Shown: piece by piece, positions 1-64,000 of the stretch
Layout of the letters: each line of letters begins with the position of its first letter
Numbering within the stretch: position 1 is the first letter of the stretch
Source: Sulfuricurvum sp.
GTDB taxonomy: Bacteria > Campylobacterota > Campylobacteria > Campylobacterales > Sulfurimonadaceae
Reading direction: 5' to 3'
NCBI GenBank assembly: GCA_030693335.1
Contig: JAUYAU010000014.1
Coordinates: forward strand, 1-64,000
Length of the DNA: 64,000 bases
Made by a program: the position numbers and the translations under genes
The notes under the pieces: model-generated
What the model saw: only the letters and a program-made list of their open reading frames with translations
Databases searched by the model: none
Told to the model about the DNA's origin: nothing

Positions 1-146
1 AACACAAGACGTTTTATGTGCTGGTGTATTACCCAAAAAGGAAAAAAACTTGTTTATTATTAGCTTTTGTGAGAACCATGAGTCTCATAGAACTTCAATC
101 AGATTGTAACGTTTGATTGAATAAATGCATTATACGAAGGAATACT

Positions 147-902
147 ATGGATACAAAAGAAACAAATATTTATGAAACCGATGAACTTGTAGGGCAATAC
201 TGCGATTTTCAGTACGGAGATGAATATTTCGGTGTGGCGAACTTTGCCAAAGCATGTGCGCAAAAAGCGATTGACTATAGTAAAGGAACCTCCCAGACTA
301 AAGCACTCGATTTAGGATGTGCAACGGGATACGCATCGTTTGAGCTGGCAAAAACATTTGATTATGTAGACGGTATCGATTACTCACAGGCATTTGTAAA
401 TGTTGCAAAGCAGTTGCAACATACAGGAGGGATCAGCTATACGCAAAACGGTGAGGGTGAGATCAAAAACCGTAAAGAGGTCTGCGTTGATGATTTTGGA
501 TTTAGAGAGGTGAGTCCAAAAGTCCATTTTTCGCAAGGGGATGCATGTGCGTTAGCTCCTGAATTTAAAGAGTATGATCTTATTATGGCGACGAATCTGA
601 TTGATCGACTCTATGCGCCTCATCTGTTTTTAAAAAGCATTCATGAACGTCTCAATAAAAATGGAGTTTTAGTACTGACATCACCCTATACGTGGAAAGA
701 AGAATACACGGCCAAAGAGTTTTGGGTAGGAGGTTATGCGGACGAAAACGGCCAAGAAATTACGACGTTAAATGCGCTCAAGGAAATGTTAGGGAAGCAT
801 TTTGAACTTATTGCTACGGAAGACGTCCCTTTTGTCATTCGTGAAACACCGCGTAAATTTCAATACACGATTTCCCAAATGTCAGTTTGGAAGAAGAAAT
901 AG
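147..902 (+). CDS. SAM-dependent methyltransferase resembling the OvoA C-terminal domain (putative 4-mercaptohistidine N1-methyltransferase)
   Basis: Internal ATG at 147; 'DLGCATGYASFELA' SAM motif plus 'YETDELVGQYCDFQYGDEYFGVANFAKACAQKA' resembling the OvoA C-terminal family. Confidence 0.75.
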   Translation: MDTKETNIYETDELVGQYCDFQYGDEYFGVANFAKACAQKAIDYSKGTSQTKALDLGCATGYASFELAKTFDYVDGIDYSQAFVNVAKQLQHTGGISYTQNGEGEIKNRKEVCVDDFGFREVSPKVHFSQGDACALAPEFKEYDLIMATNLIDRLYAPHLFLKSIHERLNKNGVLVLTSPYTWKEEYTAKEFWVGGYADENGQEITTLNALKEMLGKHFELIATEDVPFVIRETPRKFQYTISQMSVWKKK

Positions 903-910
903 GGCTTACA

Positions 911-2521
911 CTATACCTTTGATTGTACAGTAATCTTGGTCGCTTCAAAAAGTTCAGCGGCCTTGGCAATCATGGGTTCATTTAGAACATCAGAACCGTC
1001 AAACTCTTTGATACTGGTTTCATCGCATTGGCTAACACAGCTTCCGACACTGATTTCAGACTCTTCAATCATTGAAGCAGATTCAAAAAGAGGTTCGTTA
1101 GAATTTTCCTCTACAGGTGGTTCAAGTTCTGTAGCGGTTTTACTGCATGCTTGCGATTTGATGACGGTGTCGATGCCGTAAACTTCACGGACAAATTGAC
1201 GAATAATCCCAAAACTGTTTTTGAGCAGTTCTTTATCATCTCCAGAAGCACAACTTTCCCAAGTGAGGGCGTTGTCTTTATACGAAAGAAAGGCAACGTT
1301 ACGCTCAAAACAATCACCCAAAGCGATACTACGATCACGTATTTTGTCGCACAGAAGTTCGAAAGGAAGTTTTGTAGGGGTACTGGCTACTACATGGACA
1401 CTTGTCTGCTGAGCTACGGATGTTTTGGCAGCAGCGGGGATATCGTGCATCGGTGTACGGGATTCGAGTGATTCGATCATCTCATCAATTTCTTTGATCT
1501 TTAAGGCTTCAATCATTTTAAAGAGGATGAGGCTAACGACAAAACCGCCATCTGCATTGATTGCAAAGAGAGTTTTTGCATCGCTGAGGATTCTAAAAAA
1601 GCGTTCGATAATCAGGGGGCTAAAACGACGCTCCCCTTCATACAGTTTTTCTTTGAGATAGGCGATGAGTTCATCGACCACCATCTCTGCTTCATACGAT
1701 TCAAGTTCTTTGAGTTTTTGGATCAGAGCAGGGCGATCTTTGGCAAAAATGGCTTCAAAAAGAGTGTCAATGTAAGAAGGATCTAAAAGCCCGAGCATAT
1801 CGGCAACGGTTTTGACGTCCACAAACCCTTTGGAATAAATAATAGCCTGATCGAGTAAAGTGAGTGTGTCACGCAGACTTCCAGAGCCGCTTCGGGCCAA
1901 AATATCAAGTGCTTCATTGTCAAATTCGATGTTTTCCAAATGGAGAATATGGGAGAGGTGATGGACAATATTGGGATGGCTGATACGTTTGAAGCGAAAA
2001 TGCTGTGTACGGCTTAAAATGGTGGCAGGCAGTTTAAGCGGATCGGTCGTAGCAAGGATAAATTTAACATACTCAGGAGGCTCTTCAAGTGTTTTGAGCA
2101 GGGCATTGTGCGCCTCTTTGGTGAGCATATGAACTTCATCAATAATGAATATTTTGTATTTTCCGCTTGCAGGGCGGTATTTGGTATGCTCGATCAAATC
2201 ACGGATATCATCGATCTTTCGGCTGGATGCGGCATCCATCTCGATGATGTCAATATGACGCCCTTCATTGGCCATCATACAATGGGAACACACGTCGCAT
2301 GGAGCAGACGTTGGACCCTCATCGCACATCATTGACTTGGCTAAAATTCGTGCCGTAGAAGTTTTTCCAGAACCGCGCAATCCTGAGAAGAGGTATGCGT
2401 GGGACAAACGTTTGGTGTCAAGCGCCAGTGAAAGGGTTTGGGAAATGCTCTCTTGCCCGATCAGTTCTTCAAAACGCCGTGGACGGTATTTGAGTGCTAA
2501 GACTTCGGATTTTTGACTCAT
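911..2521 (-). CDS. dnaX: DNA polymerase III subunit gamma/tau
   Basis: N-term 'LALKYRPRRFEELIGQE', Walker A 'GLRGSGKTSTARILAK', zinc Cys cluster, 'IIDEVHMLTKEAHNALLKTLEEPP'. Confidence 0.96.
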   Translation of the reverse strand: MSQKSEVLALKYRPRRFEELIGQESISQTLSLALDTKRLSHAYLFSGLRGSGKTSTARILAKSMMCDEGPTSAPCDVCSHCMMANEGRHIDIIEMDAASSRKIDDIRDLIEHTKYRPASGKYKIFIIDEVHMLTKEAHNALLKTLEEPPEYVKFILATTDPLKLPATILSRTQHFRFKRISHPNIVHHLSHILHLENIEFDNEALDILARSGSGSLRDTLTLLDQAIIYSKGFVDVKTVADMLGLLDPSYIDTLFEAIFAKDRPALIQKLKELESYEAEMVVDELIAYLKEKLYEGERRFSPLIIERFFRILSDAKTLFAINADGGFVVSLILFKMIEALKIKEIDEMIESLESRTPMHDIPAAAKTSVAQQTSVHVVASTPTKLPFELLCDKIRDRSIALGDCFERNVAFLSYKDNALTWESCASGDDKELLKNSFGIIRQFVREVYGIDTVIKSQACSKTATELEPPVEENSNEPLFESASMIEESEISVGSCVSQCDETSIKEFDGSDVLNEPMIAKAAELFEATKITVQSKV

Positions 2522-3270
2522 TTATTTTCTCCTAGCCATTCTCGGGCTGTTTTACGTAAGCCCTCCGGATTTTCGGAAGCGAAAAATTTAAGCTGTGTAT
2601 GCTCAAATCGTTGGGTGAAATCGTAGTGCTTTTCGAGATATTCGACAATTGCTTCACCGGAGTGGATGAGGGTGCTTTGCCCCTTAAAATAATGATTAAT
2701 GGCATCCGATACGAGAGGGAAATGAGTACATCCCAATATAATCGCATCGGGAGCTTTGGCAAGGTGGCCAAAATAGTGATGCAGTGTGCTTTGCAATATT
2801 TCACCTTCATAGAGGCCTTCTTCTACTATTGGAACGAGCAACGTAGTAGCAATGGCGCTTAAGTTATGATAGCCAAGCTCTTGAAGCCCTTTTTCATAGG
2901 CTTGGGATTTTACGGTTGCTTTGGTGCCGAGAATTAAAATATCGGCATTGGTATCGGGAACCGCATTGTTAAGAGCGAGGACACCGGGATCAACAACCCC
3001 GATAACATCGCATTGGCTGTGTAAACGCATTTCATTGAGGGCATAGGCGCTGACAGTGTTACATGCCGTTATGAGCAAATCAATTTCAAAGTTTTTGAAA
3101 AATTCAAGGGCTTCAAGAGAGTAACGGATAATCGTATTTTGGTCTTTGACCCCATACGGGACACGAGCGGTGTCACCAAAATAGATGATTTCTTCGAAAA
3201 GCTGATGTTCAAGCAATGATTTAACGACGCTTAAGCCCCCAACGCCGCTGTCAAAGACTCCAACCCGCAT
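2518..3270 (-). CDS. murI: Glutamate racemase
   Basis: 'GVFDSGVGGLSVVKSL', 'ITACNTVSA', 'ILGCTHFPL'. Confidence 0.96.
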   Translation of the reverse strand: MRVGVFDSGVGGLSVVKSLLEHQLFEEIIYFGDTARVPYGVKDQNTIIRYSLEALEFFKNFEIDLLITACNTVSAYALNEMRLHSQCDVIGVVDPGVLALNNAVPDTNADILILGTKATVKSQAYEKGLQELGYHNLSAIATTLLVPIVEEGLYEGEILQSTLHHYFGHLAKAPDAIILGCTHFPLVSDAINHYFKGQSTLIHSGEAIVEYLEKHYDFTQRFEHTQLKFFASENPEGLRKTAREWLGENK

Positions 3271-3271
3271 T

Positions 3272-4609
3272 TTATTTGGTCGATTCGCCGTTATTCATGC
3301 TGTCAAGAAATTCAGCATTGCTCTTGCTCTTATTCATGGTGCTGTAAAGGAATCGCAATGCTTCAACTTCATCTTCTTGTTTATGCAGCATTGAACGTAA
3401 AATAAAGACTTTTTGTAAAACATCAGCACCGATAAGAAGCTCTTCTTTACGTGTACCTGATTTGAGAATATCGATAGCAGGATAGATACGGCGCTCAGAG
3501 ATTTTACGGCTGAGAACCACTTCGGAGTTACCGGTACCTTTGAACTCTTCAAAAATGACTTCGTCCATTTTGCTTCCCGTCTCAACAAGAGCGGTTGCGA
3601 TGATTGTCAAGCTTCCGCCATTTTCGATGTTACGTGCCGCACCGAAAAAACGTTTTGGTTTGTGCAGAGCGTTTGCATCTACACCACCTGAGAGAACTTT
3701 TCCACTTGAGGGAGTGACAGTATTGTATGCACGTGCTAAACGGGTGATGGAATCAAGCAAGATCACGACATCTTTGCCAAGTTCTACACGACGCTTTGCA
3801 CGCTCGATTACCATTTCGGCGACTTTGACATGGTTTTTGGCAGGTTCGTCAAACGTTGAACTGTACACTTCGCCTTTAACGGAGCGCTCCATGTCGGTAA
3901 CTTCCTCGGGACGTTCATCCACGAGTAAGACCATGAGCTCGATTTCAGGATGATTGTTCGTAATTCCGTGAGCGATCTCTTTCATCAGCTCTGTTTTACC
4001 GGACCTAGGAGGTGCGACGATTAGACCGCGCTGTCCTTTTCCGATTGGAGAGAACAGGTCCATCATACGTCCCGTGAGCTTGGTTGCGTTGTATTCGAGC
4101 TTGATTTGTTCCAGTGCATAAAGCGGAGTGAGATTCTCAAAGAGAGGACGTTTTTTGGACTCTTCAGGGGGAAGGTAGTTGATTGCTTCGACTTTGAGAA
4201 GGGCGTAATAACGCTCCTGGTCTTTTGGCGCACGTACTTGTCCGGTAACGATATCTCCGTTTCGTAGAGCAAAACGGCGAATTTGTGTACTGGAAACATA
4301 GGCATCGTGCATCGAATCACTAAAGCCCTGATCGATAGCACGTAAAAAACCATAACCATCCTGCATAATTTCCAAAATACCTGTAAAGAGGATAAAGCCG
4401 CCTTGCTGTACCTGTGTTTTAAGAATTTCAAAGATCAAGTCCTGACGTTTAAGTTCGTTTGGATCTTCGACATTCAATGTACTTGCAATCGCAAGCAACT
4501 CTTCGAGAGACTTGGTTCTAAGTGCTTCAATGGTGAATCCATCTACAGGGGTATGCGTACGGTTTTTGGAGTTATTTCTAGGAGTAGGGGTTTTTACGTT
4601 TTCGCTCAT
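3272..4609 (-). CDS. rho: Transcription termination factor Rho
   Basis: '[24 protein letters not shown]', '[16 protein letters not shown]', Rho C-terminal motifs. Confidence 0.97.
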
Positions 4610-4800
4610 TATAAAGGAAGCCTTAGTGTGTATGTAGATTTTGGGTGTGATATATGCAGCTGCAAAATAGTAATGTATGTATTGACATTATAACAATCCA
4701 TCATAGGGTTGTCAAGCCACTCATTTTTTTAATTTCTCATGATTTTCTCACGTTGAATCCATAAAATACCATCATGCTATTATAATGATGAGGTTTTAAT

Positions 4801-6000
4801 ATGACAATGAGAGCTAGATGGGCGTACTGCGCTATCTTAATTCCATTCTTGGGATATGCAATTAGTTTTAACGATCTTTGTGAACGGGCTTATACTGTTT
4901 CGGGAGAAGTGATTCAATCCAATAGTCGTATCAATACTATTGGTTTTGAAAAAGCTTCAGCGATGGCTTCTGAGCCTTTAAGTGTTGAAACATCTGCCAA
5001 AAAAGTAAAAGGAAATGGTTCTATAAATAGTATTAACAGCGGCACAGAGTATGGGGTTATGGTAGATTATTCGCTTAAAAATTCATTCTTACGTTCGGCA
5101 CAGGAGCATGAATTTGACCTAATGAAAAAAGGAACTCAGTTTGATATAGCTGCTCAAAAGGGAGAGATACAAATCGGATTAAAACGTGATTGGTTACTGT
5201 ATGGATTAGAACAAGAACGCACTTCAATCTTTGTAGACAAACGTGACTTCTCCCATAAAGCATACCAGGCCGGAGAGAAAAAGTTTCAAGCCGGGCGCTT
5301 GTCGCGTCTGGAACTGTTACGTCTGGAGAGCGAATATCACTCGACGCTGCAAGAAGTAGCAGCATCTTCAATGGAGACTGAACATGCACAACATCGTCTA
5401 AAAGTAGCGTCTATGATGATGGACAAAGTACGCATTGAGGATATGCCGTTTGTATATATAGATTTTTCTATGTTAGACGATCACCTAAGAGATGCCCCTG
5501 TGTTAAAATCACTGAAAACACGTATAGAGGCATTGGACGCATCGATCGCGACGCTGAGGCATTCAACGGTTAAATCCGTATCTGTCGGATTGGGAATGAC
5601 GCAGGAACCTACACAAAACAGTCTGGACTTTCGTTTCACGTTTCCCTTGGCTGTAGGCAGTAAAAATGATAATAAAATTGCTGCTTTAATGAGTGAACGA
5701 AGTGCCCTTGTTCATTTATTGGAGGTAACTAAACAAAAACTTCAGCTTAGTGTAAGTGCAATGTTGGAACATCTAGGTGAGCGTGAAAAAAGAATCCAAA
5801 CACTGATTGAAAATGAAAAGGAGTATGAAACTCTTTTTGCAATGGCACAAAAAGGGTATGAAGGGGGCAAAATGGGGCAATTTGAATATTTAGCTGCCAA
5901 AAGTGCCTATTACGATGCCCGTTTGCGTACGCTTGAACTAAAAGAAAGCTATATTGAAGAGATGAGTGAAATTGAAAAGAAAATAGGGAGAATTTGGTAA
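4801..6000 (+). CDS. TolC-family outer membrane efflux protein
   Basis: Signal peptide, long coiled-coil 'AGEKKFQAGRLSRLELLRLESEYHSTLQEV' OEP repeats; first gene of RND operon. Confidence 0.8.
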   Translation: MTMRARWAYCAILIPFLGYAISFNDLCERAYTVSGEVIQSNSRINTIGFEKASAMASEPLSVETSAKKVKGNGSINSINSGTEYGVMVDYSLKNSFLRSAQEHEFDLMKKGTQFDIAAQKGEIQIGLKRDWLLYGLEQERTSIFVDKRDFSHKAYQAGEKKFQAGRLSRLELLRLESEYHSTLQEVAASSMETEHAQHRLKVASMMMDKVRIEDMPFVYIDFSMLDDHLRDAPVLKSLKTRIEALDASIATLRHSTVKSVSVGLGMTQEPTQNSLDFRFTFPLAVGSKNDNKIAALMSERSALVHLLEVTKQKLQLSVSAMLEHLGEREKRIQTLIENEKEYETLFAMAQKGYEGGKMGQFEYLAAKSAYYDARLRTLELKESYIEEMSEIEKKIGRIW

Positions 6001-7040
6001 TGAAACAAAGTTTACTACTGCTTATGGCAGCAACGGCAGTAATGGCACAAATCACGATTAACGAAGTCCAAATGAAAAAAATGGGAATAACCACAGGTAA
6101 GGTTAATCTTGTCAGCAGTACAACAGTAGGTCCTCTTATCGCAAAAATCGACTATGACGAAGAGCAGTCCAAAAGCTATTTTCTAGATCATGAAGCATCA
6201 ATCGTGGCGTTGAAGGTTCGAGCAGGGGATCAGGTAAAAAAAGGGCAAATTCTTTGCCGTATTGCTTCGCCTGAACTCTTAACAAATGGTTTTGAACTCA
6301 AAGAGGTTCAAAATCGCTATCGCAGCATTCAAAACAATGTTAAAAAAGATGAAGTTCTCTATAAAGAGGGGATTATATCCTATCGAGATTATCAAATAGG
6401 TGCTCTGGAAGCCGCTTCATTACGCTCACGTATCTTGACGCTTGAAGCGCAATTTTCTCTTGCAGGGGTTGTTCCGAGTACGGACGGTTCTATGGCGGTT
6501 ATTGCACAAAAGAATGGGATTATTACTCTTTCTCCTTTGGCGGTAGCTGAAAAAATTATACCATATCAGCCATATTTTCGAATTTCAAATACCGATGCAA
6601 TGACCGCTATAATAAACATTTCTCCCAAACAAATTGCTTCCATTTCCAAAGGGGATAAAGTGTTAAATAAAGCAGGTAGCTCGATCGGAAGTATTATCTC
6701 TGTTGCTACATCGGTAAATGGTTCGACCAATTCTGCGACTGCAATTGCCCGCATAAGTAATCGTTCAGGTGAACTGCGTGCAGGTACAACAACTGGATTG
6801 TTTGTCTCAACATCAAAACCTGTGACCTCTGTTTTCATACCCTCAAACGCAGTTGTAAAACATCAAGGAAAAAGCATTTGCTTTATTCGTACATCAAATG
6901 GTTTCCAAGCCCAAGAACTAGCTGTTGTCGGTGTAAGTAAAGAAGGGGTTTTCGTACGCCAAAAAGGAATTGATCAAGCCACGCAAGTCGCCGTGAGCGG
7001 GTTAATCGTTCTTAAAGGTGCCATGAGCGGATTCGAATGA
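6000..7040 (+). CDS. RND efflux periplasmic adaptor (membrane fusion) protein
   Basis: Lipoyl-like 'VALKVRAGDQVKKGQILCRIASPEL', beta-barrel/adaptor C-term; ATG at 6000 overlaps the TolC-like stop. Confidence 0.87.
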   Translation: MKQSLLLLMAATAVMAQITINEVQMKKMGITTGKVNLVSSTTVGPLIAKIDYDEEQSKSYFLDHEASIVALKVRAGDQVKKGQILCRIASPELLTNGFELKEVQNRYRSIQNNVKKDEVLYKEGIISYRDYQIGALEAASLRSRILTLEAQFSLAGVVPSTDGSMAVIAQKNGIITLSPLAVAEKIIPYQPYFRISNTDAMTAIINISPKQIASISKGDKVLNKAGSSIGSIISVATSVNGSTNSATAIARISNRSGELRAGTTTGLFVSTSKPVTSVFIPSNAVVKHQGKSICFIRTSNGFQAQELAVVGVSKEGVFVRQKGIDQATQVAVSGLIVLKGAMSGFE

Positions 7041-10000
7041 TGCTGAACTTTATCGTCGAATCTTCGCTTAAACAGCGTATTATTGTTCTTTTATTTGCTT
7101 TGGCAATCATCCTATACGGTATCTATTCGTTTATTAAGATACCGATTGATGCTTTTCCGGATATCTCTTCCACGCAAGTGAAAATTATTTTTAAAGCTCC
7201 TGGAATGACTCCTGAAGAAGTGGAGTCAAGAGTCGTTCGCCCGATGGAAGCGGAACTGATGGGAATCGAAAACCAAGTATTGCTCAAAAGTACCTCCAAA
7301 TATGCCATAGCGGATATCACCATTGATTTTAAGGATGGGATAGATGTTTATCGCGCTCGCGCACAGGTTTCTGAGAAACTTTCTAGTGCGATGGAGTCAC
7401 TGCCCAAGGGGGTTAGCGGTGGCATGGCTGCCGTTACGACACCCTTAGGGGAAGTGTTTATGTTTACCATTGAAGGGGATATGAGCCAGCAAGGAAAACG
7501 TGAACTTCTCGATTTTGTTATACGTCCGGCGTTACGCGGTGCCAAGGGAGTTGCTGATATCAATGCTCTTGGGGGAGAAGTACGTACGATCACCCTTGTC
7601 CCTGATGTAGGTGCTATGGGTCGATTAGGAATCACCTTGGGTGATTTGGAAGCAGCATTGGGAGAAAACCTCAAAAACGATGGTGCAGGGAGACTTAATC
7701 GTGGAGATGAGGGATATCTGGTCAAAGTACAAAGCGGTGTTCAAAACAGCGCTCAAATAGCCAATATAACGATACATTCGCATAATGGACCCATACGAAT
7801 CGGCGATTTTTGTGCCCTCAATGAGGAGTCCCGGACACGGCTTGGCTTTGTGACAAAAAATGGTCTCGGTGAAGCAACCCAGGGGCTAGTGATGGCGTTG
7901 CGCGGTGCAAATGCTAAAGAATCCATTATCGATATTAAAGAAAGACTGGAAGCATTGAAACCGATGCTTCCAAAAGGGATAACGGTTGTCCCTTTTTATG
8001 ATCGAAGTGAACTTACTCAAAAAGCAGTAGATACTGTTTCGCACGCATTATTAGAAGCGGTAGTTTTAGTCATACTATTATTACTGCTCTTTTTAGGTGA
8101 CGTACGAGCAGCAATTTCCGTAGCAGTTATTTTACCGTTATCGTTATCAATTGCATTTATTATGATGCGTTATTTTGGTATTACCGCAAATCTCATGAGT
8201 TTAGGCGGTTTGGCGATTGCTGTTGGTATGCTTGTAGATTCGGCAGTAGTAGTGGTCGAGAATACCTTTGCTAAACTTGGTGAAGGAGATCAAAAACTTC
8301 CTAAACTTCATCTTGTGTATCGTGCTACCAAAGAAGTAAGTGTTTCAGTATTCAGTGGACTTTTGATCATTGCTGTGGTCTTTTTACCGCTCTTGACGCT
8401 GGAAGGGCTTGAGGGGAAACTTTTTGCTCCCGTGGCGATGACGATCGTCTTTGCTCTTTTGGGTTCACTAATCCTTTCTCTCACCGTAATCCCGGTTGTA
8501 TCATCGTTTCTTCTCAAAACGGTTCCGCACTCTGAAACACGATTGGATCGTTTTTTTACTCAGTTATACGTACCGATACTCAATTTTGCCTTGACTCAAA
8601 CGAAGACCCTCTTTATCGCAGCCATAGCTTTTTTAATTATAAGCTTTTCCCTATTCGGATTGGTAGGTAAAACATTTATGCCGACATTGGATGAGGGTGA
8701 TTTGATTTTAATTGTTGAACCGATGCCTTCTATCTCATTGGAAGCATCTAAAGATCTTAATTTGGCAATTCAAAAGGAGCTTCTCCGCACTATTCCAGAA
8801 ATTAAAACTATTGTTGCACGCACGGGTACAGATGAACTCGGACTGGATCCTATGACATTGAATCAAACCGATACATTTTTGATCCTCAAACCTAAAGAAA
8901 AATGGCAAGCAAAAAATAAAGAAGAGATCATGAAAAACATTATGATTGCCCTTAAACCCTTTACAGGAATAAGCTTTAGCTTTACCCAGCCTATTGATAT
9001 GCGCATATCGGAAATGTTGACGGGGACACGCGGTGATTTGGCAGTCAAAATTTTTGGTACCGACATTGATACACTCAATAGTCTTAGCAAAGAAGTAGGC
9101 ACAATTTTAGAAGGCATTAATGGTTCAAGCGAAGTTGTTGTTACCCTTAATGAAGGAATTAACTATCTTAGTATTACCCCAGACCGATTGGCTATGGCAA
9201 ATACAGGAATAAGCAGTGGTGAACTTCAGCAATTTTTAAAAGCGTCACTGGAAGGTATTATTGTTGATACGATACCGCAAGGTAATGCGCGTACTCCTGT
9301 AATGATCCGCCTGGATAATGATATAGCACATGATTACGAAAAGTTTAGCGCATTGGAAATTCCTTTGAAGGAGGGAGGGAGTGTTCCCTTGGCCAGTATT
9401 GCTACGATTACAGAGACAGAGGGCCCTGTTCAAGTTCTTCGAGAAAATAATGAGCGATTGAGCGTGGTGCGTTCAAATGTCGAAAACCGAGATCTCGTAG
9501 GATTTGTCGAAGAGGCAAAACAAAAAATCAATAGCACTCTAAACCTGCCAAAAGGATACCATATCGTATACGGTGGAGAATTTGAAAACCAACAGCGCTC
9601 GTCAGCACGCTTAATGGCAGTGGTTCCGGTGAGTATCGTGGTGATCTTTTTGATTCTCTTCTTCACCTTTCGATCGATTAGTGCTACACTGCTCATCTTG
9701 TTTAATATCCCCTTTGCCGTGACAGGGGGAATTATCTCTCTTTTCTTGAGCGGCGAGTATCTTTCAGTTCCTGCATCGGTCGGATTTATCGCCCTTTTTG
9801 GAATCGCAGTACTCAACGGTGTAGTGATGGTGAGTTATTTTAATACCCTTCTAGGGAATGGATTGACGATCGATGATGCGGTCCATGAAGGGGCACGTCG
9901 ACGGCTTCGTCCGGTATTGATGACGGCGTTTATCGCAGCACTTGGATTATTGCCGTTGTTATTTGCTTCAGGTGTGGGAAGTGAAATCCAAAAACCATTG

Positions 10001-10099
10001 GCAATCGTTGTTTTGGGCGGATTGGTCACTTCAACCATCTTAACACTGTTGATTTTGCCACCCGCCTTTAAAATAATCTATAAACGGGGAGAAAAATGA
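7037..10099 (+). CDS. CzcA/CusA-family heavy-metal RND efflux transporter
   Basis: 1020 aa; 'IPIDAFPDISSTQVKIIFKAPGMTPEEVESRVVRPMEAELMGI' and TM4 'LAIAVGMLVDSAVVVVENTF'. Confidence 0.95.
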   Translation: MMLNFIVESSLKQRIIVLLFALAIILYGIYSFIKIPIDAFPDISSTQVKIIFKAPGMTPEEVESRVVRPMEAELMGIENQVLLKSTSKYAIADITIDFKDGIDVYRARAQVSEKLSSAMESLPKGVSGGMAAVTTPLGEVFMFTIEGDMSQQGKRELLDFVIRPALRGAKGVADINALGGEVRTITLVPDVGAMGRLGITLGDLEAALGENLKNDGAGRLNRGDEGYLVKVQSGVQNSAQIANITIHSHNGPIRIGDFCALNEESRTRLGFVTKNGLGEATQGLVMALRGANAKESIIDIKERLEALKPMLPKGITVVPFYDRSELTQKAVDTVSHALLEAVVLVILLLLLFLGDVRAAISVAVILPLSLSIAFIMMRYFGITANLMSLGGLAIAVGMLVDSAVVVVENTFAKLGEGDQKLPKLHLVYRATKEVSVSVFSGLLIIAVVFLPLLTLEGLEGKLFAPVAMTIVFALLGSLILSLTVIPVVSSFLLKTVPHSETRLDRFFTQLYVPILNFALTQTKTLFIAAIAFLIISFSLFGLVGKTFMPTLDEGDLILIVEPMPSISLEASKDLNLAIQKELLRTIPEIKTIVARTGTDELGLDPMTLNQTDTFLILKPKEKWQAKNKEEIMKNIMIALKPFTGISFSFTQPIDMRISEMLTGTRGDLAVKIFGTDIDTLNSLSKEVGTILEGINGSSEVVVTLNEGINYLSITPDRLAMANTGISSGELQQFLKASLEGIIVDTIPQGNARTPVMIRLDNDIAHDYEKFSALEIPLKEGGSVPLASIATITETEGPVQVLRENNERLSVVRSNVENRDLVGFVEEAKQKINSTLNLPKGYHIVYGGEFENQQRSSARLMAVVPVSIVVIFLILFFTFRSISATLLILFNIPFAVTGGIISLFLSGEYLSVPASVGFIALFGIAVLNGVVMVSYFNTLLGNGLTIDDAVHEGARRRLRPVLMTAFIAALGLLPLLFASGVGSEIQKPLAIVVLGGLVTSTILTLLILPPAFKIIYKRGEK

Positions 10100-10383
10100 A
10101 CATGAGTGAAATGGATATTTATTTTGAAATTAATCATAAAGATAGTTTGGTAGATTTTTTACTCTCGCAAGGATATAATGATTTTTACTTTTTTTCCTGC
10201 AATCGCTATGGTGCCGGTGCTTTTTTAAAAAGTGCCCAGGAACAAGTGAGTGCGAGGGCTGACTTTGGTGTTTTTAAACTTTTTTTAGACCAGGAGAATA
10301 TTCTTGCCCTCTCTTCTTCAATCAAACAGAAACTTCATGGGAAGAATATTAAAATGTATACTTATGGAATCAGTGAATTGTAA
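10096..10383 (+). CDS. DUF3240-like small protein associated with metal RND systems
   Basis: 95 aa, ATGA-coupled to the RND pump; resembles DUF3240 family and context. Confidence 0.6.
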   Translation: MNMSEMDIYFEINHKDSLVDFLLSQGYNDFYFFSCNRYGAGAFLKSAQEQVSARADFGVFKLFLDQENILALSSSIKQKLHGKNIKMYTYGISEL

Positions 10384-11031
10384 ATGCGTATTTTAATTGC
10401 AGACGATGAAAAAGAGCTTTTAGAATTGTTAGCCTTTAGCTTAAAAAACGAAGGTTGGATCGTCGATACCGCAAGTGAAATTGACGAAGTTAAAATGCAC
10501 CTGGATGCATTTACCTATGCGGTGATTATTTTAGATCGAACCTTTCATGGTAAAGACAGAGTCAAAGAATTAATACTTTATGCTAAGCAAAAGAATGCTT
10601 CACAGCCTGTTTTGATTTTGAGTGCGCTTGGAACGGTAGATGATAAAGTTGAAGGGTTGGAATTTGGAGCGGATGACTATCTGGAAAAACCGTTTGATGT
10701 TAAAGAACTTCGAGCGCGAATTATTGCCCTGTCGCGCCGATTTTCACCAAAAAAGTTACAGCTTTATGGTTTTGATATTGATCTTATTCATCAAAGTGTC
10801 CAGAAAGAGGGAATAGAGATTGTGCTTTCAAAAAATGAGCATACTTTGCTTTTTTATCTGCTAAATCGTAATGCGATTGCTTCACGTGACGAAATTATGG
10901 ATGCTTTGTATGATAACCCTCAGAATATCACGCCCAACGCTATTGATGAACTGGTTGCACGTCTTCGTCGTAAGCTACACCCTTTGATTGTCAAAACAAT
11001 TAAAACACGAGGCTATCTCATTGAAATATAA
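10384..11031 (+). CDS. OmpR-family response regulator
   Basis: Receiver 'ILIADDEKELLELL...LEKPFDVKELRARI' and winged-helix 'VSKNEHTLLFYLL..VARLRRKLHP'. Confidence 0.93.
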   Translation: MRILIADDEKELLELLAFSLKNEGWIVDTASEIDEVKMHLDAFTYAVIILDRTFHGKDRVKELILYAKQKNASQPVLILSALGTVDDKVEGLEFGADDYLEKPFDVKELRARIIALSRRFSPKKLQLYGFDIDLIHQSVQKEGIEIVLSKNEHTLLFYLLNRNAIASRDEIMDALYDNPQNITPNAIDELVARLRRKLHPLIVKTIKTRGYLIEI

Positions 11032-12247
11032 ATGGACAGGATCACTCAAAATCAAAATTGCATTAATTTTTTCAATTCTCATTGCGATTGCTTTTAGTCT
11101 CAATTGGATGGTAGCATCCGAAACGATTCGTAGCGAAAAAGTTGCCGATTTAGAGAAAGTACTTAAACACGTTCTGATTGAAAGTGCAGGAGAATACATC
11201 CATACTTCATTAACCCCAAAAAGTGACTTGGCTTTTTTATATTTTGTTCCTCACACAGAGATGGTTTTGAAAGATTCAGAAGCATGCCATCTTCAATTTA
11301 TTGTCACACAAGAACCGTATACTTCAACACAAGAACAAATTTCAGTAGCACATACGCTTCCTAATGGATACTATCTTAATGTCCTTAGCGATTACGAAAA
11401 AATTGATCTATCCGTTAAAAAATATACTCAAAAGCTTCTCTCACGCTATTTGGTTTCACTGTTGGTTATTTTGCTGATTAGTATCGCTTTGTTGGATTAT
11501 TATATGAAGCCATTAGCTGTTTTAGCGAAAAAAACACGAGAATGGAATAGTCAAGAACCTTTTGATTTTTCACTGAATCATCCAGGTCAAGAAATTGAAG
11601 AGGTTTCCCATGCATTCAGCACGTTAATTCATCGTTTGGAAATATTTCGCGCTAAAGAGACTGAGTTGTTTAAAGAGGCAGCCCATGAATTAAAAACCCC
11701 CCTGGCATTAATGCGCTCACGATTGGATGTGTATCAGAATAATGAACAGTATCAAAAGAGTCAATTTATTGAGGATTTAGGTAATGATATTGAGAGGCTT
11801 ACAAGCGAACTTAAAAATGTGTTATTTTTGGAAAGTTCTGATTTTGAGGAAGCCAGTAATGTTAATATCGCTGATATTTTTAAAAAACTTCAAACAAAAA
11901 TGGAAATTTTGATTCAGCGCAAACAGTTGATTTTGACGTTGCCTACTGAGACCTTTTCTATTATAGCATCAGAAAAACTTCTTTCAAAAGTTCTCAGTGC
12001 ACTGCTTGAAAATGCGATTACCTATGCAAAAGAGAATAGTGTCGTAAAGATTGGATGTGATCATGCAATACAAAAAATATGGATAGAAAATACCATCGGG
12101 GATGAGAAATATTTGTTCAGCTCCAAAATAGGAGAGAAAATCTTAAAACGACTGAGTCATGAAATAGGATTTGAATATACTGTGACCCAGAGTGAAGCGT
12201 ACTTTAGAATTGAATTGGTTTTTACTCGATCCATCCAGGGCGCTTAA
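11021..12247 (+). CDS. Sensor histidine kinase (degenerate ATP-binding G boxes)
   Basis: Likely TTG start at 11021 overlapping regulator; two TMs, H box 'EAAHELKTPLALMRSRLDVYQ', N box 'LLENAITYA'. Confidence 0.87.
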   Translation: MKYKWTGSLKIKIALIFSILIAIAFSLNWMVASETIRSEKVADLEKVLKHVLIESAGEYIHTSLTPKSDLAFLYFVPHTEMVLKDSEACHLQFIVTQEPYTSTQEQISVAHTLPNGYYLNVLSDYEKIDLSVKKYTQKLLSRYLVSLLVILLISIALLDYYMKPLAVLAKKTREWNSQEPFDFSLNHPGQEIEEVSHAFSTLIHRLEIFRAKETELFKEAAHELKTPLALMRSRLDVYQNNEQYQKSQFIEDLGNDIERLTSELKNVLFLESSDFEEASNVNIADIFKKLQTKMEILIQRKQLILTLPTETFSIIASEKLLSKVLSALLENAITYAKENSVVKIGCDHAIQKIWIENTIGDEKYLFSSKIGEKILKRLSHEIGFEYTVTQSEAYFRIELVFTRSIQGA

Positions 12248-12292
12248 ATCTAAATAATGTAAAATCACCTAATTTTACTTAAGGAATCATGT

Positions 12293-12652
12293 ATGTCTAT
12301 TCATAAAAAACGAAATGCTATTGAGTTAATACAACAAAAAGCAGGGCGAGGAGTGAGTATGCAAATGCTTCTTTCCTTGGCTGAGGCACCCAATTTTGCG
12401 ATGCGTTGTTTTACGATAAATTCAGGTGGATTCATGCCGCATCACATCAACACGGTAGAACATGAGCAGTATGTTCTTTCAGGACGTGCTATGGTCAAGA
12501 GTGGAGATGCGACGTTTGAAGCGTGTGCGGGCGATGTTTTGTTCATACCTGCGGGCGAAGCACACAGCTACGAGACTATCGGTGATGAACCGTATGTATT
12601 TTTGTGTTTGATACCCAAAGGGGAAGATTGTATTGAAATGGTAGGATGTTAA
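12293..12652 (+). CDS. Cupin-domain protein
   Basis: 'MPHHINTVEHEQYVLSGRAMVKSGD...AGDVLFIPAGEAHSYETIGDEPYVFLCLIP'. Confidence 0.88.
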   Translation: MSIHKKRNAIELIQQKAGRGVSMQMLLSLAEAPNFAMRCFTINSGGFMPHHINTVEHEQYVLSGRAMVKSGDATFEACAGDVLFIPAGEAHSYETIGDEPYVFLCLIPKGEDCIEMVGC

Positions 12653-13107
12653 AAAAGTTTAATATTGAGTTTTAAGGCTAGCATACTTCCTTGAGTAATG
12701 AGATCAAGGGTGAAATAATCGTGTTTATAATAAAGCATCGGCATAAAAGCAAATCCACTATTGTCTTTTCCCTCAGTACACTTTACGGAGGATTGAAACC
12801 CTTCAAAGCAATATCCTTTTTGATATCCTAAAACACCATAGATTCCAAATGGACCAATCACGTCATACCGATAACCTATGGCGCCGATATCGGTTACTTT
12901 GTCTCGTGAATTGACGAAATGCAAATATGCTAAGGTATATTTTTGATCAAGCATCAGTTCTGCTCCATATGCCTTGTGATTTTCGTTGAATGGTTTATCA
13001 TTATTGGAAGCAAAATGGGTAGACACCATTCCCACGGTTGCATAACCATTGATCTCATCAGCAGATGTGAAGAGCGTAAAGAGGAATAATAGAACGAATA
13101 ATCTCAT
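12649..13107 (-). CDS. Hypothetical secreted/outer-membrane protein
   Basis: Signal peptide 'MRLFVLLFLFTLFTSADEI', alternating beta pattern ending in F; ATGA overlap with YchJ-like gene. Confidence 0.6.
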   Translation of the reverse strand: MRLFVLLFLFTLFTSADEINGYATVGMVSTHFASNNDKPFNENHKAYGAELMLDQKYTLAYLHFVNSRDKVTDIGAIGYRYDVIGPFGIYGVLGYQKGYCFEGFQSSVKCTEGKDNSGFAFMPMLYYKHDYFTLDLITQGSMLALKLNIKLF

Positions 13108-13502
13108 GAAAATTCTCCGCTGTGATAGAGCCATTTCCCGTTGATTTTATAAAAACGGCTTTTCTCTTTCATAAAGCCGTGGTTGAATCGCGCTTCAAAC
13201 GTTACATACGCTTCCTCTTCCCCATCAATAAATTCCAGAATGTTAAGCCCCATAAATTGTGTGGTCTTGGAAAATTCAGCAATACTGGTTTGCCAGTCGG
13301 CTAAGGCGATTGCAGCATCAGGATTATTCGGATGGGTGGTTACCATGATGTATTCAATGATTCCAAGTGCATAGGCACTGTAGCGTGAACGCATGAGTAA
13401 AAGAGCGGTTTTTGGCAATATTCCTTTGTGATAGGGTTGACAACACTTTTTGTATTTTTCACCGCTGTGACATGGGCAAGGAGAATTGGGGGACAGTTTC
13501 AT
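13104..13502 (-). CDS. YchJ-family protein with SEC-C zinc motif
   Basis: 'CPCHSGEKYKKCCQPYH' and 'LMRSRYSAYALG'; ATG at 13502 or 13517. Confidence 0.87.
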   Translation of the reverse strand: MKLSPNSPCPCHSGEKYKKCCQPYHKGILPKTALLLMRSRYSAYALGIIEYIMVTTHPNNPDAAIALADWQTSIAEFSKTTQFMGLNILEFIDGEEEAYVTFEARFNHGFMKEKSRFYKINGKWLYHSGEFS

Positions 13503-13564
13503 AAACTCATTGTACAAAATGTCATCTTTTTTACCTCTTAGTGCGGATTGGTTATAATCGCTTT

Positions 13565-14884
13565 ATGATATATGAACTCACAACACTTATAGGCATTGTT
13601 GCCGCCGGAACATTGGGATGGCTGTGGAATCAGTCGCGTCAGGAATTTGCACTGTTGCAATCCAAGGCGCAACAGATTCAAGAACTGTTAAATCAAGAAC
13701 ATGCTTTACGCATAGAGGGCGATGCTAAACTTGAGAACAAACGTAATGAATGCAATGCATTGGAACGTGATTACGCCGTGCTGCATACCCGTCATGAAGA
13801 ATCAGCCCGAGGATTTGAGGAGAAAATCCGTCTCTTGGACGAAGCAAAAACGCAGATGAAAGCGCAGTTTGAACATTTGGCAACGCAGATTTTTGAACAG
13901 AAAGCCAAAACATTTGATGAAGCGCATACCAAAGGGCTGGATCTTTTACTCAAACCGTTTAGAGAACAGATTACAAACTTTTCCAAACAAAGTGAAGAGC
14001 GTTTTTTACACGATGCCAAAGAACGTCAAAGTATCAAAGATGAGATTGTTCGTCTAAAATCGCTCAATGAGCGTCTCAGCGAAGATGCTATAAATCTCAC
14101 AAATGCACTTAAAGGGGAGAATAAAACTCAGGGAAACTGGGGAGAAATTGTGCTGGAGCGTATCCTCGAAGAGTCTGGATTGCGTGAGGGGCATGAATAC
14201 GACATCCAAAACACATTGGAGGGAGAAGAGGGTAAAAAATACCGACCTGACGTCATCGTACATCTGCCGCAGAACAAAGACATCATCATCGATTCCAAAG
14301 TATCCCTTGTAGCGTACGAAGCATTTGTCCGTGCAACGGATGATGAATCTCGCTCTCATGCCCTCAAACAGCATCTCGTCTCTATCCACGGACACATTAA
14401 GGGATTAAGTCAAAAGCGGTATGAACAACTCAGCGGGGTTAAAACGCTCGATTTTGTATTGCTCTTTATGCCTATAGAGGGAGCTTTTTTACTGGCGTTG
14501 GAACAGGATAATACCTTTTTTAAAACAGCATACGAACAAAACATCGTGGTCGTTTCCCCCTCAACGCTTCTTGTGACATTACGCACTATCGAACATATAT
14601 GGCGAAGTGAATACCAAGAGCGAAATGCCAAAGAAATCGCGGCATCTGCGGAAGCGCTGTATGAAAAACTTGTAGCATTTGTAGAGGATATGGAGAAAAT
14701 CGGAGACTCGATTGCCAAAACGCAAAAAAGCTACGAGGGGGCGATGAACAAGCTCTCTACTGGAAAAGGGAATCTCATTAGGAGAGCTGAAGGAATGCGA
14801 AAGCTGGGATTAAAGCCTAAAAAATTGTTACCTGAATCAGTGTTAGACAATACTACGGATGAGGAATCTTTACTTTTGAATTGA
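13565..14884 (+). CDS. rmuC: RmuC-family DNA recombination protein
   Basis: Long coiled coil, 'GNWGEIVLERILEESGLREGHEYD', 'RPDVIVHLPQNKDIIIDSKVSLVAYE'. Confidence 0.94.
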   Translation: MIYELTTLIGIVAAGTLGWLWNQSRQEFALLQSKAQQIQELLNQEHALRIEGDAKLENKRNECNALERDYAVLHTRHEESARGFEEKIRLLDEAKTQMKAQFEHLATQIFEQKAKTFDEAHTKGLDLLLKPFREQITNFSKQSEERFLHDAKERQSIKDEIVRLKSLNERLSEDAINLTNALKGENKTQGNWGEIVLERILEESGLREGHEYDIQNTLEGEEGKKYRPDVIVHLPQNKDIIIDSKVSLVAYEAFVRATDDESRSHALKQHLVSIHGHIKGLSQKRYEQLSGVKTLDFVLLFMPIEGAFLLALEQDNTFFKTAYEQNIVVVSPSTLLVTLRTIEHIWRSEYQERNAKEIAASAEALYEKLVAFVEDMEKIGDSIAKTQKSYEGAMNKLSTGKGNLIRRAEGMRKLGLKPKKLLPESVLDNTTDEESLLLN

Positions 14885-15401
14885 GCAGTGCACCGATAAA
14901 AACCATAAGCGCCAATACGCCAATCCAGGTGATCCATGGAGCACTTAGATAGGTCAACCATAATAAAATAGCCCCAAGTGGGGTTGGTACGCCAGTGAAA
15001 TATTTGGCTACTTCTCCTGCATCTGCATTAATATTAAACTGGATGAGTCGTCGAAGACCGCTAATGACATAATAGATAGATCCAATAGCAACAGTTACTA
15101 ATGATATTCCCTCCAACGTTGAATATACGGCTTGAAAAATTAAAAATGTCGGTACCAATACAAAGGATAGAAAATCCGCAAATGAATCGAGTTGTACGCC
15201 AAACTCATTGGAGAGTTTGTATTTACGAGCGATCTTGCCATCAAAAATATCGAATGCACCACCAACCCAAGCGAGGATAATCGCTGGAATAAATTGATTT
15301 TGAGTGATAAAGTACGTAGCCAATAAGCCGCAGGTGATGTTGACCATTGTAAATAGGTTTGCTAGATTGAAGTGACTGTTGGATTTCCATAAAAAGTTCA
15401 T
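14853..15401 (-). CDS. pssA: CDP-diacylglycerol--serine O-phosphatidyltransferase
   Basis: CDP-alcohol phosphatidyltransferase motif 'GGAFDIFDGKIARKYKLSNEFGVQLDSFADFLSF'. Confidence 0.93.
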   Translation of the reverse strand: MNFLWKSNSHFNLANLFTMVNITCGLLATYFITQNQFIPAIILAWVGGAFDIFDGKIARKYKLSNEFGVQLDSFADFLSFVLVPTFLIFQAVYSTLEGISLVTVAIGSIYYVISGLRRLIQFNINADAGEVAKYFTGVPTPLGAILLWLTYLSAPWITWIGVLALMVFIGALLNSKVKIPHP

Positions 15402-15471
15402 ACTGTTTTTCCTAGTTGGGAATGTTAGGCGCAATTATAACGAAGTCAGGTATCTATTTAAGCATCTTTTA

Positions 15472-15486
15472 TGATAAAAGTTATCA
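15472..15486 (+). promoter_or_regulatory. Putative Fur box upstream of feoAB
   Basis: TGATAAAAGTTATCA: inverted repeat TGATAA-N3-TTATCA, 12/14 to TGATAATnATTATCA, about 100 bp 5' of feoA. Confidence 0.6.
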
Positions 15487-15582
15487 ATAAGCTAAGAATA
15501 GATATCATTTGCAAATTATAAAATTAAGAGCTGTAAAGAAATAGCAGGGTATGATCGCTTTTTTAATGTATAAAGGAACAAT

Positions 15583-15831
15583 ATGACAGATAAACCCACT
15601 ATGACTTTACTAAGTGCTTGCAGTAAAGGGGGTATGGCCACAGTGTGTAAAATCAATGCAACAGGACCTCTAAAACAGCGTTTGGTCTCTTTTGGACTGA
15701 TGAGAGGCGTTGAGATTATTATGCTGGAGTGCTCACCGACTAAAAGTACGTTTGAGATAAAGGTGGGGAATGTAAATCTCGCTCTCCGCAAAGAAGAAGC
15801 GGCATTAATTGAGGTATGTGATGTCCACTAA
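15583..15831 (+). CDS. feoA: Ferrous iron transport protein A
   Basis: Small SH3-like protein 'LKQRLVSFGLMRGVEIIMLE...VNLALRKEEAALIEV', overlaps feoB. Confidence 0.92.
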   Translation: MTDKPTMTLLSACSKGGMATVCKINATGPLKQRLVSFGLMRGVEIIMLECSPTKSTFEIKVGNVNLALRKEEAALIEVCDVH

Positions 15832-17932
15832 ACAAATAACGATTGCTCTTGTAGGCCAGCCTAATGTAGGCAAGAGTATGCTGATCAACTCAATTTCAGG
15901 TGCACGGCTTCATGTGGGCAATTTTACAGGGGTTACCGTTGAAAAAAGCGAAGTATTATTTGAATATGACGGATATTCGTTTAGAATTATTGATCTTCCT
16001 GGAACGTATGCTTTTACCGACTACTCAATAGAAGAACGGGTCACGCATGATTTTTTGATCAATGAACCGTATGACATTATCATTAATGTGCTTGACTCAA
16101 CCAATATGGAAAAAAATCTTCAGCTAACCGCAGAGCTTATGACGATGAGTAAAAAGATGGTTTTGGCGCTTAATATGAGTGACGAAGCGGACAAAGAAGG
16201 CATTGAGATCAATGCAGTGTATTTGTCACAACTTTTAGGAGTTCCTTGTACTCGAGTTTCTGCTGTTGCAAAATCGGGGCTTGAGGAACTTGTACAATCG
16301 GTCATTTCAGTCTTTAACGAACCGGCGCAAGAACAAAAACTGATTTTCAGTGAAGCAGTAGAAGAAGAAATCACCCTCATTGAGAGTTACCTTAACCGTC
16401 ATCGTTTTAATGCAGTGATCAGTAATCGCAATATTGCGATCAATCTTCTCCAAAAAGAGACGAAAACATATCGCGTGTTGCATGACAACCCTATTTGGAT
16501 AGAGTTACAGCCGATTCTTATTGAAGCAGATCATCACGTATTATTGCATCATGATACAGATGACATGAAAGAAGCTTTTGCAGAAGAATATCGTGCTTTT
16601 AATCGTGGAATTATCGCTGAAACCGTGAAAACAACAACGGTAGCTCAAAGTAAAAAAACATTAACAGAAAAAATTGATTCTGTATTGATCCATCCTGTGA
16701 TGGGAATTCCGATTTTTCTCTTTTTTATGTGGGGATTATTTCAGCTTACTTTTGAAATCGGTTCGATTCCGATGGACTGGATTAATGCTTTCTTTGGATG
16801 GTTAGGTGCTACGGTCGGTGCAACAATCGGGAATGATGAGATACGCTCTTTGATTGTTGATGGGGTTATATCGGGGGTAGGGGCTGTTATTTTATTTGTC
16901 CCTAACATTGTTATTTTATTTGTCGGTATTGCTTTGTTGGAGTCAACGGGCTATATGTCGAGGGTCGCTTTTTTATTGGACGGTTTTTTTCACAAATTCG
17001 GTCTTCACGGGCAGTCATTTATACCTTTGGTAAGCGGTTTTGGATGTTCAATTCCTGCTTATATGTCAGCACGTATTTTAAAAAATGACCGTGATCGCTT
17101 ACTGACATTGTTTGTGATCGGATTTATGAGTTGTGGTGCACGTTTACCGGTTTATGTTCTTTTCACAGGGGCATTTTTTGGACCTGCTATGGCTGGGAAT
17201 GTACTGTTTGGAATTTATATTTTAGGGGCAATGATTGGACTTATGGCGGCAAAGCTTTTAAAAATGACTGCATTTAAAGGTGCTGACGAACCGTTTGTCA
17301 TGGAGATGCCAAAATACCGTCTGCCCTCACTTAAACTCATTTGGCATACGGTTTTGACCAAAACCATGATGTATTTGAAAAAAGCGGGGACGTTTATCGC
17401 AGCGGCATCGTTGCTGGTGTGGTTTTTGAGCACCTATCCAAAAAATCATGAACTAACTGCCGTTTATGAACAGAAGATAGAAAGGACAAGCAGCGAGACA
17501 GAGAAGAAAATGTTTGCGAATCTTCTTGCTGAAGAACAGCTCTCACAAAGCTTTTTGGGACAAATAGGGCATGCAATCGTGCCACTCTTTGCTCCATTGG
17601 GATTTGATTGGAAAATGGCGGTAGCATTGCAAACAGGATTGGCAGCAAAAGAGGTGGTGGTTTCGACGATGGGTGTCTTATATTCTTTGGGCTCAGATGC
17701 TACAGAACAGAACAATTCACTGGTAAATGCCATTCATGACCATATACCGTTTCCCTCAGCAGTTGCGTTTATCGTCGTTATTATGACGTATTTACCGTGT
17801 TTGGCAGCATCCGTTGTCTTTACACGAGAAGCAGGTGGAATTAAGTACTTTGCTTACTTATTTGTCTTTACGACGATCGTGGCATATTCGCTCTCATTTC
17901 TAGCGTACAATATTGCCAAGGCGATTGGTTAG
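15821..17932 (+). CDS. feoB: Ferrous iron transport protein B
   Basis: G1 'GQPNVGKSMLINSISGA', 'GNFTGVTVEKSE', 'DLPGTYAF', multi-TM Gate domains. Confidence 0.97.
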   Translation: MSTKQITIALVGQPNVGKSMLINSISGARLHVGNFTGVTVEKSEVLFEYDGYSFRIIDLPGTYAFTDYSIEERVTHDFLINEPYDIIINVLDSTNMEKNLQLTAELMTMSKKMVLALNMSDEADKEGIEINAVYLSQLLGVPCTRVSAVAKSGLEELVQSVISVFNEPAQEQKLIFSEAVEEEITLIESYLNRHRFNAVISNRNIAINLLQKETKTYRVLHDNPIWIELQPILIEADHHVLLHHDTDDMKEAFAEEYRAFNRGIIAETVKTTTVAQSKKTLTEKIDSVLIHPVMGIPIFLFFMWGLFQLTFEIGSIPMDWINAFFGWLGATVGATIGNDEIRSLIVDGVISGVGAVILFVPNIVILFVGIALLESTGYMSRVAFLLDGFFHKFGLHGQSFIPLVSGFGCSIPAYMSARILKNDRDRLLTLFVIGFMSCGARLPVYVLFTGAFFGPAMAGNVLFGIYILGAMIGLMAAKLLKMTAFKGADEPFVMEMPKYRLPSLKLIWHTVLTKTMMYLKKAGTFIAAASLLVWFLSTYPKNHELTAVYEQKIERTSSETEKKMFANLLAEEQLSQSFLGQIGHAIVPLFAPLGFDWKMAVALQTGLAAKEVVVSTMGVLYSLGSDATEQNNSLVNAIHDHIPFPSAVAFIVVIMTYLPCLAASVVFTREAGGIKYFAYLFVFTTIVAYSLSFLAYNIAKAIG

Positions 17933-17966
17933 TCATTGTTAATCATCTCTTGGTTACAATAATGCC

Positions 17967-18626
17967 ATGAATACATTATTGATGATTGAAGACGATCTCG
18001 AACTTGCCGAGATTTTAAGTGAATTTTTAGAGCAATGCGGATTCCAAATAACCGTAGAGGATGATCCTTTTAAGGCGTTGAGTATCTTAAAACTGAAGAA
18101 ATTTGATGCCGTTATTTTGGATTTGACGTTACCGGGAATGGACGGATTGGAAGTATGTCAGGCAATTCGTGAGCGCCAAAATATACCCATTATTATATCG
18201 TCGGCGAGATCCGATGTTTCGGATAAGATAAATGCACTCGAGTTGGGGGCCGATGATTATCTTCCAAAACCGTATGACCCACGAGAACTGGAGGCGCGAT
18301 TACATTCTGTCTTGCGTCGTTATGATGCACTTATCGCATCGGAAGCAGAGTCTCAAAGTGATTTTAAACTCAATGAGCAAGCCATGCAAATCAGTTATAA
18401 AGGTCGTCCATTGGATTTAACCAATGCTGAGTATGGAATTTTGGGACATATGATTAAAAAGCAGGGAATGGTTGTTTCGAGGGAAGATTTGATACATAAT
18501 GTCAGTGCGATTAACGAAGACTCGTCAAACAAAAGTATTGATGTTATGATGGGGCGTATCCGCAATAAAATCGGGGACAAAGGCCTTATCGAATCCATAC
18601 GTGGCATCGGTTATAAGTTACTCTAA
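17967..18626 (+). CDS. OmpR-family response regulator
   Basis: 'VILDLTLPGMDGLEVCQAIR', 'ALELGADDYLPKPYDPRELEARL', winged helix. Confidence 0.94.
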   Translation: MNTLLMIEDDLELAEILSEFLEQCGFQITVEDDPFKALSILKLKKFDAVILDLTLPGMDGLEVCQAIRERQNIPIIISSARSDVSDKINALELGADDYLPKPYDPRELEARLHSVLRRYDALIASEAESQSDFKLNEQAMQISYKGRPLDLTNAEYGILGHMIKKQGMVVSREDLIHNVSAINEDSSNKSIDVMMGRIRNKIGDKGLIESIRGIGYKLL

Positions 18627-18630
18627 CTAA

Positions 18631-19953
18631 ATGTTAAAAAGAAACGGCGTATTTTTAACGATATTATTTGCCCTTGGGGTAACGGTTTCCAGTGTTAGCT
18701 ATACATTTTACCAGCTTTACCAAACGAATCGGACCAAACATAATGACAACATGTTTGGTAAATACGCACTGATTTCACAAATTTATCATACCTTTTTACT
18801 GAAGCAGATATCTCTTCCCATTTTTGAAACCAATTTGGCAATGTATGATTTGTACCCGATTGAACGGAATGCACGTTATCGGCAAATCACCAAAAATGCA
18901 ATCTTACTCAAAGAAAGTGGCACTTCGGCCATTGCCGTCAATCGCTATCTTGCCCCTGAGGCACCTTATCAAAGTTTGGTTGTTAATCATATCCATGCCA
19001 GTATGTTGCAGTATCAGGGAAAGATTTATTTTTGGATTCAGTCGGCTCATTATCCAATTCTTTTGGAGGACCGCAGTATTTCTCCTTATACGCCATCAAA
19101 TTTACTGTATTCGTATGCTACGATTTTAACGATCTTGCTATTTTCTTTTGGACTTATTATTCATCGTCTTTCTCCGCTTCGTCGTTTACGTCGTCAAATT
19201 GCATCGTTTGGTGAGGGAAATATGGGGGTGAGTTTTCATATATCCGGACAAGATGAGATAGCGCTTATTGCCAATGAACTCGAAACAACTCAGAATAAAA
19301 TTCGCGCTCTTATAGACTCCCGAACCCTTTTTTTACGTAATATTATGCATGAATTAAAAACACCGATTGCCAAAGGGCGTATTGTCACAACAATGATCAC
19401 CGATCCAAAACAGCAAGCACGTTTTATAAGTATTTTTGAGCGTCTTGAGGGGCTAATTAGCGAATTTGCACTGATAGAAGAGGTGAGCTCAGGTACTCAA
19501 TCGCTGGAAAAAAAGGCGGAGTTCCGTTTGGTAGATCTCATAGATGAAGCGATGGACATGGCAATGGTAGAGTCTGCCTCGGTTCATTGCGAGATAGAAT
19601 CCAACGTGATGATTGAAGCAAATTTCAGACTTTTTGCGACGGCGATAAAAAACATGATTGATAATGCGATTAAATATTCACCTACCAATACCATGTCTAT
19701 ACGTATGGAAGAAGATACGATTGTGTTTTCTAACCATGGTGATGCACTGACCAAACCATTATCTTATTATATAGAGCCGTTCACGAAAGATAACCCGACC
19801 AAAGACAGTTTTGGATTGGGTTTATACATTGTTAATGCGATACTGCTGGAACATGGATATTGTCTGGGATATGAGCGTCGAGAAGATGAAAATTGTTTTT
19901 TCTTTATTCCGAAGAAGCGAATGAATTTACGAGGAAGAGTACAGCAAAAATGA
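18631..19953 (+). CDS. ArsS-like sensor histidine kinase
   Basis: TM domains, HAMP-like region, 'NIMHELKTPIAKGRIVTTMI', 'FGLGLYIVNAILLEHGY'. Confidence 0.9.
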   Translation: MLKRNGVFLTILFALGVTVSSVSYTFYQLYQTNRTKHNDNMFGKYALISQIYHTFLLKQISLPIFETNLAMYDLYPIERNARYRQITKNAILLKESGTSAIAVNRYLAPEAPYQSLVVNHIHASMLQYQGKIYFWIQSAHYPILLEDRSISPYTPSNLLYSYATILTILLFSFGLIIHRLSPLRRLRRQIASFGEGNMGVSFHISGQDEIALIANELETTQNKIRALIDSRTLFLRNIMHELKTPIAKGRIVTTMITDPKQQARFISIFERLEGLISEFALIEEVSSGTQSLEKKAEFRLVDLIDEAMDMAMVESASVHCEIESNVMIEANFRLFATAIKNMIDNAIKYSPTNTMSIRMEEDTIVFSNHGDALTKPLSYYIEPFTKDNPTKDSFGLGLYIVNAILLEHGYCLGYERREDENCFFFIPKKRMNLRGRVQQK

Positions 19954-20717
19954 AAAAAATATTGATAACCAATGATGATGGGTATGAATCTCAGGGGCTT
20001 TTAGCGCTTATCGATGCGCTTAAAGATTTGGCGCATATTACCGTAGTCGCACCGTCAACCGAAAAATCAGCCTGCGGACACTCGTTGACGTTGACGCGTC
20101 CTTTGAGCTTTATCGGTGTTACCGATGATTTTTACAAATTGGATGACGGGACCCCAAGTGACTGTGTTTATCTAGCCCTCCATTCGATGTTTGAAGACGC
20201 TAAACCCGACTTGGTTATCAGTGGAATCAACAAAGGTTCAAATATGGGAGAAGACATCACCTACTCAGGCACGGCTGCAGGGGCTATGGAGGGCGTTTTG
20301 CAAGGGGTTCCTTCAATCGCCATTTCCCAAGTAATGGATTTTGAACAGCCCATGGGCGATTTTACCTTGGCGAAAAAAGCAATACGCGCAGTGGTAGAAA
20401 AAATTTTTGCAGGAACTTTTCCACTAAAAGAGCGAGAGTTTATCAATATCAATGTCCCGTATGACGTAAACGAACTCAGGTTTGCGGTTACCTATGCGGG
20501 TTATCGCCATTATGGGAACGATGCCCATTTGCACCGTAATCCGCGAGGGATGGAATACTATTGGTTAGGACTTCATCCTTTGGATTTTAAACCACGTATA
20601 GGTCGAGAAGGGTTGTGTGATTTTGAAGCCATAGTCGAGGGAATGGTATCCCTCACTCCGGTAAAACTTGATATGAGTGCCTACAAATCGATTAAACAGC
20701 TCCAAGAGTGGCTATGA
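19950..20717 (+). CDS. surE: 5'/3'-nucleotidase SurE
   Basis: 'MKKILITNDDGYESQGLLALIDAL', 'VVAPSTEKSACGHSLTLTRPL', 'VISGINKGSNMGEDITYSGTAAGAMEG'. Confidence 0.97.
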   Translation: MKKILITNDDGYESQGLLALIDALKDLAHITVVAPSTEKSACGHSLTLTRPLSFIGVTDDFYKLDDGTPSDCVYLALHSMFEDAKPDLVISGINKGSNMGEDITYSGTAAGAMEGVLQGVPSIAISQVMDFEQPMGDFTLAKKAIRAVVEKIFAGTFPLKEREFININVPYDVNELRFAVTYAGYRHYGNDAHLHRNPRGMEYYWLGLHPLDFKPRIGREGLCDFEAIVEGMVSLTPVKLDMSAYKSIKQLQEWL

Positions 20718-21349
20718 GACATACCCGTACAAAACTCGTTTTTGGAGAAGAAGCATTTGAAACATTGCAAAATGCCAAAATCCTTTTGTTGGGTGTTGGG
20801 GGTGTAGGGAGTTTTTGTCTGGATTGTCTCTATCGTTCAGGAGTTCGAGATATTACGATTATTGATTTTGACCGCTACGATGTAACCAACCAAAACCGTC
20901 AAATGCACTCTGAGTCCCATGAGGGGGAACTTAAAGTTGAAGCCCTTAAACAGCATTATCCTGAAGTGATTGCCATACCTATGAAAATAACTGCCCAGTG
21001 GGTGGAAACATTTGATTTTGAACCGTATGATCTGATTCTCGATGCAATTGATGATATGTGGGCAAAAATTGCCCTGATTCAAAAATGCTATCCCAAACTC
21101 ATTTGTTCGGTGGGTTCGGCAAAACGCCTTGATCCTACCAAAATCGAAGTACGCTCAATTTGGAAAACCGAAGGGGACCCTTTTGCCTCCAAGCTGCGTA
21201 ACGAATTGCGCAAACGCAAGTTTAAAGCAAAATTCGACTGTATCTGCAGTACCGAACTTCCTCGTATCAAAGAAAAAGGGAGTTTTGTAGCCGTCACAGG
21301 TGCCTTTGGTTTGGCAATGTGCTCTTTGGCATTGCGAAAACTCATTTAG
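20714..21349 (+). CDS. ThiF/TcdA-like E1-type adenylating protein
   Basis: 'ILLLGVGGVGSFCLDCLYRSGVRDITIIDFDRYDVTNQNRQ'; GTG at 20708 possible. Confidence 0.87.
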   Translation: MRHTRTKLVFGEEAFETLQNAKILLLGVGGVGSFCLDCLYRSGVRDITIIDFDRYDVTNQNRQMHSESHEGELKVEALKQHYPEVIAIPMKITAQWVETFDFEPYDLILDAIDDMWAKIALIQKCYPKLICSVGSAKRLDPTKIEVRSIWKTEGDPFASKLRNELRKRKFKAKFDCICSTELPRIKEKGSFVAVTGAFGLAMCSLALRKLI

Positions 21350-21398
21350 TAACGGGAGTAATTTGCTGGTTCGATTTTAGGGTTTCATTATACTTTGG

Positions 21399-21404
21399 TA
21401 TAAT
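21399..21404 (+). promoter_or_regulatory. Putative extended -10 (TTTGGTATAAT) upstream of greA
   Basis: TTTGGTATAAT ending 30 bp before the greA start. Confidence 0.5.
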
Positions 21405-21434
21405 ACTTCATTATTACTTCGCGCGGAGAGAACA

Positions 21435-21932
21435 GTGGAACAAAAAGAGCCTATGACAAAATACGGATTTCAGCGGTTGAGCGATGAGCTTAATACTCTT
21501 AAAAACGTTGATTTACCAGCGGTCAATGTAGAAATTGACCGTGCGAAAGAGTACGGAGATCTAAAAGAAAACTCCGAATACCATGCAGCAAGAGAGAAGC
21601 AAGCGTTTATCGGTACCCGTATCGCAGAATTGGGGGACGTTATTTCGCGCGCTCAGATTGTGGATCCAAGTGAATTAGAACATGCCCGTATCAGTTTCGG
21701 TTCGACAGTCGTATTGTGTGATGTAAAGACGGATGAAGAGTTGACGTATACCATCGTAGGAGGTATTGAGAGCAATCCTGACCGTGGGCTCATATCATTT
21801 AACTCTCCATTAGCCAAACAGCTTTTGGGAAGAGAAGAGGGTGATGAGGTCAATGCAAAACTCCCTAGCGGTCAAAAAACCTTCGAAATCCTTGAGGTTA
21901 AATACCAGGAGATCGTTTTTGAAACCCATTAA
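21435..21932 (+). CDS. greA: Transcription elongation factor GreA
   Basis: 'LKNVDLPAVNVEIDRAKEYGDLKENSEYHAAREKQAFI'. Confidence 0.96.
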   Translation: MEQKEPMTKYGFQRLSDELNTLKNVDLPAVNVEIDRAKEYGDLKENSEYHAAREKQAFIGTRIAELGDVISRAQIVDPSELEHARISFGSTVVLCDVKTDEELTYTIVGGIESNPDRGLISFNSPLAKQLLGREEGDEVNAKLPSGQKTFEILEVKYQEIVFETH

Positions 21933-22932
21933 TGTAGGTATCATCGGAGTAAGTGGCTATACGGGGTTAGAACTCGTAAAAATGCTCCTTTTGCACCCGA
22001 TTTTTCAGCTTACCTACTGTGCTAATACCGAGGGGGAAACAACCGTTTCTAATCTTCACCCCTCTTTGAGCGGCGTATGCGACATGCCCGTTGAAAAGGT
22101 AGACTTGGATCGTGCCGAAGATTTATGTGAACTTGTATTTTTGGCACTTCCACATAAAACGGCAATGAACACGGCAAAGGGGTTATTGCAGTGCGGTATC
22201 AAAGTCGTCGATCTTTCCGCAGACTATCGTCTGTCACAAGAAAACTACGAAGCCTTTTATTGCGAACACGAAGACTTGGATAATCTCTCTCATGCGGTAT
22301 ATTCGATTCCGGAACTTCATGCTAAGACAGCACAAGGTGCACAGCTCATTGCAAATCCTGGGTGTCATGTGACAGCAACACTTTTAGCTTTGGCTCCATT
22401 TTTAGATTATATTGATCACACCAATCCAATTTTTGTAGACTCTAAAACAGGTGTTTCGGGGGCGGGAAAGTCCCCTGCGTCGAGTGTACATTATGTGAGT
22501 GTCAATGACAATATTAACTGCTACAACATCATCAAACATCGCCATGCTACCGAAATCGAACAGCACGCGAGCGCACTATGCGATGCTGATGTGCGCGTGA
22601 CGTTTGTCCCCTCTCTTGTTCCTATGACACGCGGTATGCTAGCATGTGTTTATGCGACGCTTAAAGAGGATTGCGATCCGTTGGCACTGATGGAAAGTTT
22701 TTATGCCAATAAGCCTTTTGTTCGTGTTCGTAATGCACCACCGCACACTAAAATGACCTCAGGGACTAATTTTGCCGATGTGTATGCACAGCGTCATGGT
22801 AATGCTTTGGTGGCGATGTGTGCTATAGACAATCTGATGCGCGGAGCGAGTTCTCAAGCGGTCGTTAATGCCAATATCATGATGGGACTGGATGAGACAC
22901 TGGGAATTCCCAAAATAGCGTATGTCCCCTAA
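21919..22932 (+). CDS. argC: N-acetyl-gamma-glutamyl-phosphate reductase
   Basis: 'INVGIIGVSGYTGLELVKMLLLHP', 'NPGCHVTATLLALAPF', 'KTGVSGAGKSP'; TTG start overlapping greA end. Confidence 0.95.
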   Translation: MKPINVGIIGVSGYTGLELVKMLLLHPIFQLTYCANTEGETTVSNLHPSLSGVCDMPVEKVDLDRAEDLCELVFLALPHKTAMNTAKGLLQCGIKVVDLSADYRLSQENYEAFYCEHEDLDNLSHAVYSIPELHAKTAQGAQLIANPGCHVTATLLALAPFLDYIDHTNPIFVDSKTGVSGAGKSPASSVHYVSVNDNINCYNIIKHRHATEIEQHASALCDADVRVTFVPSLVPMTRGMLACVYATLKEDCDPLALMESFYANKPFVRVRNAPPHTKMTSGTNFADVYAQRHGNALVAMCAIDNLMRGASSQAVVNANIMMGLDETLGIPKIAYVP

Positions 22933-23665
22933 ACAGCTTCATGAAGGGGCAATCCTCGTTGCTGATTCTCATTACGCATCATGGCGAACACCTTTTATCG
23001 ATTTTTTAGATGCACTGGAATGCGGTGAGATTCAAACGACCCAATTAGTATTGATGGGAGATAATTTTGATCTTCTATTTGGACCTGTTTCTCAAACGCA
23101 GCGTGATAATCATTTATCCATTGAGCTCTTGAACCGACTTGCACTTAAAATGGAGATTATTTATCTTGAAGGGAATCATGATTTTCGTCTCGACTCTTTA
23201 TTTCCTGAAATAAATGTGATCTCTCGTTCTCATCAACCATTAATTCTTTCATACAAAAATGAGCGTATTGCCTTATTGCATGGGGACATTAAAGTACCGT
23301 TTGGATACGCGCTTTATACCTATTTAATTCGCAATCGGCCGATCCTTTTTTGCTTGAATCTGATCAATGAGATGTTTAAGGGGGTTATTATCAATACACT
23401 TTCCAAACAGATGCAGCGTAAAAATCATTGTCAAAAGATTGAAAACTTTGAAATAATCGCTAATCGCCATAAGGGTACATCATGGGGAGAAAAGTGTGAG
23501 GTTATTATTGAGGGGCATTACCATCAAAACCGCACTTTTGATTTGGATGGGGTGAAATACTACAATTTAGGGGCTTTTGCTTGTAATGAAAGATATTATG
23601 TTGTAAAATTTTTACAAGATCGAACTATTATAGATGAGGCCATTTTTCACAAGGAGCCCCGATGA
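22922..23665 (+). CDS. Metallophosphoesterase, LpxH-like
   Basis: 'VADSHYASW', 'MGDNFDLL', 'LEGNHDF', 'LLHGD', 'IIEGHYHQN' metallophosphatase signatures. Confidence 0.8.
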   Translation: MSPKQLHEGAILVADSHYASWRTPFIDFLDALECGEIQTTQLVLMGDNFDLLFGPVSQTQRDNHLSIELLNRLALKMEIIYLEGNHDFRLDSLFPEINVISRSHQPLILSYKNERIALLHGDIKVPFGYALYTYLIRNRPILFCLNLINEMFKGVIINTLSKQMQRKNHCQKIENFEIIANRHKGTSWGEKCEVIIEGHYHQNRTFDLDGVKYYNLGAFACNERYYVVKFLQDRTIIDEAIFHKEPR

Positions 23666-24600
23666 AGGGACATACAGATATCTTAAAAGTCGGTAGCAAT
23701 GAGATGGAATTGGTTGATTTCCGTATCTTTAAGCGCGAAGACGGTGAGATATACGAAGGTATTTATGGCATTAATGTTGCAAAAGTACGCGAAATTATCC
23801 GATTGCCAATGCTCACGGAGTTACCGGGAACCCCTCATTTTATCGAGGGAATTTTTGATTTACGCGGCGTTGTTATCCCCATTATAAATCTTGCAAAATG
23901 GATGGGAATTGATGCTCCCGAAGAGATGAGTCAAAATGCACGGGTTATTATTACCGAATTTAACAATATGCTCATAGGATTTGTGGTTCACGAAGCAAAA
24001 AGGATCCGTCGTATCAACTGGAAAGATATTGAACCTGCATCGTTTATAGATGGGGGTTTGGACGGATCAAAAATTACCGGTATGACACGTATTGAAGATG
24101 ACAATGTGTTGTTAATTCTGGATTTAGAGAGTGTTGTTCAAGAGCTTGGGCTGTATCAACCCGCTAATACAAGATTAGATGAGAAACAAATCAAATTTAC
24201 GGGGCTGGTTTTGTTGCTGGATGACAGCTCGACCGCGCGTCGTATTATTAAAGATGCATTGATGCAGATGGGCTTTACCGTTCTTGAAGCCAGTGACGGT
24301 GAAAAAGGGTTTGAAATTCTTGAAGAACTTTATGAAGCACATGGTTCACAATTGTCTACCGTGTTGCGCCTGATTGCATCCGATATAGAAATGCCGCGGA
24401 TGGACGGATTCCATTTTGCTGCAAAAGTAAAAGAAGATCCTCGATTCAAGATGATTCCGATTGTATTCAATTCTTCGATCAGTGATCATTTCAGTGATAT
24501 ACGTGGAAAAGAGGCTGGAGCAGAGGCGTATTTGGTCAAATTTGATGGAAGTATATTTTTCGATGAAATTGCACGTGTAGTGCAAGCTCATATGCTATAG
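23662..24600 (+). CDS. cheV: Chemotaxis protein CheV (CheW-like + receiver)
   Basis: CheW-like N-term 'INVAKVREIIRLPMLTELPGTPHFIEGIFDLRGVVIPIINLAKW' and C-terminal receiver domain. Confidence 0.94.
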   Translation: MKGHTDILKVGSNEMELVDFRIFKREDGEIYEGIYGINVAKVREIIRLPMLTELPGTPHFIEGIFDLRGVVIPIINLAKWMGIDAPEEMSQNARVIITEFNNMLIGFVVHEAKRIRRINWKDIEPASFIDGGLDGSKITGMTRIEDDNVLLILDLESVVQELGLYQPANTRLDEKQIKFTGLVLLLDDSSTARRIIKDALMQMGFTVLEASDGEKGFEILEELYEAHGSQLSTVLRLIASDIEMPRMDGFHFAAKVKEDPRFKMIPIVFNSSISDHFSDIRGKEAGAEAYLVKFDGSIFFDEIARVVQAHML

Positions 24601-24609
24601 GGGTGTAAA

Positions 24610-27084
24610 ATGGATGAATTTGAAGAAATATTACAAGATTTTTTAGTTGAATCGTTTGAGTTAATTGAACAGCTTGATCAGGATTTAGTAGAGCTGGAAA
24701 CGCGTCCGGATGATTTGGAATTGCTTAATCGAATATTCCGGGTTGCCCATACGATCAAAGGTGCCAGTTCATTTTTAAATTTTGATACGCTGACACATCT
24801 TACGCATCACATGGAAAATATTCTTAATTTAGCGCGTCATGGGGATATTATTATCGATGCGGGTATTATGGATGTTATTCTAGAATCCATCGATTTGATG
24901 AAAGCGTTATTGGTACGTATACGTGATACACGTTCGGATGACGGATTGGATGTCAGTGCATGTGTCGTCCGTCTTGATGCTGCGGTAAATGGTGAAACTC
25001 CTGCTGCTGAGGCGGCTCCTGAGCCTGTTGCGGCAATTATTGAAACTCCTGAAGAAGCTGATTATTCGGGAATGAGTGATGCCGAAGTTGAAGCGGAGAT
25101 TGAGCGCTTGATAGCTGTTAAACAAGCTGAAGTAGCTCAAAAACGCACCGAAGGGGTATCAGCACCATCGGTTGATGAAGAAGAACCTGATTATTCAGGG
25201 ATGAGTGATGCTGAAGTTGAAGCAGAGATTGAGCGTTTGTTAGCTCAAAAAAATGCAGAAGCTGCAGCAAAGCGTGCTAATAAATCAAGTGAAAGCACTG
25301 TTGATGATACACCAGTAGCAGTACCTGCTCCAGTGGTAGTTCCAACTCCTGCGCCGACAGCTCAAGCGGCACCGGTAGCGAAACCTGCGGCACCAGCTGC
25401 AGCACCACGACCTGCGGCGCCAAAAGAGGATGCTGATGCAAAAGGTGCATCCGTTGAACAAACTATTCGTGTAGATGTTAAACGTCTTGACCACCTGATG
25501 AATTTGATCGGTGAACTGGTACTTGGTAAAAATCGTCTTATTAAAATTAATGATGACGTTGAAGAGCGCTATGAGGGGGAAGCATTCCTTGAAGAGCTTA
25601 ACCAAGTTGTTTCAATCGTTTCGCTGGTAACAACTGATTTACAGATCGCCGTTATGAAAACCCGTATGTTGCCAATTGGAAAAGTCTTTAATAAATTCCC
25701 TCGTATGATTCGAGATTTATCCAGAGAGTTAAATAAAAAAATTGAGCTTGATATTTCGGGTGAAGATACTGAGTTAGACAAATCAATTGTTGAAGAGATC
25801 GGGGACCCATTGGTTCACATCATTCGGAACTCTTGTGATCATGGAATTGAGACAGGTGATGTCCGTGTAGCTGCAGGAAAAGAGGAAGGCGGGACTATTC
25901 AACTCAAAGCGTATCATGAAGGGAACCATATCGTTATTCAAATTATCGATGACGGTAAAGGTCTTGATACGGACATGCTTAAATCAAAGGCAATGGAAAA
26001 AGGTCTGATAACCGAAAAAGAAGCGGATGGGATGACAGACAAAGAGGCATACGGCCTTATTTTCCGCCCAGGCTTTTCAACAGCAGCACAAGTGACGAGT
26101 GTATCGGGACGTGGCGTAGGAATGGACGTTGTAAAAACGAATATTGAAAAACTTAACGGTATGATTGACATTGACTCGGAATTGGGTCAAGGTACCTCGA
26201 TGAAACTCAAAATTCCATTAACGCTTGCAATTATTCAAGCATTGCTGGTTGGTGTTCAAGAAGAATATTACGCTATTCCTCTTGCGTCTGTTTTAGAAAC
26301 GGTACGTATTAGTAAAGATGAGATTTATACGGTTGAGAATCGTTCGGTTATGCGTCTACGCGATGAAGTTCTTTCGTTGGTGCACATCGGTGATATCTTT
26401 GAAGTTGAGCGTGTCTTTGATAACAGCGAGCATGCGTATGTTGTTGTCCTTGGCCTTGCAGAGAGTAAGATTGGGCTCATTGTTGATACGTTAATTGGAC
26501 AAGAGGAGATCGTTATTAAATCTCTGGGTGAATATCTCAAAGGAATTGAGGGTATCGCCGGAGCTACTATCCGAGGTGATGGCGGCGTGACATTGATCGT
26601 TGATGTCGCGGCACTGATGCAAATGGCAAAATCGGTCAAATCAACAGTAGGTGATGAAGGCAGCGGCGGCAAGAAATTAGGGGCTAAAAACAGTGCTAGT
26701 GATTATTGTGTGATGATTGTTGATGACTCCAAAACCGATCGTACGATTATGAGAAAATCGCTTGAACCTATGGGAATTACTCTCGTGGAAGCCGTAGATG
26801 GGGTAGAAGCGATGAATATTTTGAAACAAGGCGATCATTTCTTTGATGCAATGCTTATAGACATCGAAATGCCGCGAATGGATGGATATACATTGGCTGG
26901 AGAGATTAAAAAGTATAATAAATATAAAAACCTTCCTTTGATTGCTGTTACATCACGGGCCGGAAAAGCAGATCGTATGCGTGGAGTAGAATCGGGAATG
27001 GTAGAATACATTACTAAACCGTATTCTTTTGATTATTTGATGAATGTTGTCAAACGTAATATTAAATTTAATGAGGGGCTGTAA
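24610..27084 (+). CDS. cheA: Chemotaxis histidine kinase CheA with C-terminal receiver (CheAY)
   Basis: Hpt 'RIFRVAHTIKGASSFL', HATPase 'RNSCDHGIE', 'GRGVGMDVVKTNIEKLNG', CheW-like domain, C-terminal receiver. Confidence 0.97.
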   Translation: MDEFEEILQDFLVESFELIEQLDQDLVELETRPDDLELLNRIFRVAHTIKGASSFLNFDTLTHLTHHMENILNLARHGDIIIDAGIMDVILESIDLMKALLVRIRDTRSDDGLDVSACVVRLDAAVNGETPAAEAAPEPVAAIIETPEEADYSGMSDAEVEAEIERLIAVKQAEVAQKRTEGVSAPSVDEEEPDYSGMSDAEVEAEIERLLAQKNAEAAAKRANKSSESTVDDTPVAVPAPVVVPTPAPTAQAAPVAKPAAPAAAPRPAAPKEDADAKGASVEQTIRVDVKRLDHLMNLIGELVLGKNRLIKINDDVEERYEGEAFLEELNQVVSIVSLVTTDLQIAVMKTRMLPIGKVFNKFPRMIRDLSRELNKKIELDISGEDTELDKSIVEEIGDPLVHIIRNSCDHGIETGDVRVAAGKEEGGTIQLKAYHEGNHIVIQIIDDGKGLDTDMLKSKAMEKGLITEKEADGMTDKEAYGLIFRPGFSTAAQVTSVSGRGVGMDVVKTNIEKLNGMIDIDSELGQGTSMKLKIPLTLAIIQALLVGVQEEYYAIPLASVLETVRISKDEIYTVENRSVMRLRDEVLSLVHIGDIFEVERVFDNSEHAYVVVLGLAESKIGLIVDTLIGQEEIVIKSLGEYLKGIEGIAGATIRGDGGVTLIVDVAALMQMAKSVKSTVGDEGSGGKKLGAKNSASDYCVMIVDDSKTDRTIMRKSLEPMGITLVEAVDGVEAMNILKQGDHFFDAMLIDIEMPRMDGYTLAGEIKKYNKYKNLPLIAVTSRAGKADRMRGVESGMVEYITKPYSFDYLMNVVKRNIKFNEGL
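25051..25308 (+). repeat. In-frame tandem duplication (2 x 129 bp / 43 aa) in the CheA linker
   Basis: 'DYSGMSDAEVEAEIERL(I/L)A.K.AE.A.KR' occurs twice with identical 129-bp spacing. Confidence 0.9.
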
Positions 27085-27086
27085 TC

Positions 27087-27581
27087 ATGAGTGATCAATT
27101 GCAACAAGTTATTAACAAGCAAAATAACGCGCTCATAGGTGATGAGAATAAGATTGACGATGTTGTTCAGCTCGTTGGCTTTATTGTTGGTGAAGAAGAG
27201 TTCGCGATACCCATCTTGAGTATACAAGAGATTATCAAACCAATTAGCTGTACGAGAGTACCGCAAACACCAACGTATATTTTGGGTGTTTTTAATCTTC
27301 GCGGTTCGGTCATTCCTTTGATTGATTTACGTGCCCGTTTTGGATTAACACCTCAAAAGCACAGCGAAGAAACTCGATTTGTTGTTATGAAAAGTGGCGA
27401 TGATGTAGCTGGATTTGTCATTGATCGCTTAACTGAGGCGATTCGGATGCCAAAACGTGACATCGGACCTGCTCCAGAAACCGTTTCAGAAGCAGAAACG
27501 ATGATTGATGGTGTCGGCAAACAATCAGACCGTATCGTAACGATTTTAAAAGTCCACAAACTGCTAGAACGTAATTTTTAA
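27087..27581 (+). CDS. cheW: Chemotaxis coupling protein CheW
   Basis: 'GFIVGEEEFAIPILSIQEIIKPISCTRVPQTPTYILGVFNLRGSVIPLIDLRARFGL'. Confidence 0.95.
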   Translation: MSDQLQQVINKQNNALIGDENKIDDVVQLVGFIVGEEEFAIPILSIQEIIKPISCTRVPQTPTYILGVFNLRGSVIPLIDLRARFGLTPQKHSEETRFVVMKSGDDVAGFVIDRLTEAIRMPKRDIGPAPETVSEAETMIDGVGKQSDRIVTILKVHKLLERNF

Positions 27582-27607
27582 TATACCCTTGATTCATTTG
27601 TGGCACA

Positions 27608-28927
27608 ATGTCACTTATGAATGAAATACACTATGAGCTAAGACGTAAAAAACTGCTAGACTCTTTGGATGAAGGGGTTGTAATCCTCACTTCCGCTTCT
27701 CCACAGACCCGTTCCAATGATACTGAGTACCCTTACCGACAAAACAGCGATTTTTATTACATGTGCGGTTTTCAAGAGGACAATGCTCTGCTTGTTTTGG
27801 TTAAAATGAAAGAACTTTCAAAAACTGTTTTGTTTGTAGAACCTTATAATGAAGAACATGCGCTTTGGAATGGTTCTAGGTTGGGTATTGAGAGAGCGAA
27901 ACAGCGCTTTTGTGTGGATGAAGTTTATGATATTCATGGATTTTCAATAGTTATTAAAGAGCTTTTGCGTGACCACGTTACTTTGTACATCGATTTGTTT
28001 GATGAGTCTGAGTGGATAACACAGGCAAAAAAGACTGCAAAAGAATTACGCGAGACGCGTGGAGTTAAACGGCATATTAAGGCTATTTACGATGTTACTC
28101 ATTTGATTCGTACGCTTAGATTGATTAAAAGTGATGAAGAAATCAGGGAAATCAAAAATGCAATCAATATAACGGCATTAGCACACCACGAAGCGATGAA
28201 AAGATGTCGCTCGGGTCTATATGAATATGAGCTGCAAGCACATATGAGTTATGTATTTCAATCACACGGCGCTCAGGCTGAAGCCTATGGAGCCATAGTT
28301 GCGGGCGGTAACAATGCCAATACACTACATTATATTGACAATCGTGATGTCTTACACGAGGGCGATCTGGTATTGATTGATGCGGCATGTGAATGGGAAT
28401 TGTATGCCAGTGATATTACCAGAACCTTCCCTGTTAACGGCAAGTTTACAGTTGCTCAGAAAACGGTGTATGAAAAAGTGCTGGAGGTACAGCTGAAAGT
28501 AATTGAAGCCATGAAACCTGGAGTAAAGCGTGATTGGTTACAACAATACAGCGAAGAGTTGCTGTGTCAAGCACTCATTGATTTGGGAATTTTGAGCGGA
28601 AAACGTGAAAGTTTGCTTGAATCAAAGGCGCATAAAAAATATGCTCCCCACGGAATAGGTCATTGGATGGGATTGGATGTACACGATCCATGTCCCTATG
28701 TGGATGATGAGGGTGAGAGTCTTTGCTTTACAGCTGGAATGGTGATGACGATTGAGCCAGGAATTTACATACGCGCGGATGACGCAACGGTAGATGAAAA
28801 ATACCGAGGAATCGGTATTCGTATTGAGGATGATATTTTGATTACCGAGAATGGATATGAAAATCTTTCTGCAATGATTGTCAAAACGACAGAAGAGATT
28901 GAAAAAATGTGTAAGGGGCTATTATGA
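27608..28927 (+). CDS. pepP: Xaa-Pro aminopeptidase (M24B family)
   Basis: 'VLIDAACEWELYASDITRTFPVNGKF', 'HGIGHWMGLDVHD', 'AGMVMTIEPGIYI'. Confidence 0.93.
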   Translation: MSLMNEIHYELRRKKLLDSLDEGVVILTSASPQTRSNDTEYPYRQNSDFYYMCGFQEDNALLVLVKMKELSKTVLFVEPYNEEHALWNGSRLGIERAKQRFCVDEVYDIHGFSIVIKELLRDHVTLYIDLFDESEWITQAKKTAKELRETRGVKRHIKAIYDVTHLIRTLRLIKSDEEIREIKNAINITALAHHEAMKRCRSGLYEYELQAHMSYVFQSHGAQAEAYGAIVAGGNNANTLHYIDNRDVLHEGDLVLIDAACEWELYASDITRTFPVNGKFTVAQKTVYEKVLEVQLKVIEAMKPGVKRDWLQQYSEELLCQALIDLGILSGKRESLLESKAHKKYAPHGIGHWMGLDVHDPCPYVDDEGESLCFTAGMVMTIEPGIYIRADDATVDEKYRGIGIRIEDDILITENGYENLSAMIVKTTEEIEKMCKGLL

Positions 28928-29625
28928 TGGATAAAGGATGGGCAACCAATTTTATTGCTATTGGATTTGTAGGGGGATCGTATTTCTTGCAAGGTGAAGT
29001 AGCCAATGCCGTCCGATCTGCTGGCTTATTTGCTCTTTCAGGTGCTGTTACTAATCAATTGGCCGTACACATGCTCTTTGAAAAAGTCCCTTTTTTATAC
29101 GGGTCAGGAATCATATTGGATCGGTTTGAATCGATACGAAAAGCACTAAAAACACTCATTATGGAACAATTTTTTAGTACCGAGAAAATTGAAGCATTTG
29201 TCCAATCCCAAGAGCGTTCAATAAACTTGGCACCAATCATAGAACAAACCGATTTTACCCCTGCATATGATGCACTTGTTCTGAGTGTTATGGAGTCGCC
29301 CATGGGTGGAATGCTGGGTATGTTTGGCGGTGAAACGTTGATTGCAAAACTCAAAGAGCCGTTCATAGCAAAAATAAAACGTTCAACCATAGAAATTTCA
29401 CAAAGTGATTCTTTTATGAACGCACTAAATGCGCATATGCATGAGGGAAGCGATGTCTTGACACAAACCATCGGGGATATTGTTGAATCCCGTCTTGCAG
29501 AGCTGACTCCCTTGATGGTCAAAGAGATGTTACATGGACTTATGAAAGAGCATCTGGGATGGCTTGTAGTATGGGGCGGAGTTTTTGGTGCACTCATCGG
29601 ATTGGTATCATCACTTTTAATATAA
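28924..29625 (+). CDS. DUF445-like membrane protein
   Basis: 'FALSGAVTNQLAVHMLFEKVPFLYGSGIILDRFESIRKALKTLIMEQFF' and C-terminal TM; ATG-overlap with pepP. Confidence 0.75.
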   Translation: MMDKGWATNFIAIGFVGGSYFLQGEVANAVRSAGLFALSGAVTNQLAVHMLFEKVPFLYGSGIILDRFESIRKALKTLIMEQFFSTEKIEAFVQSQERSINLAPIIEQTDFTPAYDALVLSVMESPMGGMLGMFGGETLIAKLKEPFIAKIKRSTIEISQSDSFMNALNAHMHEGSDVLTQTIGDIVESRLAELTPLMVKEMLHGLMKEHLGWLVVWGGVFGALIGLVSSLLI

Positions 29626-29643
29626 ACAAATTTACTCAAAAGA

Positions 29644-29664
29644 CTTGACAATAAGTGACTCAAA
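29644..29664 (+). promoter_or_regulatory. Putative HAIR (HspR) operator at clpB promoter
   Basis: CTTGACA-ATAAGTG-ACTCAAA, 11/14 to CTTGAGT-N7-ACTCAAG with exact 7-bp spacer. Confidence 0.7.
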
Positions 29665-29674
29665 GTATTATAAT
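29645..29674 (+). promoter_or_regulatory. Sigma70-type promoter of clpB
   Basis: TTGACA (29645-29650) - 18 bp - TATAAT (29669-29674), followed by AGAAGG RBS and ATG at 29703. Confidence 0.8.
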
Positions 29675-29702
29675 ATTTGTAATTTAACAAGAAGGAATAA
29701 TT

Positions 29703-32279
29703 ATGTCAAATATTTTTGAAAAACTAACCCACCAAATGACGGAGATGATTGAATCCTCAATCTCTTTGGCACTGCACAATAAAAACAGCGAGTGTGAACC
29801 GATTCACTTTTTATGGGCATTATTGGCCAACAGCAATTCGCCACTTAATCAGGCGTTTATGAAGATGAACGTTGACAAAACTGCTATAGAACTCGATGTA
29901 AAAAGTCTTGCTTCTAAGCTTCCAAGCGTATCGAGTGTTACGAAAGAAAGTATCCGTTTATCGCGAGATTTTGGTCATGCATTAGAACGTGCATCAGCTG
30001 AAGCTGCGGTAAACGGAGATGAGTTTATTGCCATTGATACATTTATTATCGGAAATTTAAATAACGACATTTTCAAAGGGATTTTAGAGAAATATACCGA
30101 TGTGTTTGAATTGCGTAAAACATTTGAATCTATGCGTGGAGGGCAAAGAATTGAGAGTCAAAGCAGTGACGAAACTCTTGAGAGTCTTTCAAAATATGGG
30201 ATTGACCTGACAAAAGAGGCTATAGAGGGAAAACTCTCTCCCGTAATAGGAAGAGATGAAGAGATCAGCCGTATGATGCAAATCTTGATACGAAAGACAA
30301 AAAATAATCCAATCCTTTTGGGTGAACCTGGGGTTGGGAAGACGGCATTGGTAGAGGGGCTGGCGCAGCGAATTATTAATAAAGAAGTACCGCTGAGTTT
30401 GCAAAACAAAAGAGTAGTAGCTTTGGATATGAGTGCACTGATCGCGGGAGCAAAGTACCGTGGTGAATTTGAAGATCGCCTTAAAGCGGTTATTGATGAA
30501 GTTAAAAAGAATGGAAATGTAATTCTCTTTATCGATGAAATTCACACTATTGTAGGTGCTGGAGCCTCTGAGGGGTCTATGGATGCGGCAAATATCCTCA
30601 AACCGGCACTTGCTCGAGGCGAGCTGCATACGATAGGGGCAACAACGCTCAAAGAGTACCGCAAGTATTTTGAAAAAGATGCTGCTTTGCAGCGCCGCTT
30701 CCAACCGGTGCACGTAGAAGAGCCAAGCGTAAATCAGACACTGCAAATTTTACGCGGTCTTAAAGAGCGTCTTGAAGCACATCATAGCATCAGCATCGCC
30801 GATTCGGCATTGGTAGCTGCTGCGAAACTCTCCGACCGATACATCAGTGACCGCTTTTTGCCGGATAAAGCGATTGATTTGATTGATGAAGCAGCGGCAG
30901 AACTACGGATGCAAATCGAGTCTGAGCCGAATGCTCTTGCCAGTGTTAAACGCCGTATGACACAGCTGCAAGTCGAAAATGAAGCATTAAAAATGGAAGA
31001 GAGTGTTGCCAACACCAAACGTCTTGAGGAGATTGTCAAAGAACTTGCCGATGTCAGTGAAGAACGCCGAAGTCTGGAAGCGCAGTTTGAACATGAAAAA
31101 GGAGAATTTGACCGTGTTTCCAAAATCAAGCGTGAAATTGAGTCCAAACGCCGTGAAGCTGACAATGCACAGCAGCAAGGTGATTTTGCCAAAGTAGCCG
31201 AAATCACTCACGGTCAAATTCCAAAACTCGAAGAGGAAGAAAAACAGCTCCAAGAAAAGTGGAAAATCATGCAGGCGCAAGGGACATTGTTGAAAAACAG
31301 TGTGGATGAAGCATCCATTGCGGGAGTGGTGAGTCGTTGGACGAAAATTCCGGTCAACAAAATGCTTCAGGGGGAAAAAGAAAAAATCTTGCATATCGAA
31401 GATGAACTCAATCGTGATGTCGTGGGGCAAGAAAAAGCAACCCATGCCGTAGCACGTGCGATTAAGCGCAACAAAGCAGGGCTTTCAGACAAGAGCCGTC
31501 CGATTGGCTCATTTATGTTTCTAGGGCCTACAGGTGTGGGTAAAACACAAACGGCTAAAACACTGGCAAAATTTTTGTTTGACAGCAGTGAATCGATGAT
31601 TCGTATTGATATGTCTGAATACATGGAAAAACACGCCGTTTCACGTCTTGTCGGTGCACCTCCGGGATATGTAGGTTTTGATGAGGGCGGACAGCTCACT
31701 GAGGCTGTACGTCGTAAACCTTACAGCGTTATTTTGTTTGATGAAATTGAAAAAGCACATCCAGATGTTTTTAATGTATTACTTCAAGTGCTTGATGACG
31801 GACGTCTAACGGATAATAAGGGGGTTTTGGTGGATTTTACCAATACGATTATTATCTTAACCTCTAACATCGCCAGTGACAAGATTATGGCTCATCAAGG
31901 GGAGGCTAACCTCGAAGAGATGGTCTTGGGTGAGCTAAGAATGCACTTTAAGCCGGAGTTTTTAAATCGTTTGGATGATGTGGTAGTCTTTAATCCATTG
32001 GGTGAGAGTCAGATTCTAAGCATCGTTGATTTGTTCTTTGCAGATATTATGGCAAAAGTAGAAGAGCGTAATATTACTCTATCGCTCACCGATGCCGCAA
32101 AACGTCATATCGCCCAAGCTGGTTTTGATCCTGTATACGGTGCACGTCCGCTCAAGCGTGCACTCTATGAAATCGTCGAAGATCGTTTAGCAGATTTGAT
32201 TTTAGGTGGAGAAGTCATAGAAGGATCAATTGTATCTTTTGATGCCGTTGCTGAAGAGATTACCGTAACTGTGGCATAA
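29703..32279 (+). CDS. clpB: ATP-dependent chaperone ClpB
   Basis: 858 aa, two Walker A motifs '[15 protein letters not shown]', '[15 protein letters not shown]', middle coiled-coil. Confidence 0.97.
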
Positions 32280-32286
32280 TTCGTTC

Positions 32287-32643
32287 ATGAAAAAACTAGT
32301 AGTTCTTTGGCTTATTATCTTGGCACCCTTATTAGGGTGTACAGGCGATTGTATGACCTGTCATCCTGCATTGCTTAAAAATATCGATTTTGATAAACGT
32401 CATAAGCCGATGACTACGTGCATAAAATGTCACTCTGCTAATCCAGAAAAAATGGCAGATTGCGGGAGTGATTGTTTTGCGTGTCATCCGGTAGCAAAAA
32501 TAGAGGGGATCAATGTGAAAGAGCATGCGGTCATCCGTGAATGCAGAGACTGTCATATGAAGATGAAGACGACTCTCGGATTGGATACTCTGCCTCAAGG
32601 GCAGTCTTCAGCCCCTACGCTTCGAGACTTTTTGAAGCCCTAA
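32287..32643 (+). CDS. Small tetraheme c-type cytochrome, possible lipoprotein
   Basis: Four CxxCH motifs (CMTCH, CIKCH, CFACH, CRDCH); N-terminal signal with 'LLGC'. Confidence 0.85.
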   Translation: MKKLVVLWLIILAPLLGCTGDCMTCHPALLKNIDFDKRHKPMTTCIKCHSANPEKMADCGSDCFACHPVAKIEGINVKEHAVIRECRDCHMKMKTTLGLDTLPQGQSSAPTLRDFLKP

Positions 32644-32649
32644 GCGTAG
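32615..32649. terminator. Possible bidirectional hairpin between convergent genes
   Basis: CTACGCTT...AAGCGTAG (8-bp arms) spanning both stop codons. Confidence 0.35.
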
Positions 32650-33179
32650 ATTGGCTCAAAAAGGCGATCAAATCCTTCGAGTATTTTCTTCAAAAACTTT
32701 TCTGCTTCATTAATCATTTTTGACATATCATTTTCATTTTTTGGAGATGGGGTTTTTTGGAGGGCATTGTCGAACAAGTCGACTATCCCTTTTTTTGCAT
32801 GGTTTTTTACACCTTCATCACTGTGTTTAAGATCACCCAGCGCTTTGGTTAAATCAGAGGCCATCTTATTGATTGGAGATTTTTGTTCTCCATCACTTAG
32901 TTCCTTCATAAATTTATCGATGTATGGCTGTGCTTTTTTCATAAATGCATCAATTTCTTTTTGATCTTGTTCGGTAATTCCGTTGGTGTTAAGTTCAAAT
33001 GCAAAAGATTGCATAGAAGAAAAAGTAAAAGTGCTTTCTTTAGTACCCTTTTCTTGGCGAGAGTTAAGAGAAAGTTCTTGAGTGTTTTCAAAGTTTAGAG
33101 AGAGTGTATCTCCACTACTGGTTTTCATTTGTATATTTAGTTCATGTGAACGGTATGCGTCCAAAGATGAAGTTATCAT
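32640..33179 (-). CDS. Hypothetical protein
   Basis: Plausible start 'MITSSLDAYRSHELNIQMKTSSGDTLSLNFENTQELS'; charged, soluble; upstream extension in the ORF track is unlikely. Confidence 0.65.
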   Translation of the reverse strand: MITSSLDAYRSHELNIQMKTSSGDTLSLNFENTQELSLNSRQEKGTKESTFTFSSMQSFAFELNTNGITEQDQKEIDAFMKKAQPYIDKFMKELSDGEQKSPINKMASDLTKALGDLKHSDEGVKNHAKKGIVDLFDNALQKTPSPKNENDMSKMINEAEKFLKKILEGFDRLFEPIYA

Positions 33180-33325
33180 GATACTTTGCCTCAAATATTT
33201 TAATATCGTATAGTTACTATATCGGTCAAAGAGTTTAAAGATTAAATAAGCTTGTATGAAACTTAATGGCACTTTAAGTAAGATTTGACTACCATTGCGG
33301 TCAAAATATAACAAGGGGAATGGTA

Positions 33326-33460
33326 ATGAAAAGAACATACCAACCACATAATACACCACGTAAACGTACACACGGTTTCCGTTTACGTATGTCTACAAAG
33401 AATGGTCGCCGAGTTATCAATGCTCGTCGTGCTAAAGGCAGAAGCAGATTGGCTGTATAA
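33326..33460 (+). CDS. rpmH: 50S ribosomal protein L34
   Basis: Translation [44 protein letters not shown]; too short for the ORF track. Confidence 0.97.
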
Positions 33461-33471
33461 ACGGCTTTTCT

Positions 33472-33801
33472 ATGCTGAAACTCAATTCAGAGTTTCAGCG
33501 AGTTTATAAACGCGGAAAGAGTGCTCATAGCACTTCTATCGCGTTGTTTTATCTTCCTGTGACGGGAGAAAAAACAGTTGGATATACCGCCAGTAAAAAA
33601 GTGGGAAACGCCGTCGTTCGCAATCATTGTAAAAGACGACTGCGTGCCCTATTTGCTGAACTGTCTGATCAGCTTTCAGACGGATGGTATGTATTGGTCG
33701 CCAAAGAGCCGTTGCATAGCAATGACTTTGAAATTGTGCGGCGAGACTGTAAATATGTTTTAAAACGAACAGGTGCTTTGATAGGGAGTAGCGAGGGATA
33801 A
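33472..33801 (+). CDS. rnpA: Ribonuclease P protein component
   Basis: 'ASKKVGNAVVRNHCKRRLRALF', follows rpmH. Confidence 0.95.
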   Translation: MLKLNSEFQRVYKRGKSAHSTSIALFYLPVTGEKTVGYTASKKVGNAVVRNHCKRRLRALFAELSDQLSDGWYVLVAKEPLHSNDFEIVRRDCKYVLKRTGALIGSSEG

Positions 33802-34124
33802 TGATAAGAAAATTCTTTCTTAGCCTTCTATGGTTTTATCGGCATTCCTTCTCTTTGGTGACACGCGGATCGTGTCGTCACTATCCTTCATGTTCCGAAT
33901 ATGCCTTATGGCAGTTTGAATGCAACTCTCTTCCCTATGCTTTTGGGTCTACTTTTTTACGTATTTGCAGGTGTAATCAACTTTTTAAAGGTGGAATCGA
34001 TTATCCAAAAATTGGCAAACCCACTGGTAGAGCATCCAAACTTTCGATAATTACGATAAAATATTGGTTTGTTCCTCATCAGCAAAATTATTTTCTGATT
34101 AAAAATTTTAGGTATAAAGGATAA
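33801..34124 (+). CDS. yidD: Membrane protein insertion efficiency factor YidD
   Basis: 'GSCRHYPSCSEYAL', 'RICRCNQLFKGGIDYP'. Confidence 0.93.
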   Translation: MIRKFFLSLLWFYRHSFSLVTRGSCRHYPSCSEYALWQFECNSLPYAFGSTFLRICRCNQLFKGGIDYPKIGKPTGRASKLSIITIKYWFVPHQQNYFLIKNFRYKG

Positions 34125-34126
34125 CA

Positions 34127-35731
34127 GTGTTAGAAAAATTTACTCCAAACCAGCGTTTGTTGTTAGCCGTTGCGCTTTCATTTGCTTTTTTTATCGGCTA
34201 TACAACTCTCTTTCCCCCCAAGGCCCCCAATGTCAATGAGGCCAATACCTCTTCTCAAGTTACGTTGACACAAAGTAATGCAGAGATTGAACAACCATTA
34301 AATATGAATACTGGCAGTGCCAGTAATGTTAAGACGGTTAAAACAGATACATTAACAACCATTAATTCAAAAGAATTTACTCTTAAAATTGACACATTAG
34401 GGCGAATTTCTTCAATTGTCTTAAAAGATTCAATCCATGACAACAAAGAAGGAAAGTTAGCAGAATTAATCTCTGCAACCGGTCCTAAGCCGTTACAGGT
34501 TCGTTTCACAGATGAAGCTTTGGATGCTGTTGCACAAAAAACACCTTATTCGAGTAATATGGATGATATTGTATTGGGTGAAAATGGTAAAGCAGAAGTC
34601 CTTTTAACGCAAGCACTTAATGGGTTGAATGTTACTAAAAAAGTAACTTTTTATGCCGATGGGCATTATGATGTTACGGTGAATCTCTCTGACGAGAAGC
34701 GTTATTTTGTCTATTTGGGACAGCATCCTCAGATTAATAAAGAGATGATGACGGTTGTGGGTGCCATGGTTTACGCAGGTGATAATAAGACTACTATTTT
34801 TGAAGACGGAGATGTTGAGGGGAGAGAAGGATTTACTAATGTTCACCTTGTTTCGGCATTTGATCAGTATTATGCGACAATATTTTATGACTTTGATGCC
34901 GCAACACCTGTTTATGTCGAGCGTGATATTAACGACAATCCTGTCAGTTATTTGGAAGGGACGAAAAATTTTGCCTTTAAAGGGTATATCGGACCAAAAG
35001 AGTATAAAACGTTAGAAGCTATCAATCCGATACTGACGCATGCAATTGAATTCGGAATGTTTACCTTTATAGCGGCACCTATTTTCAAAGTGTTGATGTG
35101 GCTGCATGGGTTGTTCGGAAATTGGGGATGGGCGATTATCGCTTTGACGGCACTCATTCGTATGTTCTTGTATCCTTTGACGCAAAAGGGGATGGTCTCT
35201 ATGCAAAAAATCAAAGAGATTGCACCTAAGATCAAAGAAGTTCAAGCTAAATACAAAGGCGACCCTCAGCGTATGAATGCTGCAGTTATGGAAATGTATA
35301 AAAAGCATGGAGCCAATCCATTGGGCGGATGTCTTCCGTTGTTACTTCAAATCCCTGTTTTCTTTGCCATTTACCGTGTTTTACTCAACTCTGTAGAACT
35401 TCAAGGGGCACCTTGGCTTCTTTGGGTTACCGATTTGTCACGTATGGACCCGTATTATATTTTACCGATTTTGATGGGTGCAACGATGTATTACCAGCAG
35501 AAAATAACACCAAGCAATTTTACCGATCCATTGCAGGAAAAAATCTTTAAATTTTTACCGGTTATTTTTACGTTCTTTTTCTTCACATTTCCTGCAGGGC
35601 TCGTGTTGTATTGGTTTATCAACAATATTTTCTCAATTGCACAGCAGTATATTGTAAACAGACAATTTGCTGCGGCTCGTATTATACGGCATGAGGCGCA
35701 TCTCGCGGAGAAGCACCATGAAAAAGATTGA
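34127..35731 (+). CDS. yidC: Membrane protein insertase YidC
   Basis: GTG start; 'NQRLLLAVALSFAFFIGY', 'YPLTQKGMVSMQKIKEIAPKIKEVQAKYKGDPQRMNAAVMEMYKKHGANPLGGCLPLLLQIPVFFAIYRVL'. Confidence 0.97.
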   Translation: MLEKFTPNQRLLLAVALSFAFFIGYTTLFPPKAPNVNEANTSSQVTLTQSNAEIEQPLNMNTGSASNVKTVKTDTLTTINSKEFTLKIDTLGRISSIVLKDSIHDNKEGKLAELISATGPKPLQVRFTDEALDAVAQKTPYSSNMDDIVLGENGKAEVLLTQALNGLNVTKKVTFYADGHYDVTVNLSDEKRYFVYLGQHPQINKEMMTVVGAMVYAGDNKTTIFEDGDVEGREGFTNVHLVSAFDQYYATIFYDFDAATPVYVERDINDNPVSYLEGTKNFAFKGYIGPKEYKTLEAINPILTHAIEFGMFTFIAAPIFKVLMWLHGLFGNWGWAIIALTALIRMFLYPLTQKGMVSMQKIKEIAPKIKEVQAKYKGDPQRMNAAVMEMYKKHGANPLGGCLPLLLQIPVFFAIYRVLLNSVELQGAPWLLWVTDLSRMDPYYILPILMGATMYYQQKITPSNFTDPLQEKIFKFLPVIFTFFFFTFPAGLVLYWFINNIFSIAQQYIVNRQFAAARIIRHEAHLAEKHHEKD

Positions 35732-36551
35732 AGCTCTTTCTCTAGAACAAGCTTATGCCAAAGCAGCGGCTGAGTTTGGATGCTCTGTTACTATGCTGCA
35801 AGTTGAGATAGTACAATTTCCTTCAAAAGGGATATTGGGTCTTTTTAAAAAATCAGCCATCATCGTTGCAAATCTACCGACTTCTGCTGCTCCTATCGTT
35901 GAAAAGAAGCCTTCGGAACCAGTAGTCAGTGAAGAAGTTCATGAAGAGGAAATTGAGCATCGCGGTTCTATGCACAATGATGTTCTTCTAGCAGAATCGT
36001 TTGTAACGGAACAAGAAAATGAGCTGGATGAGGATGATGAAGACATTTATGGTGATTATGACGACCAAGATGATTATGAAGAACTTAGCGTAGAAGAATG
36101 TGCGCTTGAAGTCAAAGAAAAAATCAATGAGCTTTTTAAATCTATTTGTTTTGATCTTCATGAAATTGATGTTTCTGCGTATGATGAGAATACCTTGCTT
36201 GTAGAGATTACAGGGGTTGATTCAGCACTCATGATTGGGAAAGAAGGTTACCGCTATAAAGCCCTCTCTTATATGTTATTTAACTGGATCAATGCGACTT
36301 ATGGATTGCAACTGCGTCTAGAAATTGCAGAGTTTTTGAAAAACCAGGAAGAGTCTATTTCTCGTTACTTAGTCGGTGTTTGCGAGGGTATTGAGCGTGA
36401 AGGTCGCGGTCAGACAAAAACACTTGATGGTGTTCTCGTTCAGATTGCGTTAAAACAGCTTCGCGATCGTTATCCTGATCGTTATGTAGCCATTCGTTCT
36501 ACGCGTGATGGCGGTAAATTTATTGTCATTAACAGCTACCACGAGTATTAA
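35718..36551 (+). CDS. jag: Jag/KhpB RNA-binding protein (Jag-N, KH, R3H)
   Basis: 'MKKIEALSLEQAYAKAAAEFGCSVTMLQVEIVQFPSKGILGLFKK', acidic linker, KH 'LMIGKEGYRYKALSYM'. Confidence 0.9.
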   Translation: MKKIEALSLEQAYAKAAAEFGCSVTMLQVEIVQFPSKGILGLFKKSAIIVANLPTSAAPIVEKKPSEPVVSEEVHEEEIEHRGSMHNDVLLAESFVTEQENELDEDDEDIYGDYDDQDDYEELSVEECALEVKEKINELFKSICFDLHEIDVSAYDENTLLVEITGVDSALMIGKEGYRYKALSYMLFNWINATYGLQLRLEIAEFLKNQEESISRYLVGVCEGIEREGRGQTKTLDGVLVQIALKQLRDRYPDRYVAIRSTRDGGKFIVINSYHEY

Positions 36552-36557
36552 TTTCTT

Positions 36558-37901
36558 ATGCATCACACCATAGCCGCCATTGCTACGGCACATGGCGTGG
36601 GTTCTATCGCTATTGTTCGCCTTAGCGGTAAGCAATCTCTTCCTATCGCGTTAAAACTTTCGAAAAAACAGATACTTCAACCCCGATATGTTACTCTAAC
36701 TTCTTTGTATCAAGAAAATGGCACGCTCATTGACGAAGCAATTGTAATTTATTTTCAAGGACCTAAAAGCTTCACGGGGGAGGATGTCGTAGAATTTCAA
36801 TGTCATGGCGGTATGATTATTGCAGAATCTGTTTTGCGAGCTTGTGTAGCTCATGGAGCACGTTTAGCGCAGCCTGGTGAGTTTAGTAAGCGGGCATTTC
36901 TCAATGGTCGTCTTGATTTAACTCAGGCAGAAGCGATAGCGTCATTAATAGAAGCAAAAAGCGATGATGCAGCGCGGGTATTAGCTCGTCAGATGAAGGG
37001 TGAATTACGGGAGTATGTGGAAAGTATTCGTGACTCCTTACTTGAAATTTTGGCCTACTCAGAAGTGGTCATTGATTATGCGGAAGAAGACCTTCCTCAA
37101 GATGTAGTGGATCAAATCGGGCATAAGCTGGAAAAAATCACCAAAGAGCTTTCTAAAACATTGGAATCCAGCCGTCGGCGAAGCGGTTTGATGCAGGGGT
37201 TTCGTGTAGCCATTATCGGGAAACCAAATGTGGGGAAAAGCTCATTGCTTAATGCCTTGTTGGATTATGAACGGGCCATTGTGAGTGAAATTGCGGGGAC
37301 AACGCGCGACACGATAGAAGAGCAAGTACGCTTGGGAACGCATTTGATTCGTCTTGTCGATACTGCAGGGATACGTAATGCCCATGATGAGATTGAAAAA
37401 ATCGGCATTGAACGTTCGATCGCCGCGATTGAAAATTCTGATGTAGTGGTTGCATTGTTTGACCACAGTCGCATCTGTGACGATGAAGACCGTGAGATTA
37501 TCAAACTGATCGAGCGTTTTTCTAATGATAAAGCTTTTATGTGTGTTCTTAATAAAGTTGATTTACCGCAAAGTTTTGAGACAGTATTGATTGAGAAATA
37601 TTCACCTATACGTTTGAGTTGCAAATCAGATACACAAGCCCTGGTAGATGCATTAACCCATATTATGGATTATGACAATGATTCAGAGGCCATGATGCTC
37701 ATCTCCGAGCGTCAAATCACGGCTACCGTCCAAGCGCTCAGTGCCATTGAAGAGGCTCATGAACCGTTGCAAAGCGGCGAGTTGGAGTTTTTTTCATTCC
37801 ACATCAACCAAGCCATTCGATCCATTGCCTCTTTGACCCGTCCGTATGAACTCGATGAGATGTTTGACAAGATGTTCGGTCAATTTTGTTTGGGGAAATG
37901 A
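36558..37901 (+). CDS. mnmE: tRNA modification GTPase MnmE
   Basis: 'DTIAAIAT'-like start, 'VAIIGKPNVGKSSLLNALLDYERAIVSEIAGTTRDTIEE', C-terminal 'MFDKMFGQFCLGK'. Confidence 0.97.
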   Translation: MHHTIAAIATAHGVGSIAIVRLSGKQSLPIALKLSKKQILQPRYVTLTSLYQENGTLIDEAIVIYFQGPKSFTGEDVVEFQCHGGMIIAESVLRACVAHGARLAQPGEFSKRAFLNGRLDLTQAEAIASLIEAKSDDAARVLARQMKGELREYVESIRDSLLEILAYSEVVIDYAEEDLPQDVVDQIGHKLEKITKELSKTLESSRRRSGLMQGFRVAIIGKPNVGKSSLLNALLDYERAIVSEIAGTTRDTIEEQVRLGTHLIRLVDTAGIRNAHDEIEKIGIERSIAAIENSDVVVALFDHSRICDDEDREIIKLIERFSNDKAFMCVLNKVDLPQSFETVLIEKYSPIRLSCKSDTQALVDALTHIMDYDNDSEAMMLISERQITATVQALSAIEEAHEPLQSGELEFFSFHINQAIRSIASLTRPYELDEMFDKMFGQFCLGK

Positions 37902-38293
37902 TGGGTAGTATTATCGCGATCGATTTAGGACTCAAACGCATCGGCCTTGCTTTGAATTCCGGGGTAGGGATCGTAACGCCATTACCCGCAGTTGAGCGTA
38001 AGAACCGTAATCAAGCGGCACATGATGTCAAAAAAGTATTGAACGAATACGAAGCTACCATGGTGGTTGTGGGTATTCCGATGGGAAGTACGACGGAGGA
38101 TGAGATGCGCCGCAGAGTAGAGCATTTTATGAATCTTGTTGATTTCAATGGAGAAATAGCCTATCAAGACGAATCCCATAGCTCCCAAGAAGCAGAAGCC
38201 TTAATGAAGGGTGAAATCCGTTACAAACGTGACGGACGCATTGACTCTCTCTCAGCAAAGATTATTTTGGAGCGGTACCTTAAATTAATTTAA
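37898..38293 (+). CDS. ruvX: Holliday junction resolvase-like protein (YqgF)
   Basis: 'IIAIDLGLKRIGLAL', 'VVVGIPMGSTTEDEMRRRVEHF', 'YQDESHSSQEAE'. Confidence 0.9.
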   Translation: MMGSIIAIDLGLKRIGLALNSGVGIVTPLPAVERKNRNQAAHDVKKVLNEYEATMVVVGIPMGSTTEDEMRRRVEHFMNLVDFNGEIAYQDESHSSQEAEALMKGEIRYKRDGRIDSLSAKIILERYLKLI

Positions 38294-38333
38294 ATCTAGG
38301 AGATTGCTAATAGTAATTTTTGCAAATATGGGG

Positions 38334-38339
38334 TATAAT
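38334..38339 (+). promoter_or_regulatory. Putative -10 element upstream of ilvC
   Basis: GGGGTATAAT with upstream T-rich tract, 45 bp before ilvC ATG. Confidence 0.45.
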
Positions 38340-38353
38340 TCGCCAAATTTTAA

Positions 38354-39406
<1,053 letters not shown>

Positions 39407-39418
39407 AATTCTTCATAG

Positions 39419-39437
39419 AGAGCCATTTTATGGCTTT
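39419..39437 (+). terminator. Possible ilvC terminator hairpin
   Basis: AGAGCCAT-TTT-ATGGCTTT (8-bp stem with one G-T wobble), weak T tract. Confidence 0.4.
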
Positions 39438-39465
39438 CATCCCATTTTAATACAAGTGCATCTTA

Positions 39466-40491
39466 ATGGATAAATCTCCTTTTTCTTTTCGTATTTTTTT
39501 CACACTTAAAAATCTTATTTTTTTATTATCGCTTTTAATCATTGTAATACTGGCGCTAATCATTGGTTATTTTATTGGATTCAATCAAGTTCAGGAAAAA
39601 TTGGATCAAGAACGAGATGAAACACAGCGTCTAATGGCAAGAATTCAAGAGATTAGTAAAGTTGACTCGAATGTATCAGAAAGAGTAATTAGATTTAAAG
39701 TGCATGATGCTCAAGCTGAAAAGTTGAAAAAAGAGCTTAAAGAGTTGCTAAAGCATGATGAGGTAAGTGCTCGGCATGAATATTCCCCAAAAGATAAAAA
39801 AGTCCTTCCGCCTCCTGCAGAGCCACGCGCAATAGTTCCTGTAAAATCGTGTGGAGGCAAACTTGTGATCATTATGGATGATGTTTCGTATGCACATGAT
39901 GTGGCAGCCATCCGTTCTACGGGTTTGCCATTGGTGATGTCCTTTTTACCTCCAAGTCCTCGCCATCCTGAATCAGCAACATTGGCGGCATCGGTGTCTG
40001 GTTATATGGTTCACCTCCCGATGGAAGCAGTTACGTTTCACCAAGAAGAGCCTGTTACATTACGTATAAGCGATTCGATTGAAACGATAGAAAAGCAAAT
40101 AACATTAGTAAAGCGTCTGTATCCTAATGTTCGTTATATTAATAATCATACGGGCTCTAAATTTACCTCTGATGAGCCAGCTATGGACCGGCTTATTGGT
40201 GTTATGAAAGAGAATGGATTAATATTTGTTGATAGTAGAACTATTGGTACGAGTAAGGCTAAAGTCGTAGGGGCAAAATACGGATTACGTTATTTGGGAC
40301 GCGATGTCTTTTTGGATCATGAAGACGGTGTTGAAAATGTCAAAAAGCAAATTCGTAATGCTGTTGCTATTGCTAAGCGCCACGGAAGCGCCATTGCAAT
40401 AGGTCACCCGCGTCCCGATACGATCCGAGCACTCAAAGAATCCAAAGATATTTTAAATCAAGTTCAGATTGTAAGGATCGATCAAATCTGA
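39466..40491 (+). CDS. Divergent polysaccharide deacetylase family protein (YibQ/DUF610-like)
   Basis: N-terminal TM; 'KLVIIMDDVSYAHDVAAIRSTGLPLVMSFLPPSPRHPESA', 'MVHLPMEA', 'NNHTGSKFT', 'IAIGHPRPDTI'. Confidence 0.87.
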   Translation: MDKSPFSFRIFFTLKNLIFLLSLLIIVILALIIGYFIGFNQVQEKLDQERDETQRLMARIQEISKVDSNVSERVIRFKVHDAQAEKLKKELKELLKHDEVSARHEYSPKDKKVLPPPAEPRAIVPVKSCGGKLVIIMDDVSYAHDVAAIRSTGLPLVMSFLPPSPRHPESATLAASVSGYMVHLPMEAVTFHQEEPVTLRISDSIETIEKQITLVKRLYPNVRYINNHTGSKFTSDEPAMDRLIGVMKENGLIFVDSRTIGTSKAKVVGAKYGLRYLGRDVFLDHEDGVENVKKQIRNAVAIAKRHGSAIAIGHPRPDTIRALKESKDILNQVQIVRIDQI

Positions 40492-40562
40492 CAACTTGTC
40501 ATATATTCTGATATTTGTAATATCTTTTGGTATTGTCTGTATTATTTTATAGGTGAGTTTCA

Positions 40563-41339
40563 ATGTTTAACACAGTACCGCATCGTATCAGTGAGCTTGA
40601 GTCCATGCAGAACTATCCAAAGAGCTTGGATTACAAAGGCTCTTTAGAACTGCTCACACGACCTAAAATTTCCATCGTCGGAACTCGTCGTCCAAATCCT
40701 TATACACGCAGCATAACCTATGAACTGGCTAAAAAGCTTTCAATTTCCGGTATTGTTGTTGTGAGTGGTGCCGCTGCAGGTGTTGACACAATAGCGCATC
40801 AGGGAGCCGGGACAGAAAATACCATCGCGGTGCTTCCAAGTGGCATAGAAATCCGATATCCAAAAGCCAATGCTGAGCTTATTGCTTCGATTGAAAAAAA
40901 TGGATTAACGCTCTCACAATTTGAACCTACTTTTGAAGCAAGAACGTGGAGTTTTGTTGTACGTAACGAAATTGTAGTTGCATTGGGTGAGTGTTTGATC
41001 GTTGCGGAAGCTGATATAGGAAGCGGCAGCATGCGCAGTGTTCAATATGCATTAGAGATGGGTAAACAGATTTATGTGTTACCGCATCGGATACGGGAAA
41101 GCGAGGGAACGCATCAATTATTGGCTCAAGGTAAAGCAGCAGCTATTGAAAATATAGATGATTTTGTAGCATACATTTCGAAAAAAACGCTAAATACAAT
41201 TCTAGATACACCATTTTTAGCATTTTGCAGAACCTTTCCGAGCTACGAAGAAGTGATGCTGAAATTTCCTAGAGAGATTTTCGAAGCAGAGTTAAGCGGT
41301 ATTGTGGATGTACGAAATGGAAGAGTTGTGATTGTGTAA
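40563..41339 (+). CDS. dprA: DNA-processing protein DprA
   Basis: 'ISIVGTRRPNPYTRSITYELAKKLSISGIVVVSGAAAGVDTIAHQGA' Rossmann fold. Confidence 0.93.
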   Translation: MFNTVPHRISELESMQNYPKSLDYKGSLELLTRPKISIVGTRRPNPYTRSITYELAKKLSISGIVVVSGAAAGVDTIAHQGAGTENTIAVLPSGIEIRYPKANAELIASIEKNGLTLSQFEPTFEARTWSFVVRNEIVVALGECLIVAEADIGSGSMRSVQYALEMGKQIYVLPHRIRESEGTHQLLAQGKAAAIENIDDFVAYISKKTLNTILDTPFLAFCRTFPSYEEVMLKFPREIFEAELSGIVDVRNGRVVIV

Positions 41340-41342
41340 TAG

Positions 41343-41364
41343 AACAGAGCATTAATGCCCTGTT
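41343..41364. terminator. Possible bidirectional terminator hairpin between dprA and sorB
   Basis: AACAGAGCATTAATGCCCTGTT, near-perfect inverted repeat at a convergent junction. Confidence 0.45.
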
Positions 41365-41672
41365 GTGCTTTCATAACCATAATGTTTAACGAAATAATTG
41401 ATAATGATTTGCTGATCTTCTTTTGGAATGGGCGCTTTAAACTCATTGACCATTTTAGCAACAGTTCCTGTCCAGTAGGGACGACTTTTTTTACCCTGAT
41501 TTAGCATATATCCAAATGAGTGACATGTAAGGCAGTATTGTTGTACTATTTCGTCATGATCTCCTGCTTCTATAGGATATTCGACATAAGGCATTTCGAT
41601 GGGTTTCGTCACTTGTGCAAAAAGAGCTGTAGTACTTAATAAAATTCCGGCGATAAGTATATTGATTTTCAT
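41352..41672 (-). CDS. sorB: c-type cytochrome, probable sulfite:cytochrome c oxidoreductase subunit B
   Basis: Signal peptide, 'QQYCLTCHSFGYMLNQGKKSRPYWTGTVAKMVNEFKAPIP'; directly downstream of SorA. Confidence 0.8.
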   Translation of the reverse strand: MKINILIAGILLSTTALFAQVTKPIEMPYVEYPIEAGDHDEIVQQYCLTCHSFGYMLNQGKKSRPYWTGTVAKMVNEFKAPIPKEDQQIIINYFVKHYGYESTTGH

Positions 41673-41682
41673 CTAGGGGTCC

Positions 41683-42903
41683 TTACACTATTTTTACGTT
41701 GACAACGTCAACGGCATTGTATTGATATCCACCGGCATTCCATCCAATATCGCCAGGGAGAGGCTGGATATTACCGATACGATTGATAGCACGTACCATA
41801 ATGCTAAATTCACCTTTTGTTTTTGGTTCCCACGAGAAACTCCATAGACGATAGGCGTATTTACCATAATCTTTTTGTAGTGACGTTGCACTCCAGCTTT
41901 TTCCACCATCAAGGGAAATCATAACTTCTTTGATCCCTTTTCCCTGATCAAAGGCAACACCACTTACATTAATACGGGATCCCTTTTTAATAACACTGTT
42001 TGGTGTTGGATAGCCGATGACTGATTTTACTTTCATTTGTGCAATTGGTTTACGCTTATACTCAAAGTCACTTCCTGAGATAACACATTCACAGTCATTA
42101 TCTGGAACGGTATAAGCGACATCCATAAAAAAGGATTTACGGTATTCATCCATGACAGTGATCTCAGAGAGCATTTTTACCCAGCTGTCTGAGAAGTGAC
42201 CCGGAATGATAAGCTTGAGAGGGAAACCGTTTAGATATGGGATATCTTCACCATTCATTTCGTAGGCAACAATTAGTTCATCGGTAAGCGCTTCATCGAT
42301 TCCCATTTCACGGAAAAATATAGGGGTTTCATCAATGGCTGGTTTTTCGAGTCCATTGACACCTACATATTTAGCGGTTGCATTGACTCCAGCCATGTTT
42401 AGAATGTCTTTAAGACGAGCACCTTTCCAAACGGCACAGCCCATTGCTCCATGTCCCCATTGGACGCCATGGGTTGCAGGTCCGCTACCGGCAAAATATT
42501 TACGGCTGTTCCCGCCGCATTGAAGTACCGAAGTAATTTCTACGGGCTCAAATTTAGACTTTAGATCATCGATACTGAGGGAGAGGGCATTTTTTACACT
42601 TCCCTTGACTTCGAGGCGAAAAGTACTTAAATCAATATAGGTTGGGATGTCAGGCATGTGCCAACGTACAAAAAATTCATCATTAGGTGTAATGGCCTTC
42701 GTGAAAATATCACGAGATGATTCAAGCAAAGGTGGACGATCAGAAATCGTTTTCATTGGCTTTTTTTCTGGAAAAGCAATCATTGGAGGTACAAACGGTT
42801 TTGCTTCAGTGACAATTGGTTTTACGGCTTCTTTACCAAAAAGAGTGGAAGCACCGAGAACTAAGCCGGCACCTAAAAAGTTTCTTCGAGAAAATTGGTC
42901 CAT
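41683..42903 (-). CDS. sorA: Sulfite dehydrogenase-type molybdopterin protein with Tat signal
   Basis: Twin-Arg 'FSRRNFLGAGLVLGAS'; Moco Cys 'SVLQCGGNSRKYF'; SoxC/SorA-like dimerisation domain. Confidence 0.87.
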   Translation of the reverse strand: MDQFSRRNFLGAGLVLGASTLFGKEAVKPIVTEAKPFVPPMIAFPEKKPMKTISDRPPLLESSRDIFTKAITPNDEFFVRWHMPDIPTYIDLSTFRLEVKGSVKNALSLSIDDLKSKFEPVEITSVLQCGGNSRKYFAGSGPATHGVQWGHGAMGCAVWKGARLKDILNMAGVNATAKYVGVNGLEKPAIDETPIFFREMGIDEALTDELIVAYEMNGEDIPYLNGFPLKLIIPGHFSDSWVKMLSEITVMDEYRKSFFMDVAYTVPDNDCECVISGSDFEYKRKPIAQMKVKSVIGYPTPNSVIKKGSRINVSGVAFDQGKGIKEVMISLDGGKSWSATSLQKDYGKYAYRLWSFSWEPKTKGEFSIMVRAINRIGNIQPLPGDIGWNAGGYQYNAVDVVNVKIV

Positions 42904-42953
42904 GGGTAGTCCCTTTAATAATATTGCATGATTTTATCATATTTATGACAAAA

Positions 42954-43982
42954 TTACAGTATTAACATAGCATCTCCGTAAGAAAAAAAGCGGTATTTTT
43001 CATCAATTGCCTCTTGATATATGCGATGAGTTTCTTCAAGACCTACAAAAGATGCGACAAGCATCAGGAGAGTTGACTCAGGCAGATGAAAATTGGTGAG
43101 AAGATGATTTACACGCAAGGGTGGATTATGGGGGTGTAAAAAGAGGTTAGCCTCTCCATGCAACTCATCCGTTCTTATATGATACTCAACGGTTCGTGTT
43201 GACGTTGTTCCAACACATAAGAGAGGAGCAGGTCCTTGGATAAGATCCAAAGATTTCTTGCTAATCTCAAAATATTCGGAGTGCATTGGGTGATCGGTAA
43301 TCGTTGTACAATCAACCGGTTTAAATGTCCCGGAACCAACGTGCAAGGTAACAAAGCCATGATCGTGATACTTGCAAGTCTTAGCAAAAAGCTCATCCGT
43401 AAAGTGAAGTGACGCTGTTGGAGCAGCCACGGAACCTTCATGTTCAGCAAAAACACTTTGGTATTCACGTTCATCTTCACTGTTGTCTTCGCGACCTAAA
43501 TAGGGAGGAAGAGGAATGTGGCCGATTGTATTCAAAAGAGGTAAAAGATCCTCAAAGCGTAAGAGAACATCGTTGAGGTAAAAATTGACTTCTCTCGATC
43601 CGTCATCATTAAGTGTCGTAACAATGGCTTTGACATTCTCATCAAAATACAAAACCGTGCCGCTTTTTACACGTCCTCTAATGTAAACATTGATAGTGTG
43701 GGCATTCAGCGGACGGTTAATCAGCAGTTCCAAGGTGCCACCACTCTCTTTTTTACCATAAAGACGGGCTTTTATGACTTTTGTATCGTTGAAAATAATG
43801 GCACATTTGCTAGGCAGAAAATCGTTTAGTCGGTCAAAACGTGTATGCGTAATTGATTGGTCTGATCGATTATAGACAAGAAGTTTTGCATGGTCTCTTG
43901 GGTGAACGGGATGGGTAGCTATGAGCCCATCAGGAAGATGGTATTTATAGCTTGACGTGAGTAGAGGGTCTTTCTTAGTCAA
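42954..43982 (-). CDS. queA: S-adenosylmethionine:tRNA ribosyltransferase-isomerase
   Basis: 'YKYHLPDGLIATHPVHPRDHAKLLV', 'HVGSGTFKPV', 'LLTNFHLPESTLLMLVASFVG'. Confidence 0.96.
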   Translation of the reverse strand: MTKKDPLLTSSYKYHLPDGLIATHPVHPRDHAKLLVYNRSDQSITHTRFDRLNDFLPSKCAIIFNDTKVIKARLYGKKESGGTLELLINRPLNAHTINVYIRGRVKSGTVLYFDENVKAIVTTLNDDGSREVNFYLNDVLLRFEDLLPLLNTIGHIPLPPYLGREDNSEDEREYQSVFAEHEGSVAAPTASLHFTDELFAKTCKYHDHGFVTLHVGSGTFKPVDCTTITDHPMHSEYFEISKKSLDLIQGPAPLLCVGTTSTRTVEYHIRTDELHGEANLFLHPHNPPLRVNHLLTNFHLPESTLLMLVASFVGLEETHRIYQEAIDEKYRFFSYGDAMLIL

Positions 43983-44757
43983 TGGTTTCTTCTTCGTCTT
44001 CCAACGATGCTAACTCTTCTTTTGGTGCCGGATTAACAGCGCCAACAATAAGGATAGAAACACCGTATAGAAGAGCAAGTGGAATGGCCATCATTGTTTG
44101 GCTAATAACATCTGGTGGGGTTAATAGGGCAGATAAAATGAAGATAAGGACGATAGCATAGCGAAAGAAACTCTTCATCATACGATCATCAATAAGTCCC
44201 ATCAGGGCTAAAAAGTAACAAAAAACAGGAAGTTCAAACGCAAGTCCAAAACCAAATAATATTTTAGTGAAAAATTCTACGTACTCTGAAATATTATACA
44301 GAGGAACGAAGGAAGCACTTCCAAATTCGATAAAAAAAGCAAATCCCATAGGGGTAACAAAATAGTAAGCAAAGGATGCTCCAGCTAGGAACATGACTGT
44401 TCCCCCAACGACGATAGGGATCATCATTTTTTTTTCATTGGCGTAAAGGCCAGGAGCAATAAAAAGCCATATTTGAGAAAGTATAACCGGCAGTGCTGCT
44501 AGAAGACCTGCAAAAAAGGAGACTTTCATTGCAACAAAAAAAGCTTCAGAGAGTTCTTTTGTGACGATCATTCCCTGTGCTGCTTTACGGGAAACCTTAG
44601 CCGTAGCGGTCAGTGCATCGATAAGCGGTTGGGTAATCCATGCCAAAAGAGCATCGTGGAAGCTCCACATGAAAATAGACAAAATAATGACGGCAGCAAC
44701 GCTGATACCAAGGCGCTTACGCAGTTCTACTAAGTGTGGACGTAAATCATCAAACAT
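43975..44757 (-). CDS. tatC: Twin-arginine translocase subunit TatC
   Basis: 'DLRPHLVELRKRLGISV', 'FGFGLAFELPVFCYFLALMG', 'LTPPDVISQTMMAIPLALLYGVSI'. Confidence 0.96.
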   Translation of the reverse strand: MFDDLRPHLVELRKRLGISVAAVIILSIFMWSFHDALLAWITQPLIDALTATAKVSRKAAQGMIVTKELSEAFFVAMKVSFFAGLLAALPVILSQIWLFIAPGLYANEKKMMIPIVVGGTVMFLAGASFAYYFVTPMGFAFFIEFGSASFVPLYNISEYVEFFTKILFGFGLAFELPVFCYFLALMGLIDDRMMKSFFRYAIVLIFILSALLTPPDVISQTMMAIPLALLYGVSILIVGAVNPAPKEELASLEDEEETID

Positions 44758-45134
44758 TAAGCTTCCTCTTTGGTTTTTGGAGCGAAGGTGACTGCTTCGG
44801 GCTCTTTGGGTGCGGCAGGTGCAGAGACCGGTGTTTCAAGTGTTAAATCATTACCGATTGCTTTAACCTCTGTCTCTATTTGGGTTAAATCGGTCATTCG
44901 TGTTAACTCAGAACTGGCATTGGCAAGTTCTGCTTTGTAGTCCATCACGCTTTCTTTGATTCCAGAGAGCCTGATTTCATCTTCAATCGTAGCTTTGGCT
45001 GAATTGACGGTGCCTTTGACACTGCGGAAGAATTTGGCGATCTCTATCATCGTAGAAGGAAGTTTATCTGGTCCCAAAAAGAGAACAGCGACAATAGCGA
45101 TAAGAAGAATCTCTGTTAAGCCCATTCCAAACAT
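44757..45134 (-). CDS. tatB: Twin-arginine translocase subunit TatB
   Basis: 'MFGMGLTEILLIAIVAVLFLGPDKLPSTMIEIAKFFRSVKGTV'. Confidence 0.93.
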   Translation of the reverse strand: MFGMGLTEILLIAIVAVLFLGPDKLPSTMIEIAKFFRSVKGTVNSAKATIEDEIRLSGIKESVMDYKAELANASSELTRMTDLTQIETEVKAIGNDLTLETPVSAPAAPKEPEAVTFAPKTKEEA

Positions 45135-45210
45135 ATTATTTGCCTACTTATTGTTTAATTTTTCATAATGATTGAAGCGATTTTAGCAAAAGTTAGTTTA
45201 AAGGGTACCT

Positions 45211-46272
45211 CTAATAGCCTTCAACTCTTAGCGTGATTTCATCGGCAAGGAGAAAATTGGGATTAAAATAGCGTTCATTACGAAATTCTAACAAGCCACC
45301 ATCAAGAAGCATTAGAGCTTGTGCGCGTTGCGGTTTTGACAGGAGTGTTTGGTCAACACCGACGCAGCTTCGAAATCCTAAGAAAAATTTTTCGTTTAAG
45401 AGTTCTGCCTCATTAAGATGTTCTTCTTTTATTGACACTGGCGCATTAATATAGGCTTCGATATCGGGAGTAGGATATAAACGAGTAGCACCTAAAAATC
45501 CAACCGCTCCCGCACCCAATCCAATGTAGGGTTTATGCTCCCAATAACCAATATTGTGTTTGGATCGGTATTTGCCAAAATTGGAAATTTCATACTGCTC
45601 AAATCCCTTCGCAGCTATTTCATCAAACAACCATTGGGTGAGATCGAGTTGTTCGTTTGCCATTTCGGGTAATTTTTCAAATTCCGTCTTTTCTTCAATT
45701 GTGAGGGAGTAGAGGCTTATGTGATCGATTGGGAGTTGGAACGCTTGATCTATATCGCTGCGTAACAGCTCTTTGGTATCGTTTTGAACGCCGTAAATGA
45801 GATCAAGAGAGAGATGCTCATATCCGATGAGTGAAGCATTTCGGATAGCTTCAAGAGCATGTTGCGTATTATGTGCACGTCCGAGAGTTTTGAGTTTTTC
45901 ATCGTTGAAGCTCTGAACTCCAAAACTGATACGGTTTACCCCAAGCGTTTTCATACCCTCAAGCCATTCATAGGTTGCACTGTTTGGATTGGCTTCCGAT
46001 GTGATTTCGGCACCTATGTGTAAATAGGGACGGATACGGTCAAATATCGGAATATAAAGTTCGGGAGCAACAGTGGAAGGAGTTCCCCCGCCGATAAAAA
46101 CGGTTTCGATTAGATTCTTGGCAGTGACGTCAAAACGTTTGAGTTCAGTTTCGAGTTGAACAGCCAGCGCATCCATGTAGCGTTCACGCTGTGAAAACTT
46201 GTCAACATAAGAATTAAAGGCACAATAGGAGCACTTACTATCGCAAAAAGGGATATGAATGTATAAAAGCAT
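45211..46272 (-). CDS. hemW: HemW-like radical SAM heme chaperone
   Basis: 'LLYIHIPFCDSKCSYCAFNS', 'TVFIGGGTPS', 'RISFGVQSFNDEKLKTLGRAHN'. Confidence 0.94.
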   Translation of the reverse strand: MLLYIHIPFCDSKCSYCAFNSYVDKFSQRERYMDALAVQLETELKRFDVTAKNLIETVFIGGGTPSTVAPELYIPIFDRIRPYLHIGAEITSEANPNSATYEWLEGMKTLGVNRISFGVQSFNDEKLKTLGRAHNTQHALEAIRNASLIGYEHLSLDLIYGVQNDTKELLRSDIDQAFQLPIDHISLYSLTIEEKTEFEKLPEMANEQLDLTQWLFDEIAAKGFEQYEISNFGKYRSKHNIGYWEHKPYIGLGAGAVGFLGATRLYPTPDIEAYINAPVSIKEEHLNEAELLNEKFFLGFRSCVGVDQTLLSKPQRAQALMLLDGGLLEFRNERYFNPNFLLADEITLRVEGY

Positions 46273-46341
46273 ATCGCATTATAGCAGTGTTGATGGCTTT
46301 TATTGAGTGGATAATCGTCCACACAACAAGTAGAGATGACA

Positions 46342-46446
46342 ATGAGCAATACTTTTGATTTTTACAACCAAACACCATTAAGCATCTTTAAATTTGTAAG
46401 GGTTATTTTTAGTAGAAAGTCAGCGCAAGCGAGAGGAGAGCCATAG
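46342..46446 (+). pseudogene. Possible truncated gene remnant (34 aa) at the edge of the Mrp island
   Basis: ORF MSNTFDFYNQTPLSIFKFVRVIFSRKSAQARGEP; first 24-26 aa look protein-like, tail runs antisense into the mrpD-like 3' end. Confidence 0.3.
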
Positions 46447-47620
46447 GGTAAAGAATGTAAAGCGCGAAGTTGCTCTTTGGTATTTGTGCTGGTATCTCTT
46501 TTGCGATCCAAGCGAGTTTGAGCATCAACAGTGCAGTGACAAAGATGCTAGGAGAGAGGAGAAGGGTGATAAGTGGGGCGCTCTTTAGGGATGCAAGAAG
46601 CATCTCTTTTGCCATGCCTCCACTGCTAAACGCCACCCCAACAAGACTTAGAGCAAAGAGAGAGCCTAAGAGGATGAAATGTTTAGTGAGTCCACAGTGC
46701 ATCACCTCACCTGCGAGAAAAAAGAGGGAAGACTTGTTGATGGCATGGTGGATTGAGAAAAAGATGACCACACCAAGCAGTGTCTCCCAAAGTGTAGGTT
46801 CCAGAAGTCCGTAGCCCAGTAAAATAAAGAGATAGCCCATTTGTGAGATACTTGAGTAGGCGAGTATCTCTTTGAGTTTACTCTTTAAAAGTCCGAAGAG
46901 TCCGAAGTAGATACCAGCAACTCCAAGCGAGCATAAAGCAATCCCGCCAAGATTCTCTACTGTATCCCCAAAGGGAAGTACACGAATGAGCCCTAAAATT
47001 CCTGCTTTTAGCATAACTCCGGAGAGAGTGGCACTGGCAGCTGCGGGGGCATTCGCGTGTGCAGGTGGGAGCCAGAAGTGGAGCAAAAATAATCCTCCTT
47101 TGATGCCAAAACCAAAAATAAAGAGTCCTAGCGCAAGGGGTGGCATAGACGTCTTGAAGAGTTCAAACGTAAAGCCACCATAGTGACTCACGCTTATAAT
47201 TATGGCAATAAAAAGAGCGACTTCACCAAGAATAGCATATTTAATGTAGAGAAATGCCGCCTCTTTTTCCCCTTGCGTTTGTGTGTGGATGACAAGTCCA
47301 AATGCGGCAAGTGACATAAGCGAGAAGAAGAGGTAGAAACCTAGAATATCATGGCTTATGATGAGCCCGTAATTGCCTGCAAAGGTGAGGATAAACCAAA
47401 ACCAGTACCTTTTTATCTGCGTGCGTATCGTGAAGTGGCTATAGATGGCACTCATCAGCCAGACAAAAGAGCTAAAGAATGCAAAGCTCTTTGTGATAAA
47501 ATCGATTTTAAAGTCAAGTCCAAACAAAAACCATTCAACACGAAAGGCAGTACCAATATCTACAAACAGTGAAAAAAGAAATCCAAGAGTCACCAGAGTC
47601 AAAGCTGTTGCGAAATTCAT
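46409..47620 (-). CDS. MrpD/ND5-like proton-conducting membrane subunit (third copy)
   Basis: 'AHANAPAAASATLSGVMLKAGILGLIRVLPFG', 'LAYSSISQMGYLFILLGYG'. Confidence 0.88.
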   Translation of the reverse strand: MNFATALTLVTLGFLFSLFVDIGTAFRVEWFLFGLDFKIDFITKSFAFFSSFVWLMSAIYSHFTIRTQIKRYWFWFILTFAGNYGLIISHDILGFYLFFSLMSLAAFGLVIHTQTQGEKEAAFLYIKYAILGEVALFIAIIISVSHYGGFTFELFKTSMPPLALGLFIFGFGIKGGLFLLHFWLPPAHANAPAAASATLSGVMLKAGILGLIRVLPFGDTVENLGGIALCSLGVAGIYFGLFGLLKSKLKEILAYSSISQMGYLFILLGYGLLEPTLWETLLGVVIFFSIHHAINKSSLFFLAGEVMHCGLTKHFILLGSLFALSLVGVAFSSGGMAKEMLLASLKSAPLITLLLSPSIFVTALLMLKLAWIAKEIPAQIPKSNFALYILYPMALLSLALTFY

Positions 47621-49104
47621 CTTCTATACTCCAGCTCTACAATCTTCTCTGCCAAGCCTAGAGGACTCCAGTCACTCAGTGCAAAGACCCCAAGCAGCAG
47701 TGATAAAAGAGCACCTACAAGCGCAGGAAGGAGTAAAAAAAGATTGGCACCTTTTTTCTCTTGTTGTTGGGTATGTAGCTCTTTTGGAGCTAAAAACCAG
47801 ATACGATACAGCAGAGGTAAAAAGTACATGGCGTTTAAGAGGGAGGAGAGGGCGAGCACTCCAAGCACCCATAGTAGCTCATTTTCGTAGGCTCCCAAGG
47901 CAAGATAGTATTTTGAGATGAAGCCTGCAGTGGGAGGAATGCCAATCATCCCAAGAGCTGCAATGCTAAAGGCAAGCGCTCCAAAGGGCATCACTTTTCC
48001 CAAGCCATCAAGTTGGTCAATTTTTTTGATGTTATGAAGTTTTGCAAAGGCACCTGCGCAAAAAAAGAGGGTAATTTTCATCACCCCTTGGTGGACAAGA
48101 TGAACCATAGCACCAATAGTACCTAAAGGTCCGAAAAGGGCAATGCCAAGGAGGATGTAAGAGACCTGTGAGACGGTTGAGTAGGCGAGGAGCTTTTTTA
48201 TGTCGAGTTGACGCAGTGCCATGATACTTCCAAAAAGAATGGTCACCACTGCCACACCTAAGAGAATATCTAAGAGCCCTAAAGAGCGTGAAAGCTCCAC
48301 GCCATAGACCTCATACACAACGCGTATGAGACCAAAGGCACCCGCTTTGACTACAGCAACTGCATGAAGTAATGCTGAGACAGGAGCAGGTGCCGCCATG
48401 GCTGAGGGTAGCCAGTGATGCAGAGGAAAGATAGCCGCCTTGACGCCAATACCGATAAGCAAAAGGACGAAGATCGCTTGTAAAAAAAGAGGTGAAGCAT
48501 CGCTAAGTACCCCTAGATAGCCACCACTTTGAAACTCCACATCCCCACTAACACTTTGTAAAACTACAAGGGCAACAAGAAAGAAGAGCCCACCGATAAT
48601 GGTATGTGCCAGATAGATGATGGTGGCTTTTTTTGCCTCTACCGTCTGTGTATGAAGGATGAGAGCAAATGTCGTGAGTGTCAAAAACTCATAAAAGATA
48701 AAAAAAGTAAAAAGATTTCCTGCCACACTGAGTCCTACAGTTGCCGTGACACACAAAGAAAAGAAGCCAAAAAAACGGTTTTGATTTTTGGTATCTTTAA
48801 AATAGGCGATGGCGTAGATAGTGGTAAACAACCACAAAATAGAGGAGAGTGTAGCAAAGAGCATGGAGAGGGTATCGACTTTGAGCACAATAGAGCTATG
48901 CGGTGTAAAGGCAAAACTCAAAGAGTAGACCTCGTCATGAGCGAGTCCATGGAAAAGCAAGAGGACAAAAAATATTTTTGAAAATATCCCAGAGAGATTT
49001 GTGATGTTTCGTGTGAGCACATACCTGCTTGGGGTCAAAAAAATGATGAGAGCTGGAAGTGTTGAGCTTGCCAAGAGGAGAAGTAAAATAGTAGAATTTT
49101 GCAT
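47617..49104 (-). CDS. MrpD/ND5-like proton-conducting membrane subunit (second copy)
   Basis: 'HHWLPSAMAAPAPVSALLHAVAVVKAGAFGLIRVVYEVYG', 'LLAYSTVSQVSYILLGIALFG'. Confidence 0.92.
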   Translation of the reverse strand: MQNSTILLLLLASSTLPALIIFLTPSRYVLTRNITNLSGIFSKIFFVLLLFHGLAHDEVYSLSFAFTPHSSIVLKVDTLSMLFATLSSILWLFTTIYAIAYFKDTKNQNRFFGFFSLCVTATVGLSVAGNLFTFFIFYEFLTLTTFALILHTQTVEAKKATIIYLAHTIIGGLFFLVALVVLQSVSGDVEFQSGGYLGVLSDASPLFLQAIFVLLLIGIGVKAAIFPLHHWLPSAMAAPAPVSALLHAVAVVKAGAFGLIRVVYEVYGVELSRSLGLLDILLGVAVVTILFGSIMALRQLDIKKLLAYSTVSQVSYILLGIALFGPLGTIGAMVHLVHQGVMKITLFFCAGAFAKLHNIKKIDQLDGLGKVMPFGALAFSIAALGMIGIPPTAGFISKYYLALGAYENELLWVLGVLALSSLLNAMYFLPLLYRIWFLAPKELHTQQQEKKGANLFLLLPALVGALLSLLLGVFALSDWSPLGLAEKIVELEYRR

Positions 49105-49108
49105 TATC

Positions 49109-50530
49109 TTAGCCCATAAAAGCTATAATGGAGTTACTAAAAAATGCTAAAAAAACGGACAAAAAGCTCAAAGTAAATGCAGTCCATTCTAGTGTGGTAT
49201 GAGATTTTTCTCTCCTTAGGAGGTGTCCCTCTTCCAGCGGATGCTCTAAAAAGAGAATTAAGAGTTTAAAAAGATACGCAGCGCTTAGAATCCCACCGCC
49301 TATAATAGCAAAAAGAAAAAACCACGACTCACTTAGATAGGCACTCTGAAGGTAGTACCACTTCGAAACAAAACCAAGCGATGGAGGTAGACCGATAAGA
49401 GAAACAGCGCTCAAGGCAATGGCAAAAACACTCACAGGAGTAATACTTGCGTAGCCTTGAAGAGCAGATATCTCTTTTGTCTGAGCTATGTGGACGACAA
49501 CACCAGCAGCAAGGAAAAATCCCGACTTTGCAAGGGTGTGAGAAAAGAGTGCAAATGCCATTGCATTAAATGCCATAGATGGGTCAGTATGTTCATCTAT
49601 AAATGCAAAAATAAGTAAAAGATAGCCTACTTGAGAGATGGTAGAATAGGCGATAAGAAGTTTTAGGTCACTGCTCAAATATGCTTTGATGCCTCCATAA
49701 AAAATAGCACCAACACCAAGAAATGCTAAAAAATAACTCAGCTCATATTCAAATATAAAAAGAGTCGCAGCAAAGAGATACATCAGATAAAAAGTCGCCT
49801 TAATAACGAGTGCAGACAGCAGCGCTGAGACGGGAGTAGGAGCATTGGCATGGGCATTTGCAAGCCAAAAAGAGAGAGGAAAAACAGCAGTTTTGAGCAA
49901 AAATGCCACAACCATAAAGCCAAATGCTACAAGTGTGGGGAGCTCTTCTTGAATAACTGGAATAAGTGCACTGATGTTTAAGAGCCCATATTTTGCATAG
50001 ATGATAACAACACCTAAAAGATAGAAGCCTGAAGCCACAAGCGTGCTAAAGAGATAGACAAGAGAGGCATGAAGGGCTTTTGGTGACTTTTGAAGTGCTG
50101 ATAGTCCAACGGCGCAAAGACCGATGATCTCTAAGCCCACATAGATGGTAAAGATATCTTGTGAGAGATAAACAACAACAAGTCCAAGTGCCAAAAAAGT
50201 GCTCAAGGGGTAAAAGAGCGCTCTTTGACTCTCTTGGAGTGAAAAGCGTGCATAGATGAAAGTAAGAAGCATCACAAAGGCACTCACTCCCAAGATACTG
50301 CTTCCAAAGCGAAGTGGTGCAAATGCTATACCAAGTGGTGCTTGCCATCCTCCAAAGTGGTATGCCCAAGGGGACTTTGTAGCAACGCCGTACAGTAATA
50401 AGAGAGACTCGGAAAAAAAGATAAGACCAAACGCAATGCCAAAAAAAGCGGCTCTTTTAGAAAACAAAAATCCAAGTATTGCAAAAAGAGCGGGGGTGAT
50501 AATGAGCGCAGGGATGAGGTTGTTAAACAT
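49109..50530 (-). CDS. MrpD/ND5-like proton-conducting membrane subunit (first copy)
   Basis: 'FWLANAHANAPTPVSALLSALVIKATFYLMYLFA', 'LIAYSTISQVGYLLLIFAFI'; start ATG 50530. Confidence 0.92.
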   Translation of the reverse strand: MFNNLIPALIITPALFAILGFLFSKRAAFFGIAFGLIFFSESLLLLYGVATKSPWAYHFGGWQAPLGIAFAPLRFGSSILGVSAFVMLLTFIYARFSLQESQRALFYPLSTFLALGLVVVYLSQDIFTIYVGLEIIGLCAVGLSALQKSPKALHASLVYLFSTLVASGFYLLGVVIIYAKYGLLNISALIPVIQEELPTLVAFGFMVVAFLLKTAVFPLSFWLANAHANAPTPVSALLSALVIKATFYLMYLFAATLFIFEYELSYFLAFLGVGAIFYGGIKAYLSSDLKLLIAYSTISQVGYLLLIFAFIDEHTDPSMAFNAMAFALFSHTLAKSGFFLAAGVVVHIAQTKEISALQGYASITPVSVFAIALSAVSLIGLPPSLGFVSKWYYLQSAYLSESWFFLFAIIGGGILSAAYLFKLLILFLEHPLEEGHLLRREKSHTTLEWTAFTLSFLSVFLAFFSNSIIAFMG

Positions 50531-50804
50531 TATCGCTCTCTTTGATGCTCTCTTTTGCATAAGCACGGATGAGCATCATAGCAAAGGCGCTTGCACCAAG
50601 GGTGACGACAAGTCCTGTAAGTACTAAAGCAATTACAATAGGGTCTGCTATGTCTTCTCTCGTAGTTGTAGAGACAAAAATCAAAAAGATACCACTGGTA
50701 AAAACATTCAGCGAGATGAGCTTTCTCAAAAATTCTTTGTGTACAATGACGCCTAAAAGTCCTAAAACAAAAAGTGCGACTCCTGTAATGATGAAGAGCA
50801 TCAA
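50523..50804 (-). CDS. mrpC: MrpC/NuoK-like subunit
   Basis: 93 aa, three TMs, 'LISLNVFTSGIFLIFVSTT...DPIVIALVLTGLVVTLGASAFAMMLI'. Confidence 0.88.
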   Translation of the reverse strand: MMLFIITGVALFVLGLLGVIVHKEFLRKLISLNVFTSGIFLIFVSTTTREDIADPIVIALVLTGLVVTLGASAFAMMLIRAYAKESIKESDNV

Positions 50805-51463
50805 GGCTTTACCCTTTGCACTGCGTTTATGAAGTAAGCACTCAAAATAGCCCCAAGTGAAAGCATGAGCACAGACTCAATGGAGATAATGTAAAAAGAT
50901 GCGATATAGTCTCTGTACTCCAAAAAAGAGCCAAAAAAGAGGGAAATCATACCCACGCACACAAAGTAAAAGAGTCCACTGACATAGAGAAATCTTAGTA
51001 TCAACTCTTTTGGCACAAAAAAAGAGCGAGGCTTTACGAGGCGTAGGATGATGATTCCACCCGCTAAAAGTGCCGATGCACTAAACGCTCCTCCACTTTG
51101 GTAGCTTCCGCTGTAGAGTATATAAAATGCATAGAGTGCTATGAGCGGAAAAAGTATGGCTACAAAGGTGTTTGTGATAGTGTTTTCAAAACTCAGCGGC
51201 GTGTAGCGAAAATTTGGCTCAAGAGCATGGATGGCTATGAGTGAGAGAAGAATGACACCCACCTCTAGGAGTGTATCAAGGGCGCGAAAATTGAGTAAAA
51301 CCGCTGTGACTTCATGTGTCACTCCGCTATGAGGCATTGCTTCAAAAAGTTTTGTGTGCATAGAGGAGTCAAGAGTATTTATGTTTGTCAGAATAAAACT
51401 TAGCCCTACAAAGAGCCAAAATGCAAGAAAATACAGTAGCGAGTGAAATGTTTTGTTACGCAT
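50801..51463 (-). CDS. mrpB: Fused MbhE-like + MrpB (MnhB) subunit
   Basis: 'EVTAVLLNFRALDTLLEVGVILLSLIAI' (MbhE-like) followed by 'LFPLIALYAFYILYSGSYQSGGAFSASALLAGGIIIL' (MnhB-like). Confidence 0.83.
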   Translation of the reverse strand: MRNKTFHSLLYFLAFWLFVGLSFILTNINTLDSSMHTKLFEAMPHSGVTHEVTAVLLNFRALDTLLEVGVILLSLIAIHALEPNFRYTPLSFENTITNTFVAILFPLIALYAFYILYSGSYQSGGAFSASALLAGGIIILRLVKPRSFFVPKELILRFLYVSGLFYFVCVGMISLFFGSFLEYRDYIASFYIISIESVLMLSLGAILSAYFINAVQRVKP

Positions 51464-51710
51464 CCTCTCTCCCTATCTTTTTTAAGAAGGTGATAGTATC
51501 AAGCAGAAGTGCTCCTGTAATTCCTGCACCAAGCGCAATCTCCGCGAGTGCCAAATCAAATGCACCAAGACGAACCCATGCAAGTGCGAGTATCATACCA
51601 AAAACAATGAAGTGAATGATGGCGTTAAAGTGATCTTTGGTAAAAGTGATTTTAAAACCGAGCCAAAGTAATAACACAAGCAAGAGCGTATCAATGAGCA
51701 GCATTATCAT
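51456..51710 (-). CDS. MbhD/DUF4040-like subunit (corresponds to MrpA C-terminal segment)
   Basis: 'FNAIIHFIVFGMILALAWVRLGAFDLALAEIALGAGITGALLLDTI'. Confidence 0.8.
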   Translation of the reverse strand: MIMLLIDTLLLVLLLWLGFKITFTKDHFNAIIHFIVFGMILALAWVRLGAFDLALAEIALGAGITGALLLDTITFLKKIGREDA

Positions 51711-52026
51711 CTCTCCTGGTATATGGTTCTTCGCCAATTTCTAGTGAGGCAGAAGAGAGAATGTAGCTTAGAGCTGATGAACTCAGTAGTGCCAAGAGCC
51801 AGATAAAGAAAATCTTCAAAGAGATCAAAAGAGAAGTACTGTGAAGCATCATACCAAATGCAATGAAACCAAGTCCAAGATTATCTACTTTTGAGAGGGC
51901 ATGCAGACGGGTGTAGAGATCAAAAAAACGAAAAATTCCAACAGTGCCTACCACAAAAAAGAGAGTGCCGATAACCAAGAAGAGATTTGCAACTATCTCG
52001 AGAGCTTCACGCATCCGGGCCTCCAT
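51691..52026 (-). CDS. mrpG: MrpG (MnhG)-like subunit
   Basis: 'LVIGTLFFVVGTVGIFRFFDLYTRLHALSKVDNLGLGFIAFGMML'; start 52026 or 52014. Confidence 0.87.
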   Translation of the reverse strand: MEARMREALEIVANLFLVIGTLFFVVGTVGIFRFFDLYTRLHALSKVDNLGLGFIAFGMMLHSTSLLISLKIFFIWLLALLSSSALSYILSSASLEIGEEPYTRRDDNAAH

Positions 52027-52291
52027 TGTCTCTCGTGTCTCTTTTGTAGCGCAGTCGTTTTGCAAAGAGTATGGCAGTAACGGAGCCCAGAAGTACAAAC
52101 ATAAGTGCGACATCCAAAAGGGCACCTTCTTGTGAGATGCCATAGAGCAATAAAAGCAGACCAACCCCTGTAGTGCTTAAAAGAAGAGAGACAAGCATTT
52201 TAGCGCTTTGTGAACGTTTTTGTAGGATAAATATTGCTGCAATGATAAGGTTGAACGCCAAAATGGAGGCTAAAAATAGGTGAAGAGTCAT
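52007..52291 (-). CDS. mrpF: MrpF-like subunit
   Basis: Three TMs; 'LLLYGISQEGALLDVALMFVLLGSVTAILFAKRL'; position between E and G. Confidence 0.8.
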   Translation of the reverse strand: MTLHLFLASILAFNLIIAAIFILQKRSQSAKMLVSLLLSTTGVGLLLLLYGISQEGALLDVALMFVLLGSVTAILFAKRLRYKRDTRDNGGPDA

Positions 52292-52755
52292 ACTCGGCAC
52301 TTCTCTTCAAACGCATCAAATACATACCCCTCAAATCGCTCGATAAGTGCAAGCTCAAAGAGTGTTTTATCTAAGATATGCAGCAGAAGTTCCCCCTCTT
52401 TTTCTTGTATGCTAAGCGTCCCTGGCATCAAAGAGTATATGCTTGCAAGCAGTGAGATGCTAAATGCACTATGCACCCTTAAATGGTGGGTGTGGAGAAA
52501 AGGCTCAACTACGAGCTTTGGTTTGAGTGCTACAAATGCCACTTGAAAGCCACCTTTGAGAGAGTAGAATAAAAACCAAAAAGAGAGTCTCAAAATTCCA
52601 AAAAAGGAAATTCTACTATAGTTAAGTGTGAAGATATACGGAGTGATGAAACTTAATAAGAAGATAAACGCAAGAGGAAAAATTTCAAGAACACCATTAC
52701 TTATAATGAGCCATAAAAAAAGATAGAGTGCAAAAAGTTTGAGATTGGCAACCAT
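52288..52755 (-). CDS. mrpE: MrpE (MnhE)-like subunit
   Basis: 'YSLKGGFQVAFVALKPKLVVEPFLHTHHLRVHSAFSISLLASIYSLMPGTLSIQ'. Confidence 0.87.
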   Translation of the reverse strand: MVANLKLFALYLFLWLIISNGVLEIFPLAFIFLLSFITPYIFTLNYSRISFFGILRLSFWFLFYSLKGGFQVAFVALKPKLVVEPFLHTHHLRVHSAFSISLLASIYSLMPGTLSIQEKEGELLLHILDKTLFELALIERFEGYVFDAFEEKCRV

Positions 52756-52777
52756 ACTATAAACTCTTTTTTTGTTG

Positions 52778-52783
52778 ATTATA
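52778..52783 (-). promoter_or_regulatory. Putative -10 (TATAAT) of the Mrp operon
   Basis: TATAAT on minus strand about 23 bp upstream of mrpE ATG, weak TTAAAC -35 with 17-bp spacing. Confidence 0.45.
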
Positions 52784-52973
52784 GCATCTTTTAAGCGACT
52801 GTTTAAGATTCTATTTCAGTGTTAAAATCAAATGAAATGAATTCGCATCATTAAAGGATACCCATTTTTTTACTGTGTATGCATTCTCACTCAGGGTAAC
52901 GGGAACTAGAAATGTATCAATTATACTTTTTTTAATGAGCAATAGCTTACAATTATAGGAAAAAAGATAGTGA

Positions 52974-53444
52974 ATGACTCAACAAAAGTTTTATCGTCCC
53001 AATGTCGCCGCTATCATTGTCTCCAGCGCATACCCGCAAGTCAAAGAAATTTTCATTGCAGAACGATGTGATTTAGCAGGAGTATGGCAGTTTCCGCAAG
53101 GGGGAATCGATGAGGGTGAAACGGTAGAAGAAGCCCTTTTTCGTGAACTCAAAGAAGAAATTGGAACCAATAAAGTGGAAATCGTAGCCGAATACCCTGA
53201 GTGGATATCGTACGATTTTCCTACGCATGTAGCGGCTAAAATGGCACCTTTTGCAGGACAAAAACAACGTTATTATTTGGTCCGTCTCAAAGAAAATGCT
53301 AAAATAAGTCTGGATACTAAGCATCCGGAATTTAAGCAGCATGAATTTGTGAATTTGGAAGAGCTTAATGGAAAAATCGCCCATTTTAAAAAACCGATTT
53401 ATGAAATCGTCATTTCACATTTTAAAGCCCAGGGGTATCTGTAA
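52974..53444 (+). CDS. rppH: RNA pyrophosphohydrolase (Nudix)
   Basis: 'YRPNVAAIIVSSAYP', Nudix box 'GGIDEGETVEEALFRELKEEIG'. Confidence 0.94.
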   Translation: MTQQKFYRPNVAAIIVSSAYPQVKEIFIAERCDLAGVWQFPQGGIDEGETVEEALFRELKEEIGTNKVEIVAEYPEWISYDFPTHVAAKMAPFAGQKQRYYLVRLKENAKISLDTKHPEFKQHEFVNLEELNGKIAHFKKPIYEIVISHFKAQGYL

Positions 53445-54656
53445 ATGCTTATCGTACAAAAGTTTGGTGGAACCAGTGTCGGAGATTTGGAGCGCATACA
53501 AAATGTCGCTAACCGTGTTTCTCAAACCCTCAAAGAAGGGCATCAAGTTGTCGTAGTTGTCTCCGCAATGAGTGGCGAGACTAATAAATTGATCGCTTAT
53601 GCAGAACACTATACTGCAAGTCCTGAACGAAGCGAGATGGATATGCTTCTTAGTTCTGGTGAGCGTGTAACGGCGGCATTACTTTCGATTGCACTTAACG
53701 CTATGGGACATAAATCCTCTTCTATGAGCGGACGTCGTGCAGGTATCGTGACAGACAATGTGCATACTAAAGCGCGCATTGAGAGTATTGACCCCTCGGC
53801 GATGCGCGAAGAGCTTGCGAAGGGCAAAGTGATTGTTGTTGCAGGATTTCAAGGGGTTAGTGAAGATGGTAATGTAACAACACTGGGTCGTGGCGGATCA
53901 GATCTCTCTGCTGTTGCACTTGCAGGAGCGCTGAGGGCTGATTTGTGTGAAATTTATACCGATGTTGACGGTATCTATACCACTGATCCTCGTATCGAGC
54001 CAAAAGCACGCAAAATGGACCGTATCAGCTATGATGAAATGTTGGAATTGGCTTCATTAGGGGCGAAAGTTCTCCAAAACCGTTCAGTTGAATTGGCAAA
54101 AAAATTAAATGTAAATCTTGTAACCCGCTCTAGCTTTAGTATGGCAGAGGGGACACTTATAACAAAGGAAGAGAATATTATGGAACAACCACTCGTTAGC
54201 GGAATTGCATTGGATAAAAATCAAGCACGTGTTTCTTTGCTCGAAGTCATTGACCGTCCGGGAATTGCATCGGATATCTTTACCCGTTTGGCGGATAACA
54301 GCGTTAACATTGATATGATTATTCAGACTTTGGGTCACGATGGTAAGACCCATTTGGACTTCACGGTTCCTAAAACGGAGTTGTTGGATGCTAAGCGTGT
54401 GGTAGAAACCTTTATTGCTGAGGGTGAAATCGGGACTGCGAGCTACGATGAGTGCATCTGCAAAGTTTCTATCGTTGGTGTCGGGATGAAATCACATACG
54501 GGTGTTGCGGCAAAAGCATTTCAAACCATGGCACACGAAAATATTAATATTATGATGATTTCAACATCAGAAATCAAAGTATCGATGGTTATTGATGAGA
54601 AGTATGCCGAATTGGCAGTACGATCACTTCACAGCGCGTATTCGTTGGATCAATAA
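53445..54656 (+). CDS. lysC: Aspartate kinase
   Basis: 'MLIVQKFGGTSVGDLERI', 'TTLGRGGSDLSAVALAGAL', ACT domains. Confidence 0.97.
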   Translation: MLIVQKFGGTSVGDLERIQNVANRVSQTLKEGHQVVVVVSAMSGETNKLIAYAEHYTASPERSEMDMLLSSGERVTAALLSIALNAMGHKSSSMSGRRAGIVTDNVHTKARIESIDPSAMREELAKGKVIVVAGFQGVSEDGNVTTLGRGGSDLSAVALAGALRADLCEIYTDVDGIYTTDPRIEPKARKMDRISYDEMLELASLGAKVLQNRSVELAKKLNVNLVTRSSFSMAEGTLITKEENIMEQPLVSGIALDKNQARVSLLEVIDRPGIASDIFTRLADNSVNIDMIIQTLGHDGKTHLDFTVPKTELLDAKRVVETFIAEGEIGTASYDECICKVSIVGVGMKSHTGVAAKAFQTMAHENINIMMISTSEIKVSMVIDEKYAELAVRSLHSAYSLDQ

Positions 54657-55207
54657 TGCATCAATTTGATCGATGGACCCTCGATACTATTAGAGCCGAG
54701 GGCGCATCGATGAGTTGGTTTGAAGAACAGCGATTTGAGTGGATTCCCCAAATAGCCAGTGCTATGGATCAAATTATGCAGGGACGTACCATCGTTCTTG
54801 TTACAGATTCACAACGTCGCTGGTTTTCTCACTACATTACTGAAACGATCAATAAAAAGATTAAAGAACGTCCTATGATTCCGATTGTCTATTTGGATGG
54901 TTTGTATCCACATATTGATCAATTGGTCGATGCAGAGGCGATGGAGACGCTTAGTGATATGCTTGACCTCTCCTACAAAGGAGAATATTTTTTTTGGTAC
55001 ATCGGTAAAGGTGGTGATGAACGCCGTGCGGATATTGTCAAGCGAACCGATAATGCCCTGATGTGGATTATGGATGAAAACTATCCAAATGCCTTAAGCA
55101 TACGATCCTATGATCCTTTGATCGACATTAAATTGTTACAACTTTATCGTTTATTTGATAAAACGCTTTCTGCTGTTTTATTTGGGGAGATTGATGTTCA
55201 CGCCTAG
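54656..55207 (+). CDS. hobA: HobA-like DnaA-binding initiation regulator
   Basis: 'RAEGASMSWFEEQRFEWIPQIASAMDQIMQGRTIVLVTDSQRRWFSHYI'; between lysC and holB as in Helicobacter. Confidence 0.9.
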   Translation: MHQFDRWTLDTIRAEGASMSWFEEQRFEWIPQIASAMDQIMQGRTIVLVTDSQRRWFSHYITETINKKIKERPMIPIVYLDGLYPHIDQLVDAEAMETLSDMLDLSYKGEYFFWYIGKGGDERRADIVKRTDNALMWIMDENYPNALSIRSYDPLIDIKLLQLYRLFDKTLSAVLFGEIDVHA

Positions 55208-55817
55208 TGGAGGCTCTATCTTAATCACAGAGCATTTCGAAGAGAAATCACTGGAAATTGAACAAGAAATTTTACCCTTGCGTTGCGTTCGTTTTATACG
55301 AGAAGATTTTAAAATAGAAGATGCCAAAGAGGTTATTAGCGAAGCGTACAAAAGTGAATCTCAAACAAAAACACTGATTTTAGGTGCCAAAAGTTTCACC
55401 ATACCCGCACAGAACGCTTTGCTTAAAATTTTAGAAGAACCTCCGCCTAATATTGCTTTTTTACTGCTAGCTCCCAATAAAAGTACTTTTTTACCTACGG
55501 TTCGTTCACGTTTGTCATTGACTCAAGAGCACAGCCAGCGGCACCATGAACCGATTTCGCTGAATCTTCGTACTTTGGATCTGTCGAGTATGTTCTCGTG
55601 GCTAAAAGAACATGAGAAATTTAAGAAGCATGAAGCCAAAGAACTCATTGAACACCTCTTCTATCATGCGGTTCATATTGAGGGCTTGTCTCTGACAACG
55701 GCTCAAATAGAAGGATTTGATAAAGCGTTTAGACTCATTGATCTTAATGCACGGGTGCAAAATGTGTTAGTGATGATCTTGATGAATTTTCTCAAAGAGG
55801 TGAAACGTGTACGTTGA
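55194..55817 (+). CDS. holB: DNA polymerase III subunit delta'
   Basis: 'KSFTIPAQNALLKILEEPPPNIAFLLLAPNKSTFLPTVRSRL'. Confidence 0.88.
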   Translation: MFTPSGGSILITEHFEEKSLEIEQEILPLRCVRFIREDFKIEDAKEVISEAYKSESQTKTLILGAKSFTIPAQNALLKILEEPPPNIAFLLLAPNKSTFLPTVRSRLSLTQEHSQRHHEPISLNLRTLDLSSMFSWLKEHEKFKKHEAKELIEHLFYHAVHIEGLSLTTAQIEGFDKAFRLIDLNARVQNVLVMILMNFLKEVKRVR

Positions 55818-56946
55818 GCATCTTTCCTCTACGATCAATCTTAAAGCGGCTCTGGAAGCATTAAAAGTTGATGCAGGTGGAGTATCAATCTTACGGGACA
55901 AGGGAAAAATTCATCTTATTAAGATTCTAGATTTACACGTGGGTGCAGCCAATATACTTAAACAAGATGCTCTGAGTATCGGTGCTGATCTAGCGGTGCC
56001 AAGGGGGACAGTGACCGCACTTGAACCCAAAGTCAATGCCATTTTAATTGCAAACGAAAGACAGCTTCAGCTTTTGGTTAAAAAAGAAAAAGCACAACCT
56101 TTTGGACTCAAAGCATTAGCTTACGAATTGGAACGGCATTGTCATGGGCAAAGTACCTTAGACATTGAAATTATGGGTATTATCAATGCCAATGATGATA
56201 GTTTTTATGCTCAGAGCCGATTTAAAGAGGCACAAGCGATTGAAAAAATTGAGATGATGATTGAGCACGGGGCTCATATTATTGATATTGGAGGTGTTTC
56301 GAGCCGTCCTGACAGTCAAAGGGTAAGTGCCCAAGAGGAACTGTTACGGGTACGTCCGATCATTGACAGTTTGTATGCACAGCGTATGAATGAAAAAGTG
56401 CGTTTGAGTTTGGATAGTTTTGAGCCCTTGGTTATTGCATACGCTCTTGAAAAAGGGTTTAGCATTGTGAATGATATTACAGGTCTGTCCAATGATCAGG
56501 TGGCGCAGTTGTGTGGAGATTATAATGCAACGGCTGTCATCATGCACATGCAAGGAAACCCTCAAACAATGCAAGAAAATCCGAATTATGGCTCCGTTCT
56601 TCATGAAGTAGGGCAGTTTTTTGAGCAACGGCTAGAAAAAGCCGAAAAGTTCGGTATTCAAAATGTTATTCTCGACTGCGGAATCGGTTTTGGGAAACGT
56701 TTAGAAGACAATTTGGCACTTATTACCCACCAAAAACATTTTTTACGTTTTAAAAAACCGCTGCTTGTAGGTGCCAGTCGTAAATCAATGATTAATCAGC
56801 TTGTTCTCTCATCAAGTGAAGAGCGTTTGAGCGGTACGCTGGCCATTCATCTCAAAGCGATTGAGGAGGGTGCCAGTATCGTGAGAGTACATGATGTAAA
56901 AGAACATACACAGGCAATAAACGTATGGAAGGCACTACGCGGATGA
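55807..56946 (+). CDS. folP: Dihydropteroate synthase
   Basis: 'IMGIINANDDSFYAQSRF', 'IIDIGGVSSRPDSQRVSAQEEL', 'VGASRKSMI'; N-terminal extension; GTG start. Confidence 0.95.
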   Translation: MYVEHLSSTINLKAALEALKVDAGGVSILRDKGKIHLIKILDLHVGAANILKQDALSIGADLAVPRGTVTALEPKVNAILIANERQLQLLVKKEKAQPFGLKALAYELERHCHGQSTLDIEIMGIINANDDSFYAQSRFKEAQAIEKIEMMIEHGAHIIDIGGVSSRPDSQRVSAQEELLRVRPIIDSLYAQRMNEKVRLSLDSFEPLVIAYALEKGFSIVNDITGLSNDQVAQLCGDYNATAVIMHMQGNPQTMQENPNYGSVLHEVGQFFEQRLEKAEKFGIQNVILDCGIGFGKRLEDNLALITHQKHFLRFKKPLLVGASRKSMINQLVLSSSEERLSGTLAIHLKAIEEGASIVRVHDVKEHTQAINVWKALRG

Positions 56947-58109
56947 TGAGTAATAGTGTTGTAATCGTTACGTTATCATTATTGATAATGTTTTCTCCTT
57001 TTTTATCGAGGGTGACCAAAGTTCCTGTCGTCGTTGTGGAAATCTTATTAGGGAGTATCGCGGCTTATTTTGGCTTTTTAGTTGAGAATGAACTTTTTAA
57101 GATTATCGCTAAAGTTGGATTTTTATATTTGATGTTTTTAGCAGGGATGGAAGTAAATCTCAAAGAATTCGGGTTCGCAAAATCTTCCTTATTACGTCGT
57201 ACAATTATCTATTTTGTCATGTTGTATGGGTGTTCTTTTAGCTTGTATCTTTATTTTGATTTAAGCGCTGTGTATCTTGTGGCTTTCCCAATTTTTTCCT
57301 TGGGTATGTTGATGGCATTGGTCAAAGAATATGGCAAAGAGAAGCCATGGCTAGCATTGGCATTAAACATCGGGATTATTGGCGAGCTGGTGAGTATTAT
57401 GGCTTTAACGATTCTAAGCGGTGGATTGGAATACGGCTATAATCGAGAATTTGCAATGACTTTGGGGGGACTATTTGCCTTTTTGATCGGTTTCATCCTC
57501 TTTTTTAGAGGTATTCGTATTTTATTTTGGTGGTATCCTGGACTCAAAACGCTTATTATGCCGCATGATGATGGGAAAGATCAGGATATCCGTTTTTCGA
57601 TGTCGTTGATGTTTATCTTGGTTGCAGGGATGTTGTATCTGAAAATAGACGTTGTTTTGGGCGCTTTTTTAGCAGGAACCTTTATCGCGACGTATTTTAA
57701 ACATAAAACAGAGTTACCTGAAAAACTATCCTCTTTTGGATTTGGATTTTTGGTTCCTATCTTTTTTATACACGTTGGATCAACGGTTGCTTTGGAAGCG
57801 TTTACCGATATCAAAATATTACAAATGGCTTTTTTAATAGCAAGTGCCATTATAGGAATTCGACTTATAAGTTCATTGGTGGCTTATTTGGGATATTTGG
57901 GGTTGAAAAATACCATTCTTTTCTCTTTGAGTGATTCTATGCCGTTGACGTTCACGGTCGCAATTGCAACTTTGGGGTATCAAGCGGATGCGATTAGTCA
58001 TAATGAGTACTATGCATTCATTGTAGCGAGTATGGGAAGTGGTATTTTTTTGATGATTCTGATAAAAATACTCCATTCCTGTTTCTATCCTAAAGAGGTA
58101 AAAGAATAA
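56943..58109 (+). CDS. Cation:proton antiporter (CPA2/KefB-like)
   Basis: Approximately 12 TMs; 'VPVVVVEILLGSIAAYFGFLV', 'KVGFLYLMFLAGMEVNLKEF'. Confidence 0.87.
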   Translation: MMSNSVVIVTLSLLIMFSPFLSRVTKVPVVVVEILLGSIAAYFGFLVENELFKIIAKVGFLYLMFLAGMEVNLKEFGFAKSSLLRRTIIYFVMLYGCSFSLYLYFDLSAVYLVAFPIFSLGMLMALVKEYGKEKPWLALALNIGIIGELVSIMALTILSGGLEYGYNREFAMTLGGLFAFLIGFILFFRGIRILFWWYPGLKTLIMPHDDGKDQDIRFSMSLMFILVAGMLYLKIDVVLGAFLAGTFIATYFKHKTELPEKLSSFGFGFLVPIFFIHVGSTVALEAFTDIKILQMAFLIASAIIGIRLISSLVAYLGYLGLKNTILFSLSDSMPLTFTVAIATLGYQADAISHNEYYAFIVASMGSGIFLMILIKILHSCFYPKEVKE

Positions 58110-58199
58110 TGCTTTTCAGGGAAAAAAAGGTACAATCGAGCATTTAATGGATAATTTCAAATGTAAAGATTGCGCTAAGTTAAAAGAAGAGGAGTTTTT

Positions 58200-58970
58200 G
58201 TGGATTTAACAGTTATTTTGGGGCTGATCATAGCGGTTGCTTCGATAAGTACGGGTGATATTATTGACGGCGGAAATCCTCTGCACATTATCCATTTAGC
58301 GTCTCTTATTGTTATTTTTCCCACTACTATGGCAGCGGCGGCAGTTGCAACAGATGGCGAGTATGTTAGAGGTGCTTTTAAAAATCTTGGAATGGTATTT
58401 AAAAAGTCACCCATCAATTTAGAAGAACGTATTAAAGAGCTTGTAGAATTGGCTCTAATGGCACGCCGCGACGGACTTCTTTCTCTGGAAAAAAGAGTCT
58501 CAGAATTGGATAATGAGTTCTTAAAACAAGGCCTTAGTATGGCGGTTGATGGTAATGAGATTGATACGATCACAGAGACGCTTGAAGCAACCATCGAAGA
58601 GACAGAACATTATTGGCATGGATGTGGGCACTATTGGATTCTTGCAGGAGAGACATCTCCGGTTATGGGTCTTATTGGAGCCGTTTTGGGTCTTATTTTG
58701 GCACTTCAGAAGCTTGATAATCCTGCTGAAATGGCAGCAGGTATTGCAGGGGCATTTACGGCAACGGTTACAGGAATTTTTTCTTCATATGTTATGCTTG
58801 GACCATGGGGACGTAAGATGATTGCAAAATCACACCACATTGTCAAAGAACAAAAGCTGATGCTAGAGGGGATAATCGGTATTGTACATGGCGATAATCC
58901 GCGTACCCTAGAAGCAAAACTACTTAATTTCCTCTCACCTGCAGAAGAAAAGCACAGTCAATTTACGTGA
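58200..58970 (+). CDS. motA: Flagellar motor stator protein MotA
   Basis: 'LTVILGLIIAVASISTGDIIDGGNPLHIIHLASLIVIFPTTMAAA', 'SPVMGLIGAVLGLI'; GTG start. Confidence 0.95.
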   Translation: MDLTVILGLIIAVASISTGDIIDGGNPLHIIHLASLIVIFPTTMAAAAVATDGEYVRGAFKNLGMVFKKSPINLEERIKELVELALMARRDGLLSLEKRVSELDNEFLKQGLSMAVDGNEIDTITETLEATIEETEHYWHGCGHYWILAGETSPVMGLIGAVLGLILALQKLDNPAEMAAGIAGAFTATVTGIFSSYVMLGPWGRKMIAKSHHIVKEQKLMLEGIIGIVHGDNPRTLEAKLLNFLSPAEEKHSQFT

Positions 58971-58981
58971 TGAGCAACTAG

Positions 58982-59821
58982 ATGGCAAAGAAAAAAGCTA
59001 AAAAATGCCCAGAGTGTGAGGTATGTGAGAAGTGGGCAGTTCCAACTGCTGATTTTTTCAGTCTTTTGTTGGCATTGTTTATTGCATTGTATGCGCTTGC
59101 TTCCGTTAATAAAGAGAAAGTGAAGGCATTAAAAGAAGAATTCGTCAAAATTTATGATTATACCCCTGCGCCTGAGGAGATAAGTCCCGTATTGCCGATG
59201 AATCCAGAGTCTGCTGATGAATCTGAAAAATCAAGCGTAGGGAAAATGCCGGTTTCGCAAGGCGGAGCATTATTAGAAAACACTTCTACAATGGGTGATG
59301 GGATAGAGCAAGCGAGCAGTGACCAAGAAGCCCAAATGCAAAATATTTCTGCGGGTGAAGGTGCTTTGGATCAAACAATGGATGGTGTATTATTAAAACT
59401 TCCTGCAACGATTCCATTTAGAGGGTCAAATGCCAGCATAGATGATCAAGAAATGCGTCTTTTTATTAAAAGAGTTGCAGATATTATAAACAGACTTCCC
59501 CCAACTGTGGATATATCAGTACGTGGATACACAGATAATTTAGTTCTTCCAAGAGGATCACAGTACCGTGATAATCTTGATTTATCGAGTGCCAGAGCGG
59601 CAACTGTCGTACGTGAGCTTATTCAAAACGGTGTTGCTGCTGATCGTCTTTCTAGTGCAGGATTTGGAGCAGCAAAGCCACTGGCGAGAAATTCCAGTGA
59701 AGCCAATCGTGCTAAAAACAGACGGGTTGAGTTTTACATGTTTGTATCGAATGATAAAAAGTTAGACAAAGAAAAACAGCAGAATATTTTAGATTCACTG
59801 GCGAAGCTTCCTCAAAAATGA
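58982..59821 (+). CDS. motB: Flagellar motor stator protein MotB
   Basis: 'WAVPTADFFSLLLALFIALYALAS', OmpA-like 'RGYTDNLVLPRGSQYRDNLDLSSARAATVV'. Confidence 0.95.
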   Translation: MAKKKAKKCPECEVCEKWAVPTADFFSLLLALFIALYALASVNKEKVKALKEEFVKIYDYTPAPEEISPVLPMNPESADESEKSSVGKMPVSQGGALLENTSTMGDGIEQASSDQEAQMQNISAGEGALDQTMDGVLLKLPATIPFRGSNASIDDQEMRLFIKRVADIINRLPPTVDISVRGYTDNLVLPRGSQYRDNLDLSSARAATVVRELIQNGVAADRLSSAGFGAAKPLARNSSEANRAKNRRVEFYMFVSNDKKLDKEKQQNILDSLAKLPQK

Positions 59822-59833
59822 GGAAGAGCTTTT
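59804..59833. terminator. Bidirectional rho-independent-like terminator between motB and ppi
   Basis: CTTCCTCA-AAAA-TGAGGAAG perfect 8-bp stem with outer AAGCT/AGCTT arms and TTTT. Confidence 0.65.
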
Positions 59834-60350
59834 AGGGAAGAACGGTAGCTTTTAGAATTTTTTGAGCTTGAACCGGTTTATCATTATTGGTTTGAACATT
59901 ATTGAGTTTTCCAATGACATCCATTCCTCCAACAACTTTTCCAAATATAGTATGATAGCCATTGAGCCAGGGAGTAGGCGCTGTTGTAATAAAGAATTGA
60001 CTTCCATTGGTTCGTGGACCTGCATTTGCCATGGCCAAGATACCTGCCTTGTCAAAAACGACCCCTGATTTAAACTCATCTTTGAATGGTTTTTTCCATA
60101 TTGATTCTCCACCTGCACCGGTACCGGTCGGATCGCCACCTTGTATCATGAAGTTTTTAATAATACGATGAAAAGTAAGACCATTGTAGTAGCCATTTTT
60201 GACATGTGTTGTGAAATTTTCAACCGCAAGGGGTGCAATATCTTCATACAGTTCAAGAATCACTTCGCCCTGAGTAGTTTGCAGTGATACTTTTGGATGA
60301 GCGGCTAATAGAAAGCTTGAAGCAAGGACTAAAGACAGTAATATACGCAT
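59832..60350 (-). CDS. Cyclophilin-type peptidyl-prolyl cis-trans isomerase, secreted
   Basis: Signal peptide; 'FHRIIKNFMIQGGDPTGTGAGGESIWKKPFKDEF', 'MANAGPRTNGSQFFITTAPTPWLNGYHTIFGKV'. Confidence 0.95.
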   Translation of the reverse strand: MRILLSLVLASSFLLAAHPKVSLQTTQGEVILELYEDIAPLAVENFTTHVKNGYYNGLTFHRIIKNFMIQGGDPTGTGAGGESIWKKPFKDEFKSGVVFDKAGILAMANAGPRTNGSQFFITTAPTPWLNGYHTIFGKVVGGMDVIGKLNNVQTNNDKPVQAQKILKATVLP

Positions 60351-60360
60351 TAAATAACTC

Positions 60361-60756
60361 CTAAGTTCGTGGTTTGAAGTCTAAACAGACTGAATTAATA
60401 CAATAACGAAGACCCGTTGTTTTTGGACCGTCAGGAAAAACGTGTCCTAGATGGGCATCACAGGCAGCACAGAGCACTTCAACACGAATCATACCATGAG
60501 CTGTGTCGCGCTTCTCTGTGATAGCCTTAGAGTCTATAGGGCTATCGTAGCTTGGCCAACCTGTCCCTGAGTCAAACTTCGTGCTTGAATCAAACAGTGG
60601 AGTCCCACAACAGACACAAGTATAGATCCCATCTGCTTTAAAGTTGGCATACTCACCGCTAAATGCAGGTTCTGTACCGTGTTGACGTGCAACGAAATAG
60701 GCTTCTGGTGATAATTCCTCACGCCATTGGCTATCAGACTTGATAATTTTTGCCAT
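60361..60756 (-). CDS. msrB: Peptide-methionine (R)-S-oxide reductase
   Basis: '[32 protein letters not shown]', '[23 protein letters not shown]'. Confidence 0.96.
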
Positions 60757-60757
60757 T

Positions 60758-62200
60758 TTACCCCTCCAAATGAGATTCGGAGATTATAGTGACCGTATCT
60801 GATGCGCGGCTTAATGCTAGGGGATAATAGAGGGGATCTTCGCAGTTTAGGTTAATAAGATAGCTATGCGGCACGTTTAGGCCACAAATATATTCAGGAG
60901 TAGTAAGAGTAATTTCTTCCAAATTGTCGTATTGCAAGCTGAATGTATTATTTAAAACTCTGCATTGAACCTGCAAATGGCTCTCAATGGCCTTTTTGTA
61001 TTCGACAATCATCTGTGCTGTGGGCAATATAATCATTATAAGATGACTGCTGGTGGTTTCGAGGTGAGTTTTTAACCCCATAAGCAAAGTAAAAAGAGCT
61101 CCTTTGGTATGAGAAAAAGTAACAGTATGGACAGCGGGGCTTCGATAAACCGTACTAAGTGTAAAAACTTCCATATTTATAGGATTAGTAACACCGCATA
61201 AAAGAAGCGACCGTGACCCTTTGCGTTCAAGAAGACGTTCCAACATCTGGGCAGGGAGCAAATGAACATCATCACAGGCAATAAGGGTACTTTCTTGGAA
61301 AAAGCGGGTTGTATCAATAGGTGTTTTTTCTTTTGATGGAGTATAAAAGTGCAATTGTGCAAGATTAAATTTTACGGCTGAAAATTCCATGAGCGCAATA
61401 AACTCATTACGCAGCAGTTCGCCGCTTAATTGAGTTGGTGTGATGATGAGGGCAGTTTCATCAGGATGTGCGAGTATATAGTTCATAATTTTTCGGATCA
61501 TTACGGTACTTTTTCCACTGCTGTGAGGTGCACACAAAGAAAGGATCGATCGGCTTTTTATCGGGGTATCTAAAAATACTTGCTGTTCATGTGAAAGAAA
61601 CGATCCAAAGGGCTCAGCAGACGTTGGCAGCAAGAGCGTGTGTGCATTGAGAGAGCCGATAACTTTCAATTTTGAGAATGGAGTGGATTGAAACTCGCAC
61701 AGGGCATGAAGTTTGGTTTTAACTTCAAGGGCGGTATCATCATTAAAAATTAGCCGCGCTTTGGGTAAGAGTTCATGAAAGGATGGGTTTAGCGTTTCGA
61801 ATTCAGCTTTTGTGAGGTTTTGCATCCAAAAAATACGTTCCATAGGAGTTGAATCAAAGGAAAGTACGTCTTGAAGCTTTTGGTAGATGGCTTTTTCAGT
61901 AGCTTCTATCTGAGTATGGGGTATTTTGGGTGTTTGGCGCGTTAGGCGTTTAATGCTGGCACCTTTAAGTTCTCGTAAACTCCATGAGAGCTTTTCACCC
62001 AGGTAAAGGCCATAATGGGGTAAGAACAGCAAAAGGTCAATTTTTGAATGACTTTCATGATGAAAAAGGGTGAAGTCAGTGAGCAGCACAGCATTTTCAC
62101 GAAGAATTAAAGGATTAAAAGCAGAAGTGTCACTTTTCATAGGAAGATTAGTGGGTATTTTTTTTGATGACGTCCAATGGGAGAAGAAAGAAAACAGCAA
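60758..62200 (-). CDS. NERD-like + SF1-helicase-like ATPase (hypothetical)
   Basis: N-term '[24 protein letters not shown]' (NERD-like); motif I '[10 protein letters not shown]', Ia '[17 protein letters not shown]', II '[10 protein letters not shown]', VI-like '[15 protein letters not shown]'. Confidence 0.65.
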
Positions 62201-62276
62201 AAAGAACCTCTTACTCTGATAATGGATAATTATAACCTATTTGGAAAAGAAAAAAGAGAAGAAAAGGATTTATGTT

Positions 62277-62295
62277 CCTGAGGGAAATCCTCAGG
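62277..62295 (-). terminator. Probable hup terminator hairpin
   Basis: CCTGAGG-N5-CCTCAGG perfect 7-bp stem downstream of HU, followed by T/C-rich tract. Confidence 0.5.
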
Positions 62296-62309
62296 GGAGA
62301 AAACGAAAA

Positions 62310-62594
62310 TTATTTTGCAGCAGCAACACTGTCTTTAAGACTTTTGCCCGGCTTGAACTTAGGAACCATTTTGTCAGAGGTAGTATACTTTTTAGTAGTA
62401 CCAGGTACTGTACCACTTTTACCTTTTTGAAGTGATGCTGCAAAACTTCCAAAACCTACCAAAGAAACTTCTTCTTTAGAAACAAGTGCTTCAGTTACTG
62501 CTTCTGTGAAAGCTTTAATAGCTGTTTCAGCTTCAATTTTAGTTTTGTAACCACCATTTTTTTGTACCAACTCTACGAATTGCGCTTTGTTCAT
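62310..62594 (-). CDS. hup: HU-family DNA-binding protein
   Basis: 'MNKAQFVELVQKNGGYKTKIEAETAIKAFTEAVTEALVSKEEVSLVGFGSF', 'KFKPGKSLKDSV'. Confidence 0.95.
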   Translation of the reverse strand: MNKAQFVELVQKNGGYKTKIEAETAIKAFTEAVTEALVSKEEVSLVGFGSFAASLQKGKSGTVPGTTKKYTTSDKMVPKFKPGKSLKDSVAAAK

Positions 62595-62749
62595 TTATTA
62601 CCCTTAAGATTAGATAGATGACATTCACTTAAACCTCCTGCTTCAAGGGAAACAGAGAAGAAAGTAATTCAAACGCGAATACTTTAATATCTCTTAGCTT
62701 AAATTTATCTGTGTTTTTCTACTTTTGGACGAATCTTTTGCAAATTCGA

Positions 62750-62944
62750 CTATTTTGGAGTATTTTTGTTCTTTTTAACGTGTCTGAAGCTATTCGTTAA
62801 ATGTAAGAATGATTCTTTGAGGTATAGAGTCCAATAGCAATAATATTCATTAATTGACCACTTTAGAGAGGAAAACCGTCTTGATGAAATGGATAAAAAT
62901 ACATCATCTAAGCCATCTCGTTCTTGCTCGCTTAAAGTGTTCAT
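62750..62944 (-). CDS. Small hypothetical protein
   Basis: 64 aa; ATG one base past the stop of the upstream HTH ORF. Confidence 0.4.
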   Translation of the reverse strand: MNTLSEQERDGLDDVFLSISSRRFSSLKWSINEYYCYWTLYLKESFLHLTNSFRHVKKNKNTPK

Positions 62945-62945
62945 G

Positions 62946-63185
62946 TTATTTTCCCAATTTATTTATTTTTCGTACTACGCGAATAATCTCATCGTCTTCA
63001 AGCATGGCGAGCATTTCTATTACGGCTTTGGCCGCTTGGGGTTTGGCATTTCCCAATCTCCAGTCTTGGTAGGTTCGCATAGAAACATCCAACTTTTCAG
63101 CCATAATTTTTTGTGAAATCTTTTTACCATTGTGCTGCGCCTCCACAGCATTGTGGAGAAGATTAAACAGGTCATTGATTTCCAT
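62946..63185 (-). CDS. Small helix-turn-helix DNA-binding protein
   Basis: 'KKISQKIMAEKLDVSMRTYQDWRLGNAKPQAAKAVIEML' Xre-type HTH. Confidence 0.75.
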   Translation of the reverse strand: MEINDLFNLLHNAVEAQHNGKKISQKIMAEKLDVSMRTYQDWRLGNAKPQAAKAVIEMLAMLEDDEIIRVVRKINKLGK

Positions 63186-63232
63186 TATTAAATTGTAATG
63201 AGAGTTTTATAAAATAAACATTAAAGCGAATG

Positions 63233-63256
63233 TTTTATACGATTAATCGTATAAAA
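63233..63256. repeat. Perfect 24-bp palindrome upstream of the HTH gene
   Basis: TTTTATACGATTAATCGTATAAAA equals its own reverse complement; second TTTTATAAAA palindrome at 63215-63224. Confidence 0.9.
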
Positions 63257-63266
63257 TAATAAAAGG

Positions 63267-63935
63267 CTAGAGAAGATCAGTATAGTCATATTTGGATAAA
63301 TCGACGTAGAATTCTCCCTCTTTTTGAATAATACGGACATCACTGCCAAAGCGCTCTGAAAAACGGCGACGTACTAGTTTGCGGTCTTCGCTTCCAACGC
63401 CGATGAATTTTAAATAGCGTTTAAGTTCAATAACCCCTTTTGGCTCAATTGAGAGGGCGTTTGGTTGAGTTACATCGACATCATGCACGGTACTGCTATT
63501 GTTAGAAAGCATGAGTTTGGTACTAAGCACCTCTAAAATACTTTTCAGTTGTTCATCTTTGGCGGTGTAAATTTCTTCAATACGCGTACGCTCGGCGATC
63601 AACATATCTTCTTTGTCATTCGTCAGCCGATCTATTTTTGCTTCGAGTTCTTTTATTTTGAGTTTGAGGTAGTGATTTTCTTTTTGATAAAGAGAAATAA
63701 CCATACCAACGCTTGTTTTAGTAGATGTTGTTGGCGGAACATTTACGGCTGCTGTTTGTTTTGAAGACTCGTGTATTTCTTGCTGCTTTTCTTCATTTAG
63801 AGAACTGCGGGGAACTATAATATAGGTTACTCCTGATTCAATAATATAATTGAGCCGTTTGGTCCGAATCTTATTTTGTATCATCTCTTTGGACATTTTG
63901 AATGTTTTTGCGTATTCATCAATACTAAAGCGCAT
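63267..63935 (-). CDS. Hypothetical protein with N-terminal helix-turn-helix-like segment and coiled coil (DUF3972-like)
   Basis: 'FSIDEYAKTFKMSKEMIQNKIRTKRLNYIIESGVTYIIVPRSSL', coiled coil, charged C-term. Confidence 0.6.
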   Translation of the reverse strand: MRFSIDEYAKTFKMSKEMIQNKIRTKRLNYIIESGVTYIIVPRSSLNEEKQQEIHESSKQTAAVNVPPTTSTKTSVGMVISLYQKENHYLKLKIKELEAKIDRLTNDKEDMLIAERTRIEEIYTAKDEQLKSILEVLSTKLMLSNNSSTVHDVDVTQPNALSIEPKGVIELKRYLKFIGVGSEDRKLVRRRFSERFGSDVRIIQKEGEFYVDLSKYDYTDLL

Positions 63936-64000
63936 GAGTTTTCCTTTTTTGGGTTAGCCAGTCTTGTTTTGGAGGGGGGATAATCCCCCCTTGACGCATC

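Follow-up and report, generated by a model that had tools for sequence, protein, structure and literature searches.

A MrpA-less Sulfuricurvum operon with three D-type subunits, predicted to encode a Group 3 Mrp cation/proton antiporter

The window (the whole 64,000-nucleotide stretch of Sulfuricurvum sp. DNA analysed here) carries on its minus strand an operon which is, by the published definition, a Group 3 Mrp cation/proton antiporter, antiport itself being predicted from gene content. Its product is very probably a stand-alone secondary cation/H+ antiporter driven by the proton motive force. The three D subunits represent three distinct lineages, and the third (D3) has exchanged the glutamate of TM5 for an acidic residue in TM6. 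These two features are a new detail; a literature search on the residue swap, limited in depth, turned up only work on Mrp and complex I.

Gene content and insertion site

Nine intact, mostly overlapping open reading frames were read at the coordinates listed in Table 1, encoding in order MrpE, MrpF, MrpG, MbhD, an MbhE-MrpB fusion, MrpC and the antiporter-like subunits D1, D2 and D3. The original prediction had described a nine-gene Mrp/Mbh-like operon at 46409-52755 in which nearly every junction overlaps. All frames were open, and a profile search of each, which it had proposed, assigned all nine to Mrp/Mbh Pfam families in the expected order. The junctions, in gene order and with + denoting overlap, are +13, +44, +35, +8, +4, +8, -4 and +4 bp (7/8 overlapping); eight ordered, mostly overlapping junctions cannot have arisen by chance. 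The claimed N-terminal fusion of MbhE to MrpB was found within one frame, and MbhD is indeed a separate gene, although the 85 aa attributed to it depend on the start chosen. Promoter and terminator scans gave scores not above those of shuffled sequences.

Table 1. Features of the inserted operon and its flanks
Feature	Position	Strand	Description
Whole insertion	46284..52918		6635 bp, set by alignment breakpoints
hemW	45211-46272	-	Flank of insertion
D3, third antiporter-like subunit	46409..47620	-	403 aa; Pfam Proton_antipo_M 3.5e-31; TM5 S100 replacing Glu, TM6 E133, K174, K205, K338
D2, MrpA/NuoL-type TM8 His	47617..49104	-	495 aa; Pfam Proton_antipo_M 2e-58; E139/K222/H247/K253/K398
D1, MrpD-like	49109..50530	-	473 aa; Pfam Proton_antipo_M 3e-55; E134/K213/K244/K390
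mrpC	50523..50804	-	93 aa; Pfam Oxidored_q2 1.4e-12; aligns with MbsG, Bp MrpC, NuoK
mbhE-mrpB fusion	50801..51463	-	220 aa; Pfam MnhB 4.8e-12 and MbhE 1e-5 (the latter slightly below family cut-off)
mbhD-like (DUF4040; MrpA C-terminal piece)	51456..51725	-	85-93 aa by start chosen; Pfam MbhD 4.1e-16
mrpG	51691..52050	-	~119 aa, start uncertain; Pfam PhaG_MnhG_YufB 7.3e-20
mrpF	52007..52300	-	97 aa; Pfam MrpF_PhaF 8.2e-6; both MrpF aspartates absent
mrpE, first gene	52288..52755	-	155 aa; Pfam MNHE 1.2e-20; PGT motif retained
rppH-like NUDIX gene	52974-53444	+	Flank of insertion

In genomes of the same genus hemW and rppH adjoin each other, mostly with 60-73 bp between them, and represent the empty site. 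The insert contains the nine operon genes and no others. Judged from these alignments, the operon is a clean and recent insertion, apparently transferred horizontally into the hemW-rppH gap; base composition gave no foreign signal (GC 0.38-0.45 within, 0.38-0.44 around).

Neither the window nor the rest of the genome, which is 99.99% complete, encodes an MrpA; the absence of a canonical MrpA, noted for the operon in the original prediction, extends to the whole genome, and an MrpA hidden outside the operon was rejected. The only Proton_antipo_M proteins encoded are D1-D3, one NuoL/M/N set (contig C18) and one dabB adjoining dabA (contig C8; DabA was recognised by sequence inspection, not HMM). 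MbhD and MnhB each occur once genome-wide.

Class assignment and relatives

Group 3 Mrp is defined by a missing mrpA and the presence of only mrpD-type genes, possibly several (PMC8415708). The operon combines mrpE/F/G/B/C and the MbhD and MbhE domains with three mrpD-type genes and no mrpA. The hallmarks of related systems were absent: no genome match has the ND5 part fused to MbhD/MbhE, as in the MrpA of Groups 1 and 2; no DabA (DUF2309) adjoins the operon, the dabB-dabA pair being on C8; and in place of the NuoM-type TM12 glutamate of the complex I membrane arm, with its NuoH/NuoJ partners, D1, D2 and D3 have a TM12 lysine and fall outside the Nuo clades, in clades of their own. Nor do hydrogenase-like redox subunits accompany the module within the insert, as they do in MBH/MBS.

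The MrpA-less, multi-mrpD layout is an already known, little-studied class. An identical gene order was found in most of ~80 named genomes, mainly of Gammaproteobacteria. Within the phylum to which the window belongs this layout is rare, and a search for reports on Mrp in Sulfurimonas or Sulfurovum found none. The proposal of a non-canonical Mrp antiporter without MrpA is right, as the operon fits the Group 3 definition (PMC8415708), but the arrangement is a standard one, shared by many named Gammaproteobacteria. Half of what had been named in advance as refuting the prediction therefore applies; an MrpA just outside the operon, also named, was not found.

The order E-F-G-MbhD/E-B-C-D1-D2-D3 is shared with Group 3 operons of Gammaproteobacteria and other bacteria, among them Marinobacter, Thioalkalivibrio, Halochromatium and Paracoccus. 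These operons have orthologous subunits (D2 49-58% identical to that of the window) and the same D3 residue swap, whereas the window MrpF additionally lacks the first aspartate, D3 is shorter at both ends, and MbhD, in many of them fused to MbhE-B, is a separate gene. The Group 3 Mrp of Ca. Nitrospira alkalitolerans comprises seven mrpA-G genes plus two; judging from its description alone, it is similar in that mrpD is followed by two NuoM/NuoL-like genes, considered additional mrpA/mrpD-like genes (PMC7784846). Irregular order and duplicated mrpD, as in the window, are also seen in Microbacterium sp. TS-1 (mrpFGBCDDAE) and Aphanothece halophytica (mrpCD1D2EFGAB), the latter a proven Na+/H+ antiporter (PMC5703873); Aphanothece differs from the window in gene order and in having two mrpD, and TS-1 in that E comes last rather than first, as it does in an Aeromicrobium operon included in the comparison. 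The functional stand-alone Mrp of Pyrococcus furiosus (Group 3) likewise lacks MrpA and has MbhD/E-type subunits, but possesses a single MrpD and an MbhD-MbhE fusion (PMC8415708). Group 1/2 Mrp (Bacillus, Anoxybacillus, Dietzia) share with the window the small subunits, D1 as MrpD and, in D2, the TM8 histidine of MrpA; by comparison the window lacks an MrpA gene, MrpF Asp35 and MrpG Pro86, and has a third subunit, one without the TM5 glutamate.

The D subunits and the cation module

In the phylogeny of the ND-like proteins, another check proposed in the original prediction, D1, D2 and D3 formed separate, well-supported lineages. D1 was sister to MrpD (support 88/74 and 72/67 in two trees), and D2 and D3 each formed a clade of their own (100/100 for both). 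The original suggestion that one of the three supplies the ND5-like part of MrpA finds partial support in D2, which scored best against MrpA and has the TM8 histidine in 89/90 sequences, a residue seen elsewhere only in MrpA, NuoL and DabB; D2 nevertheless stands as its own clade, and its grouping with MrpA was neither recovered in the tree nor firmly rejected (AU p = 0.062). A grouping of D3 with MrpA was rejected (AU p = 0.021). The central lysines are retained in all three subunits.

The glutamate of TM5 is considered essential across the antiporter-subunit family, and its pairing with the TM7 lysine is the coupling point between neighbouring subunits in Mrp and complex I models. It is present in all D1 and D2 sequences that have a residue in that column and in 0/77 D3 sequences, all of which (77/77) have an acidic residue in TM6 that aligns with the lysine-paired Asp178 of NuoL. 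The K229-D178 distance in NuoL is 3.3 A (PMC13324432). Loss of the TM5 glutamate as a trait of all three-D operons was rejected, as the differing three-D operons of genomes G427 and G372 keep it in all three subunits. D3 has, as modelled, an antiporter-subunit fold (AlphaFold pLDDT 92.7; best PDB match, the MrpD of Mrp). Its C-terminus is ~110 aa shorter than that of a 53%-identical orthologue, and one N-terminal helix is also absent. Shortening by a frameshift was rejected on inspection: only 137 bp separate D3 from hemW, with no downstream remnant reading on.

MrpF Asp35 and MrpG Pro86 have been called essential for sodium entry in Group 1. In the window MrpF, A33 replaces Af D29/Bp D32 and L39 replaces Af D35/Bp D38; MrpG has a serine (S92) at the Pro81/86 column. 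Group 3 as a whole lacks the MrpF Asp35 (mostly Gln at the Af column) and usually the MrpG Pro86 (mostly Ala). The first MrpF aspartate was lost in three Campylobacterota lineages; G146 and G274 lack both, and G449 keeps the first. In Group 1, loss of either MrpF aspartate alone inactivated Mrp (PMC7419157, PMC5703873). With neither present in the window MrpF, cations must take another path, or the complex may be poorly active. Elsewhere in the module, MbhD Glu62 (89-aa translation) aligns with MBH MbhD Glu69, and R60 and E67 of the MbhE-MrpB fusion retain the FRxxDTxxE motif (MrpA R773/E780).

Predicted function and its alternatives

The antiporter would export Na+ (or K+) and import H+ at the expense of the proton motive force, with D2 and D1 doing the core work and D3 as an altered extra subunit. 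D1 would occupy the MrpD position beside the cation module (E, F, G, MbhD, MbhE-B, C); D2 may stand in for the N-terminal half of MrpA, protons entering via the TM8 histidine, and D3 would lie at the far end. With its TM5 glutamate missing, D3 is unable to form the usual TM5-Glu/TM7-Lys pair. By analogy with NuoL, E133 of TM6 probably pairs with Lys174, and the link to the neighbouring subunit would therefore be weakened or changed. Tentatively, the Group 3 layout may represent a distinct coupling design, in which D3 swaps the subunit-linking TM5 glutamate for a TM6 acid (as in the inner pair of NuoL) and cation entry dispenses with both the MrpF aspartate and the MrpG proline, the window's lineage having also dropped the remaining MrpF aspartate.

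Missing residues of the proposed Na+ entry path could also point to a working Mrp with another ion or direction. It might exchange K+ for H+ or, as proposed for the stand-alone Group 3 Mrp of P. furiosus, take up Na+ while extruding H+; the latter Mrp is presumed to move H+ outwards when the pH is low (PMC8415708). We regard this as unlikely: the Na+-loading and exit residues of MbhD and MbhE are retained, and Na+/H+ antiport is what the cyanobacterial Group 3 operon carries out (PMC5703873). That the transferred operon is decaying, with antiport poor or absent, might be suspected from the altered MrpF and from the 403 aa of D3 (~500-560 aa in relatives), but appears very improbable given nine open, overlapping frames, a confident D3 model and the key residues kept in D1, D2 and MbhD/MbhE; the MrpF change is common to G146 and G274, where D3 is full-length, and is therefore an inherited trait.

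The original prediction had also offered an ion-translocating module that couples to another complex. Its partner might be a redox enzyme, a hydrogenase or a carbon-uptake protein, in which case it would not act as a free antiporter. In MBH and MBS the module does occur together with redox subunits, a set of three antiporter-like subunits is reminiscent of complex I, and the TM5/TM6 pattern of D3 resembles that of DabB, the partner of DabA. This option went unsupported and seems highly unlikely: the insert holds nine genes only, the genome's single 49-kDa redox homologue sits with its sole NuoL/M/N set (complex I), DabA has its own DabB elsewhere, and no redox gene occurs among the operon genes of the profiled relatives, whose flanks are incompletely annotated.

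Three lineages can now be separated where annotation says merely "subunit D", and the comparison of residues and lineages makes the vague Group 3 class testable. A widespread natural antiporter whose D3 lacks the TM5 glutamate, and in which other residues are absent or altered, offers a natural test of which of these residues are truly required. An H+/Na+ ratio of 2:1 has been proposed for two pump subunits; a third might change it, a question that is now made testable.

Composition of the operon and its relatives

By Pfam and NCBIfam domains, the operon encodes MrpE, MrpF, MrpG, MbhD, an MbhE-MrpB fusion, MrpC and three Proton_antipo_M proteins (D1, D2 and D3), which bears out the original prediction of nine genes with three ND-like subunits; of the eight gene junctions, seven show overlaps of 4 to 44 bp and the remaining one is a 4-bp gap. 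The predicted lack of MrpA was also confirmed, as the only Proton_antipo_M proteins in the genome (99.99% complete) are D1-D3, one NuoL/M/N set and the product of one dabB. MbhD and MnhB are present there in one copy each.

Features of the operon and its flanks in the window
Feature	Position	Strand	Length	Remarks
Mrp operon	52755 down to 46409	minus		nine ORFs, all intact
D1		minus	473 aa	Proton_antipo_M (Pfam/NCBIfam)
D2		minus	495 aa	Proton_antipo_M (Pfam/NCBIfam)
D3		minus	403 aa	Proton_antipo_M (Pfam/NCBIfam)
Alignment breakpoints	46283 and 52919			against empty same-genus hemW-rppH loci
One flank				queA, tatC, tatA/B-like gene, radical-SAM hemW-like gene
Other flank				NUDIX (rppH-like) gene, aspartokinase, HobA, holB-like, folP, CPA exchanger
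CPA-type Na+/H+ exchanger gene (PF00999)	56925-58109	+		after folP

A scan of the collection with D2 returned 80 titled loci, mainly from Gammaproteobacteria and also from Paracoccus, Aeromicrobium, Myxococcus and Desulfonatronum. In profile searches, the order E-F-G-(MbhD)-(MbhE-B)-C-D1-D2-D3 was found in most of the loci long enough to judge, with MbhD frequently fused to MbhE-B; in Aeromicrobium and Desulfonatronum, E is relocated to the operon end. Group 3 Mrp systems are defined as having no mrpA and mrpD only, at times in multiple copies (PMC8415708), and both the mrpFGBCDDAE operon of Microbacterium (PMC5703873) and the two NuoM/L-like genes following mrpD in Nitrospira (PMC7784846) look like the same kind as the window operon. 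The layout is thus of an already known kind.

Several variants were observed. One operon branch carries a universal-stress-protein-like gene between mrpE and mrpF (L040:11893-12885, L042:12049-13047, L062:5185-6153, L072:949-1932), which the window operon lacks. Halochromatium salexigens (L052:11480-15021) has a tandem pair of D3-type genes, apparently giving four antiporter-like subunits per operon, and in two loci (L079:10945-16449, L081:2023-7897) a second Mrp-type gene set, apparently of the MrpA-containing kind, directly adjoins the Group 3 operon. Genomes G427 (L195:4381-11786) and G372 (L196:4996-12447) have a three-D Mrp operon of another type, in which MbhD is fused to MbhE-B; in G427 a gene of ~120 aa stands between D2 and D3.

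Insertion between hemW and rppH

The hemW and rppH genes adjoin in 23 same-genus loci, spaced by 60-73 bp in 20 of them, and the alignment breakpoints to such empty loci show that the operon is a 6635-bp insertion which brought no other genes along. A search of 40 further same-genus genomes gave no D3 orthologue, and within the family just four other genomes have one; D2 was matched at E <= 1e-70 in 5 of 397 phylum genomes (the window's own, G274, G449 and two of another subtype). Base composition bears no mark of foreign origin across the operon. The sporadic presence and the clean empty site mean that the operon was gained horizontally. Since the closest same-genus genome, G130, holds a RelB/RelE-like toxin-antitoxin pair (79 and 86 aa ORFs; L164:1551-2368) in the same gap, the latter may be an insertion hot spot. 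Of the neighboring genes, HobA encodes a Campylobacterota replication protein, which suggests that the organism belongs to this phylum. The CPA-type exchanger gene stands ~4 kb from the Mrp operon.

Lineages and residues of the subunits

A maximum-likelihood tree was built from 83 antiporter-like proteins; some of its deep branches are weak, and DabB forms a long row in it. D2 and D3 are each a single clade (100/100), as is D1 (100/100) save for one protein of another subtype; D1 stands beside MrpD with a support of 88/74 (72/67 in a thinned tree). Placing D3 with MrpA was rejected (p-AU 0.021), and placing D2 there not quite (p-AU 0.062). The expectation that one of the three would be the ND5-like part of MrpA held in part: none falls in the MrpA/NuoL clade, but D2 has the TM8 histidine (89 of 90 sequences), found in the reference set only in MrpA, NuoL, DabB and one unassigned protein grouping with MrpA. 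This residue corresponds to His248 of Bacillus MrpA, mutation of which abolishes salt tolerance (PMC9568556), and the signature suggests that D2 takes the role of MrpA-N.

All residue counts given here were taken across related sequences, which do not represent independent events. Essentially all D1 and D2 sequences have the TM5 Glu and TM7 Lys. D3 has a non-acidic TM5 residue (Ala, Ser, Thr or other) in 77/77 readable sequences and an acidic TM6 residue in 77/77 (Glu 67, Asp 10). Among the reference proteins, the TM5 residue is Glu in NuoL, NuoM, NuoN, MrpA, MrpD and MbhH, and TM6 is Asp only in NuoL (Asp178, recognised by the RxGD motif) and in the single DabB tested, which has Gln and no Glu on TM5. 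In the window's genome (G000 C8, L038:6854-12062), dabB is followed by a gene for a 242-aa membrane protein and a dabA-like gene (958 aa), and the cluster diverges from a SulP-like transporter; the TM5 and TM6 residues of this DabB are Gln and Asp, respectively. As NuoL Asp178 lies 3.3 A from Lys229 (PMC13324432), the D3 pattern suggests that this subunit probably keeps the inner Lys/acid pair and loses the TM5 acid, which in Mrp is near the neighbor subunit's TM12 Lys (PMC7419157). The swap is particular to this D3 clade, since the three-D operons of G427 and G372 retain the TM5 Glu in 3/3 subunits. The structure of the window D3, predicted with confidence (pLDDT 92.7), has broken TM7 and TM12 and Mrp MrpD as best match, with S100, E133, K174, K205 and K338 in or beside the expected helices; TM1 and the ~110-residue tail of its relatives are missing.

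Within the cation module, Glu62 of MbhD shares an alignment column with MBH Glu69, which is homologous to the Na+-site Glu of MrpA, and Arg60 and Glu67 are conserved in the MbhE part, where they match MrpA R773/E780 by motif spacing (PMC5703873). Published work on Group 1 describes the MrpF Asp and MrpG Pro positions as invariant or essential (PMC7419157, PMC5703873). In Group 3 MrpF, the Asp35 (Af)/Asp38 (Bp) column holds 53 Gln and 15 Leu among 72 and never an acid, and Pro86 (Af)/Pro81 (Bp) is present in only 4 of 76 MrpG; the first MrpF Asp is kept in 67/72, being absent in the window, G146 and G274. A limited literature search found no earlier description of the D3 swap or of the MrpF/MrpG losses.

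Function

D3 may contribute a third proton to each cycle, or it may cap or tune the complex. The original prediction had offered either a non-canonical antiporter or a module of another complex. For the latter, the insert contains no redox partner gene, and the window's genome has no unpaired one: its only 49-kDa subunit is encoded some 6-12 kb away from NuoL/M/N on C18, and DabA is paired with its own DabB. We infer that the operon product would act as a free-standing, pmf-driven cation/H+ antiporter.
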